A DNA stretch of 61,693 nt. It comes from Okeania sp. KiyG1. Lineage in GTDB: Bacteria > Cyanobacteriota > Cyanobacteriia > Cyanobacteriales > Microcoleaceae. The stretch lies in the NCBI RefSeq assembly GCF_014132355.1, contig NZ_BLZO01000152.1, positions 1 through 61,693 of the forward strand, given 5' to 3'. The notes under the pieces are model-generated. The model had not been told where the DNA came from and made no database searches. It saw only the letters and a program-made list of their open reading frames with translations. Below, piece after piece: positions 1 to 61,693 of the stretch (position 1 is its first letter; each line of letters begins with the position of its first letter). The translations under genes and the position numbers were made by a program.

Positions 1-99
1 ACCATGAATGTTCAGTATATTATTCGCAACAATTGATACTTCATCTATCAGCTTTTCCTGAAAACTAAAATCAATATCATCTAAATTTATATCAATCAT
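1..99 (-). CDS. partial unknown protein (N-terminal 33 residues only)
   Basis: A reading frame starts with ATG at 99-97 on the minus strand and runs open off the left edge. It is preceded by an AGGAGA ribosome binding site at 106-111, which lies just after the stop of the next gene upstream (116). It is therefore probably the next member of the conjugation-associated operon. The visible residues (MIDINLDDIDFSFQEKL...) are acidic and I do not recognise them. Confidence 0.5.
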   Translation of the reverse strand, partial: MIDINLDDIDFSFQEKLIDEVSIVANNILNIHG

Positions 100-115
100 A
101 AAATATCTCCTCTTA

Positions 116-355
116 TCAACGACTAATGTTCTTACTAACAGCTTTAGTGGGTTCTGGTGCTTCTAATTGTGGAGCGACTTGATTTTCCAGATGCTCCACA
201 TACTCTTTACTCAAACTCGAATTGAAGGATTCTACTTGTTTGTGTGAATCAAACAAAATCTCCATATTCTCCTCTCCCTCTACAGTTAATTTGCGATCGA
301 GGATAGACCAAGTAACAGAATTGCGTTCGCCTTCGAGCCGGATGTCCAGACCCAT
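116..355 (-). CDS. small hypothetical protein, 79 aa
   Basis: This 79-residue frame has ATG at 355 and sits between the genes at 379-900 and 1-99 with spacings of about 20 nt, as expected within an operon. The N-terminal half (MGLDIRLEGERNSVTW) looks like a beta-rich fold, and the C-terminal part is polar and proline-containing. No family is recognised. The tight packing and shared strand argue that it is real and belongs to the transfer operon. It may be an accessory or partition protein, but nothing in the sequence proves that. Confidence 0.5.
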   Translation of the reverse strand: MGLDIRLEGERNSVTWSILDRKLTVEGEENMEILFDSHKQVESFNSSLSKEYVEHLENQVAPQLEAPEPTKAVSKNISR

Positions 356-378
356 ATTGGAGACAACTCCATAACGGT

Positions 379-900
379 TCAGAGCAGCAAAAGGATAGGA
401 ACTGCTCGTTGGACTAAGTCTTGTTGTAAAGGATCGTCGTCTATCAGTTCCTCAGTATCCGAAATGCCAGATTCTTCAGGTTCTTCTTTAGGTTCTTCTT
501 TCTCCTTAAATTTATCAGTGGCATTGTTTATAGCCGGATTTGCTGTTATAGGTTTATGATGTGTTTCTGTATCAATAGTATTAACAGTGACTCCACTAGC
601 AGCATCACTACTACTAGCAGTAGAATTCTTATCACCCGAAACTGAAGGAAAAAAATCAATCTGTAGCCAATTTGAGGATGAATTCTCACGCTCATCAAGC
701 AAAGCTTGCCTAGTTTCCTCCCATAATTCCTCAGACATACCCTCAGAAAGACTTTGCTCTTTAATTTGCTCAGAAAACCCGCGATATTGTTGGGCAAAAA
801 CAGCCCAGTCATCCCCAAGGGTTTCTAGTGCTGTGGCTGTCAATTCAAATCCCACAGCACGCCGAACAGTATTAGGTATTTCGATGCTTATTTCACTCAT
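379..900 (-). CDS. hypothetical acidic protein of the transfer operon, 173 aa
   Basis: The 173-residue protein starts with ATG at 900, seven nucleotides after the stop of the coupling-protein gene (908), so the two are probably translationally coupled. Residues 1-90 look folded and helical. Residues 90-150 are low complexity, rich in Ser, Thr, Glu and Pro with a KEKEEPKEEPEE stretch. The C-terminus is hydrophobic (AVPILLLL). I do not recognise a family. Its position next to the VirD4-like gene suggests an accessory role in DNA transfer, as inference only. Confidence 0.55.
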   Translation of the reverse strand: MSEISIEIPNTVRRAVGFELTATALETLGDDWAVFAQQYRGFSEQIKEQSLSEGMSEELWEETRQALLDERENSSSNWLQIDFFPSVSGDKNSTASSSDAASGVTVNTIDTETHHKPITANPAINNATDKFKEKEEPKEEPEESGISDTEELIDDDPLQQDLVQRAVPILLLL

Positions 901-907
901 AATTTAC

Positions 908-2755
908 TTAAATATCTATAGGTAAAGGGTTACTGCGACGCGAACTAATTGTTGCGGAAGATCTTGGATCTTCGGGTAAAGGGAGAAGTTCTTCTGCTAG
1001 AGCAATACGCTTATTCATTTCTTCAGCCATGCGCTCATCCAACTCATCATAACTGCTAATTTCTAATCGTTTGAACTCAGAGGCAATTAAGCGAGGTTCT
1101 ATTTTCTCCTGCCACATCTTTTCGTTTCCCTGAAAGCGTTTTACCTGCTTTAGTGGCAACTTGATTTCGGGTTTGATATGCCAGGGAACGCTGCCCTCTT
1201 GAGAGCTTCCGACGGCCGGATTAATAAAAACACAGCTACGCTTAAACTTGAGCAGAACTTCCTTACTCATCAACGGCACGATCTGAATAGACTGATTTTT
1301 AGAACGTGACCCCCCCGCAGCACCAGTACCAAAATTATGAGAAACATTTTGAGTAGAGTAGGTGATTTCCGACTCTCCCAAGTATTTGGAAATCTCCTCT
1401 GCCGTCTCCACATGGCCGGGATTAAAGAAAAACTTGGTCGCCATGTTCGCCTGTATGATTGTGGCTCCTTCCTTTCCATACCTTTGTTCTAGCTGTTTAT
1501 TATTCTGGAAACCAATAATAGTACCACACCCCTTAGACCTAAACTCTGCTGCATATTGCGCTACATTGACTTTTATGGTAGGCAACTCATCAAACATCAA
1601 AACTAAGCCACTCTGGCGCTGCTTTGCAAAGTTTTGCAAAACAATCATGTGAATAGTTCCTGCCAGTACGGGAGCTAGAGCATCTTGACGGGCAATGTCA
1701 TTCTCAACCACAAGCATCATACCGTCATCGATGTAGGTCTGAATACTTGAATCACCAATAGTACAGGCCATTAATTGAGGTTGTACCAAAGGCTGTAATA
1801 AGTTGTACGCTCCAGCAATAATACCTCCAGTAGTTTTTCCTGCATCCTCCTTAGCTAAAGAAGCTATTTGATTGAATTGATACCAAAGGAAAGGAGAATA
1901 TTTTTCCCGTTTGCGAGTTGCTTCTAATAGTCTTTTTTCTAAATCAGAAAGCTGGATTAAAGCATAGCACATAGCTAAATCAGGGTAGTCCGTCGCCCGC
2001 GCCAGTTGAATTAACGCCTGCAACAGTTGCTGACTGGCGGGTTCAAAAAATGGGTCTCCGCCCGAATTATCTTTGGAGCCATTTTGATATAAAACCTCTG
2101 CTAATTGTTTAGCTCCAAAATTATCAGTAGCACTACGAATGAAATCCTTGATAGGATTGATACAACAACTATATGGTTTTCCTGGGGCAAAAACCCTCAC
2201 ATTTTTGTAACCATTCTGCAATGCTTCAGTCGCTACAACCCACTTTTGTTCTCCCTTATAGTCATAGAGAAGAAAACCAAGATTTTGAGCGATCGCTGCT
2301 GAGGCCAAAGGATTTAGAACTCCAAAAGTTTTACCACACCCTGCACCTCCGACAACCATTACACCTCGATTGATTGTACACACGGGAATAGTAGGAGGAT
2401 TGCCAGAAAAGAAAGTGCCGATAGAACTCCGTTTCCTGAGTTTCCAGTCCCCACAGTAGAGGCCAATTTCAGAAACTTTTCGCTTTTTAATTTCGGAACA
2501 TAATTTACCAATAGCAGAAGCTTTTTCTCCTCTTCCTGCCCAATGTGCGGTGGTGAGCTTTTGTTTCTTGTCGCCACCGAGAAGTTGCATTACTAAAAGT
2601 ATCCCTCCCATAGTCAGAATTAGAGGTAGATTTTCTCCCCCAAAGACATTGCCAAAGGCGCTGCCTATATCGCCTGCAATATTGTTAGATGGTGGTGGTT
2701 GAGTAGTTTGTGCTAAGATTTTCAATTTAGGATTTTCCTCCTGAATAATTAACAA
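908..2755 (-). CDS. VirD4/TraG-type IV secretion coupling ATPase
   Basis: This 615-aa protein has one predicted membrane segment at about residues 43-60, then an HWAGRGEK segment typical of the TraG/VirD4 family. Walker A is VVGGAGCGKT (134-143) and Walker B is LVLMFDE (384-390). A Gln-rich motif region around 410-450 (GTIIGFQNNKQLEQ) matches the family's allele-discriminating helicase-like motif. Coupling proteins are hexameric membrane ATPases that deliver the relaxase-DNA complex to the conjugation channel. Length fits the family. It lies at the distal end of a minus-strand operon whose divergent neighbour encodes a relaxase. The specific name (TraG, TraD or VirD4) cannot be fixed from sequence alone. 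Confidence 0.88.
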   Translation of the reverse strand: MLIIQEENPKLKILAQTTQPPPSNNIAGDIGSAFGNVFGGENLPLILTMGGILLVMQLLGGDKKQKLTTAHWAGRGEKASAIGKLCSEIKKRKVSEIGLYCGDWKLRKRSSIGTFFSGNPPTIPVCTINRGVMVVGGAGCGKTFGVLNPLASAAIAQNLGFLLYDYKGEQKWVVATEALQNGYKNVRVFAPGKPYSCCINPIKDFIRSATDNFGAKQLAEVLYQNGSKDNSGGDPFFEPASQQLLQALIQLARATDYPDLAMCYALIQLSDLEKRLLEATRKREKYSPFLWYQFNQIASLAKEDAGKTTGGIIAGAYNLLQPLVQPQLMACTIGDSSIQTYIDDGMMLVVENDIARQDALAPVLAGTIHMIVLQNFAKQRQSGLVLMFDELPTIKVNVAQYAAEFRSKGCGTIIGFQNNKQLEQRYGKEGATIIQANMATKFFFNPGHVETAEEISKYLGESEITYSTQNVSHNFGTGAAGGSRSKNQSIQIVPLMSKEVLLKFKRSCVFINPAVGSSQEGSVPWHIKPEIKLPLKQVKRFQGNEKMWQEKIEPRLIASEFKRLEISSYDELDERMAEEMNKRIALAEELLPLPEDPRSSATISSRRSNPLPIDI

Positions 2756-3386
2756 TTAATAATTAACAATTAATAACCACCTCTGATCAATAAATAATTA
2801 ACCAACAATGCAGGGTAGTTTCATTCTTAACTGTGCTATTTTATGTATTAATAAAACAAGGATTTTCAAGGTTTAGGAAATTTATATTTCGCTGTATGGA
2901 AATAAATAAATTAATTACAAAAATCTAGAATTAAATGATGATGCCAACAATAAATCATAAGTTATACTATCTTATGATTTTTTTACACTTTTTTAAACAA
3001 GTAAATGAGTGAGTAAAGCAGAAACAAACAGAAATATTAGATGAAAAAAATCTAATTAGGCAATGATTTATTTGTTGGTTTTAATTATTGAACAACTGAA
3101 GTATCAGCTAAGTATAGCATTACTTTTTATTGGTATTATATAGAATTCGGTTATATAGTATATGTTGATAATTCTATAATTACTTAAATATTTAATCTCC
3201 CCCACTCCCCTACTCCCCTACTCCCAACTATACAATAACTATTCAACCGGATTCTATATTACCCCCCCCATGAATCCGCGACTCAATTATTACTTATTAA
3301 TCTCAATCGAAAAGGGAGGCTTTTTACCTGATTTTTGAAATCAATAATTATTAAATATTTAATCAACAATTATTAATTATTAATTA
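2756..3386. other. AT-rich, repeat-filled intergenic gap with a MITE
   Basis: This is a 631-bp gene-free stretch. It begins and ends with TTAATTATTAA-type runs. The only clear structure is the MITE at 3139-3258, listed separately. A run of cytosines (3262-3268) follows it. No convincing ORF, promoter or RNA was seen. Confidence 0.6.
3139..3258. repeat. MITE-like repeat, family A (copy 1)
   Basis: The 120-bp element has imperfect 14-bp terminal inverted repeats: TATAGAATTCGGTT at 3139-3152 and AACCGGATTCTATA at 3245-3258. The interior carries CCCCTACTCC-type tandem units. A second copy with the same ends and interior lies at 46719-46885, and a third, interrupted copy in reverse orientation lies at about 26066-26292. 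It has no coding capacity. Confidence 0.75.
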
Positions 3387-3983
3387 TTAATTACCAATAA
3401 CACTATTTCTGGTTTCCACAATCTTGTAAACTTGTCCGTCGAAACATTCGGTAATTTGTTGCAGGGTATTGTTTGTGGGATGTGTTTGGAAAAATCGCAA
3501 GCAAGGTAGGGAACTTTTAGCAATAACACCATTAGGTGGCTCTTTCAGTAATTGGATTTGAGTAGTATTTTTAGGAAGAAGCGGATTGATATATCGCCTC
3601 AAAATAGGTCTATACTCTCCCGGAGTTTCTTCTAGATAGGCAAGATGTAGACATCCAAAATATCCACAAAAAGATGGTGAATTTATCTTAAATAAAGTAA
3701 GTTTATTAGTCAGACGAATTGCTTCTAATTGCTTATAAGTGTTCTCGTTAGCCTTTTCGGACGAATTATCAGCAATAATTTGCTTTGCTGTATCTTCAGA
3801 AACGACTGTAGTAGCAGGTTTCCAACCACTAATAGCTTGAGCATGGGAGCCACACCCAATAATTCCGAATAATCCACTCAGGATGAGAAATAGAGCAAAT
3901 CCTTTAATAAAAGGGACTATAAGGTAAATATATTTTTTGATTGTGAGGGTGTCATGATTTTTCAACAAATTAGTTAGTGGCAC
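3387..3983 (-). CDS. putative lipoprotein of the transfer operon, 198 aa
   Basis: The N-terminus holds a basic segment followed by a hydrophobic helix (about residues 20-43) ending in IIGC (Cys44), a lipobox-like site. The mature part is probably anchored outside the cytoplasmic membrane. The start at 3983 overlaps the stop of the upstream 600-aa gene by 14 nt, indicating coupling. Four further cysteines in the mature part (CGYFGC, C around 162, C around 183) could form disulfides. I do not recognise the family. Lipoproteins of type IV secretion systems (VirB7-like) sit in this context but are usually shorter, so that assignment is only a possibility. Confidence 0.6.
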   Translation of the reverse strand: MPLTNLLKNHDTLTIKKYIYLIVPFIKGFALFLILSGLFGIIGCGSHAQAISGWKPATTVVSEDTAKQIIADNSSEKANENTYKQLEAIRLTNKLTLFKINSPSFCGYFGCLHLAYLEETPGEYRPILRRYINPLLPKNTTQIQLLKEPPNGVIAKSSLPCLRFFQTHPTNNTLQQITECFDGQVYKIVETRNSVIGN

Positions 3984-5772
3984 AGCTAACTACAGTGCCA
4001 CCATGAGAGTTGTAATAAGTCCTTACTTTCTGGCCCAATTTCAGTATAGTTAGGCTATTGTCAGCATTTGCTACCCTAGAGTCAATGGGGGTGAACAACC
4101 CACCAGCAAAAATTTGAGCAGTTCTTTCAATCAAGCGATCGCCACAAAAATACTTGTCGGTAGTAGGATCGATTTCGCTGCGAGCTAATAGAGCAGCTTC
4201 ACCAATAATTAGTCGCATCACCTCATCTTGTTTGGATGGGGGAAAAAATTTGTTTAGAGCTGTGGGTGTAGGATGGTTGGATTTTATTAAATTCAAGAGA
4301 AATTTTTCACCCCCATCATGCAGAGTAATACTTTCTATTACTTTTTGGTGAGTAGAGTGTAGATGGTATTTGCCAAGAGATTTTCCACAGCGATCGCCCA
4401 AACAAGTGATTGGGGGAAAATCAGATTGACTATTGCTATAACCCACGCTTAGAATCTTGATAATTCCTTCTGCCAAAATAGATGGAGAAATTCCACCTGC
4501 CACTTCCTCCCCAGTAATGATATTGCCTCGCATTGATATACTTGGTTGCTGCCTTCTCACCTGCTGCTGTGCCAACCGTTGTTGTGTCCGTATAGGCAGC
4601 CGATTACTTGGAGGATTACTGCGCAAGCTACCAATAGGAATCATGGCATCTCTCTTATACTCCATGAAAGGTATAGGGCCAATATTGTATGGCGTGCAAC
4701 CTCCAGTGTTACAGTAACGCAAAAACAAGACAAATTGTGCCGAGTCGTTTGTCTCATCAACCTCCCATAATACCATCTTTGCAAAACCTCCAAATGGAAA
4801 TCGTCCGGTAGGTTCTAATCCAGGTTTAGCGACGGGTGACAGAACTGCCATTTTAAGTAATCCAGAACCACCATCAACCCACTGCTGCTGGCCGTTAATC
4901 CAAGCTTTTCCCTCAAATGGAGACGAGACAGTCGCACCCAGGTTTTCTGGATCGTCAAGTTCTATGTGGGAACAGGACTCTGTATTTTCCGAGGTTTTAT
5001 TGCACGGGAACTCAAAACCTACCTCCGAACTACCTGTAACAGTCCGCCCCCAATTGGCTTCAGCGGGACCTCTCACAGTGTCAATTCTAGCAATGATGCT
5101 AATACTGCTCAAATTCAAAGGATTGGGAAACTGAGAGAGTGGAATATCCGAGATTCCGGGAATGCTGTCTAAACTAAAATTCTCCCAATCAACAAAATTC
5201 TTAAGGGGAGTATTTCCCAGGTTTGGGATGCTGCCTATTTTGAGGTTCCCCAATTCGTTCAATTGTATATTGGCAGCAATGGGATTGTTGGCCACAAATT
5301 GACCTAAATTTTGTGAAAGTTGGATATCTTCAAATTGAGGATTGTTCTTAAAAAAAGTAGCAAGGGGTTTTATTTGCTTGATTTTGTACTGATCTAAATA
5401 GGGAACCCCGGCTGATGAAATGCCATCACCCAAAACTAAATTGCCCAGGGTTTGTTCTCCCATCAGTGGTAATTGGTTCAGAGTTAATTGATTGACATCC
5501 ACCCCTAAAAAAGCAGATGTTTGTTCTAAAGTAAATTCGGAAGCTCCCAGGGAGGATAAGGAGCCTAATTTGAGTAGTTGGGATGGAGCATCCATACCCT
5601 CTATATTAGGCATAGAATTGAATGTCCAGTTCTCTATGTCCGGCATAGCTACTTGCTGCTCCCCCACCTGCTGCACTGTGATAGTATTGGGATTGCTAGA
5701 AGCAGTTGTAGTGGTTAGTAGTAGGATTAGCCCAGTAAATCCAGTAAATATGGTTGCTATTTTTAGATTCAT
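3970..5772 (-). CDS. large exported protein with LxxLP-type repeats, unknown function
   Basis: This 600-aa protein has a clear signal peptide (residues 1 to about 26, cleaved near TASS-NPN). Residues 40-250 contain irregular short repeats built on leucine-phenylalanine-proline-asparagine motifs (for example LGNLKIGSIPNLGNTPL), which look like a solenoid. A Cys-containing beta-rich region follows (about 255-365), then a Gln/Arg-rich linker (RLAQQQVRRQQ). The C-terminal helical domain (about 430-600) includes KYHLHSTHQK and two Cys. It lies between the Ycf46-like ATPase (5 nt upstream) and the lipoprotein gene. An extracytoplasmic role in the transfer apparatus is inferred from context; the family is not recognised. 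Confidence 0.6.
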   Translation of the reverse strand: MNLKIATIFTGFTGLILLLTTTTASSNPNTITVQQVGEQQVAMPDIENWTFNSMPNIEGMDAPSQLLKLGSLSSLGASEFTLEQTSAFLGVDVNQLTLNQLPLMGEQTLGNLVLGDGISSAGVPYLDQYKIKQIKPLATFFKNNPQFEDIQLSQNLGQFVANNPIAANIQLNELGNLKIGSIPNLGNTPLKNFVDWENFSLDSIPGISDIPLSQFPNPLNLSSISIIARIDTVRGPAEANWGRTVTGSSEVGFEFPCNKTSENTESCSHIELDDPENLGATVSSPFEGKAWINGQQQWVDGGSGLLKMAVLSPVAKPGLEPTGRFPFGGFAKMVLWEVDETNDSAQFVLFLRYCNTGGCTPYNIGPIPFMEYKRDAMIPIGSLRSNPPSNRLPIRTQQRLAQQQVRRQQPSISMRGNIITGEEVAGGISPSILAEGIIKILSVGYSNSQSDFPPITCLGDRCGKSLGKYHLHSTHQKVIESITLHDGGEKFLLNLIKSNHPTPTALNKFFPPSKQDEVMRLIIGEAALLARSEIDPTTDKYFCGDRLIERTAQIFAGGLFTPIDSRVANADNSLTILKLGQKVRTYYNSHGGTVVSCATN

Positions 5773-5776
5773 TAAA

Positions 5777-7405
5777 TTACTTCGAGTGATTTAGGTTGAC
5801 GGTTGAGCTTTGTCGTACCTGTCCCCTGGTTTTCGCTCCAGACTGCTCGAACATTCCTCGATTAATTCGAGCAAAACGAGATGTATCTCTCCCTGAAGTC
5901 GGGCGAGCAAAATCGGCATCTTGCTTAATGGCATAAAGTTGATCGCTGATGGCTTTATTAGCTGAAGCAGGCGTGAAATTCTGCCGTTCAGTCAGCAAAT
6001 CTTCTAAGGAAATTTGGGGTAAATATTTTCGAGGATTGAAGGCTTTTCCTTGTTCCTTTGCACTTTGTACTTGGTGGTGAAAGTTTGTTTCTAGAGTTCT
6101 TTCAACGGCCTTACCAATCTCATCCGGAGAACAACCTCGGTACTCATCAAGTAAAATTCGCCATTGTGAATCAGTAAAACGCAAATTGGGACAATATTTG
6201 CCTAGATGTATTTGAAAAATTTCATACAACGCTCCATTATGGGGATTGCCCAAAAACCACACATATTTGAAGCGCCGGACTAATTCTGCCGGGAGCAATC
6301 CTAATCTGTTGATTGTTGCCAGCATAAACACGGGAGTAGTATGGTCTTGCAGCCAAGACAATAATTCCCCAGTCATCTTGGCCATCGCCCCGCCACTACC
6401 GCCAGACTCCCACCCCACAAAGTTTTTCTCAAATTCATCAAAAAATAAGACTACATTGCCAGAATTATCTGCCAAATCTAGGAGGTGCTTGAGATTCTGT
6501 AACGATTCTGATACAGTAGAGCCTACAAGTTGGTTGAAGTCTACCGCTATCATCTTTGCTCTGATGCGTTGGGCAATCATCTTTGCCACAAGGGATTTTC
6601 CTGTCCCCGGCAATCCCCAAAGCAAGCCACCATTAGGATTGCGTAATTTCCAAGAAGATGCACGAGGATCGAATAGTGATGCTATTTTATCTATATCTTT
6701 ATCAAGTAAATCCAAGCCAGCAGCCTTGGGTACGTCAGGAGGAGGCAAAATCCTAACACCTTTACCCGCTAATTTTTGTTTAGCATACTCCAAAACCGAA
6801 TCTGCAAACTCTTCCAGGGTACTAGCTTCACCTACCAACCGATTCAGAACAAGGGTAATCTCGCCTTCTGGCAGTCCCGTACAAGCTTGAAGCAATGGTA
6901 AAGGATCGGATTCTTTTTTGAAAGGATGTTCCTGACAGAATTGAGCTACCAACTCCTCAAGTTCTTTGGACGAAGGAAAAGGCTTCTCCAACTGAGGAAT
7001 TAAGGGATACAAATTCATCGGTATGTCCAAAAGTGCATCAAACAGCACTATAAAAGTTAGGCTGTCCCTCTGTGTTAGGGCATCGTGGGCATTCCGTAGT
7101 TGCAGGTCTATGAGAGGATCAACGCTCTGGACGATACCTTCAACCAAGAAAATCCCATCCCGACTAGCGTTACAGATAGTACCAAGAATATTATCCTCAA
7201 CTGCAGTAGGAGTAGGGGTAATCTTGCCTGAACGAAATTCTTGGACATATTTATATCCGGCATTCCATAGGTATAGGGGCAATTCCATATCCAAACCCCA
7301 TTGCTCAAACTGCTTAAAAAAGCATTGTCGGTCTGAGGGCGAGACGGCGATCGCCGTTAACGGACTCTCTAGTAGAGGCCAATGTGTATAATGTCTTCTA
7401 GTCAT
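5777..7405 (-). CDS. Ycf46-like AAA+ ATPase in the transfer/partition operon
   Basis: The 542-aa protein has Walker A GLPGTGKS (264-271), Walker B VVLFFDE (318-324), a sensor-1-like MLATIN and a downstream LVRRFKYVWF arginine region. The first 150 residues (DNILGTICNASRDGIFLVEG, then LTFIVLFDALLDIPMNLYPLI) match the degenerate N-terminal domain of Ycf46, a conserved cyanobacterial/plastid AAA+ protein, including its usual length near 500 aa. The C-terminus ends in a basic, disordered tail. It sits in an operon with coupling-protein and partition genes, an unusual location for a Ycf46 relative. Its substrate is unknown. Confidence 0.75.
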   Translation of the reverse strand: MTRRHYTHWPLLESPLTAIAVSPSDRQCFFKQFEQWGLDMELPLYLWNAGYKYVQEFRSGKITPTPTAVEDNILGTICNASRDGIFLVEGIVQSVDPLIDLQLRNAHDALTQRDSLTFIVLFDALLDIPMNLYPLIPQLEKPFPSSKELEELVAQFCQEHPFKKESDPLPLLQACTGLPEGEITLVLNRLVGEASTLEEFADSVLEYAKQKLAGKGVRILPPPDVPKAAGLDLLDKDIDKIASLFDPRASSWKLRNPNGGLLWGLPGTGKSLVAKMIAQRIRAKMIAVDFNQLVGSTVSESLQNLKHLLDLADNSGNVVLFFDEFEKNFVGWESGGSGGAMAKMTGELLSWLQDHTTPVFMLATINRLGLLPAELVRRFKYVWFLGNPHNGALYEIFQIHLGKYCPNLRFTDSQWRILLDEYRGCSPDEIGKAVERTLETNFHHQVQSAKEQGKAFNPRKYLPQISLEDLLTERQNFTPASANKAISDQLYAIKQDADFARPTSGRDTSRFARINRGMFEQSGAKTRGQVRQSSTVNLNHSK

Positions 7406-7424
7406 CGCAACTTTCTTTGCATAA

Positions 7425-8165
7425 TTATTCAGCTACTTTCTGAGGCTCCGTTTCACGGGGACTTCTCACAAAAATTGCACAAACTCCTCGTGTAGCTTGG
7501 ATACCATCAATGGCCAGAGTGATACGATCGCGTTTCGCTTCGATTTCGCATTTTCGAGACACCAAGCGATCGCCATTCCATTCAATCAATTGCCGGGCGA
7601 ATTCCCCCTGCTTTGATTTGGCCCAATTAAGAAGATGATTGTCTGTAGTAGGATTAATGGGGTTTTTACTGCTCAGAAAAGAACTGATGAAAAGACCCAA
7701 CACTAGGCCAATAATTCCACTTGAAGCAACGATCGCGCTATGCGCTAATTTATGAGTTGCAATTTTGAGGCCCTGTACAGACTTATCTTCTTTATCTTCT
7801 GTTTCAGAAGGACTATCAAAACGCTCCGCAACCAACCGTTCTGCCATCCAACTCATTCGTGCCTCTATCTCTGCGGATAAAGCTTGCTGGTAACTTTCTC
7901 TTTTTGAATCAAATTCAGTTCCAATCCTTTTAAACATATTTGATTCAGCTATTTCAAAGGCAGAACGGATTTCATCAGGTTTGTTGCGTATTACATAGGC
8001 TAAATAAGCGTTTGCTGCAATCTGACTGCAAAACGGATCTTCAAGCGCAGAACCACTTTGAGTAAGAAAACTATGGACCCATACTTTTGCTTCTTCTGGT
8101 TCGCCATCCAAAAGGTGATTCAAGGCTTTCTGGTTCTGCTCAATCCACTGACTCGGGGTTGACAT
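7425..8165 (-). CDS. single-span membrane protein of unknown function, 246 aa
   Basis: A helical, charged domain of about 140 residues is followed by one membrane span (IVASSGIIGLVLGLFISSFL, about residues 144-163). About 80 residues follow and include a beta-rich end (WNGDRLVSRKCEIEAKRDRITLAIDG). Spacings of 19 nt to the AAA+ gene and 24 nt to the small gene upstream place it in the operon. No family is recognised. It could anchor or recruit the neighbouring ATPase, which is inference from order only. Confidence 0.6.
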   Translation of the reverse strand: MSTPSQWIEQNQKALNHLLDGEPEEAKVWVHSFLTQSGSALEDPFCSQIAANAYLAYVIRNKPDEIRSAFEIAESNMFKRIGTEFDSKRESYQQALSAEIEARMSWMAERLVAERFDSPSETEDKEDKSVQGLKIATHKLAHSAIVASSGIIGLVLGLFISSFLSSKNPINPTTDNHLLNWAKSKQGEFARQLIEWNGDRLVSRKCEIEAKRDRITLAIDGIQATRGVCAIFVRSPRETEPQKVAE

Positions 8166-8189
8166 AAGCTGTTTCTCTTAGTATGGAAA

Positions 8190-8438
8190 TTAGTTAGATT
8201 TAGATCCAGATTCAGCCGGGATTTTGTCTCGAAGCTTCTGATACTGTTCGTTGGACAGGTTAAGTGTCTCTTCAGACACATTTAATTTTGCTGCTAATTC
8301 TTTCAGATTTTTGGTATTAGTGATCGCTGACTCAATAGAGCTGATATCTTTTTTGAGTTGATTGGCCAAATCATCTAAAGTAACCTTCTTCTGACTTTTT
8401 TTAGGGACTTTTAACTTACCCTCAACAAGATTCGGCAA
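8190..8438 (-). CDS. small Lys-rich helical protein, in frame with the ParA-like gene
   Basis: The 82-aa frame begins at a TTG (8438) with no ATG and no obvious ribosome binding site. It is in the same frame as the upstream ParA-like gene, whose TAA stop (8465-8463) is separated from this TTG by only eight sense codons. The protein has a basic N-terminus (KVPKKSQKK) and a helical, HTH-like segment (LKELAAKLNVSEETLNLSNEQY). It may be a small DNA-binding partner of the ATPase, translated by coupling, or a former C-terminal domain of the ParA-like protein cut off by a stop codon. Confidence 0.45.
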   Translation of the reverse strand: MPNLVEGKLKVPKKSQKKVTLDDLANQLKKDISSIESAITNTKNLKELAAKLNVSEETLNLSNEQYQKLRDKIPAESGSKSN

Positions 8439-8462
8439 CTGTTCAAAAATCTGGTCAAAGGT

Positions 8463-9134
8463 TTAGTTGTACTGATTGACAAAAAATCTTGCTCGTCGCG
8501 CTAACAAACTATTCGCAGTGTCTATAGCTTGTCGAAATGTTAGATTTTTGCGGTCTAATTCAAATAGTACGGGTGTTGCCACTAAAGGAAAATCAGCTAC
8601 TAATATACAGTGCTTCTCGAACAATTCCCGATACTCAGGCACGTTATTAAGGTAATTCCAATCAGGAGAACTCATTAAGTGCCCCGAATTACGAATCAAA
8701 ACATGAGGAAGGTTATCATTATGTTCGCTCAAAGATTTTTGAAGCAATTGAATGGAAGACCAACAACCGTCGGTGATGAAAAACTGGATAAATTGGGGTC
8801 TGCCTTCAGGAGCTTTTCGAGTTTGAATACTTCCAGTGGTTATTAGCCATTCCAGAAGTGGCTGATATGTGTTACCGGGCAGATTAACTACTATGTAGTC
8901 GGGATTGGTCTCGGCCATCTCTAAAATTTTATCCGGTTCCATTGCCCGCCTCAAATCGTCAGAAAATCCAATTGATTCAGAATCATAAAGTTCGGACACA
9001 TCTTGAACTTCTCGGTCTGAATCTACGGCAATAACAGACTTACCCGTTGATTCAAGATATTCTATACAGGTACGGCACACGAGGGTTTTTCCCACGCCAC
9101 CCTTAATTCCTCCTACGAGGATGATATATGTCAT
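8463..9134 (-). CDS. ParA/MinD-like P-loop ATPase
   Basis: This 223-aa protein opens with the deviant Walker A of the ParA/MinD/SIMIBI class (GGIKGGVGKT, residues 8-17). The switch region IAVDSDRE and the VVNLPGN stretch fit the family. ParA-type ATPases position plasmids or protein cargoes by dynamic binding to DNA or membrane. Start choice: TAAGGAG-AACAACGC-ATG, where the ribosome site overlaps the presumed original stop of the gene upstream (9147). No canonical ParB follows. The operon also carries an actin-like ParM-type ATPase, so this could be either a second partition ATPase or a positioning factor for the transfer machine. Confidence 0.75.
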   Translation of the reverse strand: MTYIILVGGIKGGVGKTLVCRTCIEYLESTGKSVIAVDSDREVQDVSELYDSESIGFSDDLRRAMEPDKILEMAETNPDYIVVNLPGNTYQPLLEWLITTGSIQTRKAPEGRPQFIQFFITDGCWSSIQLLQKSLSEHNDNLPHVLIRNSGHLMSSPDWNYLNNVPEYRELFEKHCILVADFPLVATPVLFELDRKNLTFRQAIDTANSLLARRARFFVNQYN

Positions 9135-9146
9135 GCGTTGTTCTCC

Positions 9147-9571
9147 TTAATCAATATTGAAACTGTTGAATAATTGGACTCCTATTTGTTCGGTCTCAGA
9201 CAGCGGGATATCGTTGTCTGAGGTAACATTTTGAGGTTCAATTGTAGGTGCAGGAGAGAGAGAATACGAATTAAATTGATTAGTTTGACGGGGTATCAAT
9301 CCAACTGTCTCTGTGAGGTAATTGATATGGCCTTGTGATATATTGATACAGATTGTGTGGCTAGACGTGTAGCTTCTTCTATGGAGCCATATTTGTATAA
9401 ACCAAGAGGGGTATGTATTAACTGGAAAGCTTCTATAATTGCGCTGTTTATATCACCTACATACGAACTATCTGAACATAATATATAGGCATAATATAGG
9501 GGATCTTTTTTATCAGCGTAGATTGCTCGATTGAGTCTGAGTCTACCTACGGGATCTTGGGTATGAGTCAT
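9147..9571 (-). pseudogene. ParR-like small protein gene, frameshifted near its middle
   Basis: An intact 91-codon frame starts at ATG 9571 and stops at 9296. From about 9345 a different frame stays open to TAA at 9147 with protein-like content (SQGHINYLTETVGLIPRQTN... to FNSFNID), and that TAA overlaps the ribosome site of the ParA-like gene. Removing one TA from the ATATAT at about 9343 joins the frames into about 140 aa. The N-terminus (GRLRLNRAIY, then DINSAIIEAFQ) resembles a ribbon-helix-helix adaptor such as ParR. It lies 31 nt after the ParM-like gene, where ParR is expected. The ParR assignment is inference; the frameshift may be real or a sequencing indel. Confidence 0.5.
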
Positions 9572-9602
9572 AATGAGTGAGTATGTAAAATGTTAAAATT
9601 TT

Positions 9603-10769
9603 CTAGACTGGAGTTGGTATAGACTTTTGATTTTGAGAATCGTGGAGGCTTTTTAGTTGGTAGGAGTGGGCAGCATAGGCATCTACTAATCGAAATGCTA
9701 GGATATCTCTGCATTCTTCATGTAGATCTAAATTTTTGAATTGAGGAGAAGCTTCGATCAGGTCTTGCCAATCAGTCCCCCAGTAGGTTGAAATGGTAGA
9801 AAAGTGTTCCTGCAATCTATGATACAGGTATTTTCCTGCTCCCCCTGCAACGACCACTTCACTTAAGGATTTTGGAACTTGTTTTTGCAGCCATTGACTG
9901 ATTAACGCCCAATAGTATTGCTGCGCTGTGCGAATGGCAACAATAATTTCATCTTTTTCTCTCTGCTGATTTTGGGGTATTTGTGACATACATAGCTGGT
10001 TTAGGATGGGATTATCGGGATTTACGGGATCTCCTAATTGGTAAACTATTTTATTTAATAGTTTTCGGTCAAGACCGGAAGTTAGTTCGATAATCCGGTC
10101 TATGAGGCGAAAAAAACCTAAATTGGTGGTATCAGCTTCAATCATCATTCCTCTCTGGTATGTGAGGATACTGGTATTACGGTGTCCGAATACTAGCGTG
10201 GTAATGAATCTGCTGCTTTGAATAAGTATTCCTGTATACCTATTCAGGGTAATACCTGCTCCTTCAGGTATGCACATACAATTTAAACCCCGCAAGTTTA
10301 TAGGCTTACCTGTAAACAAAAATGATTTGGCTTCTTTCTTGATTTGCTCCTTCAGCTTAGATTGATCGTTCCACTCTGACCATGGCAATAAGATGGTCAG
10401 GTTAATTGCTAGCCTGAATTTGGTTTGTTCGGCAATAACCCCCAAGACGGCAAGAATTTTGTACAAAGCTGATTCGTATTTGAGAGCTTTTAGGTTGGCC
10501 TCGGCTAGCAGGGCAGAAGCCAAGAACCCAATAGCAAAACTACTTTGCTTATTGTCTTTAAGATTTACCCACGCATCATCCTTGCTGGCACTGTTTAGGT
10601 TGATACGTTTTGATCGGTATGTGTCTAAGTGCCCATGTTCGCACTCTATGATCTCGGGTTCCATGGTGAGAAAGTTAATGTCTGGTGAATTATCCAAACT
10701 CCAGACAACTTTGGTGAGACTACTACCAAGATCGATACAGATGGTGATTGTTTGTGTCTCCTTAGCCAC
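9603..10769 (-). CDS. parM: actin-like plasmid-segregation ATPase (ParM/StbA type)
   Basis: The 388-aa protein begins with the actin-fold phosphate-1 loop (ITICIDLGSSLTKVVW). The adenosine motif EVVVAGGAGKYLYHRL lies near residue 310 and a phosphate-2-like segment near 190. Length is typical for ParM/Alp filament-forming ATPases, which push sister plasmids apart while bound to a ParR-centromere complex. The start is GTG at 10769, supported by GGAGG at 10776-10780. The small ParR-like gene follows directly and a phased iteron array lies 200 bp upstream, which together resemble a type II partition locus. The gene symbol is by role, not by close identity. Confidence 0.78.
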   Translation of the reverse strand: MAKETQTITICIDLGSSLTKVVWSLDNSPDINFLTMEPEIIECEHGHLDTYRSKRINLNSASKDDAWVNLKDNKQSSFAIGFLASALLAEANLKALKYESALYKILAVLGVIAEQTKFRLAINLTILLPWSEWNDQSKLKEQIKKEAKSFLFTGKPINLRGLNCMCIPEGAGITLNRYTGILIQSSRFITTLVFGHRNTSILTYQRGMMIEADTTNLGFFRLIDRIIELTSGLDRKLLNKIVYQLGDPVNPDNPILNQLCMSQIPQNQQREKDEIIVAIRTAQQYYWALISQWLQKQVPKSLSEVVVAGGAGKYLYHRLQEHFSTISTYWGTDWQDLIEASPQFKNLDLHEECRDILAFRLVDAYAAHSYQLKSLHDSQNQKSIPTPV

Positions 10770-10886
10770 TGTGTACCTCCGCCAATAACTTTGTTGATTT
10801 AGTCTCCTTGATACCTCAAAAAAAAATGAATTGGATAGTGTTTATGTTTTTTAATATTGCTAAGTTGAATAACGCAATTGTCAGAG

Positions 10887-10914
10887 TTTTTCCGATAGCA
10901 TTTGCTATCGGAAA
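10887..10914. promoter_or_regulatory. 11-bp-stem inverted repeat between parM and mobC operons
   Basis: Arms TTTCCGATAGC and GCTATCGGAAA surround a 4-nt loop (ATTT). A T run precedes the stem and an A-rich run follows it, so it could work as a bidirectional terminator. It lies between divergent operons, where an origin of transfer, replication site or operator would also be expected. Which of these it is cannot be decided from sequence. Confidence 0.5.
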
Positions 10915-10984
10915 GAAAAACTAACTATTACATAAAGTTAAGAAGTATATGAAAATTAACAAAAAAATAGAGTGTATTAATTTG

Positions 10985-11131
10985 TATGAAAATATCGCGT
11001 GTGTTTATGAAAATATCGTGTGTGTGTATGAAAAAGTAAGCTAAAAAATAAGCTCGGAAGAAAAAAAAGAAATAATGTGCATAAGTTTGTATAAAAATAT
11101 CGCGTGTGTGTATAAAAATATCGCTTGTGTG
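10985..11131. repeat. iteron array with 21-bp phasing (candidate centromere/origin)
   Basis: Four clear copies of TATRAAAATATCGYKTGTG start at 10985, 11006, 11090 and 11111, with a degenerate copy at 11027. All starts differ by multiples of exactly 21 bp, which is two helical turns. The region is otherwise A-rich. Iterons of about 20 bp upstream of parM are the usual form of parC centromeres and of Rep-bound plasmid origins. No Rep gene is visible, so a partition centromere is favoured. Confidence 0.65.
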
Positions 11132-11301
11132 TAAAAGGTAAGACCATATCCTAGTTCGTCTAATACTTTTGCCATTGCTTGCAAGTTTTTTTGAGACCTG
11201 TTCTAGGGGTTGCAATTTCTAAAATCAGCGACTAAGTTAAAAACAAGCTCAAGGATTGTGTGAGGTATCTCCTGAATCATGGATGAAATTTAATCTAACT
11301 A

Positions 11302-11598
11302 ATGAAAAGAGATTGTCATTTGAGAGTTCGGTTAACGTTCTCCGAGTACAATGTCCTAAAAGCATTGGCAGAAAGGAGTGAAAAGAGTCTTAGCTCGGTA
11401 GTTCGAGAAAAGTTGTTCACTCCTAATTGCCTCACAGATTTCATTGAGCAAAGGTTGAAATTTAGGAAACAGCAAGTAGAATTGCAAACTCTACTTCATC
11501 TGGTACGAGATTTAATCTCTACTGAAGAGTTTTCCCCCCAAACTCTTAAGGTTGTTCAAGATATTCAATGCTTGTTGGATGAGCATCATGATTGGTAA
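11302..11598 (+). CDS. MobC-like relaxosome accessory protein
   Basis: The 98-aa protein starts with MKRDCHLRVRLTFSEYNVLKALAERSEKSLSSVVREKL, a ribbon-helix-helix-like DNA-binding N-terminus of the MobC/relaxosome-accessory kind. A helical C-terminus follows. It overlaps the relaxase start by 11 nt. Such proteins melt or mark oriT for the relaxase. The gene is the first of the rightward mobilisation operon and starts about 170 bp after the iteron array, so oriT may lie in that spacer. Confidence 0.65.
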   Translation: MKRDCHLRVRLTFSEYNVLKALAERSEKSLSSVVREKLFTPNCLTDFIEQRLKFRKQQVELQTLLHLVRDLISTEEFSPQTLKVVQDIQCLLDEHHDW

Positions 11599-13618
11599 AG
11601 TCACACGAAACACTAAATTTCATAGTGTCGCCAGCTATATATTTGGCAAGCCGGGAGCCGAAGTACTTCTTGAGAATGTGTTTGAAGGCAAGACGGTAGC
11701 AGAAAAAGCTGCGGCGATGCAATGGGTGGCGAGTCGTAATAACAGAGTTAAGCGTCCAGCATATCACTTGTCTTTGTCTCCCTCAGCCGGAGATAATTTG
11801 AGCCGGGGTGAATGGGCAGCAATTTGTAGCCAAGTTATTGACGATCTAAATCTTGATAAGAACCAGGTGCTGGTAGGTTTGCATAACGATGTAAATTATC
11901 CAGGCTCGGAAAAAACGCGCACTCATGCTCATCTATTGATTAATTTGGTGGATGATAATGGCAAGTGTGCTAATACTAGCTGGGATTATTATAAGATTCC
12001 CAAAATCTTGCGGACTGTGGAGCGCAAGTATGGTTTGCAAGCTGTTCCAGATATTGGAGAACTTGAAGAGCAGTCAAATACTATCAAGCCAACTAAGCGC
12101 AGTATCCGGCAAAAGCTTCAGAATATTATTGATGAAAGCCTAGAACCGGGAAGTTCCTTTGAAGATTTGACTGCTGCGATGGAATCTTTAGGAGTAGAGG
12201 TACATCCTACATCACAGGGGTGGTGGATGCGATATGAAGGTATCCCTTTTGCCGGATATCAACTAGGTCGTAAATACACAAAACCCTCTATATTGAAGCG
12301 TTTGGAGGTTAAACAGGTGGATGAATCTGAAGATCGGGAGCCAAGGAGTGAGTCAGTAAGTACACCTATTTCGTCAATGAAGGATGTATTTACTGTCGAT
12401 GAACCCTCTTTGGGCAAAGATTATTCACCTGAATTGAACTCCGAACAGGATGAAACGTCTCAAAATGAGGAACAGTTTAGTTTAGAAAATATAGATGTAG
12501 AGGTAGCTCCTGGAAATTTAATCCAGATGATGAAGCAACAGGCAAATCATCTTGAGCAAAGTGACTATATAGATGGCAGGTTCTATGCGGGAATGTTTCT
12601 TGATGTGACGGCGCACCTGGCAGAAGTTGTTGAAATTGGCAGAGAAGTTTGGGGCTCGGAGCAGGAGCAAGAGCAAGAGACAGAAACGCAATTGGAGGAG
12701 AATTCTCGGCCTTCAGTAGAAAGATCTCAATCTGAGAGTGATGATGATTGGCTCCATGACGAGGAAGCCTTACGTCATTTTGATGAACGGTTAGCTCAAG
12801 TAAAAGTTGACACTGAAACCCCAAGCTCCGATGTCCCAACCAACTTTCAGGAAAGTCCTCAAGCTGTAGCAGAGTCATTAAGACAGTTTGTTCGTGTACG
12901 GGCCACTGCACATGACTTGAATCAGGATGAGCCTATTGAAACTAACTTAGGTGTCCTCCACTTCAACTCTGACGAGAATACTATTAGTATTACTCAAAAC
13001 GTTACTGTAGCAAGTTGGGATGAAAATTTACAGGACTGGCAGGCCGATAGCGAGTTATCTGAGGCACATAAAGCCAATGTGGCACGATTGCTTGATAATC
13101 AGGCAGTTGATGCTGAAGGATATCAATTTTCTTCAGACGAAAAAGAACGAACCATCACTTATAAACAGGTGCGGTTTCGGGCTGAACAAACCGATGAAGG
13201 TTGGCAGATTTCCGATAATTCTCTATCGTCGGAAGAACAAAATCGCATTCTTCAGTTACCTCAAACAGAGTCAGAGTATACCCGAAATGTTGATAGTAAG
13301 GATTTAATTGATTACTTCCAACGCCATGCCCCAGAACAGTTTAGGACGGATATTGGCTCTATCCATTGGACGGATACTAATGGAGAGTTTGAACGTGTCT
13401 TTGAAATTTCAAAGCAGTCAGACCTATCGTATCAATTAGAAGGATTTGATTTAAAGCAAACCGATGAATGGGGGAACCCCCGTAAGATTTTTAGTGCCTC
13501 CATTGAAGCTGACAATTTCGTGCGATGCGATACTTGTGAAATTCCTTCTTCAGATGTGGATGATTTGCTGACACAGGAGTCTCAACATCGGGAAAAAAGG
13601 CCAGAAATGGAGCGTTAA
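11588..13618 (+). CDS. conjugative relaxase (MobP/VirD2-like nicking domain) with long C-terminal region
   Basis: ATG at 11588 gives 676 aa. The N-terminal nicking domain shows PAYHLSLSPSAGDNLS (motif II-like) and the metal-binding histidine motif HAHLLINLV (motif III, H-x-H-x-x-x-N), close to residue 112. A candidate catalytic Tyr is in SVASYIFGKPG. Relaxases cut one oriT strand, stay bound to its 5' end and are exported through the coupling protein. The 400-residue acidic tail has two related beta-rich modules (about 455-560 and 575-650), perhaps for export or protein contacts. An alternative start at 11552 is disfavoured because this ATG overlaps mobC in the usual coupled way. Confidence 0.82.
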   Translation: MIGKVTRNTKFHSVASYIFGKPGAEVLLENVFEGKTVAEKAAAMQWVASRNNRVKRPAYHLSLSPSAGDNLSRGEWAAICSQVIDDLNLDKNQVLVGLHNDVNYPGSEKTRTHAHLLINLVDDNGKCANTSWDYYKIPKILRTVERKYGLQAVPDIGELEEQSNTIKPTKRSIRQKLQNIIDESLEPGSSFEDLTAAMESLGVEVHPTSQGWWMRYEGIPFAGYQLGRKYTKPSILKRLEVKQVDESEDREPRSESVSTPISSMKDVFTVDEPSLGKDYSPELNSEQDETSQNEEQFSLENIDVEVAPGNLIQMMKQQANHLEQSDYIDGRFYAGMFLDVTAHLAEVVEIGREVWGSEQEQEQETETQLEENSRPSVERSQSESDDDWLHDEEALRHFDERLAQVKVDTETPSSDVPTNFQESPQAVAESLRQFVRVRATAHDLNQDEPIETNLGVLHFNSDENTISITQNVTVASWDENLQDWQADSELSEAHKANVARLLDNQAVDAEGYQFSSDEKERTITYKQVRFRAEQTDEGWQISDNSLSSEEQNRILQLPQTESEYTRNVDSKDLIDYFQRHAPEQFRTDIGSIHWTDTNGEFERVFEISKQSDLSYQLEGFDLKQTDEWGNPRKIFSASIEADNFVRCDTCEIPSSDVDDLLTQESQHREKRPEMER

Positions 13619-13769
13619 TTGTATGTATGCGGAATAAGAGGTTTGTGAGACCTAAATAATTTGATAGCTATAGCCCGTGCGCATCTAGAATGCGGAGATT
13701 ACTTGATATATCCCGCAGAAAAACTCAGCGTGTGTGTCTCAATTTGAAAAAGAAAAATGGAGTAAGTTT

Positions 13770-14381
13770 ATGCAACTACGTTATGAAGGGCAAAACAGCG
13801 GTGACTATCCTATAAGCTACCGTCGTCGTCCAGAAACTTTGGAATCAAAACTAAGTAAAGCATTAGGAATGCCTATTGAGAAAGGAGACTTATGGTTGCT
13901 TGCGTTTGTTATTGCCGGACTTACCTTTATCGGTATTCAGAATCCAGCAATGATGACTGTGTATTTAATTGTGTGCTTAATTGCACATAGCGTAAAAATG
14001 ATGATTGATTATTTCCCGCCACTAGGTAAGTTAATCGGTGTAAGATTTAAGGCCCATCATGTAGCAGCACTTGTCTTGATTTGTTGTATGATATTTTCCA
14101 GCATAGGGATGCCCGCTCATGCCCTATTATTCGATGCTATTGAGGCAAAGGTGAATGAGATTCTCACAGGCTCGGGTTCGACTGTCGATCCTGCAACAGT
14201 TACCCTGATTTTTACTGTGTTGCGGGTGATCGTGATTTTGGGGATATTGGTAGGGGGTATATTTTTGGTATCACAAGCTATGCAGGGTGGGGACTGGAAA
14301 CCAATTGGCAACATGATGGCTATAGGTGTAGGCTTCGTGTTGGCGATTGAGGTAATGACACAGCTCATACTGGGTGCGTAG
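13770..14381 (+). CDS. VirB2/TrbC-like pilin precursor with long N-terminal region
   Basis: The last 90 residues have the TrbC/VirB2 pilin layout: a signal-like helix ending in AHA (GMPAHA), then a linker and two hydrophobic helices around a short polar turn (MQGGDWKP). The N-terminal 110 residues add two further membrane helices, an odd extension for this family. The ATG at 13770 has GGAG at 13759-13762 and is preferred to the GTG at 13734, which has no ribosome site. It lies downstream of the relaxase and upstream of a VirB3-like gene, the usual order of mating-pair genes. Confidence 0.62.
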   Translation: MQLRYEGQNSGDYPISYRRRPETLESKLSKALGMPIEKGDLWLLAFVIAGLTFIGIQNPAMMTVYLIVCLIAHSVKMMIDYFPPLGKLIGVRFKAHHVAALVLICCMIFSSIGMPAHALLFDAIEAKVNEILTGSGSTVDPATVTLIFTVLRVIVILGILVGGIFLVSQAMQGGDWKPIGNMMAIGVGFVLAIEVMTQLILGA

Positions 14382-14470
14382 CCTTATAATTCAAAACTTT
14401 TCTTGTCTGACAGAGAAAGCAAGAAATTTCTTACTTTCTCTTGAAAAAAATAGCTATGGAGTTTCTGAAT

Positions 14471-14690
14471 ATGGAGAATCAGTCAGATTTTGTCAAAGTC
14501 TCTAAAATTTACCAACAAGAGGCATCCATAGGTCCAGTCCCCGCAGATCAATTAGTTCCATGGGGGCTCTTGATTGGCTTGAGCTTCTTCGTCTGTGAAA
14601 TATTGCTATCTCTGGGATTGGCTGTATGGGGAGCAAGTTCGGTCTGGCTGATTGCCTCCTGGTGGTTCCTGACTGGCAAGAAGAGCTATA

Positions 14691-14710
<20 letters not shown>
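14471..14710 (+). pseudogene. VirB3/TrbD-like inner-membrane protein gene, 3' end cut by a group II intron
   Basis: About 73 native residues (to GKKSY, position 14690) are followed by intron-encoded residues and a stop inside the intron (14708-14710). Two adjacent hydrophobic helices (VPWGLLIGLSFFVCEILLSLG and AVWGASSVWLIASWWFL) after a short polar N-terminus match VirB3/TrbD. The ATG at 14471 has GGAG at 14458-14461; ATG 14456 and TTG 14441 lack one. Since VirB3-like proteins are about 90-110 aa, a C-terminal piece is probably missing unless splicing restores it. Sequence after the intron is low complexity, so the 3' exon seems lost. Confidence 0.55.
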
Positions 14711-16891
<2,181 letters not shown>

Positions 16892-16935
16892 AAGGAAGAG
16901 GGAAGAAGGAAGAGGGAAGAAGGAAGAAGTATTGA
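16892..16935. repeat. GAAGGAAGAGG purine-rich repeat abutting the intron
   Basis: This short run of AAGGAAGAGGGAAGAAGG-type units starts directly at the 3' end of the intron. The same dispersed purine repeat recurs at 24955, 32395, 36720, 36850, 38030, 41430 and 57830. It sits where the 3' exon of the VirB3-like gene should be, suggesting a rearrangement after intron insertion. Confidence 0.6.
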
Positions 16936-16961
16936 AAAAAAGGTAAAAATACATAGATATT

Positions 16962-17052
16962 AGGACTTACGCAGTACAAGGTATTTTCGTCATTGCGACC
17001 GACAGGAAAGTAATCTCAAATCCGAATTTTTCTTACCTCATGCGTAAGTCCT
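16962..17052. repeat. MITE with AGGACTTACGCA ends (copy 1)
   Basis: This 91-bp element has perfect 12-bp terminal inverted repeats, AGGACTTACGCA and TGCGTAAGTCCT. The interior is non-coding. The same ends bound the neighbour at 17072-17160, and a single end appears at 47207-47218. These ends are common on small non-autonomous elements of cyanobacteria. Confidence 0.8.
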
Positions 17053-17071
17053 GATAATAAATAATATACAT

Positions 17072-17160
17072 AGGACTTGCGCAGATACGCCATATATAGC
17101 GGTCAAAACTATTGTCCAATAGTACTTGTACTCTATAAATAGTGCCTTTGCGTAAGTCCT
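17072..17160. repeat. MITE with AGGACTTGCGCA ends (copy 2)
   Basis: This 89-bp element lies 19 bp after copy 1, with 12-bp inverted repeats (one mismatch) and a different interior. The pair fills the space between the group II intron and the HNH-helicase gene. Confidence 0.78.
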
Positions 17161-17282
17161 GATACAGTCAGTGAGGTAAATTTGTGGCGGGTAAGATTCC
17201 TGCACTACGATAGTGAGATGGAGATTTCAGTTGATTCTTAAGTTGAAATAATTAAGATTATTTGATTAGTGATTAGACTATT

Positions 17283-17380
17283 ATGAGAAGAAACTTTAAT
17301 AAATCAGAACGCCAGACTTTATATGATGCTTACTTTGGTCTTTGTGCTATTTGTGGTTGTAAATTAAGAGAAGGCTTTCA
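17283..17380 (+). pseudogene. 5' part of an HNH-helicase gene interrupted by an insertion sequence
   Basis: ATG at 17283 encodes MRRNFNKSERQTLYDAYFGL CAICGC and the following residues up to ...GFH, where the IS begins at 17381. CAICGC is the first zinc-binding pair of an HNH nuclease. The rest of the motif resumes at 19107 after the IS. Joining 17283-17380 to 19112-21110 gives one uninterrupted 698-codon frame. As it stands, this fragment runs into IS sequence and cannot make the full protein. Confidence 0.85.
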
Positions 17381-17381
17381 C

Positions 17382-18506
17382 TCACATCTTGCACCTGACA
17401 AGACAAAGTTCCAAACCGTGTTTATAAAACCAAGGATTTAGTAACTTTAATTTTTTGATAAGGGAAAGGAGTAAAATCTGAGGTAAGAGCAAAACTAAGG
17501 CTTTTTCGGCTGAATCATACCAATCTAAATCATCAAAATAACCATTATGTAAATAAATCCAATAAGCTAATAAATAAGAGACGAGAGAAAGAATTAACCA
17601 ACGATAAACCCCTAATAAAGTTTTTTGTCCAAAACGATGGAGACTAAATTGATGTTTGGCCGTTTTAAAGAAACCTTCAATCTGCCATCTACGTTTTCCC
17701 CAACGGACGATAGTTTTTCCCTTCATAGGTTTAGTTGAAATAACAAATCGCTTAACTCTTTTTCCATCTCGTTTTAGCCAAACCCATGATAAGAAGACAG
17801 GAAAATTTAAGCCGTTTAGATAAACTTGTTGTCCACGAGTTTTTAGTTCAGACACTTTACGTCCATCAGTTAATTTTCTGGTATTAGGGATGCCAAGAAT
17901 TCCATGATGATTAAAAGAACTGTCACGGAGTTTTTCAATGAATTTAATTGTCCCAAAGGCTGTATCTCCTAAAACATAAATTGGGAAAGATTTTGTCAAA
18001 ATAGAAGGCAATGTATTCAGTAATTTTAAAGCCAGTTGAGAAGGTGATGAGGTTCCTTTGCCTCTATATACACGAAAACTCCAAGGAAATCGCCAATTAC
18101 CTATAACTAAGTAAAGAACAACGATGTGTAAACCTTTTTTATGATTATAAACTCTAACTAATTCTTTTAGATGAACAAACTTCCCTACTTTTTCAAGAGT
18201 TGTTAAATCTAGAATAACTTGTAAAATGAGTTTTCGTCCTTTTATTCTTTCAGATAAAACTAAGTTGAGAATGAAAGAACGAACAGTGCGTATCAGAGAA
18301 CGAGTTGACCAATTATAATGATTTAAGAAGCGACTAATAGCACTTTCTGATTTGGTTTGACAATGATGAGGAACAGCATTTCCTTGACTATGTAGAAACA
18401 AGCCTAAAACAGATTCTAGAGTTTCTTTTTGATAAATTGTGGGCATTAATTCTTTTAAAGAGCAGAGTAATTCGTCAACTTGGGATAAAATGGGGTGAGG
18501 CAACAT
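17382..18506 (-). CDS. IS4-clan DDE transposase
   Basis: ATG at 18506 (MLPHPILSQVDELL) gives 374 aa; a longer in-frame start exists but begins inside the palindrome region. Catalytic residues are apparent as LDLTTLEK (first Asp), LGDTAFG (second Asp) and RRWQIEGFFKTAKHQF (Glu in a YREK-like motif), with a C-terminal hydrophobic stretch. It cuts and joins the IS ends. The TGA stop lies within the left inverted repeat. The frame is intact, so the element may still be active. Confidence 0.88.
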   Translation of the reverse strand: MLPHPILSQVDELLCSLKELMPTIYQKETLESVLGLFLHSQGNAVPHHCQTKSESAISRFLNHYNWSTRSLIRTVRSFILNLVLSERIKGRKLILQVILDLTTLEKVGKFVHLKELVRVYNHKKGLHIVVLYLVIGNWRFPWSFRVYRGKGTSSPSQLALKLLNTLPSILTKSFPIYVLGDTAFGTIKFIEKLRDSSFNHHGILGIPNTRKLTDGRKVSELKTRGQQVYLNGLNFPVFLSWVWLKRDGKRVKRFVISTKPMKGKTIVRWGKRRWQIEGFFKTAKHQFSLHRFGQKTLLGVYRWLILSLVSYLLAYWIYLHNGYFDDLDWYDSAEKALVLLLPQILLLSLIKKLKLLNPWFYKHGLELCLVRCKM

Positions 18507-18533
18507 AGTTCTCTGTTTAAAATAGAGAACTAT
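18505..18533. promoter_or_regulatory. 10-bp perfect palindrome at the divergent start region of the IS genes
   Basis: ATAGTTCTCT (18505-18514) and AGAGAACTAT (18524-18533) are separated by 9 bp. They overlap the transposase start codon and lie 33 bp before the passenger gene. ATAGTTCTCT occurs again at 19006-19015, near the right end of the IS. This fits an operator or transposase-binding site controlling both genes; that function is inferred. Confidence 0.55.
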
Positions 18534-18566
18534 AATAACATATTCCATAATCAAAAAGCTCAAAAA

Positions 18567-18968
18567 ATGGCTAAAATCAACAGTAATCTAGAAATAGCAG
18601 AGCGAGCAGACCGTATTAGAGAAGCTATAGCTGCTTTAAAACGTGAAAAATCAGAAATTGAAGCTTCAGGATGGGTTGCTCCTGCTGATTGTTATGTAGC
18701 ACGGTATCAAGCCAAAGGGCAAAAATATCATTATTGGTATTATCAACTCAAAGGGTCTAGATCTGTTTTCCCAAAAAGTAATAAAAAAGGGGAATTTTCG
18801 CGTTTTAAACATTTAGGAAAAGCAGGAAGTCAAGCACATATAGATGGAGTGAATGCTGTGATTAGAAGAGGTAAAATTGAGCAATTAACTTCAGCTATCG
18901 AAGCACTTTATGAAAGTTGGTTAGATTTATATCCCGATGAAGAAAAAGCAGGTCATCGGGTAGAGTAA
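18567..18968 (+). CDS. IS passenger protein, 133 aa, unknown function
   Basis: ATG at 18567 (MAKINSNLEIAERADRIREA) starts a protein with a coiled-coil-like N-terminus, a central Tyr/Lys-rich segment (YVARYQAKGQKYHYWYYQLKGS), a HLGKAGSQAH motif and a helical C-terminus. The middle looks like a beta-sheet nucleic-acid-binding domain similar to those in transposon-associated small proteins. It lies wholly inside the IS, divergent from the transposase. IS4-like elements of this size rarely carry a second gene, so it may regulate or aid transposition. I do not recognise a named family with confidence. Confidence 0.6.
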   Translation: MAKINSNLEIAERADRIREAIAALKREKSEIEASGWVAPADCYVARYQAKGQKYHYWYYQLKGSRSVFPKSNKKGEFSRFKHLGKAGSQAHIDGVNAVIRRGKIEQLTSAIEALYESWLDLYPDEEKAGHRVE

Positions 18969-19106
18969 GATTAATTTACCCTCTGGTTTTTATTACTTCT
19001 TCATTATAGTTCTCTATTGAGAAGAGATAACTAACTCCCACCTCCGATCAGATAAGTATTTCAGTTATTGTTCTTCATATCAACTTTTGTTGGTGCAAGA
19101 TGTGAG

Positions 19107-21110
19107 TTTCACATCGATCATATAATTCCTTGGAGTAAAGGGGGCAAAACAGAACTATCTAATGCTCAACCTCTATGCCCAAATTGCAATCTAAAAAAAT
19201 CAAATCGAACAGGAGAAAATATGGCGCAAAGTTGGTCAGGTGTTACTTTGCCAGATTGGTTTAGACCTCGTGAATGGCAAGAAGAAGCATTTAAAATTTA
19301 TCAGCAAAAGTGTATTGGGGGTGATGAGGCTAATTTTCTGTTGCAAGCTTGTCCAGGAGCAGGTAAAACACACTTTATTTGTGCTGTTATATATGTTCTT
19401 CAGAAACTAAATCTTATTGACTGGGCAATTATTTGTGTTCCTGGCGACCACTTAAGAACTCAGTTTGCTAGGGATGCAATGGATTGGGATTTAGATTTAT
19501 TTGGAACAACTAAGCTTTGTGTAGTTGATGACTATCATGGAGAAGTAGTTACCTACCCTCAACTTGACAATGGAAAATCTACCTACAAGCAAAGAATTCA
19601 TAAGTTTCATGGTAGGGTTTTAATTATTGGAGATGAAATACACCACCTCAGTGACGAAAATAGTTGGGGTGAAGGTTTTACTTTTGCTTTTTCTGAGGCA
19701 AAGTACAGATTATTTACTACTGGTACTCCTTTTCGCAGCGATAATGCAGAAATTGTTGGGAAGTGGATAACTTACGAAGTGACAAATAGAGGCGATCGAG
19801 AATGTTCTCTTGATTATCGCTATGGTTATGATAGTGCTGTTAAAGATGGGGTGGTTAGACCTGTTGTTTTTCCCGAATATGATGGTCGGTTTGAATACTG
19901 GAAAGGCGATAAAATTTATCAACAGAGTTTTGAAGAAGCTGAGACTCATTTGGAACAAAGTTACTGTTTACAAACAGCATTAAGTATAGAAGGTGAATGG
20001 ATTAAAGATATTATTAGAGAAGCTGATAACAAGTTATTAGAAATTAGGGAAAATACTAATCACAAAAACGCCGCAGGTTTAATTGTTTGTCAACCTCGCA
20101 AAGGTAAGGATGGCGCTCCCTATGCTAGAAAAGTTTGTCAGCTACTTAAAAAATTAACAGGAGATAAATCAGTTTTAGTAACTTATGAAGATGAAAAAGC
20201 ATCTAGACTAATCGAAGAATTTGCAGTAGGAGATGAAAATTCGCCTCGGTGGATAGTAGCTATTAAGAAAGTTTCTGAGGGAGTTTCAATTAAGCGTTTA
20301 AGGGTTTGTGTTTACGCCACAAATATATTAACAAGAATGTTCTTTGAGCAGGTAGTAGGAAGAATTACTCGTGTTATTCCTAATATAAATAATCAAATGG
20401 CTTATATGTATATTCCTCGTCACCGAACCTTAGAAATGTATGCACTAGATTTTAAGAAAGCTGTTGCTCATATTATTCAAGATATGGAGGAAGCAGAGCA
20501 ATTAAAATCTAATAATGGTAATGGGAAAGAAAATGAATCTAATTCGGGTTTGTTTTTACCTGCTGCTTCAACTGCTGAATTGGAAGGTCATATATTTGAT
20601 GGAGAGCAACACGAAAGAAAACTGATTGAAAAAGCTAAAAAAATTAAAGAAAAACATGGTTTTCTTGGTACTGATGAGGTACTTATAATCAAAATCATGC
20701 GTGAACTCAAAAATGAAGTTATGAGTGAGACTCAGAGAGAAGCCGAAGAGAAAGAAATTGCTAAACAGAAGCAAGAAGAAACAATTAAAAGAACTAAATA
20801 TGAAAGAGTCGAAGCATTTAAAAAAATGCAAAAAAAGCAGACGGCCTGGTTAGCTAGGTTAGAGTTAGGTTTTGATAATAAGAAACTGACAAAAGCAGAA
20901 AACCAAAAATTAGTAGATAGGATAAAATTAATAAATAAGCGTGCTGCCAGAAAATTTGGTAGTTACAACGCTCAAGCCACGGAAGAAATTATTAAGAAAA
21001 AAAATCAGTGGTTGGAGGAGCAAATTAAAGAAGTTCAAAACAGAATTAGAGCTGATAAATTTGAGTATAACGAGGAGGAATATAGATTGTATGGTGAAGA
21101 AGAAATTTAA
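19107..21110 (+). pseudogene. HNH-fused superfamily II helicase, 3' part after the IS
   Basis: The frame continues the HNH motif ([12 protein letters not shown], then [11 protein letters not shown]) and then a superfamily II helicase: motif [10 protein letters not shown], motif II GDEIHHL, motif III TTGTPF, motif V region [15 protein letters not shown] and motif [11 protein letters not shown] Lys/Glu-rich coiled-coil tail of about 150 residues follows. The intact 698-aa protein would unwind or translocate on nucleic acid and cut it. The helicase alone could still be made from ATG 19221, which has AGGAG five bases upstream, giving a 629-aa protein without the HNH domain. The gene overlaps the next by 20 nt. 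The restriction/defence idea is inference. Confidence 0.85.
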
Positions 21111-21693
21111 ACGAGAAGGGTTTGTTTATATTGAACCTAATCTACCAGAACCAAACATTATTGAAGTAACAGATCGTGACCTACATGAAAAAGCTCATAA
21201 GAATTTTATTAGTACAGATGGTCTGACAAAAGATATTAGAATGCAGACTTTTTCAATGTCTATAGCAGCTCAATTTAAAAGACTAATTGAACGTGAAGCC
21301 TGGTATTGTATATACATTCCTAACCTTAGTAAATATGTCAGCTTCAATAAACATAAATTACCTAGTGGAGAGCTAGACCACAGAGCTAATTTCTTAGACT
21401 GGTTAAGAGCAGCTCAGGATGATGGAGGCTTACATTTTGACCCGACAAAACTTGATGCTCTTCTGAAAGGAACTGAAGCTTGGAAAGTTTATCGACAGTT
21501 AATGGATGGAAGTCATCAAGATAGTAATAGTTATAAGTTTTTAGACAATCAATATTTCTCAAAAATTGACGATAAACCCAAAACTATTAATGTCAAAATA
21601 GACGATCCAGAAGAAACAGCGATTAAACTTTTAGAACACTATCAAGGTAAGAATTTAGAAAAACTTATTAAAATACTTAAACAGAATTTATAA
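21091..21693 (+). CDS. 200-aa partner of the HNH-helicase, unknown
   Basis: ATG at 21091 with GAGGAGGAA at 21072-21080 overlaps the helicase stop by 20 nt, so the two are coupled. The protein has a basic start ([11 protein letters not shown]), a helical middle with conserved-looking [15 protein letters not shown] and [21 protein letters not shown], and a C-terminal segment with [19 protein letters not shown]. No catalytic signature is obvious. The DHR and [10 protein letters not shown] segments might belong to a DNA-handling domain. I do not recognise the family. Its strict coupling to the helicase suggests a specificity, regulatory or toxin-control subunit. Confidence 0.7.
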
Positions 21694-21744
21694 AAGCAAA
21701 AATTAGATTATCGAGGCTCTAATTTAGATTGAATTTATTAATAT

Positions 21745-21769
21745 AAAAAAGGTGCGCAAATAACGCACC
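21745..21769 (-). terminator. rho-independent terminator of the radical SAM gene
   Basis: Read on the minus strand, GGTGCG-loop-CGCACC is followed by TTTTTTAT. It starts about 10 nt after the stop at 21780. It lies between two convergent genes and could weakly serve the helicase operon as well. Confidence 0.75.
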
Positions 21770-21779
21770 CCGATTAACA

Positions 21780-23354
21780 TTAACTTGCTTTTACTAACTG
21801 TTTTTGTTCAGAAGATACTATAGGCGCACTTAAAGCTTCTTCCAGTTCAGCACGACCTAATTTTTCTTCTAAAATATTCATTACTTCACGACCAAAATCA
21901 TTAGAATTTCTTTGCCAAGCTTCTAAACAAACTTCTCCAAAAAAAGCACCTAAAGGTTCTGGGTTCCATAATAACTTTCTGGCAGTCCAAGGCATTAAAC
22001 TCATGGGGTCATATCCTGGTTTGAGAATTTCGTTTTTCAGAGCATAATCTTCTAAATGAGTGTGAGGTTGTAACCCAATAAAAAAGATAGCTGGTTCAAC
22101 TTTTTCTGCTCCAAAAATCTTCTCTAATTCTCGGTGATAAGCAATAGTTTGTCGAATTGTTTCATAAGTTTCATCTATTACATTAAATGAGTAATTAACC
22201 GAAACTAAATCATTAAAACCAGCAGCTTTTAAATCTCGACAATTTTCCAATACTACCCGTAAGTTATAACCCATTCGCATTTTGCGGACAAGTTCTTGAG
22301 AACCACTGGTAATGCCAATTTCAAAATAATTCATCCCAGTCTTTGCCATGAGCTCGCACAACTGGGGAGTGAGGTTATCAGCACGAATATATGCTGCCCA
22401 GTGAATATCATCCATACCTGCATCAAGGATTTTTTGCAATAATTCAACTGCATCATCCATAAACTTACGAGCAGGAATAAACTGAGCATCAGTAAACCAG
22501 AAGTTACGAATACCACGGTCGTATAGTTGCTTCATTTCTGCAACTACTTCATCCGCAGGGTTGATCCGGACTTGTTTACCTTCAATAACTGTATAAACGC
22601 AGTAACAACAGTTATGGGGGCAACCACGTTTGGTCTGTACCCCTATATAGAAGTCTTGGTCTTGTAAGTAATAGACAAATTCTGGCCAGATACTATTAAT
22701 ATAGTCGTAGTTACAGGCAGTTTTTTCTACAGGAGCAGGTTTTTCGTGAATTAAGCGATCGCGTGGTGATGTTTCTCCTACCACATAACATCGTTGATCG
22801 TTAAAATCTTCTGCTCGAAGTAGTCTTTCTAACAATACTTCTCCTTCTCCTACAGATACAATAGTACCATCAGGTAGACTACGACCTAATTGTTCATAAA
22901 ATACACTTACTGCTCCACCACCAACTATTGCACGAGTTTCAGGTCGATAATTTCTCGCCCTCTTGAGACCTTGTTTGATTAATCCTATATTGCGCCAGAG
23001 TTCTGTGTAATAGGAAACAGCTAACCGCAAACCTCCTATTGCACCTCTAAATTTAATCAGAGGGTTTTTCGCATAGTAAAACTCGAAAGCATTTTGCAGA
23101 GGGTTGCCTCCACGACCTCCTACAGGTGCATATATCTGAATATCTCGCCAGGAAAAGACTAATAGATTTGGTTTGAACTCATCAATACAATTATTTAGAG
23201 CTGTTTTATAGTCCAGAGGTGGTACTGTCCCAAGATCGAATATTCGTTGTTCTACTTCTGGTAAGTACTTGTGGACATGATCTGCTAGATAAACAACTCC
23301 TATAGGAAAAATGGGATTACAAGGAAGACGAACGTAAAGAACTTTATTTTCCAT
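21780..23354 (-). CDS. B12-binding-type radical SAM protein of cyanobacteria
   Basis: The 524-aa protein has an N-terminal cobalamin-binding-like Rossmann region (VLYVRLPCNPIFPIGVVYLADHV). A radical SAM domain follows with the cluster motif CPHNCCYC (C-x3-C-x2-C) near residue 255. It is close to the family I recall as annotated 'photosystem II high light acclimation radical SAM protein'; that name is from memory and the reaction is not known. ATG 23354 is preferred to the in-frame TTG two codons earlier. It is transcribed divergently from the DUF1830 gene across a 455-bp AT-rich spacer. Confidence 0.82.
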   Translation of the reverse strand: MENKVLYVRLPCNPIFPIGVVYLADHVHKYLPEVEQRIFDLGTVPPLDYKTALNNCIDEFKPNLLVFSWRDIQIYAPVGGRGGNPLQNAFEFYYAKNPLIKFRGAIGGLRLAVSYYTELWRNIGLIKQGLKRARNYRPETRAIVGGGAVSVFYEQLGRSLPDGTIVSVGEGEVLLERLLRAEDFNDQRCYVVGETSPRDRLIHEKPAPVEKTACNYDYINSIWPEFVYYLQDQDFYIGVQTKRGCPHNCCYCVYTVIEGKQVRINPADEVVAEMKQLYDRGIRNFWFTDAQFIPARKFMDDAVELLQKILDAGMDDIHWAAYIRADNLTPQLCELMAKTGMNYFEIGITSGSQELVRKMRMGYNLRVVLENCRDLKAAGFNDLVSVNYSFNVIDETYETIRQTIAYHRELEKIFGAEKVEPAIFFIGLQPHTHLEDYALKNEILKPGYDPMSLMPWTARKLLWNPEPLGAFFGEVCLEAWQRNSNDFGREVMNILEEKLGRAELEEALSAPIVSSEQKQLVKAS

Positions 23355-23809
23355 AATCAATTTCTCTTATCACATATATAACTTTTTGTAAGTATTTTTT
23401 GAAGAAAGATCGCAAATATGGTGGACTTATTTAATTTTAGTATTTATTTTCTTAAAATTTTGATACACAATCTTAATAATCGTAAAATACTAGGTGTTAC
23501 TGATTTTAAGTATGAAATTTATAAAAATGTAATTTTGATACAAAATTTCCAGGATGCAAATCATCAACTATTTCCCTAAAGCCAATACCAGACTATACAT
23601 AGCTCAATTCATCTGCCTTGTCTAAAAAGCTTCAACCAAACAAAAAGTTAAAAATTTGGAATAATTTTAAGATTTTATTTAGATTTTAATGGGCCATTTG
23701 ATGATAAAATTATTAGTCAGTATTCAAGATTACAACTGATTGGGATCGGTTAATGTTAACTTGTAAATATAACTAAAACTTGTTTAAAGTAAAAACTTTT
23801 CAATAGACT
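23355..23809. other. 455-bp AT-rich spacer between divergent genes
   Basis: Both flanking genes are transcribed outwards from here, so it must hold two promoters. I see no repeat, ORF or RNA gene, and no clear -10/-35 pair among the many AT-rich candidates. Confidence 0.5.
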
Positions 23810-24178
23810 ATGGTGCAAATTCTCGATCCCTTACCATCTAACAGTTCAAATCAAATTCTTTGCTGCTACGTTAATGCAACAAGTCAAATCCAAGTTGCGA
23901 GAATTAGTAATATACCAAATTGGTATTTTGAAAGGGTTGTATTTCCAGGCCAGCGTTTAGTTTTTGAATCTGTTATGGGTGCTTCTATGGAAATTCATAC
24001 AGGTATGATGGCAAGTTCTATATTATCTGATACAATACCCTGCGATCGCCTCCAAATAAATGAAGGTCCTTATTCTTCTATTTCTAAAACTGAACAGGGT
24101 ATACCAAAATTAGTTAGTTTACCTCAAAGACGGAAAACCCCTGCAAAACGAGCAGCAGTATTGAGCGCAGTAGATTAA
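23810..24178 (+). CDS. DUF1830 domain protein
   Basis: This 122-aa cyanobacterial protein has the DUF1830 pattern: ILCCYVNATSQIQVARI, then NWYFERVVFPGQRLVFES with VLEIHTG-like ending (MEIHTGMMASSILSDTIPCDRL). The function is unknown. The C-terminal 25 residues are basic and disordered (RRKTPAKRAA). It stands alone between a divergent radical SAM gene and a membrane protein gene. Confidence 0.75.
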   Translation: MVQILDPLPSNSSNQILCCYVNATSQIQVARISNIPNWYFERVVFPGQRLVFESVMGASMEIHTGMMASSILSDTIPCDRLQINEGPYSSISKTEQGIPKLVSLPQRRKTPAKRAAVLSAVD

Positions 24179-24397
24179 TTTAATTTAATAATGTCGAGGA
24201 TATATCAACTGAGTCATAGTTATTTCATCATAAAAAAGTTGATTTCCTAAATAATTAATACTCCCAAATAATGCAGTAATTTTTGATTTTTGTATTCAAA
24301 GGGATGCTAGAGAGGAAATGGGTTTATACCTGTTTCCTCTAAAGTTTTTAATGCACAAATAATTAGCCTTTTAAACTAAATATATTTAGTAAGAAAA

Positions 24398-24955
24398 ATG
24401 TCTCAAAATCAAGATTCAGAAACTTTTGTATTTAGAATTTCTCCTCTGATTAAAATAACTCTTTTAAGTTTATATGTAGCATTGACTGTACCTCTACCTT
24501 TCCTATCTCAAGCCACAAATGCGCCACTACCTCCTATGATTTTAGGAGTGGGACTAGGGTTAGGAGCAGTAGCATTATATGCAGCTTTAACAGAACGAGT
24601 AATGATTGATGATGGGGGAATTCAGGTATCCTATCCAGTCTGGGTGCCAGACTTGTTTCGCAAAGGTTGGTATTTGCCTTGGGCAGAAATAAAAGCTCTC
24701 AAACCTCGGACTACAGGTCAGGGAGGTTTAGTATATTACTTTGTCAGTAATTCTGAAAAGGGTTATTTGTTGCCCATGCGAATAGTTGGTTTTGCTAAGT
24801 TGGTGAGAATAGTTGAGGCTAAGACGGGTATAGATACAACTGATGTACGTCCTTTATCCCAGCCTTGGATGTATTTGATTTTATTTGGTTGTACGATATT
24901 GTTACTATTAGTAGATGCTTGGACTATTTCTAACGCGATCGCTATTTCTTCTTGA
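24398..24955 (+). CDS. conserved cyanobacterial membrane protein, 185 aa
   Basis: Two hydrophobic helices (about residues 17-60) precede a PH-like beta domain (VMIDDGGIQVSYPVWVPDLFRKGWYLPWAEIKALKPR...). One C-terminal helix follows (about 153-173). The layout resembles bacterial PH-domain membrane proteins. I know similar proteins in many cyanobacteria, none with a stated function. The stop is followed at once by a purine-rich tandem repeat. Confidence 0.6.
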   Translation: MSQNQDSETFVFRISPLIKITLLSLYVALTVPLPFLSQATNAPLPPMILGVGLGLGAVALYAALTERVMIDDGGIQVSYPVWVPDLFRKGWYLPWAEIKALKPRTTGQGGLVYYFVSNSEKGYLLPMRIVGFAKLVRIVEAKTGIDTTDVRPLSQPWMYLILFGCTILLLLVDAWTISNAIAISS

Positions 24956-25110
24956 AGAAGGAAGAAGGAAGAAGGAAGAAGGAAGAGGGATGAGGGATGA
25001 GGGATGAGAGAAGAGGGATGAGGGATGAAGGATGAGGGATGAAGGATGAGGGATGAAGGATGAGGGATGAGGGATGAGGGATGAGGGATGAGGGATGAGG
25101 GATGAGGGGG
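24956..25110. repeat. GAAGAAG and GGGATGA tandem repeats
   Basis: A short GAAGGAAGAAGG run passes into about 15 GGGATGA heptamers (some GAAGGATGA). It encodes only a low-complexity minus-strand frame (SSLIPHPS repeats) that is not a gene. The repeat starts within a few bases of the stop of the gene at 24955. Confidence 0.85.
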
Positions 25111-25205
25111 AAGAGGGCATCCCCCCCTAGCCCTCCTTTGAAAGGGGGGAGGTAGAAGAGAAGGAAGAACGAAGAACCGAATTTTTGTTTATAGGTATCT
25201 CGATC

Positions 25206-25280
25206 GCCCCATCACCCCATCACCCCATCACCCCATCACCCCATCACCCCATCACCCCATCACTCCATCACCCCATCAGT
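25206..25280. repeat. CCCCATCA octamer tandem repeat
   Basis: About nine copies of CCCCATCA occur, one with a T variant, just upstream of the ABC ATPase gene. Together with 24956-25110 it fills the 360-bp gap; nothing else was seen there. Confidence 0.85.
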
Positions 25281-25315
25281 GCAGGGTATTAAACTCATCA
25301 AAAAAAAGATAAAAA

Positions 25316-26065
25316 ATGGGACGACAGCAGGGTCAACTATATTTAGACCAAGTAAGTTTGACCGCTCCAGTTAGCTCTCAGTATTTACTGAAAGATATTT
25401 CTTTTGCTGTAGAAAAAGGTGCTAGAGTTGCGGTAGTAGGTAGTTCTGGAGCAGGTAAAACATCTCTATTACGATTATTAAATCGACTAAATTCCCCCAC
25501 TTCTGGTTATATATATTTAGATAACCAGGACTATAGCAAGATTCCTGTTACTCAACTACGACAACAAGTGACAATGGTTTTGCAAGAGTCAAAACTTTTG
25601 GGTATGTCTGTAGCAGAAGCGATCGCTTATCCTTTAAAACTTAGAGGAATAAGGCCACCTGAAATTCAGCAAAGATGCGAATATTGGATACAGCAGTTGC
25701 ATATTCCTCCCGACTGGTTATCTAGGTCAGAATTACAACTTTCAGTGGGGCAAAAACAGTTAGTAGCGATCGCCCGTGGTGCTGTTATTCAACCTAAAAT
25801 TCTATTATTGGATGAACCTACCTCAGCTCTAGATGTTGGTACAGCAGATCGAGTTATAGAAGTGTTGAAAACATTAACGGAGAGTGAAGTAACGGTTATT
25901 ATGGTTAACCATCAAATAGATTTAGCTCAACAGTTTTGTACACAATTGTTACATTTAGAGCAAGGAGAATTAATTGAAGACTCTCCTAGTAGTAAAGTTG
26001 ATTGGGTTAAGTTACGCCATAGTATTATTCAGGCACAAAGACAAGAAACTGAGGAATGGAATTAG
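25316..26065 (+). CDS. ABC transporter ATP-binding protein (YbbL/FetA-like)
   Basis: The 249-aa subunit has Walker A GSSGAGKT (residues about 43-50), Q-loop VLQESKL, signature LSVGQKQLVAIARG (variant of LSGGQ) and Walker B ILLLDEPTSALD with a later H-loop VNHQ. Its short, stand-alone form and the MVLQESKLLGMSVAEAIAYPL stretch resemble the YbbL/FetA class. No permease gene is next to it, so the substrate is unknown. Repeats flank it on both sides. Confidence 0.75.
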   Translation: MGRQQGQLYLDQVSLTAPVSSQYLLKDISFAVEKGARVAVVGSSGAGKTSLLRLLNRLNSPTSGYIYLDNQDYSKIPVTQLRQQVTMVLQESKLLGMSVAEAIAYPLKLRGIRPPEIQQRCEYWIQQLHIPPDWLSRSELQLSVGQKQLVAIARGAVIQPKILLLDEPTSALDVGTADRVIEVLKTLTESEVTVIMVNHQIDLAQQFCTQLLHLEQGELIEDSPSSKVDWVKLRHSIIQAQRQETEEWN

Positions 26066-26292
26066 TCTAGTATTAGGGGAGTGGGGGAGTAGGGGAGTGG
26101 GGAGTGGGGAGTAGGGGAGTAGGGGAGTAGGGGAGTAGGGGAGATTGAAGTAATTATAGAGTTATAAACATATACAGCATATTTCGGGCAAATGAGGTAC
26201 AAGCTTGAATGGTAAAATCATTGTAGGGCATCTTGCCCGCGACAGGTGTACCTCATAATAACGGGAACCGCTGTATGATATGACCAGATTCT
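26066..26292. repeat. family A MITE in reverse, interrupted by a TACAGCA repeat
   Basis: GGGGAGTA tandem units and the AATTATAGAGTTATAA segment are the reverse complement of the family A element at 3139. The other end, ACCAGATTCTATA, appears near 26281. Between them (about 26170-26277) lies a repeat with TACAGCAT and GCTGTATG ends and a CATCTTGCCCGCG core, as at 57353. This reads as one element nested in another. Confidence 0.55.
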
Positions 26293-26345
26293 ATAAAGAT
26301 ATAAAATTTCACTTTGGGTAAATTTTCAGCCAAAATAGTAGTATG

Positions 26346-27016
26346 TTATAGAAGTGGTTTACGAATCTGTTGAAGTTAAATTAGATTTGTCAGAATCTCA
26401 TGTAGCTTCTATAGATTTGGGAGTGAATAATTTGGCGACTGTAACATCAAATAAAAAAGGTTTTCAACCCTTAATTATTAACGGCAGACCAGTCAAATCA
26501 ATTAATCAATTTCTTAAATAAGAAAAAGGGTAAACTACAGTCAGAATTAAAGGAGGCTAAAAGTAGTAATCGAATCAAAAGATTATCGACAAAAAGAAAT
26601 TTAAAGATTGATGATTATCTGCATAAGATTAGCAGGTATATTATTAATCATCTGATAGTGTGGGAGATAGGAATTTTAGCAATAGGAAATAATCCTAACT
26701 GGAAACAAGGCATAAATCTTGGCAAAAAAAACAATCAAAATTTTGTTCAAATTCCTTTTTTAAGTTAATTGAACAACTAAAATACAAAGCCAAATTAGTA
26801 GGAATAAAAGTAATAATTAATGAAGAGAGTTATACTTCAATTGCTAGTTTTTTAGACTGGGACGACTTACCAGTCGATCAAAAAGGTGTCAAACACAGAT
26901 TTAGTGGTAAACGAGTCAAAAGAGGACTTGATAAAGCTTCAAATGGTGTCAAATACAATGCTGATGTTAATGGAAGTTTAAACACCGATACGAAAAGTAG
27001 TCCCAAACGCTTTTAG
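26346..27016 (+). pseudogene. degraded TnpB (IS1341-type) gene
   Basis: Translated fragments include ASIDLGVNNLATVTSNKKGF (RuvC-I), HKISRYIINHL and the C-terminal GVKYNADVNGSLN, which are typical of IS891/IS1136/IS1341 TnpB proteins. The 5' third is missing. Frameshifts are visible near 26521 and near 26730-26760, and the zinc-finger CxxC pairs are lost. It cannot make an active nuclease. Confidence 0.75.
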
Positions 27017-27110
27017 CAATGGGATAGAGGAGCCAGTGCGTTGGGCGGGTCTCCCGACTTGAAGCAACTGGCGTGGTGTTGTAGTTCACCCCGTTAAGGT
27101 AACACTTAAT
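27017..27110 (+). other. probable 3' end (omegaRNA-like) of the degraded TnpB element
   Basis: Directly after the tnpB remnant lies a structured segment with GAGCCAGTGCGTTGGGCGGG, TCTCCCGACTTG and CAACTGGC, able to form paired stems (GCCAGT/ACTGGC). I have met this motif downstream of cyanobacterial TnpB genes. The RNA identity is inference. Confidence 0.45.
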
Positions 27111-27216
27111 TAAAACACTTGTCTAGGAATATTTTTCTATAGATTTAGTAACTATAAATTATACCTCTTTCTTTCTATATCCATAATTTATTAGTAACCG
27201 AAAAACTCCTTTCTAG

Positions 27217-27303
27217 CTACTGACTCCTGTATGGGCGCCATTCGTCAGCTATGGGTCAGCAAACGGCCGTTTGCTTCGCATAACTATCGTTAACGCCCCT
27301 ACT
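27217..27303. repeat. dispersed GGGGCG/CGCCCC-type palindromic repeat
   Basis: A TGGGCGCCATTCG unit, an AAACGGCCGTTT palindrome and TTAACGCCCCTA lie between two ACTGACTCCT direct repeats. Relatives lie at 46619-46668, 47155-47182 and 50023-50049. The rest of the 27111-27342 gap is AT-rich with no gene seen. Confidence 0.55.
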
Positions 27304-27342
27304 GACTCCTATAAAATCATACACTTATTCAGCAACGCCGTA

Positions 27343-28098
27343 TTAAGCAGGTGCAACTTTTTGAGGTTGTTTGTAGCTCTGATAATTCTGTTCCCATCTA
27401 TTCATAGTTAAGATTTCTCGATTAAATCTATAACCTACATTTCTAACCGTCTGAATTAGACTAGGTTGGCGAGGGTCAATTTCTATTTTTTTTCGTAGAG
27501 ATAGTACATGAGTGTCTATGGTACGAGGATTATCTATAGAGTCTGGCCATGCTCTGTGTAGTAAGTCTGAGCGAGTTAGGGGTACTCCCCCTGATTGAGC
27601 TAAGACATAAAGGAGACTAAATTCTTGGGGAGTTAAATCAATCAAACTACCTTTCAAGCTAACTCTACGATGTACTAAGTCAATAATCAAGTCACCATAA
27701 TCTAGACTGATAGGTGGACTACAACTAATACTCCTCTGGCGACGTAGTAGTGCTTCTACTCTGGCCATAAATTCTTGCATACCAAAGGGTTTAGTGAGAT
27801 AGTCATCTGCTCCAGATTTTAATCCTGCAACAATATCTGCTTCAGTTTTTTGTGAGGATAGCATAAAAATTAAGGACTGTTGCTGTTGCTGAACCCACTG
27901 ACAAAATTCGAGACTATTGCCATCAGGTAGGTCAGCTTCCATAATTACTAGATTTGGGCAATGACTATTTATTAATTTTTTGGCATGATGAATATTCGCT
28001 GACTGATGTACCGAGTGGTTTGTTTGCTGCAAATGCCAACCAAGCAGCGATCGCAAACGCGGATTTCCTTCTACAATTAGAATACAAGCAGCTCCCAC
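27343..28098 (-). CDS. OmpR/NblR-type response regulator with atypical receiver
   Basis: The 251-aa protein has a receiver domain (1-120) and a C-terminal winged-helix output domain (about 130-232, ending VGYRF). The phospho-acceptor position reads VIMEADLP, so Glu54 replaces Asp. The acidic pair reads EGN (Glu10, Gly11), but Ser81/82 and Lys103 (LTKPF) are kept. This suggests activity without normal phosphorylation, as described for some cyanobacterial regulators such as NblR; membership of that group is a guess. GTG start at 28098, with an AGGAAT-type site upstream. Confidence 0.8.
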   Translation of the reverse strand: MGAACILIVEGNPRLRSLLGWHLQQTNHSVHQSANIHHAKKLINSHCPNLVIMEADLPDGNSLEFCQWVQQQQQSLIFMLSSQKTEADIVAGLKSGADDYLTKPFGMQEFMARVEALLRRQRSISCSPPISLDYGDLIIDLVHRRVSLKGSLIDLTPQEFSLLYVLAQSGGVPLTRSDLLHRAWPDSIDNPRTIDTHVLSLRKKIEIDPRQPSLIQTVRNVGYRFNREILTMNRWEQNYQSYKQPQKVAPA

Positions 28099-29130
28099 TT
28101 AAATTCCTACTCTGGCTTTTCCTATAATTAGCTACTGCTAAGTTAACATAAAGTCTAGTAACAGTTTTGTAACATAGGTCACTGCTTATATATTTCCTCT
28201 GCAAAATTGATCAAAAAATAAGGTCTCAAGCCTCCCCTTGGCTGCGCCGCGAGCTACCGCTCTACAAGGCAGGGTCAATTTATTGTCACCAGAAAAAAAA
28301 GGAGGGGGGTGGGAAGTGTGGGGACCCACCCCTAACCCCTCCTGGGAGGGGAATGTGGGGACTGTGGGAAGCACAGGAACTCAAAAAAATATAGGGTTGT
28401 AAATATTCTCTGACGACAAAGAATTAGTCCTGGCCTTTCAAGGGGATGAAAAAGCGGTCGTTTTGCTACGCAACATATAAAGCGGAGCTTCCCGAAGGGT
28501 GGGATGGCGTTTGCTATCGCAAAGCTGCGCTAAAAGCGAAGCGGCTCTGCCAAGAGCGGGTCCCCTCGCCATATCCAATGGACCAAGACAGCGGTCGTTT
28601 TGCTACGCAAACAGGCAGAGAGAGGTACTGATAACTGTTAACGAAGTTCCGACCATAGGAGGCTAACTGATAACTGATAAGTGAAATGACATACTCCCGG
28701 CGCTGAATCAAAGATTACAGCTCAGATATTTTGCACAACCAAAATCCAAGTTATTTAGTATTTTCAATATTTCACTGTATCACATATTTGATATTTTTGC
28801 CAATTCAAAAATCTTGAATTTATTTTGAAAATTAGCGGAATGTACAATAAATCTATTGTAGAAATAAGATGGACTGGTAATCAAAAGATTTATAAGTCTA
28901 CTAAAGAGTTGAGGGGGTTGAGGAAATTGTTTTAAAATAAAAGCAGCAAGAATAATAGTCAAAAAAATGTTCAGCTATAAGTGTTGCTGTAATGTGTAAT
29001 ACCAACTTTATAGTTAATTAACACTAATCTAAAAAAACACTATTTAGTTGCACTAAAAATAAAATTACATTAACCTAAAGACTAGGTTTTAACTGAAAAT
29101 ATAACCATTAATTCTGAGAATAAAAAGGTC
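28099..29130. other. 1-kb gene-free region with dispersed repeats
   Basis: It holds GGGAGGGG-type repeats (28280-28375), a mosaic of GGTCGTTTTGCTACGC and related palindromes (28446-28620), a TnpB-element right-end fragment (28687-28725) and AT-rich sequence before the next gene. The two or three ORFs here are repeat-derived and I do not regard them as genes. Confidence 0.55.
28687..28725 (-). other. truncated right end of an IS200/IS605-type (TnpB) element
   Basis: On the minus strand the segment ends with GGGAGTATGTCA, identical to the end of the intact TnpB element at 45865-45876. A GCTG-AATC stem-loop precedes it. The left arm and upstream RNA are missing, so it is a fragment. Confidence 0.5.
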
Positions 29131-29385
29131 ATGTTAACCGACGCTCTAACAATTCGCCACTATCAAAAACTCACTGACGCCCTCGTCGAAATGTGGAACC
29201 GTGGTTACCGCTATGAGGAGATGCGTATATATTTAGATGGCTACCTAGCATCTTTAAGAATCTCTAAAGCGATCGAACCATTTTTAATCCATAGATTAGA
29301 GGAAGAAACAACTCGCTACATATATGACCGTTCAAATTTTGAAATGCCAGCATTACAAACTGAAACTGAAATAGATTATTACTAA
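29131..29385 (+). CDS. small cyanobacterial protein (DUF6761-like), 84 aa
   Basis: The sequence TIRHYQKLTDALVEMWNRGYRYEEMRIYLDGYLASL, then IEPFLIHRLEEETTRYIYD, matches a small helical family widespread in cyanobacteria that I recall as DUF6761. The function is unknown. It is a single gene with its own strong terminator at 29408-29446. Confidence 0.72.
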   Translation: MLTDALTIRHYQKLTDALVEMWNRGYRYEEMRIYLDGYLASLRISKAIEPFLIHRLEEETTRYIYDRSNFEMPALQTETEIDYY

Positions 29386-29407
29386 ATTACAGTAGTTGGA
29401 ATCTAAA

Positions 29408-29446
29408 AATGAAGGGTATTGAATAACGCCCTTCATTCTTTTTTTT
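29408..29446 (+). terminator. rho-independent terminator
   Basis: The perfect stem AATGAAGGG (29408-29416) and CCCTTCATT (29429-29437) is followed by CTTTTTTTT. It ends the gene at 29131-29385. Confidence 0.92.
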
Positions 29447-29476
29447 AATAGTTTTAGAGTGACAAATGCAGAGTCT

Positions 29477-29812
29477 CTAAGAGGCTAAAGCAACTGCTAC
29501 CTTTTGCTCTAGTTCTTCTTTATTGTTCTTGAACATTTCACTTATCACATCAGAGCCACCGATAAATTCGCCACTAATGTAAACCTGGGGAATTGTTGGC
29601 CAGTCAGAATAATGCTTAATTCCTTGACGAATTTCTGGATCTTCTAACACATCAAAAGTTTCATAGGTAGCTCCTAAAGTATTCAATATTTGTACAACAT
29701 TGTTAGAGAAACCACACTGAGGCATAATTTTAGTACCCTTCATAAAAACCATAATTTTATTCTTAGTAACTAAGTCATCAATTTTTGCTTTCAATTCTGG
29801 AGTTAGAGTCAT
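29477..29812 (-). CDS. grxD: monothiol CGFS glutaredoxin (Grx4/GrxD type)
   Basis: The 111-aa protein carries the class II CGFS active site (residues 33-36 in PQCGFSNNVVQIL), the WPTIPQVYISGEFIGG segment and GSDV glutathione-binding site. Family members bind a 2Fe-2S cluster between two subunits and pass it on, and form mixed complexes with BolA proteins. A bolA gene lies just upstream (30084-30341), supporting an iron-sulfur trafficking unit. A TnpB-element end (29864-29972) has landed between the two genes. Confidence 0.93.
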   Translation of the reverse strand: MTLTPELKAKIDDLVTKNKIMVFMKGTKIMPQCGFSNNVVQILNTLGATYETFDVLEDPEIRQGIKHYSDWPTIPQVYISGEFIGGSDVISEMFKNNKEELEQKVAVALAS

Positions 29813-29863
29813 AGCTATTTCCTCAAATTAGATAGATGGTCATCAAAGCATTCAGCATTTAGG

Positions 29864-29972
29864 TGACATACTCCCACACTAACCATTGGGTATAGTGTGG
29901 GCTTCTCGTTTCCCAGTCCCGGTATTCCGTCGGACTCCACGAAGCTCTAAGGACGGAATGCTCTGCCGCCCT
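29864..29972 (-). ncRNA. solo TnpB-element right end / omegaRNA-like structure (copy 1)
   Basis: On the minus strand it contains a stem ATTCCGTC with GACGGAAT, an AGAAG linker, a 9-bp terminal hairpin CCCACACTA/TAGTGTGGG and the end GGGAGTATGTCA. The intact TnpB element ends the same way (45865-45876). No tnpB ORF is attached. A near-identical copy lies at 55081. Whether it is transcribed is unknown. Confidence 0.6.
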
Positions 29973-30083
29973 ATTATAGATACTATTAATTTGCCTAATA
30001 TGTTGAGGCAAATTATCAGAGTTAATTAATTATGGCTAATATAACCAAATAATCCTGTCAGCTTTGTAACTCAAAAGCAAAAA

Positions 30084-30341
30084 TTAAGAAGTTTGCCCCA
30101 CAGTTTCCCACTCTTGAGGTGTATAAGTTTTTAAAGCCAAAGCATGGATAGCTTCAGAAGCCATAGGTTCTTTTACAGCAGCATAAACCATTTGATGTTG
30201 TTTAACTCTAGTTTTTCCTTCAAACTGAGACGAAACAACAGTCGCTTGTAAGTGGTCGCCACCTCCTGTTAAGTCTTGGACTTGTACTTGAGCATCTGGC
30301 AACTCAGCTTTAATCATTAATTCAACTTCTTCTAGATTCAT
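30084..30341 (-). CDS. bolA: BolA family protein
   Basis: This 85-aa protein has the BolA core: [24 protein letters not shown], then the signature [12 protein letters not shown] with its conserved His, and a C-terminal [19 protein letters not shown]. BolA proteins partner monothiol glutaredoxins through a shared 2Fe-2S cluster. It sits upstream of grxD on the same strand, though a mobile-element remnant now separates them. Confidence 0.92.
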
Positions 30342-30377
30342 TGTTCTTCCCCTGTCAAATTACTGTTATTCTACATA

Positions 30378-31058
30378 TTAATTAAGAGACTGGGATGAAT
30401 TAGCAGGTTGGTCCTCTCCAGAGGATCTAGGATAGGGAATATCAACAAATCCTAATTCTAGTAATTGTTGGTAGGCTTTTTTCCCTAGATCGCGAGTGGG
30501 TTGCTGAGAGCTGATAATTTGAACAAGTAATGGTACTGCTAATTCAGGTTGGTTTTGCGCCCGGTGGACTAAAGCTAACTGATAAGTGGCCTGGTCTCTC
30601 ATTTGAGCAGTTTCTAATGCTTTGGTACGTTGGTCATCTGCCAGACGATTATCTATACCAGAAAAACTGGCAGCTAATTGACTATAAAAATTAGACAGTT
30701 GATTAAATATTTGACGAGCTTCTTGAAGTTTCTGACTAGCTAAATCATAATTCTCTGAGGCAATGGCATCGTCAGCTTCGCTCATTAAACGTTGTCCTCC
30801 CTGAAGACTCAGAAGACTATTTTGTTCATTTAAAGGACGAGCATTTTCGGGTTGTGTGGGTTGTATTGGTTGAACTGTAGAAGGAGGAAAGTTTGGGTCT
30901 GTGGAGTTTTCTGGTGGAACTTGAATCGGAATTTCTTGCTGTGCGGAATTTTCAGATTGAGCATTCAGTGGTTGTTGTAAAAGAATGAAAGCTGCCGTAA
31001 TTAGGAGAGTAAAGCCGAATTTGGAGCGAATTAAAGGAATAGGTTGAGTAAATATCAT
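30378..31058 (-). CDS. exported TPR-like protein, 226 aa
   Basis: A signal peptide (about residues 14-34, cleaved near LNAQ-SEN) and a Pro/Gln/Thr-rich linker (about 40-80) precede a helical region (85-205). The latter has TPR-like pairs (EADDAIASENYDLASQKLQEARQIF and YQLALVHRAQNQPELAVPLLVQII). It is probably periplasmic and acts in protein contacts. It is 36 nt upstream of bolA and may be cotranscribed. The specific function is unknown. Confidence 0.6.
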   Translation of the reverse strand: MIFTQPIPLIRSKFGFTLLITAAFILLQQPLNAQSENSAQQEIPIQVPPENSTDPNFPPSTVQPIQPTQPENARPLNEQNSLLSLQGGQRLMSEADDAIASENYDLASQKLQEARQIFNQLSNFYSQLAASFSGIDNRLADDQRTKALETAQMRDQATYQLALVHRAQNQPELAVPLLVQIISSQQPTRDLGKKAYQQLLELGFVDIPYPRSSGEDQPANSSQSLN

Positions 31059-31137
31059 AATTATTTAGTGAGTTCGTATAAATAAAAAACTATTTTTAGA
31101 TATACTATCACTGTTTCAAAAATATATGGTTTTGAAG

Positions 31138-31312
31138 AAGGTTGTAGGTTGTAGGTTGTAGGTTGTAGGTTGTAGGTTAATGTTTCTATCTTAATAAATA
31201 GGGGATTAAACTCTGAAGGTGAAGAAAAAAATCCTTTTAACTAATCTTCTTATTTATAAGAAGAGGTAATTCTAAATTCTAAATTCTAAATTCTAAATTC
31301 TAAATTCTTGAA
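31138..31312. repeat. GTTGTAG and AAATTCT tandem repeats
   Basis: Five GTTGTAGGT units occur at 31138-31178, and six AAATTCT units at 31270-31312. They fill the spacer after the HAD pseudogene. Confidence 0.85.
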
Positions 31313-31323
31313 TTCTTCCTTCT

Positions 31324-32000
31324 TCAAAAAAATGGTGGTAGTTGCCATAATTGGGGTTGAAATTCTGTTAAGGAATTAAGAATTTGATGGGCGGAATAAA
31401 ATAAGGTTTTATCCATGTCAGGATCGGGTACAACTACTACGGACATTCCTGCTGCTAAGGCAGCTTCCATTCCTGCTAAAGAGTCTTCAAATACTAAACA
31501 ATTTTTGGGAGAAGCACCTAATTTTTCGGCAGCTATTAAGAAAATATCTGGTGCTGGTTTTCCATGTTTAAGATTAGGGTCATCTCCTACAACAATATGA
31601 TTAAATAATTGGAACCATTCTTGATGATTTTTGTTTTTAAATTAAATGGTTCTTTGGAAGAACTGGTAGCTACAGCTTGAGGTATTTTATTTTGATATAA
31701 ATGTTGGGTAAGATGAACTGCACCCGGCATTGGTTTTGCTTCAGGGAAGCGTTGATATGTGAGGGTATTTCTTTGTTGAAGATAATCTTCAGGAGTGACG
31801 GGTAGTTCTAATATTTCTACAATTGCTTTGGCAGAATCAATTGATTTTCTACCAGTAATTTTGCACTTAGTTTGTTTATCGAAAATTTTGCTATAACGGC
31901 TGGTAATTTCTGAATTTACCTGAGCATGAATTGATTCTGTATCTAGAAGTAAACCGTCTAAGTCATAAATAACATGAGTAATTTTTTGGAAGTTATTCAT
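31324..32000 (-). pseudogene. HAD-superfamily phosphatase (HDHD1/pseudouridine-5'-phosphatase-like), frameshifted
   Basis: Two frames make one protein: ATG 32000 encodes THVIYDLDGLLLDTE (motif I) to PQAVATSSSKEPF (motif II). A second frame from about 31638 down to TGA 31324 encodes NHQEWFQLFNHIVVGDDP, KHGKPAPDIFLIA (motif III) and VFEDSLAGMEAALAAGM (motif IV). Adding one A to the A5 run at about 31640 joins them into about 225 aa, the normal length. The motifs match HDHD1-like phosphatases rather than phosphonatase. It is either recently broken or an assembly indel. Confidence 0.8.
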
Positions 32001-32383
32001 CAGTTTTTTATAGTTATAATTAATTTGTTATACCGTTTTTACAAGTTTTTGCTATAAATGTTTAGTGTATTTTTAGTCGTAAGTATTCAGGGGAAATAAA
32101 ATCTATCCTTTTAGTCAAATAGATATTCAAACAATTTATACCAAATTCATAATAAATGGAAGGAAATTGTAGGTGTGGCTCGATAGACTACTCAGGTTAA
32201 ATGATGGGCTTTTACTCAGACTTTTAATTCTATAAAGCTGATAGCTGACTGCTGAATGCTTACATAAATATTACTAAATTATCATAGTTTTGTCTTTTTC
32301 TTTTGGGTTTAATAACCCGCTATCTACAGGATGTTTACAATTTGTTGGGCTTAATTATTCATCCATTTTTTCCTTTTTCCTTT
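32001..32383. other. 383-bp spacer before the phosphonate locus
   Basis: It is AT-rich with a TTTTCCTTTTTCC tract near 32365, next to the C-terminal tail of the PhnZ-like gene. No ORF or structured element was recognised. Confidence 0.45.
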
Positions 32384-32965
32384 TTACTTCTGTCTTCTTC
32401 CTTCTTCCTTCTTCCTTCTTCCTTCTTCAAGGATTATTTGAGTAAAGTGTTTTAAATCTGGAGTTTTAAAGCCAACAACTTTAGCTTTGTCATCCCAAAT
32501 TCTTAGTTTTACTGCATCTTTTGCATAGGGTTGATGAATAAATTGAGCAGCAGCATCAGAAGAAAATATTCCTCCTTGTAATTCTAAACTTTGTTGAGAA
32601 GCTGGTGATAAATTTGAAAAATAGCTAGGTTTTGTCGCACAAAGATAACGTTTGGCTTCAACATGAAGGCGAATTGGTTCTGTTACAGCTTCACCAAATA
32701 AATGTTTTAAATATTGAATACTACGATATTCGTGATGGTCATTAATACCTTTGTTTGCAGCATCTTCTCCTAAGTCGTGAATTAGATGTCCTAAGTCGTG
32801 AAATAAGCAAGCCACAATTAGTTCATTATTGGCTTTTGCAGCTTCTGCTAAAGTAGCGCATTGAAGAGCGTGTTCTAGTTGAGTAATAGATTCTTGACCA
32901 TATTGAATATGACCTTTTAAGGAAAGAATTGAAATGATTGTTTTTATATCAGGTTTCATTTTCAT
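32384..32965 (-). CDS. phnZ: PhnZ-like HD-domain oxygenase of phosphonate catabolism
   Basis: From ATG 32965 the protein is 193 aa; PhnZ is about 190. The order of signature residues follows PhnZ: Y22-x2-E25 (YGQESITQLEH), H32, the HD pair H56-D57 in LFHDLGH, a second His region (HEYRSIQYL), HVEAKRYL and LELQGG. PhnZ is a diiron oxygenase that cleaves the C-P bond of hydroxy-2-aminoethylphosphonate to glycine and phosphate, after PhnY hydroxylation; no phnY is visible. It could also be the broader phosphonate-associated HD family. The last 14 residues (EEGRRKKEEGRR...) are encoded by the dispersed purine repeat. The substrate is not proven. Confidence 0.72.
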   Translation of the reverse strand: MKMKPDIKTIISILSLKGHIQYGQESITQLEHALQCATLAEAAKANNELIVACLFHDLGHLIHDLGEDAANKGINDHHEYRSIQYLKHLFGEAVTEPIRLHVEAKRYLCATKPSYFSNLSPASQQSLELQGGIFSSDAAAQFIHQPYAKDAVKLRIWDDKAKVVGFKTPDLKHFTQIILEEGRRKKEEGRRQK

Positions 32966-32992
32966 TTTGAGAGTAGGGAGTAGGTTCAACAA

Positions 32993-33604
32993 TTAATAAT
33001 TAATAATTAACAATGGAGTTAATTAAACGGATTTACTGTTGATTTTATAATTTTAGTAAATGAATATTGTACCGCTATTTGATGATGTTTTTTTGTGCTT
33101 ATTTATTTCTGTGAAATGAGGGCTGTTTTAACCATTAAGCTGTTTTAACCATTAACTAGATTTTTTGACTAGGGTCATTTCAGTTATCAGTTGTAAAAAT
33201 TTACTAGAGTAACCTTCATAATAAGTTTTAAAATTTTACTAAGGGGAATCACCCCATAAATTTTACAGCCTAAAATACTTAATTAATTTGGCATTTGATT
33301 TTGGCAAAATCTCCTTCATTAATGGATAATTGATAATTACCTCTGGTTAAAACCGTTACGGAATTGAATATAAGGAAATATTATTTCTTCTCTTGGTCGA
33401 TTGGATATGGCGAGGATATCTCGCCATCCCACCCTTCGGGAAGCTGCGCTTTTCATGTCGCGTAGCGAAACGACAGCTTTTTTCCCCTTAAAAGGGGAGG
33501 CTTCAAGGCGCGAATTATTTAATTATTAATTATTAATTGTTAATTATTAATTATTCGATAAATTAAGACTTAAAAAAAATCCTCCCTTTGGCAAAATTAA
33601 CAGT
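32993..33604. other. 612-bp repeat-filled spacer between phnZ-like gene and phnM
   Basis: It contains TTAATAATTAA runs at both ends, an ACCATTAAGCTGTTTTAACC duplication near 33130, a hairpin ATGGCGAG-5 nt-CTCGCCAT (33407-33427) and a GCTGCGC/GTCGCGTAGCGAAACGAC palindrome mosaic (33435-33475). The same hairpin with a different loop occurs at 37912-37932. No gene was seen. Confidence 0.55.
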
Positions 33605-34741
33605 TTAAGCAACACGACGACCATTAATGATCGCTGAAGTTAAATGGGGGACTACACCATCATCATGTACCGTAATTAAATCAGCACGTTTTCCAACTTC
33701 TAAACTTCCTCTATCGTGAGATAAATTAATAGTTTTAGCCGGATTAATTGTCACTAACTTCATCGCTTCATATAAAGGTTTACCAATTTTATGACTAATA
33801 ATAAAAATAGATTGTAATAGACTCCGAGGTACATAATCTGAAGAAATGACATCTACTAAATTTTGCTCTACCAATTCCATTGCAGATACATTTCCAGAAT
33901 GGGAACCTCCTAATACTAAATTCGGTGCCCCCATCAATACTTGTAATCCAGAATTATGAGCTTCTTTTGCTGCTTCTAAGGTAGTTGGAAATTCGGCTAA
34001 AATTGCTCCATTTTCTAAAGATTCTTGTACATGACTTATTGTTGCATCATCGTGAGTAGCTAGAGAAATACCGTTTTGTTTTGCTAATTCAACTAATGCT
34101 TGACGATTTTTAATAGCATATTGTTGTTGAGTTCCCTGACGATGGGCAATATATTTATTCATTTCTACTTCGCTAATTCCATACTTACCCATGTAATATT
34201 CTTTATATTTTTCCACATTCACAAATTGTCTTTGGCCAGGAGTATGATCCATCAAAGACATGAGAGAAAGAAATGGATTATTTGCATATTTTTGCGCAGC
34301 AGTAAATATACCTTCAAAAGAAACTTCACAGCGTAAATGTAGCCGATGATCTGTCAGAAATCTACCTGTTTTTTGCCCCTCAAAAATAGCTTCAATCATT
34401 TCACCAAAACGCTTAACTCTAACAGAATTAGGTTTAATATCTCCAATAGCGATCGCGTCACAAACTGTTGTAATTCCAGAACTAATTAAGTCTCGGTCGT
34501 GGTAAGATACTGCTGCTTTTAAAGGCCATTTTACAGCAGGACGAGGAGACATACATTTTTCTAGGTTATCTGTATGAAGTTCTATTAATCCAGGCATTAA
34601 ATATTCTCTTTGCCCATCTTGACCAAGATTAACAATTCCTGGCTGAATTTCGGCTATTTTTCCATCACGAACTATTAGAGTACCAATAGTTTCTTGGTCT
34701 GGTAATTGTAGGCGATAGTTTGTGTAAATCTGTTCGTTCAT
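33605..34741 (-). CDS. phnM: PhnM, alpha-D-ribose 1-methylphosphonate 5-triphosphate diphosphatase
   Basis: ATG 34741 (MNEQIYTNYRLQLPDQE) gives 378 aa, the usual length. The amidohydrolase features are YLMPGLIELHTDN (metal-binding His), KWPLKAAVSYHDRDLI, ISLATHDDAT, ILAEFPTTLEAAKEAHNSG and SSDYVPRSLLQSIF. PhnM removes pyrophosphate from the ribosyl-triphosphate intermediate of the C-P lyase pathway. The upstream in-frame TTG-type extension is not needed. It is divergent from the Dabb gene. Confidence 0.93.
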   Translation of the reverse strand: MNEQIYTNYRLQLPDQETIGTLIVRDGKIAEIQPGIVNLGQDGQREYLMPGLIELHTDNLEKCMSPRPAVKWPLKAAVSYHDRDLISSGITTVCDAIAIGDIKPNSVRVKRFGEMIEAIFEGQKTGRFLTDHRLHLRCEVSFEGIFTAAQKYANNPFLSLMSLMDHTPGQRQFVNVEKYKEYYMGKYGISEVEMNKYIAHRQGTQQQYAIKNRQALVELAKQNGISLATHDDATISHVQESLENGAILAEFPTTLEAAKEAHNSGLQVLMGAPNLVLGGSHSGNVSAMELVEQNLVDVISSDYVPRSLLQSIFIISHKIGKPLYEAMKLVTINPAKTINLSHDRGSLEVGKRADLITVHDDGVVPHLTSAIINGRRVA

Positions 34742-34869
34742 GTTTTTTTTATCGACAGTCAATTTTAAATGAACCAATAATCTTAAATGAACCGATTGGA
34801 ATTTTAATTTCTCTATAGTAATTTCAATTTCTGTTAAAATACAGGGGCAGTTTTGAAAGATTAATTTAT

Positions 34870-35163
34870 ATGATAATACATATAGTTTTATTTAAGTGGC
34901 AGCCAGATATTTCAGCAGAAACTATTACTTCGGTTATGTCAGCTTTGAAAGGGATGAAAGGGAAAGTCCCGGAAATAATTGATTTATCTTGTGGGAATAA
35001 TTTCTCGGAGCTTTCTCAAGGCTTTCATAATGCTTTAGTAGTCCAATTTAAGGATAAAACTGCTCTTGATGCTTATGCAAAAAATGCCCATCATCAAGAA
35101 ATTATTAAGACTTTGATTAAGCCAATTTTGGCAGATAAAATTACTATTGATTATGAAGTTTAA
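34870..35163 (+). CDS. Dabb (stress-responsive A/B barrel) domain protein
   Basis: This 97-aa protein has MIIHIVLFKWQPDISAETI, LKGMKGKVPEIIDLSCGNNFS, FHNALVVQFKDKTALDAYAKNAHHQE: the dimeric alpha-beta barrel pattern of the Dabb family. The function is uncertain; such small proteins occur beside many catabolic genes. It is the only plus-strand gene inside the phosphonate locus, placed between phnM and phnL. Confidence 0.82.
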   Translation: MIIHIVLFKWQPDISAETITSVMSALKGMKGKVPEIIDLSCGNNFSELSQGFHNALVVQFKDKTALDAYAKNAHHQEIIKTLIKPILADKITIDYEV

Positions 35164-35234
35164 CTGTAAACATTCAGCTATTAATTTAGTTGCCCTTGAA
35201 GGAGGAATTAAAGTTGTAAAGTTTAACAGAATTA

Positions 35235-35451
35235 AGAGGATATCTGAAAAGTTTTTTGATACTGAATTTTGCCCCCCGAGCAAGCCAATTTGGGGGGGGG
35301 ACAAGAGTCAATTTGCTTGCTCTAGTTCCCCTTTATTAATCCCCCTCCCGTCCCCCTTGGAAAGGGGGAAGTCAGAGGATGCTGCGCTTTTTTTTGAAAG
35401 GGGGATTTAGGGGGCTTGGATGTAGCAGAAGGGACTTCTCAGACAACCTCT
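35235..35451. repeat. MITE family B (copy 1)
   Basis: This 217-bp element has 18-bp imperfect inverted ends, AGAGGATATCTGAAAAGT and ACTTCTCAGACAACCTCT. The interior holds G-rich runs near 35293, CCCCTCCCGTCCCCC and GGGGGATTTAGGGGGCTT. Copies are at 40659-40813 and 53684-53894. Confidence 0.8.
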
Positions 35452-35491
35452 AACTATTAACTATAAATTTTAATGCCTACCTACTTATTAG

Positions 35492-36229
35492 CTAAATTCC
35501 AAACAGAATTTCTCTGGTACAAAGCCTTCTTTTGACTTCTTCATCATGGAAAATTCCGATTAAACCACACCCATTAACTAGGCGTTTTTCTAAAAGTTCA
35601 ATTACTACTTGACGATTGACAGAATCTAGAGCTGATGTTGGCTCATCTAATAATAAAATTGGATAATCAACTGTTAAACTTCTGGCTAGATTCACTCGTT
35701 GTTTTTCACCTCCAGAAAAAGTAGTAGGGGAAAGATGCCAAAGACGTTTTGGTAAATTCAATATTTCAAATAATTCTGCCACTTTTTGATAGGCGACTTT
35801 TGGCTCAATTCCTAATTCTAATAAAGGCTCTGCTGCTACTTCTAAAGCTGGCACACGAGGAATTACTCGTAAAAATTGACTGACATAGCCAATAGTATTT
35901 TTTCGTACTTCTAATATTTGATGGGGTGCTAATTTAGGAATATCGACCCAGGTAGATTTATGTTTGATAAAAACCGAACCTTTATCGACTCGATAGTTAC
36001 CGTAAAGGCAGCGCATAAATGTAGATTTTCCCGAACCAGACTTACCGGATAAAGCAATACATTCTCCTGGTGTTAAACTGAGAGAAAGATTTTTTAAGAC
36101 TGATAATTTTACTCCACCTTGGTTGTGTAAAGTAAAGCTTTTTTCTAATGCTTCTGCTTTTAATAATAAAGAGCTTTCTAGGAAAGTATTTTCTGGCTGA
36201 TTATTTGCTGTTAGTAGTTGAATAGTCAT
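35492..36229 (-). CDS. phnL: PhnL, ABC-type ATPase of the C-P lyase complex
   Basis: The 245-aa protein has Walker A SGKSGSGKST, signature FSGGEKQRVNLARSL, Walker B ILLLDEPTSALD and the PhnL-type ending HDEEVKRRLCTREI. PhnL binds the PhnGHIJK core with PhnK and is needed for phosphonate breakdown. It is separated from phnK by 700 bp of repeats, unlike the compact operons of enterobacteria. Confidence 0.92.
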   Translation of the reverse strand: MTIQLLTANNQPENTFLESSLLLKAEALEKSFTLHNQGGVKLSVLKNLSLSLTPGECIALSGKSGSGKSTFMRCLYGNYRVDKGSVFIKHKSTWVDIPKLAPHQILEVRKNTIGYVSQFLRVIPRVPALEVAAEPLLELGIEPKVAYQKVAELFEILNLPKRLWHLSPTTFSGGEKQRVNLARSLTVDYPILLLDEPTSALDSVNRQVVIELLEKRLVNGCGLIGIFHDEEVKRRLCTREILFGI

Positions 36230-36928
36230 TTCAGTTATCAGTTATCAGTTATCAGTTATCAGTTAGCCTCCTCCGGAGGAGCTACGCTTTTTCCTATCGG
36301 AATGCTCCGCAAACATGTCGCGGAGCGTTAACGGAGTTGTGCGCTAGCAAAACAGTACCTCTGCAATAAGGAGGCTATTTCAGTTATCAATTATCAGTAC
36401 CTCTGCAATAAGGAGGCTATTTCAGTTATCAGTTATCAGTTATCAGTTATCAGTTATCAGTACCTCTACAATAAGAAGGCTATTTCAGTTATCAATTATC
36501 AGTATCTCTCCAATAAGAAGGCTATTTCAGTTATCAGTTATCAGTACCTCTACAATAAGAAGGCTATTTCAGTTATCAATTATCAGTATCTCTCCAATAA
36601 GAAGGCTTGAAATACTGAAGTTAACTTTAACTTTTTTCATCACCTTAAAAGGGGAGGCTGTTAAAGCGTGAATATATACAAGAAATTAAAGTTTTTTTCT
36701 TGCTCTTAAACCTTCCTGGCTCTTCCTTCTTCCTTCTTCCTTCTTCCTTACATTTTTTGGCAGAAGTCAGGAATAGGCAAAAGAAAATTTGTGTCAACCC
36801 AAGTGTGAATATATACAGAAAATTTAAGTTTTTTTACTCTTAACTCTTCCTGCCTTTTCCCTCTTCCCTCTTCCTTCTTCCCTCTTCCTTCTTCCTTCTT
36901 CCTTACCTTATGCCGGACACAATATAAC
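36230..36928. repeat. 42-bp tandem repeat block and purine/pyrimidine repeats between phnK and phnL
   Basis: TCAGTTATCAG units are combined with CAGTACCTCTACAATAAGAAGGCTA-type units into about six near-42-bp repeats (36346-36610). They follow a TCCGCAAACATGTCGCGGAGCG palindrome mosaic (36280-36360). TTCCTTCTTCC runs occur at 36720-36750 and 36855-36905. The units are contiguous with no spacers, so this is not a CRISPR array. Confidence 0.8.
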
Positions 36929-37702
36929 TCATGGAATTAATGTTGAACTAACTAATTTTTGAGTATAGGAATGTTGAGGGTCATCTAATACTTGGTCAGT
37001 CAAACCAGACTCAACAATTTGCCCATTTTTCATTACTAATAAACGGTGAGCAAGTAATCTAATTACCCCTAAATCATGGGTAACTAAAATTACACTTAAA
37101 CTGAGAGTTCGCACCAGAGAACGAATTAAATCTAATAAACGAGCTTGTACCGAAACATCTAAACCTCCAGTAGGTTCATCCATTAATATTAACCTCGGTT
37201 TTGTCACTAAAACACGAGCTAGTTGTAAACGTTGTTGCATCCCTCCAGAAAACATTTTTGGTAAGTCATCTATTCTATTAATATCTATTTCTACTTGCCT
37301 TAACCAATAAGCTGCCTCTTCCCGAATTTTTCCATAATTTTTTACTCCGATATTCATTAAACGTTCGCCAATATTTGCTCCAGCAGTTACATTCATTCGC
37401 AAACCATCACGAGGATTTTGTTGAACAAACCCCCATTCATTTCGCCTTAATAAACGGCGACGAGTTTCTGATAGTTTTGGCAGTGTTAATACTTCTCCAC
37501 TAGAGGTAGTATAAGTGATATTTCCACCTTCAATTGGTATGTATCCTCCAATAGCATTTAATAAAGTAGATTTACCTGAACCTGATTCTCCTACTATTCC
37601 TAAAACTTGGGCAGGATACATATTGAAAGAAACACGGTCACAAGCTTTTATATTTCTATAAAACTTACTCAATTTTTCAACATTTAATAATGGTTCCATC
37701 AT
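36929..37702 (-). CDS. phnK: PhnK, ABC-type ATPase of the C-P lyase complex
   Basis: This 257-aa protein has Walker A GESGSGKST, signature FSGGMQQRLQLARVL and Walker B LILMDEPTGGLDVSVQARLLDL, close to the oligopeptide-type ATPases that PhnK resembles. PhnK docks on PhnJ and powers the core complex. Either of the two adjacent start Met codons is possible. The order phnG-H-I-J-K-L matches the family's standard gene order. Confidence 0.92.
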   Translation of the reverse strand: MMEPLLNVEKLSKFYRNIKACDRVSFNMYPAQVLGIVGESGSGKSTLLNAIGGYIPIEGGNITYTTSSGEVLTLPKLSETRRRLLRRNEWGFVQQNPRDGLRMNVTAGANIGERLMNIGVKNYGKIREEAAYWLRQVEIDINRIDDLPKMFSGGMQQRLQLARVLVTKPRLILMDEPTGGLDVSVQARLLDLIRSLVRTLSLSVILVTHDLGVIRLLAHRLLVMKNGQIVESGLTDQVLDDPQHSYTQKLVSSTLIP

Positions 37703-37995
37703 TCACCCCGATCGAGTTTTAATTTGGTTTTTATACTTCTTTTCTATCTGGACTTTTGGGTTTAATACCCCGCCGTCTACACGGTGCTTACAATTGGTTT
37801 GGGTTATTCAGACACGAAGTGGCGTGTCATTTCAGTTATCAGTTATCAGTACCTCTAGTTAAAGTATTGGGATTGAAATATTGAACTTGATTTTCTCTTG
37901 GTCTCATGGATATGGCGAGGTTTCCTCGCCATCTCTCGACCGCTTTTTCATCTCCTTGAAAGGGGAGACTATTGATTTTATTTTTTGGTCAAAGA
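37703..37995. other. 293-bp spacer with hairpin repeat
   Basis: It carries a TCAGTTATCAGT unit, the hairpin ATGGCGAG-GTTTC-CTCGCCAT (37912-37932) and a TTTTCATCTCCTTGAAAGGGG-like repeat. No gene was seen. Confidence 0.5.
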
Positions 37996-38925
37996 CTATC
38001 CCCATCCACTTTTTCCTTTTTCCTTTTTCCTTCTTCCTTCTTCAAGTTGTATTTGCCGTTGATGACAATAATCTGTATCAGAACAAACCCACATTTTATT
38101 ACCTAGATCGTCTATCAAAATTTCATCCAAAAAACTTTCTGTAGAACCACACAACTCACAAGCTTTATTCCATTTTTCCACAGTAAAAGGATAGTCTTCA
38201 AAATCTAAACTTTTTACCTGAGTATAAGGAGGTATTGCGTAAATTCGCTTCTCTCTTCCCGCACCAAAAAGTTGTAAAGCAGGTAAATAATTCATCTTAG
38301 GATTATCAAATCGTGGGATAGGAGTCGGACTCATTATATAACGGTCATTTACCATTACTGGATAATCATGGGTCGTAGCAAAATCTCCTAATCTCGTAAT
38401 ATCTTCATACAATTTTACATACATTGCTCCATAATCTTCTAAAGCATGCATTTTTCTAGTTTCTTTTTCAGAGGGTTCTAACCATCTCAATGGCTCCGGG
38501 ATAGGCACTTGATAAACAATAATTTGACCTTCCTGAAGTGGAGTTTCTGGAATCCGATGGCGGGTTTGAATAATTGTTGCTTCTGTGGTTTTTTCTGTTG
38601 TTTCTATTCCACAAACTTTCACAAAAAAGCGACGAATATTTACGGCATTTGTTGTATCATCCGCTCCTTGGTCAATTACTTTTAAAATGTCTTTTTTTCC
38701 AATGATTGAAGCTGTAACTTGAATGCCACCCGTACCCCATCCATAGGACATTGGCATTTCTCTAGAACCGAAAGGTATTTGATGACCAGGAATGGCGACT
38801 GCTTTGAGTAAAGTACGACGAATAGAACGTTTTGTTTGTTCGTCTAAATAGGCAAAGTTAAAACCTTTTTCTGGTGAGTTATTTACTTTGCCATTTGAGA
38901 TTTCTAGATTTTGGTTATTTAACAT
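37996..38925 (-). CDS. phnJ: PhnJ, radical SAM C-P lyase
   Basis: ATG 38925 (MLNNQNLEIS) gives 309 aa. Core motifs are SREMPMSYGWGTGGIQVT, containing the glycine proposed to carry the radical, and the cluster region ACELCGSTESFLDEI...WVCSDTDYCHQRQ, with the four cysteines of PhnJ (C-x2-C, C, C). The enzyme splits ribose-1-phosphonate 5-phosphate to methane (or alkane) and cyclic ribose phosphate. The final 16 residues (LEEGRRKKEKGK...) come from a dispersed purine repeat, not from the family. A longer frame to 39033 is repeat-derived. Confidence 0.95.
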   Translation of the reverse strand: MLNNQNLEISNGKVNNSPEKGFNFAYLDEQTKRSIRRTLLKAVAIPGHQIPFGSREMPMSYGWGTGGIQVTASIIGKKDILKVIDQGADDTTNAVNIRRFFVKVCGIETTEKTTEATIIQTRHRIPETPLQEGQIIVYQVPIPEPLRWLEPSEKETRKMHALEDYGAMYVKLYEDITRLGDFATTHDYPVMVNDRYIMSPTPIPRFDNPKMNYLPALQLFGAGREKRIYAIPPYTQVKSLDFEDYPFTVEKWNKACELCGSTESFLDEILIDDLGNKMWVCSDTDYCHQRQIQLEEGRRKKEKGKSGWG

Positions 38926-39426
<501 letters not shown>

Positions 39427-40497
39427 TTAAATGTGTTCCTTCCGCAGCTTTCTAATTAAATTTATTTCTGCTTGAAAATCAATATAGTGAGGTAACTTTG
39501 AATGCTGTACAAACCCTTGAGCTTGAACATTATCTGAGTGATACAAAACAAACTCCGGGTCTTGAGCAGGTCCTTGTATTTCCTCCCCTAATTCTTTAGC
39601 TTGCATGGCACGGTCCACTAACGCCATTGACATAGCTTTACGTTCGTTATAGCCAAAAGTTAAACCATAACCACGGGTAAGTTGTGGTGCTGCTTCCTTA
39701 CTACCTGTAAACATATTTACATTTTCAGCTTCAGTAATAGTAATCTCAGCGATCGCTATTTCAAAACCCAATTCTTCTGGACAAATAAACACCTCAACTT
39801 CGCCCATTTTAATTTCTCCAGCGAAGGGATGGGTACGACCATAACCCCTCTGAGTTGAATATCCTAAACTAAGTAAAAAACCCTCATCTGCACGAGCTAA
39901 ATTTTGTAATCTTGCATCTCTTTCAGCAGGTAATTTTAGAGGTTTTCTTGTTAAGTCATAAGGTTGTTTATCATCCTCTGTTTTTTCCTCATAAACTAAT
40001 CCTTCTTTTTCTAAAATATTCATTACCCTGGGAAGATTTTCATCTAAGTTTAAATTTTGGCTTTGAGGTGCAGTATAACTATTTCCTTCCGCAGCTAATT
40101 TAAAGTCTAATAGTCGATGAATATAATCAAAAGTTGGTCCTAAATATTGACCTCCGGGAATATCTTTAAATATTGCAGAAATTCGCCGTCGAATCTTCAT
40201 TTTGCTAGTATCTAATGGTTGACTATAATAAAGTCTTGGTAAAGTCGTTCGATATGCTCTTAATAAAAATATTGCTTCAACTAAATCGCCCCATGATTGT
40301 TTAATTGCTAAAGCAGCTAAGTCTGCATCGTATAGTGCACCTTCGCACATTACTCTATCTACTGCCAGGGTAAGTTGTTGTTTAATTTGCTCTAAACTTA
40401 GTTCAGAAATATTGGGGTCTCCACGCCGTAAAGCTTGCAATAATGCTTCGGCATTTTTGATTGCTTTTTCTCCACCTTTTACTGCTACATAAGCCAT
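39427..40497 (-). CDS. phnI: PhnI, C-P lyase core subunit / nucleoside-phosphonate transferase
   Basis: The 356-aa protein matches PhnI in length and in MAYVAVKGGEKAIKNAEALL, ALYDADLAALAIKQSWGDLVEAIFLLRAYRTTLPR, MKIRRRISAIFKDIPGGQYLGPTFDYIHRLLDF and LSLGYSTQRGYGRTHPFAGEI. With PhnG, PhnH and PhnL it attaches phosphonate to the ribose of ATP, displacing adenine. It is the best conserved piece of the cluster and intact. Confidence 0.95.
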   Translation of the reverse strand: MAYVAVKGGEKAIKNAEALLQALRRGDPNISELSLEQIKQQLTLAVDRVMCEGALYDADLAALAIKQSWGDLVEAIFLLRAYRTTLPRLYYSQPLDTSKMKIRRRISAIFKDIPGGQYLGPTFDYIHRLLDFKLAAEGNSYTAPQSQNLNLDENLPRVMNILEKEGLVYEEKTEDDKQPYDLTRKPLKLPAERDARLQNLARADEGFLLSLGYSTQRGYGRTHPFAGEIKMGEVEVFICPEELGFEIAIAEITITEAENVNMFTGSKEAAPQLTRGYGLTFGYNERKAMSMALVDRAMQAKELGEEIQGPAQDPEFVLYHSDNVQAQGFVQHSKLPHYIDFQAEINLIRKLRKEHI

Positions 40498-40658
40498 GTT
40501 TTTTTGCCTCCATTTTTTCTCTTACCTAAGCATTTCCTGCGGAATGCTGCGCAAACAGCGGTCAGCAATTCAGCTATCAGCTTTATTACTTTTTGTTGAC
40601 AACTAAAGCTAGTCGTTCTTATGCTTCAATTCTCTGCTTGAAAATATAGTAGAAATTA

Positions 40659-40813
40659 AGAGGTTGTCTGAGAAGTCCCTTATGCTACATCCAAGCCCCC
40701 GCGCATACCCCAAAATTGGGGGATTTTTAGAAGCAAATTGACTCTTGTTCCCCCCAAAGTTGGGGGGCTAGGGGGGCAAAATTAAGTATCAAAAAACTTT
40801 TCAGATATCCTCT
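40659..40813. repeat. MITE family B (copy 2)
   Basis: This 155-bp element has ends AGAGGTTGTCTGAGAAGT and ACTTTTCAGATATCCTCT, the reverse-complement arrangement of copy 1. It lies between phnI and phnH, so copies 1 and 2 bracket phnL-K-J-I. Confidence 0.8.
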
Positions 40814-40823
40814 AAGGAAATGC

Positions 40824-41417
40824 TTATATTTTTACTAATCTACTTTTCGTTGTTCTTGGTAAACCAATAACTGTATTTTGAGCAAAGAAAAATATATCTA
40901 CTCCTAAAGGATAATTGTTAAAGTTAACTTCCCATTCTGACCAGAAAAATTCCGGTAATTTCGGAATTGAAATTGCTATTTCTTCTAAAATTCCCGGTCC
41001 TTTCAATATGACTTTATCACCTGATTCTAAATTCGCTCCTTGCACAAATAAAGTAGTTGAATTTTCTGGTTCTTCTGCCGTACCATGATGAAAATTTGAT
41101 AGGTTGGGAATAGTTTGAATATTCTTAATTACAGCAAAGTCAGCAATTTGAGAATTTTCCGTAAAATGACAACCTGTGTGAAACAATAACCAAGCTTTTA
41201 CATCTTGATGAAAATCTGAACTTAACCATACTTTTGTTTCCAAATCTAACATTGTTAAACAGGCAGCAGCACAAGCTATATTCAAGTCAGATGGTGGTGT
41301 TAATTTACCATCTATTTGTTGCTGCTTTCCTGGATAAGATAAGGCATTTAATAGATTGACAAAAGTTCTTTGAGAATCATGTACAATATCGGGAAATCCT
41401 GGTAGTTTAGTAATCAT
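40824..41417 (-). CDS. phnH: PhnH, C-P lyase core subunit
   Basis: The 197-aa protein begins PGFPDIVHDSQRTFVNLLNALSYPGK and continues with ACLTMLDLETKVWLSS, HTGCHF, GPGILE and FPLGVD-like NNYPLGVDIFFF, the PhnH pattern. PhnH is a catalytically silent PLP-enzyme-like fold that dimerises within the PhnGHIJ core. A purine-rich repeat (41419-41491 on plus) lies right upstream, where its ribosome site should be; no typical site is seen. Confidence 0.93.
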   Translation of the reverse strand: MITKLPGFPDIVHDSQRTFVNLLNALSYPGKQQQIDGKLTPPSDLNIACAAACLTMLDLETKVWLSSDFHQDVKAWLLFHTGCHFTENSQIADFAVIKNIQTIPNLSNFHHGTAEEPENSTTLFVQGANLESGDKVILKGPGILEEIAISIPKLPEFFWSEWEVNFNNYPLGVDIFFFAQNTVIGLPRTTKSRLVKI

Positions 41418-41900
41418 AAAAAAGGAATAAGGAATAAGAAAGAAGAAAGAAGGAAGAAAAAAGAAGAAAGAAGGAAGAAAAAAAGAAGGAAAAATCTTAG
41501 CTTTGTGTTAGTTTTAAGTTTTTGATTTGTCCTAACCTTTTCTTCGACTGCTATAAAATTTTATTTTTGATAATTGCTGTATACCGCCTCTAGATTTTAA
41601 TGACTTAAAAGCAAATAGTATTCTAGGTTTCATGGTTGAATAACTTCACTTTTACTCTTTTAATTTTTAAGAATAAAGCTTGAATTTGTAAGCGGATGGG
41701 ATTAAACTTAAGGAAAATATTTTCTTTTTATTTTATTCATAAATGATAGCGTTAGCGGTAGCGTGAGGCGAAGCCATAGCGACGAAGGAGCGTCGGAACG
41801 AGCGTCAGAGGTCTTAGACCAAATTAAACAATTATCAATTATCAATTATCAATTATCAATTATCAATTATCCATTGATAATACACCTCACAAAAAATTGA
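41418..41900. repeat. 483-bp spacer of repeats between phnG and phnH
   Basis: It contains GAAAGAAGGAAGAA purine repeats (41419-41491), a GCGTTAGCGGTAGCG/GCGTCGGAACGAGCGTC mosaic (41745-41815) and six ATCAATT units (41829-41872). No gene is seen. Confidence 0.7.
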
Positions 41901-42344
41901 TTAATCTCCTCTGGCAATAGTAAAAAAATTAACTTTCGTAGCTTCTGTTTGTAGTTGTTGAACTTCCTTTTGTTCATTAACTTCTGCTTCAATAAATTCA
42001 ATAACCACAGACTTTACAACATCATGCCATTCAGGCAGTTGCATTAAACCATCGCACAAAGCAGCAAGTTCAGCATGACGATGCGATCGCCCTGGGACAT
42101 AACCAAAACCCATAATATCCTCTATCTTGACTACACAACGAGTAATAGTTATTTCCCCTAGATTAAATATTTGTCCCGTCCCACCAGCGCGGCCTCGTAC
42201 CATTGTCAGACCTATTTCTGGTGGCCTTATAAAGTTGTATGTAGGCAATTTGCCTATCTCTGCAACTTTTCTCTCTAATTGCTTCAAATTAGATTTAGCT
42301 AAGGTTTTCATCCATCCCTGTCGCATTTCTGTTTGAATGTCCAT
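41901..42344 (-). CDS. phnG: PhnG, C-P lyase core subunit
   Basis: ATG 42344 (MDIQTEMRQGWMKTLAKS) aligns with the start of known PhnG proteins and gives 147 aa. An upstream in-frame extension to 42392 is unlikely. RPPEIGLTMVRGRAGGTGQIFNLGEITITRCVVKI and a C-terminal KVNFFTIARGD are typical. PhnG is a core structural/catalytic partner of PhnI. It is the first gene of the minus-strand phn set, facing the divergent phnF. Confidence 0.93.
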   Translation of the reverse strand: MDIQTEMRQGWMKTLAKSNLKQLERKVAEIGKLPTYNFIRPPEIGLTMVRGRAGGTGQIFNLGEITITRCVVKIEDIMGFGYVPGRSHRHAELAALCDGLMQLPEWHDVVKSVVIEFIEAEVNEQKEVQQLQTEATKVNFFTIARGD

Positions 42345-42887
42345 AGATTGGTTTTCCAGTCCAATTAACCAGAGCAATATTTGTCTATACAAATTCCCTT
42401 ATGTACAATATATAATAGATATATACTTTTTATCCAACTTGATTCGGCAAGGGGTCTCCCGTTATAATCTCCGATTTAACGGGAGATAAATTCACAAAAA
42501 CTAACTGCTACATTTCAATCGTCATTATGGTCAAAATATTATTATTCAACGATCGAGTAAACGCCCATTTTTCAAAGTAATATCTGGCAATTTAGGGGGT
42601 GAGCGGTGAAACCTCTATGACTAATACCAATTCACTTTCAAGATGTCACAAATAGTTTCAAACCCAATATCTGAAATAATTTCCTGAAATTACTGTGGCC
42701 TCAAAGTTTCGAGTCTATAAAAATTAACTTTTAACTTTTGACTTTTGACTTTTAACTTTTGACTTTTAACTTTTGACTTTTGACTCATACACTTGTGCCT
42801 ATTACCCTTGATAATTGTTGCCTGCTCCACAATTTTATCTAAACTAGAAAAATATTAAAAAATATATATAAACATATTCAGGATGCC
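42345..42887. promoter_or_regulatory. 543-bp divergent regulatory region of phnG and phnF
   Basis: Promoters for both directions must lie here. GGGAGA/GGAGACCCC segments sit near 42452-42487, and a CTTTTGA/CTTTTAA heptamer repeat lies at 42727-42785. A family-typical PhnF operator could not be picked out with confidence. Confidence 0.45.
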
Positions 42888-43619
42888 ATGAGCCGTGAAG
42901 TATTGCCAGTTTATACTCGAATTGCTGAAGAATTACGCCAAAATATTCATCAAGGAATTTATAAAGTAGGAGATAAATTACCCACCGAAGCTCAAATGAG
43001 CGAATATTTTTCTGTTAACCGTCATACATTGCGTAGGGCGATCGCCATTCTCAAAACTGAAGGGTTAGTGAGAGTAGACCGAGGTCGTGGGACTTTTGTC
43101 GTTGGTAGACCCATTAAGTATTTTATTGGTAAAAGGGTACGTTATAATCACACTCTCATTGCCCAAGGCCAAAAGCCTAGTTTTAGATTACTGCAAGTGG
43201 TGGAAATACCTGCTGATGCTTCTATTGCTGAAGGATTAGAAGTAGAAGTAGGTGCTCCTGTAGCTTTAATTGAACGTTTAGCATTTGCAGAGGATCAACC
43301 TATTAATATTTCTAGTAGTCATTTTCCTTTAGATCGTTTTCCAGGAATTATAGAGGAGGAAGCAATTGAATTTTTACGAAAGAAAAATTCAATTACTCAG
43401 TTGTTAAGGGAAAAATACAATAGCGATCATATTCGTCGTACAACTCATGTTTATGCTCGTATAGTCAGACATGAAGATGCTTCTCTGTTGGAAGTTCCTA
43501 TGAATCATCCTATTTTGTTAGCAGAGTCAATTAATGTCAATCAGGATGGCAATATTATTGAATATGGGGTGACCAGATTTAGAGGCGATCGGATGGAGTT
43601 GGTCTTTGAAAATGAATAA
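42888..43619 (+). CDS. phnF: GntR/UTRA transcriptional regulator PhnF
   Basis: The 243-aa protein has an N-terminal GntR winged helix (YTRIAEELRQNIHQGIYKVGDKLPTEAQMSEYFSVNRHTLRRAIAIL) and a C-terminal UTRA ligand-binding domain (about 85-240, ending with YGVTRFRGDRMELVF). This is the HutC/FarR subfamily architecture of PhnF. It is transcribed away from phnG, so it probably controls the cluster in response to a phosphonate-derived ligand instead of, or with, phosphate control. Confidence 0.88.
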   Translation: MSREVLPVYTRIAEELRQNIHQGIYKVGDKLPTEAQMSEYFSVNRHTLRRAIAILKTEGLVRVDRGRGTFVVGRPIKYFIGKRVRYNHTLIAQGQKPSFRLLQVVEIPADASIAEGLEVEVGAPVALIERLAFAEDQPINISSSHFPLDRFPGIIEEEAIEFLRKKNSITQLLREKYNSDHIRRTTHVYARIVRHEDASLLEVPMNHPILLAESINVNQDGNIIEYGVTRFRGDRMELVFENE

Positions 43620-43764
43620 TTTTATTAGAAAAGAGGGAGTAGCTGAAAAGAATTAATGAATAAGAGTACGATAGTTAATTTTATTCTTTATTATTGGAGA
43701 TGTCTATTGCAGTAATAAAGAATTGAAAAAGTGGATGGGGATACTGAAAAGTTGCCACTCTGCT

Positions 43765-43992
43765 CTATTTTTGAGAAAAATCAGACTCTTTCTTGGTTTT
43801 TTCTAGCTGTTCCCATAGTTCCTGAATTTGTAGATAAGCAGATGTTGCTGAAATTTTTCCTGATGTTTGTAAAGCACTGATATAACTTATTTTATGAGAA
43901 AATTCTTGTAATTTCGCATTGAAATTGATATTTGCTGGAGTTGCTTGCCCATAATAGCGACTTTGTGGATATAGAAATTTACCCTTTTTCAT
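43765..43992 (-). CDS. small cyanobacterial protein, paralogue 1 (75 aa)
   Basis: KFLYPQSRYYGQATPANINFNAKLQEFSHKISYISALQTSGKISATSAYLQIQELWEQLEKTKK is a compact, mostly helical protein. It is clearly related to the 86-aa protein at 46140-46400 (FLYPRSRYQGDFTPENLVFNSNLQEFAQRISIICGLETGGKIS). I know this family only as cyanobacterial hypothetical proteins. The function is unknown. Confidence 0.75.
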   Translation of the reverse strand: MKKGKFLYPQSRYYGQATPANINFNAKLQEFSHKISYISALQTSGKISATSAYLQIQELWEQLEKTKKESDFSQK

Positions 43993-44576
43993 TTCAGCTT
44001 TTCCTTAGTTTATTTCAAAAATTTTAAGTTTATTTTTTTCTTTGATATAGAGAATATTATATCAATTTTTATTTGCCAATCTTTAAGGTCTGTAATTTTA
44101 GTTAATAAGTATTTACTTTTTGTCAAATTAAATATACTTAGGGTTTGCGCTCAAAAGTCTTTTAGTAGGGGTAGGAGACAGGAGACAGGAGACAGAAGAA
44201 ATGTGAATGAGCCAGGAGGTAGGAGTAAGAATTGTCCCTTAATTATTCTGCCCAACTATGAGCCGAAAATACGCTCCATGCATGAGTATTTTAGACTGAA
44301 ACAGGCGCACTGCAATTCGATTCCAAAAAGGCGCTTGTCTTTATATGTCAATGCTTTTAGATTTATTCAGCAAGCCCTACTTATTTCAGTACTTTTACCT
44401 AAACCCATCAGAAGGCCAACACTATAATCGCGAGATGAGCGTGTCTGGATGAATGATGCGTATATAATTATAATTCGATGTCATCATTATACACAAATAT
44501 TAATAGTTTATCTAGTATACATTTTAGGTAAATTTAGTTATAATAATCAATGTAGTCAAGGAATTAACAATAGCGA
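43993..44576. other. 584-bp spacer including the left end of the TnpB element
   Basis: AGGAGACAGG heptamers lie at 44171-44192. A subterminal inverted repeat AATGATG...CATCATT (44452-44490) is a candidate left-end hairpin of the TnpB element. An ORF in 44203-44427 has no protein-like character. Confidence 0.45.
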
Positions 44577-45848
44577 GTGCTAGTAATTGAAGCCAAATTA
44601 AAAGGCAGTCAAAATCAGTACAAAGTTTTAGATGAAATGATTCTCACAGGTCAATTCATCAGAAACAGTTGCTTGCGCTATTGGATGGATAATAAAGATG
44701 TCAAACGCAATGACTTACAAAAGCTTTGTTCTGTACTAGCAAAGGATAGTAATTTTCCCTGGGTCAAAAAGCTAAACTCTCAAGCAAGACAAGCATCAGC
44801 CGATAGAACATGGCAATCAATACAAGGATTTTATAAAAATTGTAGATTGAATTTGCCAGGTAAAAAGGGGTATCCAAAATTCAAAAAGTTTACTCGTTCA
44901 GTAGAGTATAAAACAACTGGCTATAAGCTATCCCCAGACAGAAAGAAAATTGAGTTTAAAGATGGTTTTAAAGCAGGTGTATTTGAGCTATGGAGTAGCC
45001 GTGATTTAGTCTGGTATTCAGAGCAACAAATAAGTCGTGTAAGAGTTGTTAGACGAGCTGATGGTTATTATTGTCAATTTCTAGTAAATGTAGAGAGAAA
45101 AGAAGCTCATAACTTTGAAGGCAATATAGTAGGAATTGATTTAGGTTTAAATGCTTTTTATACTGATAGTGATGGTAATGCTATAGAAAATCCTAAATAT
45201 TTGAGAAAGTCGGAAAAACGACTAAAAAAGCTACAACGGAAAGTATCGCGCCGCCACGAGAAAGGTAAAAAGCCACAATCAAATAACTACCACAAAGCCA
45301 GAAAGCAATTAGCCAGGCAGCACCTCAAAATCAGTAGACAGCGTAAAGACCATGGAGTAAAGACGGCACGGGCGTTAATCCAATCTCACGATTTGGTAGT
45401 ATACGAGGATTTGAAGATTGCTAACCTAGTTAAAAATCATCACTTAGCTAAATCCATATCTGATGCAAGTTGGTATCAGTTCACACAATGGTTAGAATAC
45501 TATGCTAAGTTCCATGGAATTGCTTCCATAGCAGTGCCTCCACATTTTACGTCTCAAAATTGTTCAAATTGTGGTCAAACTGTTAAAAAATCTTTGTCTG
45601 TTAGGACTCACAAATGTCCTCACTGTGGTTATATAGCAGACCGTGACCACAATGCAGCAAGGAACATTTTAGCTAAAGGTTTAGAAATGCTAGGAGCAAT
45701 AGTAAACAGTACCGAGGGGCACTCGGAATCTGGGGGAGACCCAAAAGCTACGGGAGAGTCCGACCTCTGGTTTGGTAATAGTAATATTGCCAATCTAAGT
45801 CATCTCTATGAGCGTAGAATCATCAATGATGAGAATCCCGCATCATAA
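44577..45848 (+). CDS. tnpB: TnpB RNA-guided endonuclease (IS200/IS605 type), apparently intact
   Basis: GTG at 44577 gives 423 aa, in the family's range. RuvC-like catalytic residues are present: Asp188 (GIDLGLN), Glu277 (VVYEDLK) and Asp355/357 (ADRDHNAARN). The zinc ribbon has Cys329, 332, 347 and 350. TnpB is the ancestor-type nuclease of Cas12 and is guided by an RNA made from the element's right end. The last 45 residues are encoded within that end. No TnpA is next to it, so movement would need one in trans. Confidence 0.93.
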   Translation: MLVIEAKLKGSQNQYKVLDEMILTGQFIRNSCLRYWMDNKDVKRNDLQKLCSVLAKDSNFPWVKKLNSQARQASADRTWQSIQGFYKNCRLNLPGKKGYPKFKKFTRSVEYKTTGYKLSPDRKKIEFKDGFKAGVFELWSSRDLVWYSEQQISRVRVVRRADGYYCQFLVNVERKEAHNFEGNIVGIDLGLNAFYTDSDGNAIENPKYLRKSEKRLKKLQRKVSRRHEKGKKPQSNNYHKARKQLARQHLKISRQRKDHGVKTARALIQSHDLVVYEDLKIANLVKNHHLAKSISDASWYQFTQWLEYYAKFHGIASIAVPPHFTSQNCSNCGQTVKKSLSVRTHKCPHCGYIADRDHNAARNILAKGLEMLGAIVNSTEGHSESGGDPKATGESDLWFGNSNIANLSHLYERRIINDENPAS

Positions 45849-45876
45849 TCTGTGATTTGATGTCGGGAGTATGTCA
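45715..45876 (+). ncRNA. candidate omegaRNA/right end of the TnpB element
   Basis: It overlaps the tnpB 3' end and closes with a hairpin (arms near 45837-45841 and 45861-45867) and GGGAGTATGTCA (45865-45876). It shares the GAGTCCGAC-like core and AGAA-CCC arm with solo copies at 29864 and 55081. By analogy with known elements the guide would be the roughly 16-20 nt from 45877 (ATCATGCATC...). Borders are approximate. Confidence 0.6.
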
Positions 45877-46139
45877 ATCATGCATCTACTATAGGTAAAT
45901 GCTCAATTTTTTGGATTGAATCTACAGAGAAATAATTCTAACTTCCTGTGGCAACAAAATCTGCTTTTTCTAGTTACTTTTTGATACTTATTATGTTATG
46001 AAATTCTTTAGTATTTAAGAAAATATCTGATTTTTAATTATGAAAAATAAAGGGTTGTATTTATTATGGTCTAGGAACATTATATATAACTCCTTTATTA
46101 ATCAATTGATATTCAGATAAACTCGATCTGATTACCCGA

Positions 46140-46400
46140 TCAAATATTTTTCTGGTCTGAATTATTTTCAGGGTCTGTACCTATTCCTAAATTTTTCTTA
46201 GAAATTTTCAACTGTTTCCACAGTTGTTTTATTTGCTCGTAAGCTTCTTCAGGAGAAATTTTTCCACCAGTTTCTAAACCACAAATTATACTTATTCGTT
46301 GAGCAAATTCTTGCAAATTTGAATTAAATACTAAATTTTCAGGGGTAAAATCACCTTGATATCGACTGCGAGGATACAAAAAATCATCATCAATTGCCAT
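46140..46400 (-). CDS. small cyanobacterial protein, paralogue 2 (86 aa)
   Basis: This is a relative of the protein at 43765-43992 with the same opening (FLYPRSRYQGDFTPENL) and helical body. The C-terminus is different and polar (NLGIGTDPENNSDQ). The two copies lie on the same strand and flank the TnpB element, as would result from a tandem duplication later split by insertion. The function is unknown. Confidence 0.75.
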   Translation of the reverse strand: MAIDDDFLYPRSRYQGDFTPENLVFNSNLQEFAQRISIICGLETGGKISPEEAYEQIKQLWKQLKISKKNLGIGTDPENNSDQKNI

Positions 46401-46718
46401 TGTTTTTTCCTCATAAATATCCTAAAAGGGAACAGGGAATTTAACGAACTCAGAAGTCAGAAGTCAGAAGTTAACCCACCCCTAACCCCTCCCAACCCAC
46501 CCCTAACCCCTCCCAACCCACCCCTAACCCCTCCCAGGAGGGGAGGGGAAATAGGGGATTTGAGCAACTCTCCAAAAATATTTCGCCTTACAGCGGTTTT
46601 CATTTAAGTAAACCACAGTAGGGGCGCAATTCGGAGCTTTGCGGAACGCAAATGGCATTCGCCCTTATAGGTTTTTGGTTATGACGATGTGGTTTATCAA
46701 TCAGCAAAAGGGCTGTAA

Positions 46719-46885
46719 TATAGAATCCGGTTATATAATATATGTTGATAATTTCTTAAATTACTTCAAACCTTTAATCTCCCCTACTCCTCCACTCCCC
46801 CACTCCCCTCTTCCCCTCCACCGGAGGGGTTAGGGGTGGGTCCCCTACTCCCAACTATACAATAACTATTCAACCGGGTTCTATA
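46719..46885. repeat. MITE-like repeat, family A (copy 2)
   Basis: This 167-bp copy has ends TATAGAATCCGGTT and AACCGGGTTCTATA, matching 3139-3258. An extra CCTCCACCGGAGGGGTTAGG-type unit (46813-46850) is inserted inside it. Confidence 0.78.
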
Positions 46886-47154
46886 TAAAAGGTGGGGTTG
46901 CGCGACCCAATTATTTTGATAAGAATAGTTCTACAAGTGTACCTGAGTATCCTCAAAAGTGCTATAATTTATATTTTCTATTACTTATATCAAATCCGCT
47001 TAATTCGGCATAAAAAAATCTTCCATCTCCCCATCTCCCTACCCTATAAATTTAATATAGCACTACAAGAATTGGTTAAAACATTTTTCAATGCTAAAAC
47101 CCTTTTATATCATGTCCGGTAGCATCGGTATTGTATAGAGAAGGTAAGGAAGAA

Positions 47155-47182
47155 GTAGGGGCGAACGGCCGTTCGCCCCTAC
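47155..47182. repeat. 28-bp perfect palindrome
   Basis: The two 14-bp halves are exact complements, starting GTAGGGGCGAACGG. Close relatives at 50023-50049 and 46619-46668 indicate a dispersed palindromic family. Confidence 0.8.
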
Positions 47183-47252
47183 ATATGGCGTTTTCAAGGT
47201 TAATTTGCGTAAGTCCTGTATTAATTATTAATTATTGAAAGTTCCCTATTCC

Positions 47253-50000
47253 CTATTCCCTATTCCCTAGCGCGTGAGGATAATACCTAGCTAAAAATCT
47301 CTCAGCATCAGAGCGATCGCTCATCACCCCATCCAAAGTTGCAGCTAAAAGATCGTCCAACATCAACTTAAATTCACGCCCAGGTTTATAACCCATCGCC
47401 TTCAAATCATTTCCATTCAAAATAGGTTTAATATTCCCCCACTGAGTCAAATATTGCCAAACCTTACGTCGCACCCAACGCTCGCATTGTACCGCAATTA
47501 AAATCAACATCGGTAGATCGTACTCCCTCAATAACCACACCACCTGACTCGGAGTATTACATTCTGGTAAATTCTCCATCACCTTACCCTTTGCCAACTC
47601 CAACTGCTCCAGTCGCTTCACACTATCCACAGGCAACTGCAAATTTTTCCCCACCAAACCACGATAGTCAGACTCCAAATAAGCAATCAAAACCTCCAAC
47701 CGCATTTGCCAGTGAGATAAACTTTTCTGGGCATCAAAACGTTGCAGACACCTATCCATCAAACATACCTGCTGCCACAATTTCCGGTCTAGCTCCATAG
47801 TTGGATGCAGACAACGCAACGCCCCCAAACTCCCCAATAACCCTAAAGCAGGTTTCCAATAATTAGCTTGCAAAATATATTTCAACTCACTTTTGAGTCG
47901 AGTTTCCAAAGCAGGCACCCTTCTATTTTTTTCCGCCTTCCCAATATTTTGACGGTGATATACCCCACTATTAATAGCGTAACGAATATATTCCTCCGTT
48001 TTCCCTTCAATTTCAAATCCTAATCTCACAGCAAACCGTACCGCACGATAGATACGAGTCGGGTCTTCAATAAAACTATTAGCGTGCAACACCCGCATTT
48101 GTTTCCCCTGCAAATCTGACACCCCACCAAAGAAATCAAGCAATTCTCCAGCACGAGGTTCAGTCAGTCGTGCTGCCAAAGCATTAATAGTAAAATCTCG
48201 GCGATACAAGTCTTGACGAATTGAACTTGCTTCAACTTCTGGGTTAGCTGCTGGATAGGGATAAAATTCTGTGCGAGCAGTGGCAATATCTATCCACAGA
48301 GAGTCTAACACGAGGTCGTTATGCCAAAGTAGGGCAGCAGTTTGAAATTGACCGTGAACTTCCAAACGTGCTGTCGGGTAAATTTTTTGCAGTGCTTTTG
48401 CCAACTCCACCGCAGGAGCTTTTTCTGCTGACTCAGAGTGACAACCATCTACAACTAAATCAATATCTGTTAACAGTAGAGTCTCATCAAATTTTGATAA
48501 CAATAAATCTCGCACCCCTCCCCCAATTAGATATAGTTGCCAACCTTGTTTTTCTGCCAACTCAGCAACACAGGTGAGTAGTTGCCAAAGTTGAGGTGCA
48601 AGACGTTCTTGTAAAAGTTCGGCAATTGATTTACAAGTTTCACCAGGTATACAACCAAGTTGTTCGTTTTGAGGGCGTTGTTGTTGATGCAATTCTCGTA
48701 AAACGTCGGTGCGGGTAACTATTCCGACTAAACGGTTATTTTCCAACACTGGCAACCGACCAATATCGTATGTCACCATCAATTCTTCTATTTCTGGGAG
48801 GGTTGTTTCTGGATAAATGGTTTTGAGTTGTGGTGTCATGTAACCTTTCACCGGAGCATGAGGAAAACCATGATGTAAAGCAATATCAATATCTCGCCGA
48901 GAAATAATTCCTACTAATTTTCTGGATGAGTCTACTACTGATAAACCAGAATGACCGTAACGTAATAGTATGCGATGAGCTTCTTCTATGGATGTCTCAG
49001 GAGGAATGGTGCGAACTGGAGATGACATCAAATCTCTGGCGGTGGGAGGTTGAGGAATTTGATTTTTGAGTTGGTCTACCAGTTTTTCCAAGGTTGTTTC
49101 AGGGTTACTGTCTCGGAGAGTAACTGCTGCTGCTCGGAGATGACCTCCACCACCGAGGGGTTGTAATAATTCGCTGAGGTTGGTCTCTGGAATGCGCGAT
49201 CGCCCGATAATTGTTAGGCTTTTTTCTGTTGTGTCTTTGAGGGAGTGGGTATGAGCTAGGAGGAGAGCGTCTATTTCTGTGAGGTCAATTAAACTAGAAG
49301 CTAAAGTGGATAAACCGGGAACATATTCATCTGTATGTAATAGTATCGACCCTATTTGATAATTTCTCACGGTAGAGCGTTGGATATTTTCCAGAGCTAT
49401 TTTCAATAAATCTTGCAGTTGTGGTGACAAACCAGGTTGAATATATTCGGCGATCGCGTGTAAATTTGCCCCTTGCTGCATTAACCATGCTAAAGCTGCT
49501 GCATCTCTTGGTGTTGTATGGTCGAAGGTTAGGGAACCAGTATCAGCGTGGATACCTAAAGCCATAATTGTTGCTTCTGCTGGAGTTAAGATAGGGGTGG
49601 GTTTATTTTGGATAGTCTGGAGTTTTTCTGTGATGAGGGTTGTGGTTGCTCCCACTGCTTCTATATAAGTTTGGGTAGCTCGAATATCGGTTTGAGTTTC
49701 ACAGTGATGGTCGTAGATGATAATTTCTGATAGGTGTGGTAAGTCTAACCATTGGGCAGTTTTTCCGAGTCGGGAGCGTGTTTGAACATCTACGATAAAT
49801 ATGGAGTGAATTTGTTTTGGGTTGACAGAGCGACGTTCGATAATGGCAAATTCGTCTCGATGGAGGGCGAGGAATTGTTTGACAGTGGGGTGACAACCGC
49901 CAGTTATTACGAGGCGACTACCTGGGTGGAGGTGGGTTAGTCCGACGGCGGCACCGAGGGCGTCGAAGTCTGCGGTTGTGTGGCATAAAATTATGTTCAT
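47253..50000 (-). CDS. DHH-CBS tRNA nucleotidyltransferase (CCA/A-adding or poly(A) polymerase type)
   Basis: ATG 50000 (MNIILCHTTADFDALGAA) gives 915 aa. Domains in order are a DHH phosphoesterase-like domain (HTTADFDALGA, DVQTRSRLG, DHH in YDHHCE) with DHHA1 (GGGGHLRAAA), two CBS domains (about 320-440) and a class II nucleotidyltransferase head. The head has LYLIGGGVRDLLL and TDIDLVV, and an RRDFTINALA region and PolyA-pol RNA-binding part follow. This architecture is typical of cyanobacterial A-adding tRNA enzymes. It repairs or builds tRNA 3' ends. The long 13-residue upstream extension is rejected. A palindrome (50023-50049) sits in its leader. Confidence 0.9.
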   Translation of the reverse strand: MNIILCHTTADFDALGAAVGLTHLHPGSRLVITGGCHPTVKQFLALHRDEFAIIERRSVNPKQIHSIFIVDVQTRSRLGKTAQWLDLPHLSEIIIYDHHCETQTDIRATQTYIEAVGATTTLITEKLQTIQNKPTPILTPAEATIMALGIHADTGSLTFDHTTPRDAAALAWLMQQGANLHAIAEYIQPGLSPQLQDLLKIALENIQRSTVRNYQIGSILLHTDEYVPGLSTLASSLIDLTEIDALLLAHTHSLKDTTEKSLTIIGRSRIPETNLSELLQPLGGGGHLRAAAVTLRDSNPETTLEKLVDQLKNQIPQPPTARDLMSSPVRTIPPETSIEEAHRILLRYGHSGLSVVDSSRKLVGIISRRDIDIALHHGFPHAPVKGYMTPQLKTIYPETTLPEIEELMVTYDIGRLPVLENNRLVGIVTRTDVLRELHQQQRPQNEQLGCIPGETCKSIAELLQERLAPQLWQLLTCVAELAEKQGWQLYLIGGGVRDLLLSKFDETLLLTDIDLVVDGCHSESAEKAPAVELAKALQKIYPTARLEVHGQFQTAALLWHNDLVLDSLWIDIATARTEFYPYPAANPEVEASSIRQDLYRRDFTINALAARLTEPRAGELLDFFGGVSDLQGKQMRVLHANSFIEDPTRIYRAVRFAVRLGFEIEGKTEEYIRYAINSGVYHRQNIGKAEKNRRVPALETRLKSELKYILQANYWKPALGLLGSLGALRCLHPTMELDRKLWQQVCLMDRCLQRFDAQKSLSHWQMRLEVLIAYLESDYRGLVGKNLQLPVDSVKRLEQLELAKGKVMENLPECNTPSQVVWLLREYDLPMLILIAVQCERWVRRKVWQYLTQWGNIKPILNGNDLKAMGYKPGREFKLMLDDLLAATLDGVMSDRSDAERFLARYYPHALGNRE

Positions 50001-50198
50001 TTCATATATTAAGTCAAAAGTCGTAGGGGCGAATGGCATTCGCCCTTACAAAAGTCAAAAGTGAGATTTTATAGGCTTAAAAATTTTAGGATAGCATAAA
50101 TAATTAAGTCATCTTTAGATGACTAAAGGTAACTGATTTATTATAGTTAATTAACGAGACTTGATATTATTTCTATAGGAACTGCTTGGAGATTAATT

Positions 50199-50975
50199 AT
50201 GTACCGGGATGAGATTGTCGAAGAAATTCACAGAATTCGTGAAGAGTATTCTCGTTCATTGAATCACGATTTGGAAGCCATATTTGCTGATTTACAAAAA
50301 AAGAAGCAAGCGGAAAGTGGCATGGAAGTTGTGGATTTATCTCGAAAGTCTGCTATAATAAAACGTTGTAATAATAAAAAACTTATGATTGCTCAACCCC
50401 AAGATTATCAAAAAATTAGCCCAGAAGAATATCTAGAATGGGAAGCTAAACAGGAATTTCGCCATGAATATGTAGACGGTGAAGTTTTAGCTATGACTGG
50501 GGGAACTATTCCTCATACTAAAATTTACCTCAATTTCTACAGAGCTTTGTATCCTCATTTGAGTAAAAGAGGTTGTGAAGCTTATGTTTCAGATGTGAAA
50601 GTTCAGGATAGTAAAAATAATCGTTATTTTTATCCCGATCTAGTAGTTACTTGTAATGCTGAGGATTTAAAATCTCGTGACTTTATTAAAAATCCTACAG
50701 TCATTGTTGAGGTGCTTTCCCCTAGTACAGGAAAATACGATCGCGGGGATAAGTTGAAATATTATCGTCAATTTCCTAGCTTGCAAGAATATGTTTTGGT
50801 AGATTCAGAATCAATGTTTGTAGAAATTTATCAACGTGGGGAGGGAAAAATTTGGAATTATTGTGGGTATACAGAAGGTGAGTCTATTACATTAGAGAGT
50901 ATTGAATTTACTTGTGCTATTGAAGTTTTATATGAGGGAGTTAACTTGGAAACTGATACCGTTGAGGCAGAATAG
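50199..50975 (+). CDS. Uma2-family (DUF820) PD-(D/E)xK endonuclease with fused N-terminal module
   Basis: Residues 63-258 are a full-length Uma2 protein: ISPEEYLEWEAKQEFRHEYVDGEVLAMTGGT, NRYFYPDLVV (Asp), VIVEVLSPSTGKYDRGDKLKYY (Glu, Lys) and LQEYVLVD. Residues 1-50 (MYRDEIVEEIHRIREEYSRS, then LEAIFADLQKKKQAESGMEVV) match a small stand-alone cyanobacterial antitoxin-like protein. Met63 at 50385 would be the normal Uma2 start, so the frame fuses two genes. Uma2 proteins are abundant in cyanobacteria and of unknown role. Confidence 0.8.
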   Translation: MYRDEIVEEIHRIREEYSRSLNHDLEAIFADLQKKKQAESGMEVVDLSRKSAIIKRCNNKKLMIAQPQDYQKISPEEYLEWEAKQEFRHEYVDGEVLAMTGGTIPHTKIYLNFYRALYPHLSKRGCEAYVSDVKVQDSKNNRYFYPDLVVTCNAEDLKSRDFIKNPTVIVEVLSPSTGKYDRGDKLKYYRQFPSLQEYVLVDSESMFVEIYQRGEGKIWNYCGYTEGESITLESIEFTCAIEVLYEGVNLETDTVEAE

Positions 50976-51051
50976 TATCTTGTAGGTTGAGGAAAGAAAC
51001 CCAACCAAACTAAAATAAAACGCTTTAAGTTTACCTCCTTTAATTAGTTTG

Positions 51052-53135
51052 TTAGTCAATTCCATTAAGTACAGTTTTTTGCTGCAAAACATGATGTATC
51101 AAAGAAGCAGCAGCTCTAGCAGCTAAAGGTTGATATTTACTGTGTTTTTTTCCATCAGCCCAATCACAAATAGACTTAACTAAAATCCATGGCTTACCTT
51201 CACGCATACAAGCAGAACTAAGTCCTGCTCCTTCCATTTCTCCTCCAATAGCTTTAGGAAAATCCTCAAATAATTGGGCTTTAAAATCATAATTATCAAC
51301 TAATTTTTCTCCTGAAAGAATTGCTCCATGTATAATTTTACAAGGTAAATTATCAACTCCATTAAACTCCCAATGATGAACATTTTCAAAACGATTCAGT
51401 AAGGTTGTATTGCTTGGTGAAGGACCATCTCTATAAATATCTTCCTTTTCACCAATTCTTTTAGATTCATAACAAATAATTTCTGAAGCAACCAATACAT
51501 CACCTATATTTTGTTTTTTTTCGTCTTTACCAAAAGCAATTCCTACCATAATAGTTGCTTTAGGATTCACCTTTCTTAAAGCATCTAGTGTTGAGAAACC
51601 AGCAGCACCTGGTCCTATTGAACCCATGCGACATTTAGTAACAACAGTGTTAAAAGCACCAAATTTACCAACATAATAAGTTTCCGCTTCAGAAAAATAC
51701 TTCAAAATTTTTTCTCTTCCAGGGTAAGGTTCTAAAAGTTCTAATACTGAGCTTATTTCTGGATGGGTTGCAGTCATAATCAGTACATTAACTTCACTTT
51801 TAAGTGATTCAAACTCTTGTTCATCAATTTCTTGCATATCTGGTGTCTTAAAATGGTATTGTTCTTGAGTATTTAATAAATCATTATCTGCCAAATTTAA
51901 ATCTACTTTAATTGTGTCTCTACCAGCAACTTTTTCTAAATCTGACTTCCTTTGTATGGCTAATATTTCCCTCAACTGCTCTGCCGTTGTTAACTTCTCT
52001 CTAGCTTCTTGCTCCTCTTGGCCATTAGCTATTTTCTGCAGAAACGGATTTTCCGTATCTGCCAAATACTGTTTTGCCTCTTCCCAGTCAGGAGCTAACT
52101 TAATTGCTTTTTGGTAAGCAGTGATCGCCTCTTCCTTTTGTTCTAACTTAACTAAAACATCTGCTAAATTATAATAAGACCAACAAAAGTCAGGATTCAA
52201 CTCAATAGTCCTACGATAAGCATTAACAGCTTCTTCCCACTTCTCTAACTTAACTAAAACATCTGCTAAATTATAATAAGACCAACAAAAGTCCGGATTC
52301 AACTCAATAGTCTTACGATAAGCATTGACAGCTTTTTCCCACTTCTCTAACTTAACTAAAACATCCCCTAAATTATAATAAGACCAACAAAAATCATATT
52401 TTAACTTTATTGATTTCTTATAAAAGCAACCGCTTCTTCTAACTCTTCTTTTTCTTGCAACAAATAACCTAATTTATGATGCACTTCCCATAATTCTGGT
52501 TGAATTTCAATGGCTTTTTTATAAGCCTTAATTGCCTCTTCTTTTTCTCTTTTTTCTACTAAAATATCGCCATTGGCGTGATAGTCATCTGCTAAATTAT
52601 AATTTACTATAACTGCATTACTAGCAGTAGCGATTTGTGTAGCTATTTTCTCTAACGGATAATCAGCTATTGTCAACTTTTTGCTAGGTTCTATTTGCTG
52701 TTGAGTATTGATTGTTTTCTCCTGAAGCTGATGTTCTACATCTGCCAAAGACTGTCTTGCTTCTTTCCAGTCAGGAGCTAATTCAATTGCCTTGCGATAA
52801 GCAGCGATCGCTTCTTTCCATTCACTTTTTTTGGCGAAAATTTTTCCTAAGCTGAAAAAATGTTTTGCCTGTCTTGTCAACTTTTTGCTAGGTTCTATTT
52901 GCTGTTGAGTATTGATTGTTTTCTCCTGAAACTGATGTTCTGCATCTGTCAAAGACTGTCTTGCTTCTTTCCAGTCAGGAGCTAATTCAATTGCCCTGCG
53001 ATAAGCAGCGATCGCTTTTTTCCATTCACTTTTTTTGGCGAAAATTTTTCCTAAGCTGAAAAAATTTTTTGCCTGCTTAAAATTGATGTTTTGCTCTTGT
53101 GTTGGGTGACAAAACATTGAAGTTTTTTGTTCCAT
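51052..53135 (-). pseudogene. TPR-nucleoside phosphorylase (MTA/SAH nucleosidase-like) gene with one frameshift
   Basis: The first frame (ATG 53135, MEQKTSMFCH, to stop 52407) has two near-identical 64-residue TPR units and further TPRs. The second frame (from about 52420 to 51052) continues with three almost identical TPRs (NPDFCWSYYNLADVLVKLE) and a phosphorylase domain (VNVLIMTATHPEISSVL, CRMGSIGPGAAG, GGEMEGAGLSSAC, VKSICDWADG). Adding one T to the T4 run at about 52427 restores a single protein of about 694 aa. TPR-phosphorylase fusions occur in NLR-like conflict systems; that role is inferred. It is either broken or an assembly indel. Confidence 0.8.
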
Positions 53136-53175
53136 CTCTAACTCTTTTCTGAAAATTGGCCTAGAGAATATTTTG

Positions 53176-53376
53176 TTATGAGTGGATTGTATCATATCCA
53201 GTTGAATAGTTATAAATCTCGACAATACCCACTTCCCACTCTTGACCATCAATAGAAAATTTCCCCCTTTCATAAATTGTCCCATTACGGTGAATCTCCT
53301 CCCCCAAGTCACTGAGATGGGCGCGTACTGCCATATATTCGATACGAATAGCTGTTAAAATAACCGCACAAGCCAT
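53176..53376 (-). pseudogene. truncated N-terminus of a nucleoside phosphorylase-type effector
   Basis: [30 protein letters not shown] followed by EWEVGIVEI matches the start of a second, different phosphorylase family common in filamentous cyanobacteria, where it precedes TPR or NTPase parts. The normal continuation (GAGN...) is missing and the frame ends after 66 codons. It lies directly upstream of the TPR-phosphorylase gene, which probably lost its original N-terminal domain. Confidence 0.6.
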
Positions 53377-53972
53377 ACCTTTACCTATTAATTGAACTGC
53401 TTTCTATTATGGCTAATTTATTTTGAAATGTGTGAAAATAAAAATGTTTTTCAATAAACTTTAACTCATTTCAAATACAGGTCAATTACTAATGCTTATT
53501 GTGAATTTTATCTTCTAGCGATCGCTGATAATAATTTTAGGTTAGTAAGTCAAACAATTAAATATTTGTAGTGCGGGTATCTTGCCTGCTATAGGTATAT
53601 TTTATCAAAGTTGAATCTGCTGTATTATTGTTGGGTTTCCTTAGCGTCAACCCAACCTACTGTGTGAAAATTAAACTGCTTTTAGAGGAATTATGAAAAG
53701 TTTTTGATACTGAATTTTGCCCCCTAGCCCCCAACAAAGTTAATCCCCTCCCGTCCCCCTTGGAAAGGGAAACCAGATGTTGCTCCGCTTTTTGTTGAAT
53801 GGGGAACAAGAGTCAATTTGCTTCTAAAAGTCCCCCAAAATTGGGGGATTTAGGGGGCTTATCTGTAGCAAATGGGACTTTTCAGAACTCCTCTTAAATC
53901 AACTTTAACTTATTTCCAATACTACTAAATTGCTTTTGTTGCCAATTTATTACTTATTACAGAAAAAATTCT
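53377..53972. other. 596-bp spacer with repeats
   Basis: It holds a GCGGGTATCTTGCCTGC element with a CTGCTGTA end (53570-53625) and MITE family B copy 3 (53684-53894). No gene is seen. Confidence 0.6.
53684..53894. repeat. MITE family B (copy 3)
   Basis: This 211-bp element has ends AGAGGAATTATGAAAAGT and ACTTTTCAGAACTCCTCT, and an interior matching copy 1 (CCCCTCCCGTCCCCCTTGG and GGGGGATTTAGGGGGCTT). Confidence 0.8.
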
Positions 53973-54524
53973 ATGAACGACCAAAAACCCATACTTCAAG
54001 TTTTTCTACTCGAATATCAAAAATTGAAAGATGAACAACTCAAACGTATTGCCTTCCGAGACCAAATAATTTATCTAACACTAGGAATATTTGGCGGAAT
54101 ACTCTCTTTTGCTCTATCAAATAGAACTAATTTTTATGCCCTCTTAGTTATTCCTTGGGTTTGCCTAATTCTCGGTTGGACTTATTTAGTTAATGACGAA
54201 AAAATCTCTGCTCTTGGAAAATATATTCGATTGACTCTCACCGAAAAAATCAAAGCACAAATAGACGATACAAATATCGAATCTATCTTTGGCTGGGAAA
54301 TTTTTCATAGAAGCGACGAAAGACGAAGAAGGCGAAAAATAGAACAGTTAATTATTGATGAAATTACTTTTGTATTATCTGGTTTAGTAGCTTTATTTGC
54401 GTTCTGGTCTTTAGCTACAAATCTTTCCCTAGTAATTTACATATTTTGTGCTTTTGAACTTATTCTATTAGTAGTTTTAGGCATAGAAATTATTATTTAT
54501 GCCGATCTAACTCAAGGCAGATAG
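53973..54524 (+). CDS. four-span membrane protein of unknown function, 183 aa
   Basis: A short polar N-terminus (LLEYQKLKDEQLKRIAFRDQ) is followed by two helices (about 32-71), an internal soluble segment with an RRRRRK stretch (to 120) and two more helices (about 125-178). I have seen similar proteins in cyanobacteria as hypothetical. It stands alone after a MITE and upstream of psbZ. Confidence 0.6.
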   Translation: MNDQKPILQVFLLEYQKLKDEQLKRIAFRDQIIYLTLGIFGGILSFALSNRTNFYALLVIPWVCLILGWTYLVNDEKISALGKYIRLTLTEKIKAQIDDTNIESIFGWEIFHRSDERRRRRKIEQLIIDEITFVLSGLVALFAFWSLATNLSLVIYIFCAFELILLVVLGIEIIIYADLTQGR

Positions 54525-54767
54525 ATTTGAAGAATTAAAAATCAATAAAATCTTAGTAATTATTACTCAAAGAAAGACTATGTATAGAGATTATGAAAAA
54601 TCTGATAAATTTGCTTTATTAATTTCACGCCAAACCTAGTTGTTAGGAACTAATCCTCTACTACCTACCTGTACAAAAAATTCACCACTCAAATTACGAT
54701 TACCATCGCACAATTTATGATATTCTAATCTCTTGTATCTTGAAATTTTTGTTTTACCAGGAAAAAT

Positions 54768-54959
54768 ATGTTAACATTCTTGTTTCAATTTGTACTACTT
54801 TTATTAGTAGTCTTATCTTTTGTTTTAGTAGTTGGCGTACCTGTTGCCTATGCTTCTCCCCAAATCTGGAGTCAAGGCAAACCTTTAATCTTTATTGGTT
54901 CTGGTTTATGGTTAGCACTGGTAATTGCAGTAGGTGTTTTAAACTTTTTGGTAGTTTAG
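54768..54959 (+). CDS. psbZ: PsbZ, photosystem II protein Z
   Basis: The 63-aa protein has two membrane helices with [31 protein letters not shown] and the conserved [30 protein letters not shown], the PsbZ (Ycf9) pattern and length. PsbZ is a core-edge subunit of photosystem II that aids supercomplex stability. In many cyanobacteria it precedes ribH, as here, but a TnpB-element end (55081-55187) now separates them. Confidence 0.97.
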
Positions 54960-55477
54960 GCCAACAACTTTGATTTGAGATTGAATAGAATCAGACAATT
55001 CTATTGGGCAATACCTAGAGAAAAAATGGTGTAAGAGGCAAGAGATAGCAAGTTAGTCCTTGTTGCCACTTGACTCTTAGTGACATACTCCCACAGTAAG
55101 CTGAAGCTATAGTGTGGGCTTCTCGTTTCGCAGTCCCGGTATCCCGTCGGACTCCACGAGCTTTAAGGACGGGATGCCCCACCGCCCTTTTTGCACATAA
55201 AAAAACTGCTCACCTAGTTCCGGAATAAGATTTTACGTTTTCCCACAGTTGACTAGGAATTCGGGCCAACAACCCCATATCCTATAAAATTTTCATGGTT
55301 CATTACTGGTGGCGATTAGCTCAAACCAGCATAGTTCGATGATAACATAAAATTTGTAAATTAATGAGACATCGAGTCCCATTAATTTACCGCCGATTCA
55401 TCTCACGCCAAATCACAGATTATGGCGTGAGGCTCAAGAGCGATTTAGCTAAAAAATTTAACTAAAAGAATTCTAAT
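54960..55477. other. 518-bp psbZ-ribH spacer
   Basis: Apart from the solo TnpB end, it has GATTGAATAGAAT/AATTCTATTGGGC (54980-55005, weak hairpin) near the psbZ end and AT-rich sequence before ribH, with GAGACATCGAGTCCCATTAATTTACC repeats of TAATGAG/ATTAATTT. No gene is seen. Confidence 0.4.
55081..55187 (-). ncRNA. solo TnpB-element right end / omegaRNA-like structure (copy 2)
   Basis: It has the same organisation as 29864-29972. The internal stem is ATCCCGTC with GACGGGAT, a compensatory change from ATTCCGTC/GACGGAAT in copy 1. The terminal hairpin differs in its loop, and the end is GGGAGTATGTCA. No tnpB ORF is attached. Its minus-strand guide-side flank is the sequence just below 55081. 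Confidence 0.62.
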
Positions 55478-56059
55478 ATGACAGTTTTCGAGGGAACATT
55501 TACTCAAACTGAATCCTTACGCTTTGCTATTGTCATTGGCCGCTTCAATGACTTAATTACTGGTAAATTGATTGAGGGTTGTCAAGATTGTTTGAAACGC
55601 CACGGTGTAGATCCAAATCCAGAGGGTACTCAAGTAGATTATGTTTGGGTTCCAGGTAGTTTTGAGATTCCTCTAGTCGCCCGTCAATTGGCCATGAACG
55701 GTGGCTACGATGCAGTAATTTGTTTAGGAGCTGTAATTAAAGGCCAAACACCTCATTTTGATTATGTAGCTGCTGAAGTATCTAAAGGAATTGCTGCGGC
55801 AGCATTTCAAACAGGAGTACCAGTAATTTTTGGCATTGTCACCACAGATACCATGCAACAAGCTCTAGAAAGAGCTGGTATTAAAAGCAATAAGGGTTGG
55901 GAATATGCCATGAATGCTCTGGAAATGGCTAGTTTGATGCGTCAAATGAGAGGTGGTATAAATTCCTCACCTAATAATCGTAGTATTACTGGTACAACAC
56001 AAGCGTTACCCATAAGTTCAAACCATTTAGTAGAATCTGATGTATCTCCAGAAGCTTAA
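55478..56059 (+). CDS. ribH: 6,7-dimethyl-8-ribityllumazine synthase
   Basis: The 193-aa protein has [65 protein letters not shown] and [17 protein letters not shown], all RibH motifs, including the active-site His in PHFDY. It condenses the 4-carbon phosphate with ribityl-pyrimidine in riboflavin synthesis. The last 40 residues are a polar tail beyond the usual 155-160 aa core. Confidence 0.97.
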
Positions 56060-56328
56060 CGAAGTCAGAAGTCAGAAGCAAGAAGTCATAAGTCAGATAG
56101 GGGGGAGCCGTCGGATTGGCGACGTACAGAAGTTAACCCACCCTAACCCCTCCCAGGAGGGAAGTAGGATTTGAGAAAGGCTCCAAAATATTTCGCCTTA
56201 AAAGGCGGGGTGGCGCGACCCAATTATTTTGATAAACCAAGCGATCAACAATTTTTTCTGATAAAAAATCTGCTGGAGGGTTGACAAATAAAATTATTTG
56301 TGGAACTATAGATATATGGTTAGAAATT

Positions 56329-56400
56329 GCGGGTATAGCTCAGTGGTAGAGCGCAACCTTGCCAAGGTTGATGTCGCGCGTTCGAATCGCGTTACCCGCT
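56329..56400 (+). tRNA. trnG-GCC: tRNA-Gly (anticodon GCC)
   Basis: The 72-nt cloverleaf has acceptor arms GCGGGTA/TACCCGC, D-arm GCTCAGTGGTAGAGC, anticodon loop TTGCCAA with stem ACCT/AGGT and T-arm GCGTTCGAATCGC. CCA is not encoded. Confidence 0.97.
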
Positions 56401-56597
56401 TAACTAAAGTTGAAGCTTTTATCTAATAAGGCTGAAATTTATCTATTAAATAGTTAAAACAAAGTAATATCAATAATCAAATTTCTTCCTTGTTCCTTGT
56501 TTCCTCTTGCTTCTGATGTAAGTTAGAATTAGGATAATATACCTATGCTGATTATTTATATTGTCTTTTCTCTATCCACGCCAGTTCTACGATTACT

Positions 56598-57002
56598 TTG
56601 CGACCTCAAAAAGCTCTGAAAATTGATTTGAATGGAGAGTACCCCTGTCCGTGTCGGCGCAAGGGCCACTTAATTCCAATAGCCCTGACAGATGCCTTTG
56701 GCTGTAACCGCTGTCAGCAAATATTTGTGGTAAGTGACAGTGGCGATACTATTGAACAACTCTCCACTCACTACCCCTACAAACCAGCTTGGCGATGGAC
56801 AGGCAAACATTGGAATCGTGCCTATTCTAATTGGAGGGCGCATTATTTGCCAATAGCTATAGTAATGATTTTAGTTCCATTAGTGATTTGGCTACCTCTG
56901 GCCTTACACTCTCCTGGTTCTAATATAATTATTTGGGCGCTGGTGGCAGTGGTTTTGGCTATGCTTCCTGCCTTAATTGTTTGGCTTGCTTATAGACGGT
57001 GA
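56598..57002 (+). CDS. conserved cyanobacterial zinc-ribbon membrane protein, 134 aa
   Basis: A TTG start is proposed because the upstream ATG is out of frame. Residues 15-45 hold CPCRRKGHLIPIALTDAFGCNRCQQIF, a CxC-x-CxxC ribbon. A Trp/Tyr-rich segment and two helices (about 82-105 and 110-131) follow. The family is known to me only as conserved in cyanobacteria. The exact start is uncertain. Confidence 0.6.
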   Translation: MRPQKALKIDLNGEYPCPCRRKGHLIPIALTDAFGCNRCQQIFVVSDSGDTIEQLSTHYPYKPAWRWTGKHWNRAYSNWRAHYLPIAIVMILVPLVIWLPLALHSPGSNIIIWALVAVVLAMLPALIVWLAYRR

Positions 57003-57700
57003 CCTGAGTAGGGGAGTCATTTCAGTTATCAGTTATCAGTTATCAGTTATCAGTATTTCTAGCTGTTTGCGCAGCATGACCTAGGAAAGCATTGGGATTA
57101 AAATAAGGAATATTCTCTTTTTTTTATCCCCTTAAAAGGGGAGGCTTTAGACTAAAATTTTTCGGTAAGGGAGTGGTAAACATAAGAATCATTAACATGA
57201 ACTGACTAATAATTATCGAAAAGGTTATTTTTTCTGTGTTAATTATTTAATAATTGAAGTGTCAACTAATTTTCTTAACCAGGGTAGTAGGGAGTAGGGA
57301 TATAGTGGGAAATTTCAGACATTTTCAAGATAACCAAGAAGAGTATTTTTACAGCATATTCTTAAGTATATAAAGTACAGATATTAACAATTAAATATTT
57401 ATAGTGTGGCCATCTTGCCTGCGATAGTTGTACCTCGCTAAAATAGTGGGAAATTTCAGAGATTTTCAAGAGAATGAAGAAGAGTATTTTTACAGCATAT
57501 TCGTAAGTATATAAAGTACAGATATTAACAATTAAATATTTATAGTGCGGGCATCTTGCCCGCGATGGTTGTACCTCACTAAAATGGGTCTGCTGTATTA
57601 CTATTAATGAGACCTAATATCACGCTAGCAAAGCAAAAAAAGATGAAGTATTAAAGCAGAAAATAAGTAAGCATTCTGGAGGAGATACTTACAAAAATAA
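57003..57700. repeat. repeat-rich spacer including tandem TACAGCA/CATCTTGCC elements
   Basis: TCAGTTATCAGT units (57015-57050) are followed by two tandem copies (about 57353-57480 and 57497-57597) of an element with TTTTTACAGCATATT at one end, AACAATTAAATATTTATAGTG inside, a GCGGGCATCTTGCCCGCG palindrome and CTGCTGTA at the far end. Partial relatives lie at 26170-26277 and 53570-53625. No gene is seen. Confidence 0.65.
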
Positions 57701-57726
57701 CCCTATATGAAAAGCATCATATAGGG
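57701..57726 (-). terminator. terminator hairpin downstream of desC
   Basis: The perfect 10-bp stem CCCTATATGA/TCATATAGGG has a 6-nt loop and is followed on the minus strand by TTATTTTT. It lies about 140 bp after the desaturase stop (57866). Confidence 0.75.
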
Positions 57727-57865
57727 TAAAAAAATTAATTTAGGACTCTTATAGCAGTCGAAGGAAAGGTTAGGATAGTTCAAAAGAAAACTCAGACAAC
57801 GTGAGAATTTTACTTCTTACTTCTTCCTTCTTACTTCTTCCTTCTTCCTTCTTCCTTCTGCTATG

Positions 57866-58681
57866 CTATTTTGTTGCTAATTTCACATCAGTTGCTAAAC
57901 CAAAAGCTTGCAATAATTGAATCATCATCCAAGTGGTATCAATTTCCCACCATTGCAAACCATGACGTGCAGAATACTGAAAAGCATGATGGTTATTGTG
58001 CCAACCTTCACCATAAGTTAATACGGCCACCCACCAACAATTAGTAGAATCATCACCAGCATCATAAGTACGATAACCAAACTTATGAGTGGCACTATTA
58101 ACTAACCAAGTACAGTGAAAAACAGCAACTATTCTAAAAAAAATACCCCAAACTACAAAAGACCAGCCACCCACAAGGAAAAGCAAAATGCCAAAAGCAA
58201 ACTGAATGGGAATAAAGTTTGCTTGCAAGAACTTATACACTGGATCGTCTGCTATATCTTTTGTGTAGCGAGGAACTTCAGACCTGATTGGTAGATTATG
58301 AAGCATCCACCCCATGTGACTCCACCAAAACCCACGATGGGAGTCATGGGGGTCTTGTTCATTATCTGAATGTAGGTGATGAATACGGTGTAAACCTACC
58401 CAGTCACAAACTCCTCCTTCACAGGCAAGTGTACCGCAAAAAACTAAAAAGTATTCTAGCCACTTGGGAGTTTTAAAACTACGGTGTGTCACCATACGAT
58501 GGAAGCCTAATGTAATACCTAGACCACCTGTAATCCAATGTAATAATAAGGCTAGGCCAACTGCAGTCCAACTAAAGTTACTGGGAAGTAGGGCAAATAA
58601 GGCTCCAATGTGCAGGAATGCCATAAAGCCTATTATGCTCCAATCGAGGGAAAATTTTTCTGATGTTGTTGAAATTGTCAT
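57866..58681 (-). CDS. desC: DesC-type acyl-lipid Δ9 fatty-acid desaturase
   Basis: The 271-aa membrane diiron enzyme has three His boxes: HRMVTH (H-x4-H), HRIHHLHSD (H-x2-HH) and HNNHH (H-x2-HH). Helical pairs lie at the N-terminus and around 160-190. GLGITLGFHRMVTHRSFKTP and EQDPHDSHRGFWWSHMGWM are family hallmarks. It introduces the first double bond into membrane acyl chains. A terminator follows. The purine-repeat TTCCTTCTTCC block (57825-57860) abuts the stop. Confidence 0.95.
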   Translation of the reverse strand: MTISTTSEKFSLDWSIIGFMAFLHIGALFALLPSNFSWTAVGLALLLHWITGGLGITLGFHRMVTHRSFKTPKWLEYFLVFCGTLACEGGVCDWVGLHRIHHLHSDNEQDPHDSHRGFWWSHMGWMLHNLPIRSEVPRYTKDIADDPVYKFLQANFIPIQFAFGILLFLVGGWSFVVWGIFFRIVAVFHCTWLVNSATHKFGYRTYDAGDDSTNCWWVAVLTYGEGWHNNHHAFQYSARHGLQWWEIDTTWMMIQLLQAFGLATDVKLATK

Positions 58682-59223
58682 GAAAATCTCTAGGTTAAGA
58701 ACTAAATAGCTCCATAGGAGCTAGCTTAATCAAAGCAAGTTTATATGTTCGTATAGGATATGGAAAATATCTTAGTAATAACTACTTAATCTATATCTAT
58801 ATCTATATAATAAGAAGCAGAAGGTTAAAAAATATTCTTATACCAAAATCCAGGGTATTGTTAAGTATTTAAGTTTAAATTCCTAGCTAATAATACAGGA
58901 TAATTTTTCTTAAACCAAGCTACTATAAATATACTAAATAAATATAGTAAAATCTCTAAGTTTTAGTAATTTACTATGAAAATTTGATTAATAAAAAAGT
59001 CAATTACTATCTTGAAAATTAAGCAAAACACTGGTTTGTTTTTTGAGGTTTTTGACTTCAAAATTGTCATAGCTTTCTAATGAAACTTTTTTCAAAAAAA
59101 ACCACAGCCTCTATATCTAAATTAATTCTTTGTTGACAAAGGAATTTTAGATTTTATTGTGAATTTGAGTATTAACAAAAATTTACACTTTGTATAGCAT
59201 ACCACAAATAAAACAAATTAAAT
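58682..59223. other. 542-bp divergent promoter region of desC and the PLP-enzyme gene
   Basis: It is strongly AT-rich. ATCTATATCTATATCTATAT repeats are at 58789-58808. A TTGACAAAGGAATT segment near 59133 could be a -35-like element. No gene is seen. Confidence 0.45.
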
Positions 59224-60456
59224 ATGAATAGCACTACTTATCTACAAACAGCAGAACAAGACCTATTTCCCATATTTTCTGATATTGATAGCTTAGTCAA
59301 GCAAAATCTCAGACGAGTTATAGATGCTTTTCGCGAACATCGGGTAGGTGTCCATCATTTTGCAGGAGTTACTGGTTATGGCCATGACGATTTAGGACGG
59401 GAAACTTTGGATAAGGTTTTTGCTCAGATTATGGGGGCTGAGGCAGCAGCGGTAAGAGTCCAATTTGTTTCTGGAACTCATGCGATCACCTGTGCTTTGT
59501 TTGGCATTCTTAGGCCAGGGGATGAAATGTTGTCTGTGGTGGGTTCTCCTTACGATACTTTGGAGGAGGTTATTGGTCTGAGGGAGGAGGGTCAAGGTTC
59601 TCTGAAAGATTTTGGCGTTAGTTATCGGGAATTGCCATTAACTGAGACTGTTGGAATAGACTGGCGAGGGTTGGAGTCTGCTATTACTGAAAAGACTCGT
59701 CTGGCTTTGATTCAACGTTCTTGTGGTTATTCTTGGCGAGCTAGTTTGTCTATTGCAGATATTGAGAAAATTGTCAAGATAGTTAAGGAACAAAATCCTC
59801 GGACGGTTTGTTTTGTGGATAACTGTTATGGGGAGTTTATTGAGGACCGGGAACCTCTTGTGGTGGGAGCTGATTTGGTGGCGGGGTCTTTGATTAAAAA
59901 TCCTGGTGGTACTATAGTTCCGGCAGGTGGGTATGTGGCAGGTAGGGGAGATTTGGTGGAAGCTGCTGCTTGTCGGTTAACTGCTCCTGGTATTGGTAGT
60001 AGTGGTGGGGCGACTTTTGAGCAAAATAGGTTGTTGTTTCAAGGTTTATTTTTGGCGCCTCAAATGGTGGGGGAGGCGATGAAGGGTAATCATTTGACGG
60101 CTTATGTTTTTGATAAGTTGGGTTATCCTGTTAATCCTCTTCCTTTTGAAAAACGACGGGATGTTATTCAGGGGATAAAGTTGGGTTCCCCGGAGAAGTT
60201 GATTGCTTTTTGTCGAGCTATTCAGCAATATTCGCCTGTGGGGTCTTATTTAGACCCGGTACCTGCACCGATGCCTGGATATGAAAGTCAGTTGGTTATG
60301 GCGGGGGGGACTTTTATTGATGGGGCGACTTCTGAATTTTCGGCGGATGGTCCTTTGAGGGAACCTTATGTGGTGTTTTGTCAGGGGGGGACTCATTGGA
60401 CTCATGTGGCGATCGCTCTGGAGGCTGCTATTGAGGCGGTAGGTTTTAGAATTTAG
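59224..60456 (+). CDS. aluminium-resistance/methionine gamma-lyase-like PLP enzyme
   Basis: The 410-aa fold-type I PLP protein has HHFAGVTGYGHDDLGRETLDKVFA, AEAAAVRVQFVSGTHAI, CFVDNCYGEF (cofactor-binding Asp), DLVAGSLIKNPGG (probable Schiff-base Lys) and GRGDLVEAAACRLTAPGIG. This is the family annotated as 'aluminium resistance protein' or 'methionine gamma-lyase family'; its physiological substrate is not firmly known. Local GC content is slightly higher, with GGGG runs. Confidence 0.88.
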   Translation: MNSTTYLQTAEQDLFPIFSDIDSLVKQNLRRVIDAFREHRVGVHHFAGVTGYGHDDLGRETLDKVFAQIMGAEAAAVRVQFVSGTHAITCALFGILRPGDEMLSVVGSPYDTLEEVIGLREEGQGSLKDFGVSYRELPLTETVGIDWRGLESAITEKTRLALIQRSCGYSWRASLSIADIEKIVKIVKEQNPRTVCFVDNCYGEFIEDREPLVVGADLVAGSLIKNPGGTIVPAGGYVAGRGDLVEAAACRLTAPGIGSSGGATFEQNRLLFQGLFLAPQMVGEAMKGNHLTAYVFDKLGYPVNPLPFEKRRDVIQGIKLGSPEKLIAFCRAIQQYSPVGSYLDPVPAPMPGYESQLVMAGGTFIDGATSEFSADGPLREPYVVFCQGGTHWTHVAIALEAAIEAVGFRI

Positions 60457-60578
60457 AATTTAGAATTTAGAATTTTTTCATTAGGGACTTGCAACCTAAT
60501 TTGTAAGAATACAACTGAAAATCCTTTGGTGTGGCGATTTTTTCATTAGCTCTTAGAAAATGAAAATAATGGATGATT

Positions 60579-60800
60579 TGACTTCTCCCCGCTTTAAAAA
60601 GACGGGGATTCTAAGCGGATGCTTGGAGCGGATTAAAATCACCCTCCAAGCGCTTACGATATTCTTTTGAAAGAGAATCCAAAAAATACCGTTTTGGCAG
60701 AGTCAAAACTGCGCTACAGACCTTGGTTAAATCGAAATTTAACTGTGTCCTTACCTTTCTAATTAGGGCTTGCTGAACCAGCGGAAGAGGCTTCAACAAG
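60579..60800 (-). other. remnant end of another IS200/IS605-like element
   Basis: On the minus strand it ends AGAAT-CCCCG-loop-CGGGG-AGAAGTCA, the same layout as the TnpB right ends with a different terminal sequence. A 62-codon frame (60799-60611) lies in it, but I see no TnpB or TnpA motif. The rest of 60457-60912 contains TTAGAATTTAGAATTT repeats (60446-60475) and no gene. Confidence 0.4.
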
Positions 60801-60912
60801 TGACCTCGGATATTTAACCTTTAGCTGCTGGCTGTGGGGTAATTCGGTAGATTGATCTTATGGGAGATGCTCACAAAACTCTACGATTTCCTTCAACCAC
60901 ATCCCTGTGTCC

Positions 60913-61599
60913 TTATTTCTGCTTCGCTATTACAATTGAGATGTTTTCACCAGAGGGATTTTCTATCGTCAATTTGCCCTCGGCATCAAGACCTATATCT
61001 TGGGAGAGGCCACCCTGTACTTCATTGAAGTCGAGTGTGAGTTTCCCTGTGGCTCCTGATACCGTCAGGCAGTTACTAGCAAAGGGGTCTTTCTTATCAG
61101 AAGGATTTAATGCATCTGAGACGAATATGATATAATCTTGAACAAGAAGATCCAATGTCTGATTTGTAACACTTTCTTGATCGGCGTAAAAACCCACATA
61201 AGATTCTGCCGAGACTAGATTCGGATTAAACTCGTCACAACCTCTGAATCCAATCGGCGGCTTACCGGCAACAACCGTATATATTGTGTCTAAACCGGCC
61301 TCTTCTGCAGACAATATAACAGGAGGCAATAAGCTAGGGTTGATAAGGGGGCCCCTTAAATCAAATTCGATTGTCTGGACTTCACTCAGGTTTTTAGGAA
61401 ACTCATCTAACGACCAGTATGGTATGTATAACTCCATTCCGCGGTCTTCTTTTGATTTAGCCTCACGGAGCGCGCTTGACCAGTCTGTTGTTACGAACAC
61501 CTCTGTTTCGTAACCTTGTGCGGAGGCTGGTAAACCACTGCCAACCCAGATAAATAAGCTCAAGACGCAGGCGAGAATTGCCGTTACCTTTGTTTTCAT
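60913..61599 (-). CDS. exported protein of unknown function, 228 aa
   Basis: The second of two adjacent ATGs (61599) is preferred because AAGGAG lies five bases upstream of it. A signal peptide (about residues 1-29, cleaved near ASAQ-GYE) precedes a mainly beta domain with IEFDLRGPLINPSLLPP and two or three cysteines (FRGCDEF, ASNCLT). The C-terminus (ENPSGENISIVIAKQK) is typical of a periplasmic or lumenal protein. I do not recognise the family. It is flanked by non-coding sequence to the right edge (61603-61693), which probably holds its promoter. Confidence 0.65.
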   Translation of the reverse strand: MKTKVTAILACVLSLFIWVGSGLPASAQGYETEVFVTTDWSSALREAKSKEDRGMELYIPYWSLDEFPKNLSEVQTIEFDLRGPLINPSLLPPVILSAEEAGLDTIYTVVAGKPPIGFRGCDEFNPNLVSAESYVGFYADQESVTNQTLDLLVQDYIIFVSDALNPSDKKDPFASNCLTVSGATGKLTLDFNEVQGGLSQDIGLDAEGKLTIENPSGENISIVIAKQK

Positions 61600-61693
61600 C
61601 ATGTCTCCTTTTAATTGAAAATTGTGGACTGTAAGCTTAATGCTTATTGGTTTATACTTATATGACGCTTTTGCTCTTCTGTTTCTGACTATT

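What the first reader, a model, noticed from the sequence alone, without database searches (positions are those of the whole stretch)
17283..21693. Candidate undescribed two-gene HNH-SF2 helicase plus 200-aa partner system
An HNH nuclease fused to a superfamily II helicase with a long coiled-coil tail is coupled by a 20-nt overlap to an unknown 200-aa protein. It sits next to conjugation genes and mobile elements. Nuclease-helicase pairs with a small coupled partner are a recurring form of anti-phage systems, but I do not recognise this pair as any named system.
Basis: partly seen in the sequence, partly recalled or inferred. Interest (0 to 1): 0.75.

Follow-up and report, generated by a model that had tools for sequence, protein, structure and literature searches.

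The report
Phage-type helicase-nuclease gene pair, IS-broken
Two overlapping genes in a cyanobacterium, a DNA-cutting helicase and a small partner, match an unnamed gene pair seen mainly in phage and plasmid sequences near DNA replication and recombination genes, so it is probably mobile-element DNA machinery rather than an anti-phage defence, and here a jumping gene has split the cutting domain.

Summary
A 1,726-bp insertion sequence (17381-19106) splits its HNH domain; the SF2 helicase part (19107-21110) and the 200-aa partner (21091-21693, 20-nt overlap) are open. The pair is a real, recurrent, unnamed module. Of 38 IMG/VR viral contigs with an HNH-SF2 homologue, 35 have the partner family directly downstream and two more a partner-like gene upstream. 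It also occurs in one isolated phage, three Streptomyces plasmids and, without HNH, a Planktothrix plasmid. None of 79 HNH-less helicase loci from bacterial genome contigs has it.

Neighbours in the viral loci include many replication and recombination genes; the helicase resembles XPB and RadD best, but a type I restriction subunit outscores UvsW. The defence reading is not supported; the best reading is a mobile-element branch-processing helicase-nuclease with a DNA-binding partner (inferred, 0.55). The phage partner has a confident predicted fold without a significant Foldseek match in the PDB; the window partner shows the same element order minus an HTH-like insert (weaker model). Five literature searches aimed at the pair gave no description. 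New variant of a known kind.

The parts
17283..17380 (+). 5' part of the HNH-SF2 gene: start codon and first Cys-x2-Cys of the HNH domain
   Evidence: Translation; a Cys-x2-Cys stands there in most aligned homologues; no Pfam hit by itself
17381..19106 (.). insertion sequence (IS4-like by its DDE_Tnp_1 transposase; family name recalled) splitting the HNH domain
   Evidence: Perfect terminal inverted repeats; DDE_Tnp_1; six full-length hits in this genome incl. this one, two of them perhaps one copy
17382..18563 (-). transposase of the insertion sequence
   Evidence: PF01609, E 1.7e-13
18567..18968 (+). second ORF (133 aa) inside the insertion sequence; covered by all six full-length hits, so probably part of the element
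   Evidence: one Pfam match below cut-off, no PHROG or NCBIfam match at E up to 1
17376..17380 (.). target-site duplication TTTCA, left copy
19107..19111 (.). target-site duplication TTTCA, right copy
19107..21110 (+). 3' part of the HNH-SF2 gene: rest of the HNH domain (about 19107-19208), SF2 helicase core (about 19263-20420), C-terminal region
   Evidence: PF01844, PF14279, PF04851; SF2 motifs invariant in a 32-row alignment. The in-frame stretch 19077-19106 before it is insertion-sequence DNA
19221..19223 (+). in-frame ATG between HNH and helicase domains, AGGAG 5 nt upstream: possible start of an HNH-less helicase
   Evidence: 36 of 42 relatives have a Met in this linker; 0.22 for same-length windows elsewhere; Shine-Dalgarno support weak in the family
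21073..21078 (+). AGGAGG, Shine-Dalgarno-like, inside the helicase gene, 12 nt before the partner's ATG
21091..21693 (+). 200-aa partner gene, overlapping the helicase gene by 20 nt; lacks the HTH-like insert of phage partners
   Evidence: profile of 29 partners E 6.9e-6 among 14.5k ORFs, 0 of 5000 shuffles as high; predicted element order

Best explanation
It is a mobile-element DNA-processing module. An ATP-driven SF2 translocase akin to XPB and RadD carries an N-terminal HNH nuclease and is translationally coupled to a small adaptor (two helices, a beta-hairpin, three helices, an optional HTH-like insert, two helices). Shown: the domains, the coupled gene order, its recurrence, and its presence in viral and plasmid sequences, often with replication and recombination genes nearby. 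Inferred: the partner binds DNA and/or the helicase and places it on forks or branches of the element's own DNA; the motor moves or opens the branch; the HNH cuts it, for recombination-dependent replication or branch removal. In this genome the nuclease domain is split by an IS, so at most an HNH-less helicase plus partner can be made.
For: Partner profile hits next to 35 of 38 HNH-SF2 viral loci and 15 of 30 viral loci without HNH by my pattern, versus 0 of 79 HNH-less genome-contig loci. Portal gene in 12 of 41 records, all 12 viral contigs. Among 185 neighbouring ORFs: DnaB, primase/helicase, Erf, RecT, RecE/YqaJ, SSB, O-like initiators, DnaD, RusA (each 1-3 ORFs). Of 10 near neighbours that I picked: replication initiation 3, DnaD-like 1, exonuclease 2, RusA 1, integrase 1, unknown 2. 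YqaJ in 9, ERF in 6, SSB in 11 of 39 records; median gaps to the module 10.0, 3.0, 2.7 kb, portal 18.2 kb; median share of the contig within that gap 0.26, 0.38, 0.29, portal 0.71. Phage PIS 136: pair between DnaB and Pol III alpha genes, YqaJ-type nuclease 4 kb away. Planktothrix plasmid: pair about 6-15 kb from VirB10, dnaN, dnaX, holA. Closest solved helicases: XPB 9.3e-23, RadD 2.7e-17.
Against: No activity was measured. A type I restriction R subunit (3h1t, 7.6e-14) and some RNA helicases score above UvsW (1.5e-7). In G288 a methylase-like gene directly precedes the pair. The neighbour scans do not say which loci had such neighbours; 30, 33 and 28 of 39 records lack YqaJ, ERF and SSB (many are fragments). 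The SSB rows are largely one lineage, and YqaJ lies 50 and 68 kb away in two records; no significance test was made. The window itself lies beside conjugation genes, not phage ones. The HTH-like insert is read from sequence and model, without a confident PDB match.
Confidence: 0.55

Rival explanations
1. Anti-phage defence pair: the partner senses invading DNA and the HNH-helicase degrades it.
For: Nuclease-helicase fusions exist in defence (PbeA is an HKD nuclease fused to an SF2 helicase; passages of PMC10853773). The SF2 part matches PADLOC PbeA at 1.1e-12. Among 110 neighbours (window, G288, Planktothrix plasmid, viral loci) single members match candidate-defence models PDC-S03 (2.5e-88), CARF_2OG, RT and RTasDUF1848, and two match mad2/mad3 (members not named by the tool). 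The Planktothrix plasmid has an AAA-ATPase plus DUF4435 pair (PARIS-like, recalled) about 17 kb away.
Against: Partner has no PADLOC match. Partner-bearing relatives are mostly in viral contigs, with replication and recombination genes among the neighbours; the partner is rare in sampled bacterial genomes. 18 of the 25 PADLOC families listed for the neighbours are methyltransferase models (25 of 170 families are listed).
Confidence: 0.15
2. Restriction-type or competitor-killing nuclease carried by phages and plasmids: the partner gives sequence or modification specificity and a methylase protects the carrier.
For: Methylase-like gene, HNH-SF2 and partner in one gene row in G288, 0 and 3 nt apart (methylase named from its sequence and its BLAST cluster). 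Such ORFs lie within the fetched flanks of 7 of 42 loci. A type I R subunit matches the helicase profile at 7.6e-14 and EcoR124-type HsdR at 9e-5.
Against: Of those 7 loci only G288 has the methylase directly adjacent and co-oriented. None of the 10 window neighbours scanned matched a methylase.
Confidence: 0.18
3. Fusion of a selfish (homing-type) HNH with a phage helicase, the nuclease serving only its own spread.
For: Other HNH genes occur among the neighbours (PF01844 in 3 of 95). A Met lies in the HNH-helicase linker in 36 of 42 relatives, as if the helicase once began there.
Against: HNH residues are invariant or nearly so over the aligned rows (but those rows were partly chosen for an HNH pattern), and HNH goes with the partner.
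Confidence: 0.05
4. In this genome the pair is a decaying relic with no present function (not exclusive of the readings above, which concern the family).
For: HNH domain split by an IS whose copies are nearly identical; partner lacks the HTH-like insert.
Against: The remaining helicase frame (about 630-670 codons) and the partner frame are open; an ATG with AGGAG lies just before the helicase; the Planktothrix relative also lacks HNH by my pattern and both its genes are open.
Confidence: 0.4

Closest known systems
RadD (E. coli YejH)
   Same: SF2 motor; profile match over the whole core (71-426), E 2.7e-17; RadD accelerates RecA strand exchange (PMC8887467, abstract)
   Different: The abstract names no HNH domain and no coupled partner
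XPB-Bax1 of archaea
   Same: Best profile match, XPBII E 9.3e-23; motor with a nuclease at forked DNA (PMC7293015, abstract)
   Different: There the nuclease is the partner; here an HNH is fused to the motor and the partner shows no Pfam family over its cut-off
T4 UvsW with UvsW.1 and endonuclease VII
   Same: Phage recombination helicase with a potential DNA-binding partner (PMC7824862, passages); endonuclease VII proposed to cut regressed forks (PMC3016281, passages); sequence match E 1.5e-7
   Different: Weaker match than XPB, RadD, a type I R subunit and some RNA helicases; separate genes in T4; endonuclease VII is not required for T4 recombination-dependent replication
PbeA of PbeABCD
   Same: Nuclease-SF2 fusion; PADLOC match at residues 35-436, E 1.1e-12
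   Different: HKD not HNH nuclease (PMC10853773, passage)
Type I restriction R subunits
   Same: SF2 core match, 3h1t E 7.6e-14
   Different: No linked methylase or specificity subunit recognised in the window; HNH instead of the usual nuclease (recalled)
PHROG phrog_16 DNA helicase
   Same: Phage helicase family, E 8.7e-30 over residues 62-652
   Different: The match begins at profile position 271 of 986; HNH or partner content of that family was not examined

Membership tests
Anti-phage defence system | Components match known or candidate defence models | tested here: inconclusive
   Partner: 0 PADLOC families at E up to 1; helicase matches PbeA over the SF2 part, 1.1e-12
Anti-phage defence system | Clusters with defence genes | tested here: inconclusive
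   110 neighbours scanned; 18 of 25 listed families are methylase models, a few candidate-defence models each match one or two members; 145 of 170 families not listed
Anti-phage defence system | Protects a host from phage | not testable with these tools
   Needs phage challenge
PbeABCD | HKD nuclease fused to SF2 helicase | tested here: not met
   The fused nuclease is HNH
Restriction-modification | Linked methyltransferase | tested here: not met
   None among 10 window neighbours; directly linked in relative G288 only, among the 7 loci with one nearby
XPB / RadD type SF2 helicases | Sequence relationship over the SF2 core | tested here: met
   XPB 9.3e-23, RadD 2.7e-17; a type I R subunit 7.6e-14, DHX58 2.1e-11 and UvsW 1.5e-7 also match, so the subfamily is not fixed
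XPB / RadD type SF2 helicases | Acts on branched DNA or strand exchange | not testable with these tools
   Biochemistry needed
XPB-Bax1 | Associated protein is the nuclease Bax1 | tested here: not met
   Window partner and four relatives show no Pfam family over its cut-off
Phage replication/recombination gene set | Encoded in phage genomes with replication or recombination genes nearby | tested here: inconclusive
   Met for PIS 136 and for several viral loci; not shown for every locus; the window lies beside conjugation genes

The most novel reading that the evidence does not exclude
An undescribed, widespread phage and plasmid machine that couples branch migration and junction cutting in one polypeptide, aimed by a modular adaptor of possibly new fold whose DNA-binding helix-turn-helix can be gained or lost; the pair replaces a separate helicase and resolvase.
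Probability: 0.3. Interest if true: 0.65.

Novelty: new variant of a known kind. Interest (0 to 1): 0.48.

Why it matters
It gives a testable identity to an unnamed partner family seen at 50 of 68 related helicase loci in viral contigs, and warns against calling every nuclease-helicase pair on a mobile element a defence system. If the pair acts on branches, it would be a one-polypeptide counterpart of a recombination helicase plus junction nuclease.

Tried and rejected

The 682 sampled genomes include the window's own and the seed genome, with profile A5 (holding the window partner) at E 1e-3 and A6 at 1e-10. The neighbour scan used 185 of 281 complete ORFs: I left out downstream partner genes and many opposite-strand ORFs that looked spurious, by eye; two upstream partner-like genes stayed in; tables list 25 families at most. 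The ten neighbours were picked because they looked recognisable, so that sample is biased. The 110 proteins are a hand-made selection. Tree: about a third of the genome-contig loci kept, ten fragmentary or remote loci omitted, six cyanobacterial rows lost to a failed ORF extraction; quick method, long branches and letter make-up warnings, the window and Planktothrix rows among those warned of. HNH presence was called by a text pattern, so 'no HNH' may include degenerate forms.
Full report
What is in the window. The frame 17283-17380 starts with an HNH-type Cys-x2-Cys and is then cut by an insertion sequence. The element runs 17381-19106: its ends are perfect inverted repeats, its transposase is a DDE_Tnp_1 protein, and comparison with five other full-length hits in the genome fixes the ends and shows a TTTCA duplication here. 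Two of those hits lie at contig ends and share their left flank, so they may be one insertion. All six full-length hits are reported at 100% identity, so the insertion is probably recent. The gene continues at 19107 with the rest of the HNH domain (PF01844, E 3.8e-13) and an SF2 helicase (PF04851, E 1e-10) to 21110. The partner, 21091-21693, overlaps it by 20 nt and has AGGAGG upstream. The helicase part occurs once in this genome; the other four matches cover only the HNH stretch. Upstream lie a relaxase, a T4SS coupling protein and, below its Pfam cut-off, a ParA-like ATPase, and a group II intron-type reverse transcriptase; a radical-SAM gene follows.

Relatives. The window partner finds no cultured-phage, plasmid or viral-contig match by single sequence. 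Directly after the helicase gene, with overlaps mostly of 4-46 nt, lies an ORF of about 200 aa in most viral loci that bear HNH. A profile of 29 such partners finds the partner at 35 of 38 viral loci with HNH, 15 of 30 viral loci without HNH by my text pattern, the one genome-contig locus with HNH, and 0 of 79 genome-contig loci without. L138 and L146 have a partner-like gene upstream, in one BLAST cluster with the G288 partner; L170 has none. A same-strand ORF of 120 aa or more starts within -60 to +20 nt of the helicase stop at 53 of 68 viral loci but 6 of 80 genome-contig loci. The genome-contig helicases are mostly actinobacterial and Nitrospira proteins. The one cultured phage found with the pair is Saccharomonospora phage PIS 136; a search from another lineage adds 32 other phage records at low coverage, those listed at 20-23% identity. 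Three Streptomyces plasmids carry the partner and match the helicase; I opened two. Partner profiles hit 2 of 386 cyanobacterial genomes, the window's included, and 2 of 296 actinobacterial ones, the seed genome included.

Is the window partner a member? Against 14.5 thousand ORFs it scores E 6.9e-6 with the phage profile, its single matching stretches being weak (best domain E 0.073); none of 5000 shuffles scores as high, the best reaching E 0.036. The Planktothrix partner bridges the two: E 1.4e-9 with the phage profile and BLAST E 6e-6 with the window partner in a database of 14 proteins. The G288 partner does not reach significance (E 1.2). Predicted structure gives the same order of elements. 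Phage partner L169, pLDDT 88: two helices, beta-hairpin, three helices, three HTH-like helices, two helices. Window partner, pLDDT 65: two helices, beta-hairpin, three helices, two helices. So the HTH-like insert is missing here. The HTH name is my reading of sequence and model. Nothing in the PDB matched with confidence.

The helicase-nuclease. In 32 rows, partly chosen for an HNH pattern, the Walker and DExH motifs, later SF2 motifs and the HNH Cys, His, Asn residues are invariant or nearly so (motif names recalled; the window row's first Cys there is insertion-sequence DNA). The best solved relatives are XPB (9.3e-23) and RadD (2.7e-17); a type I restriction R subunit follows (7.6e-14), then RNA helicases, with UvsW at 1.5e-7. 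In a quick tree the window groups with the Planktothrix plasmid helicase (SH-aLRT 96), and these with the G288 protein and viral L138/L146 (98), apart from the actinobacterial and Nitrospira groups (long branches, make-up warnings). A Met sits in the linker between HNH and helicase in 36 of 42 relatives, against 0.22 for same-length windows; a Shine-Dalgarno-like stretch stands before it in 5 of 36 (background 0.06), so an internal start is only hinted at in the family; in the window, AGGAG precedes the ATG at 19221 by 5 nt. The rows are related, so these counts are not independent.

Surroundings of the relatives. Of 41 records (38 viral contigs, PIS 136, a Streptomyces plasmid, a Saccharothrix genome) 12, all viral contigs, hold a Phage_portal gene. 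Among 185 of 281 neighbouring ORFs within 4.5 kb in 31 loci, annotated matches include DnaB, primase/helicase, Erf, RecT, RecE/YqaJ, SSB, O-like and other initiators, DnaD, RusA, integrases, terminase, methylases, HNH and transposases; each listed family is hit by one to three ORFs, and at most 25 families are listed per scan. Of ten near neighbours that I picked, seven are replication or recombination proteins, one an integrase, two unknown (a biased pick). YqaJ, ERF and SSB occur in 9, 6 and 11 of 39 records and lie nearer to the module than the portal gene does (median gaps 10.0, 3.0, 2.7 and 18.2 kb), without a test of significance. In PIS 136 the pair lies between DnaB and Pol III alpha genes. 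On the Planktothrix plasmid it lies upstream of VirB10 and of dnaN, dnaX, holA. In G288 a methylase-like gene precedes it directly. A PADLOC scan of 110 chosen neighbours lists mostly methylase models (18 of 25 listed), plus PDC-S03, CARF_2OG, RT, RTasDUF1848 and mad2/mad3 models with one or two members each; these are results on the side of a defence reading, though the tool does not say which neighbours they are.

Judgement. A system found chiefly in viral sequences, in several of them among that virus's replication and recombination genes, is unlikely to be primarily anti-phage. The simplest account is a motor-nuclease that processes branched or forked element DNA, with a small DNA-binding adaptor. 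The analogy is to RadD (PMC8887467, abstract), to XPB-Bax1 (PMC7293015, abstract), and more loosely to T4 UvsW, its potential DNA-binding partner UvsW.1 (PMC7824862, passages) and endonuclease VII (PMC3016281, passages). This is likeness of work, not membership. Phages also carry weapons against rivals, and the G288 methylase-like gene and the type I R-subunit match keep a restriction-like reading open.

Noticed in passing
window 17381-19106: The insertion sequence carries a second 133-aa ORF of no family found beside its transposase; all six full-length hits in the genome cover it, so it is probably an IS with a passenger gene.
   Followed up: partly
window 15303-16871: Group II intron-type reverse transcriptase (RVT_1, RVT_N, GIIM) ending about 410 bp before the broken HNH gene.
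   Followed up: no
L190 8903-13150 (genome G288): Methylase-like, HNH-SF2 and partner genes in one row: the only directly adjacent restriction-like arrangement seen.
   Followed up: partly
L214 411-2803 (Planktothrix agardhii plasmid p1): AAA-ATPase plus DUF4435 pair, resembling the PARIS defence system (recalled, not tested by name), about 17 kb from the helicase pair.
   Followed up: no
L010 1-6422 (Enterobacter IncHI2A plasmid): A related HNH-less helicase follows a 189-aa gene and lies beside CBASS phospholipase and TIR genes; BLAST shows no match of its small gene to the partner.
   Followed up: partly
L014-L041 (loci): Helicases of mostly about 490 aa related to the SF2 part (25-30% identity) occur in 34 of 385 other sampled cyanobacterial genomes, all in one family (f25); G288 has one besides its HNH form.
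   Followed up: no
L208 6032-6451 (genome G036): A 139-aa protein matching only the HTH-plus-tail half of the partner, next to a 487-aa gene with no helicase beside it in the stretch fetched.
   Followed up: partly
L207 148-2230 (genome G540): A partner gene near a contig end beside an integrase-like ORF (my reading of the sequence), possibly a prophage.
   Followed up: no
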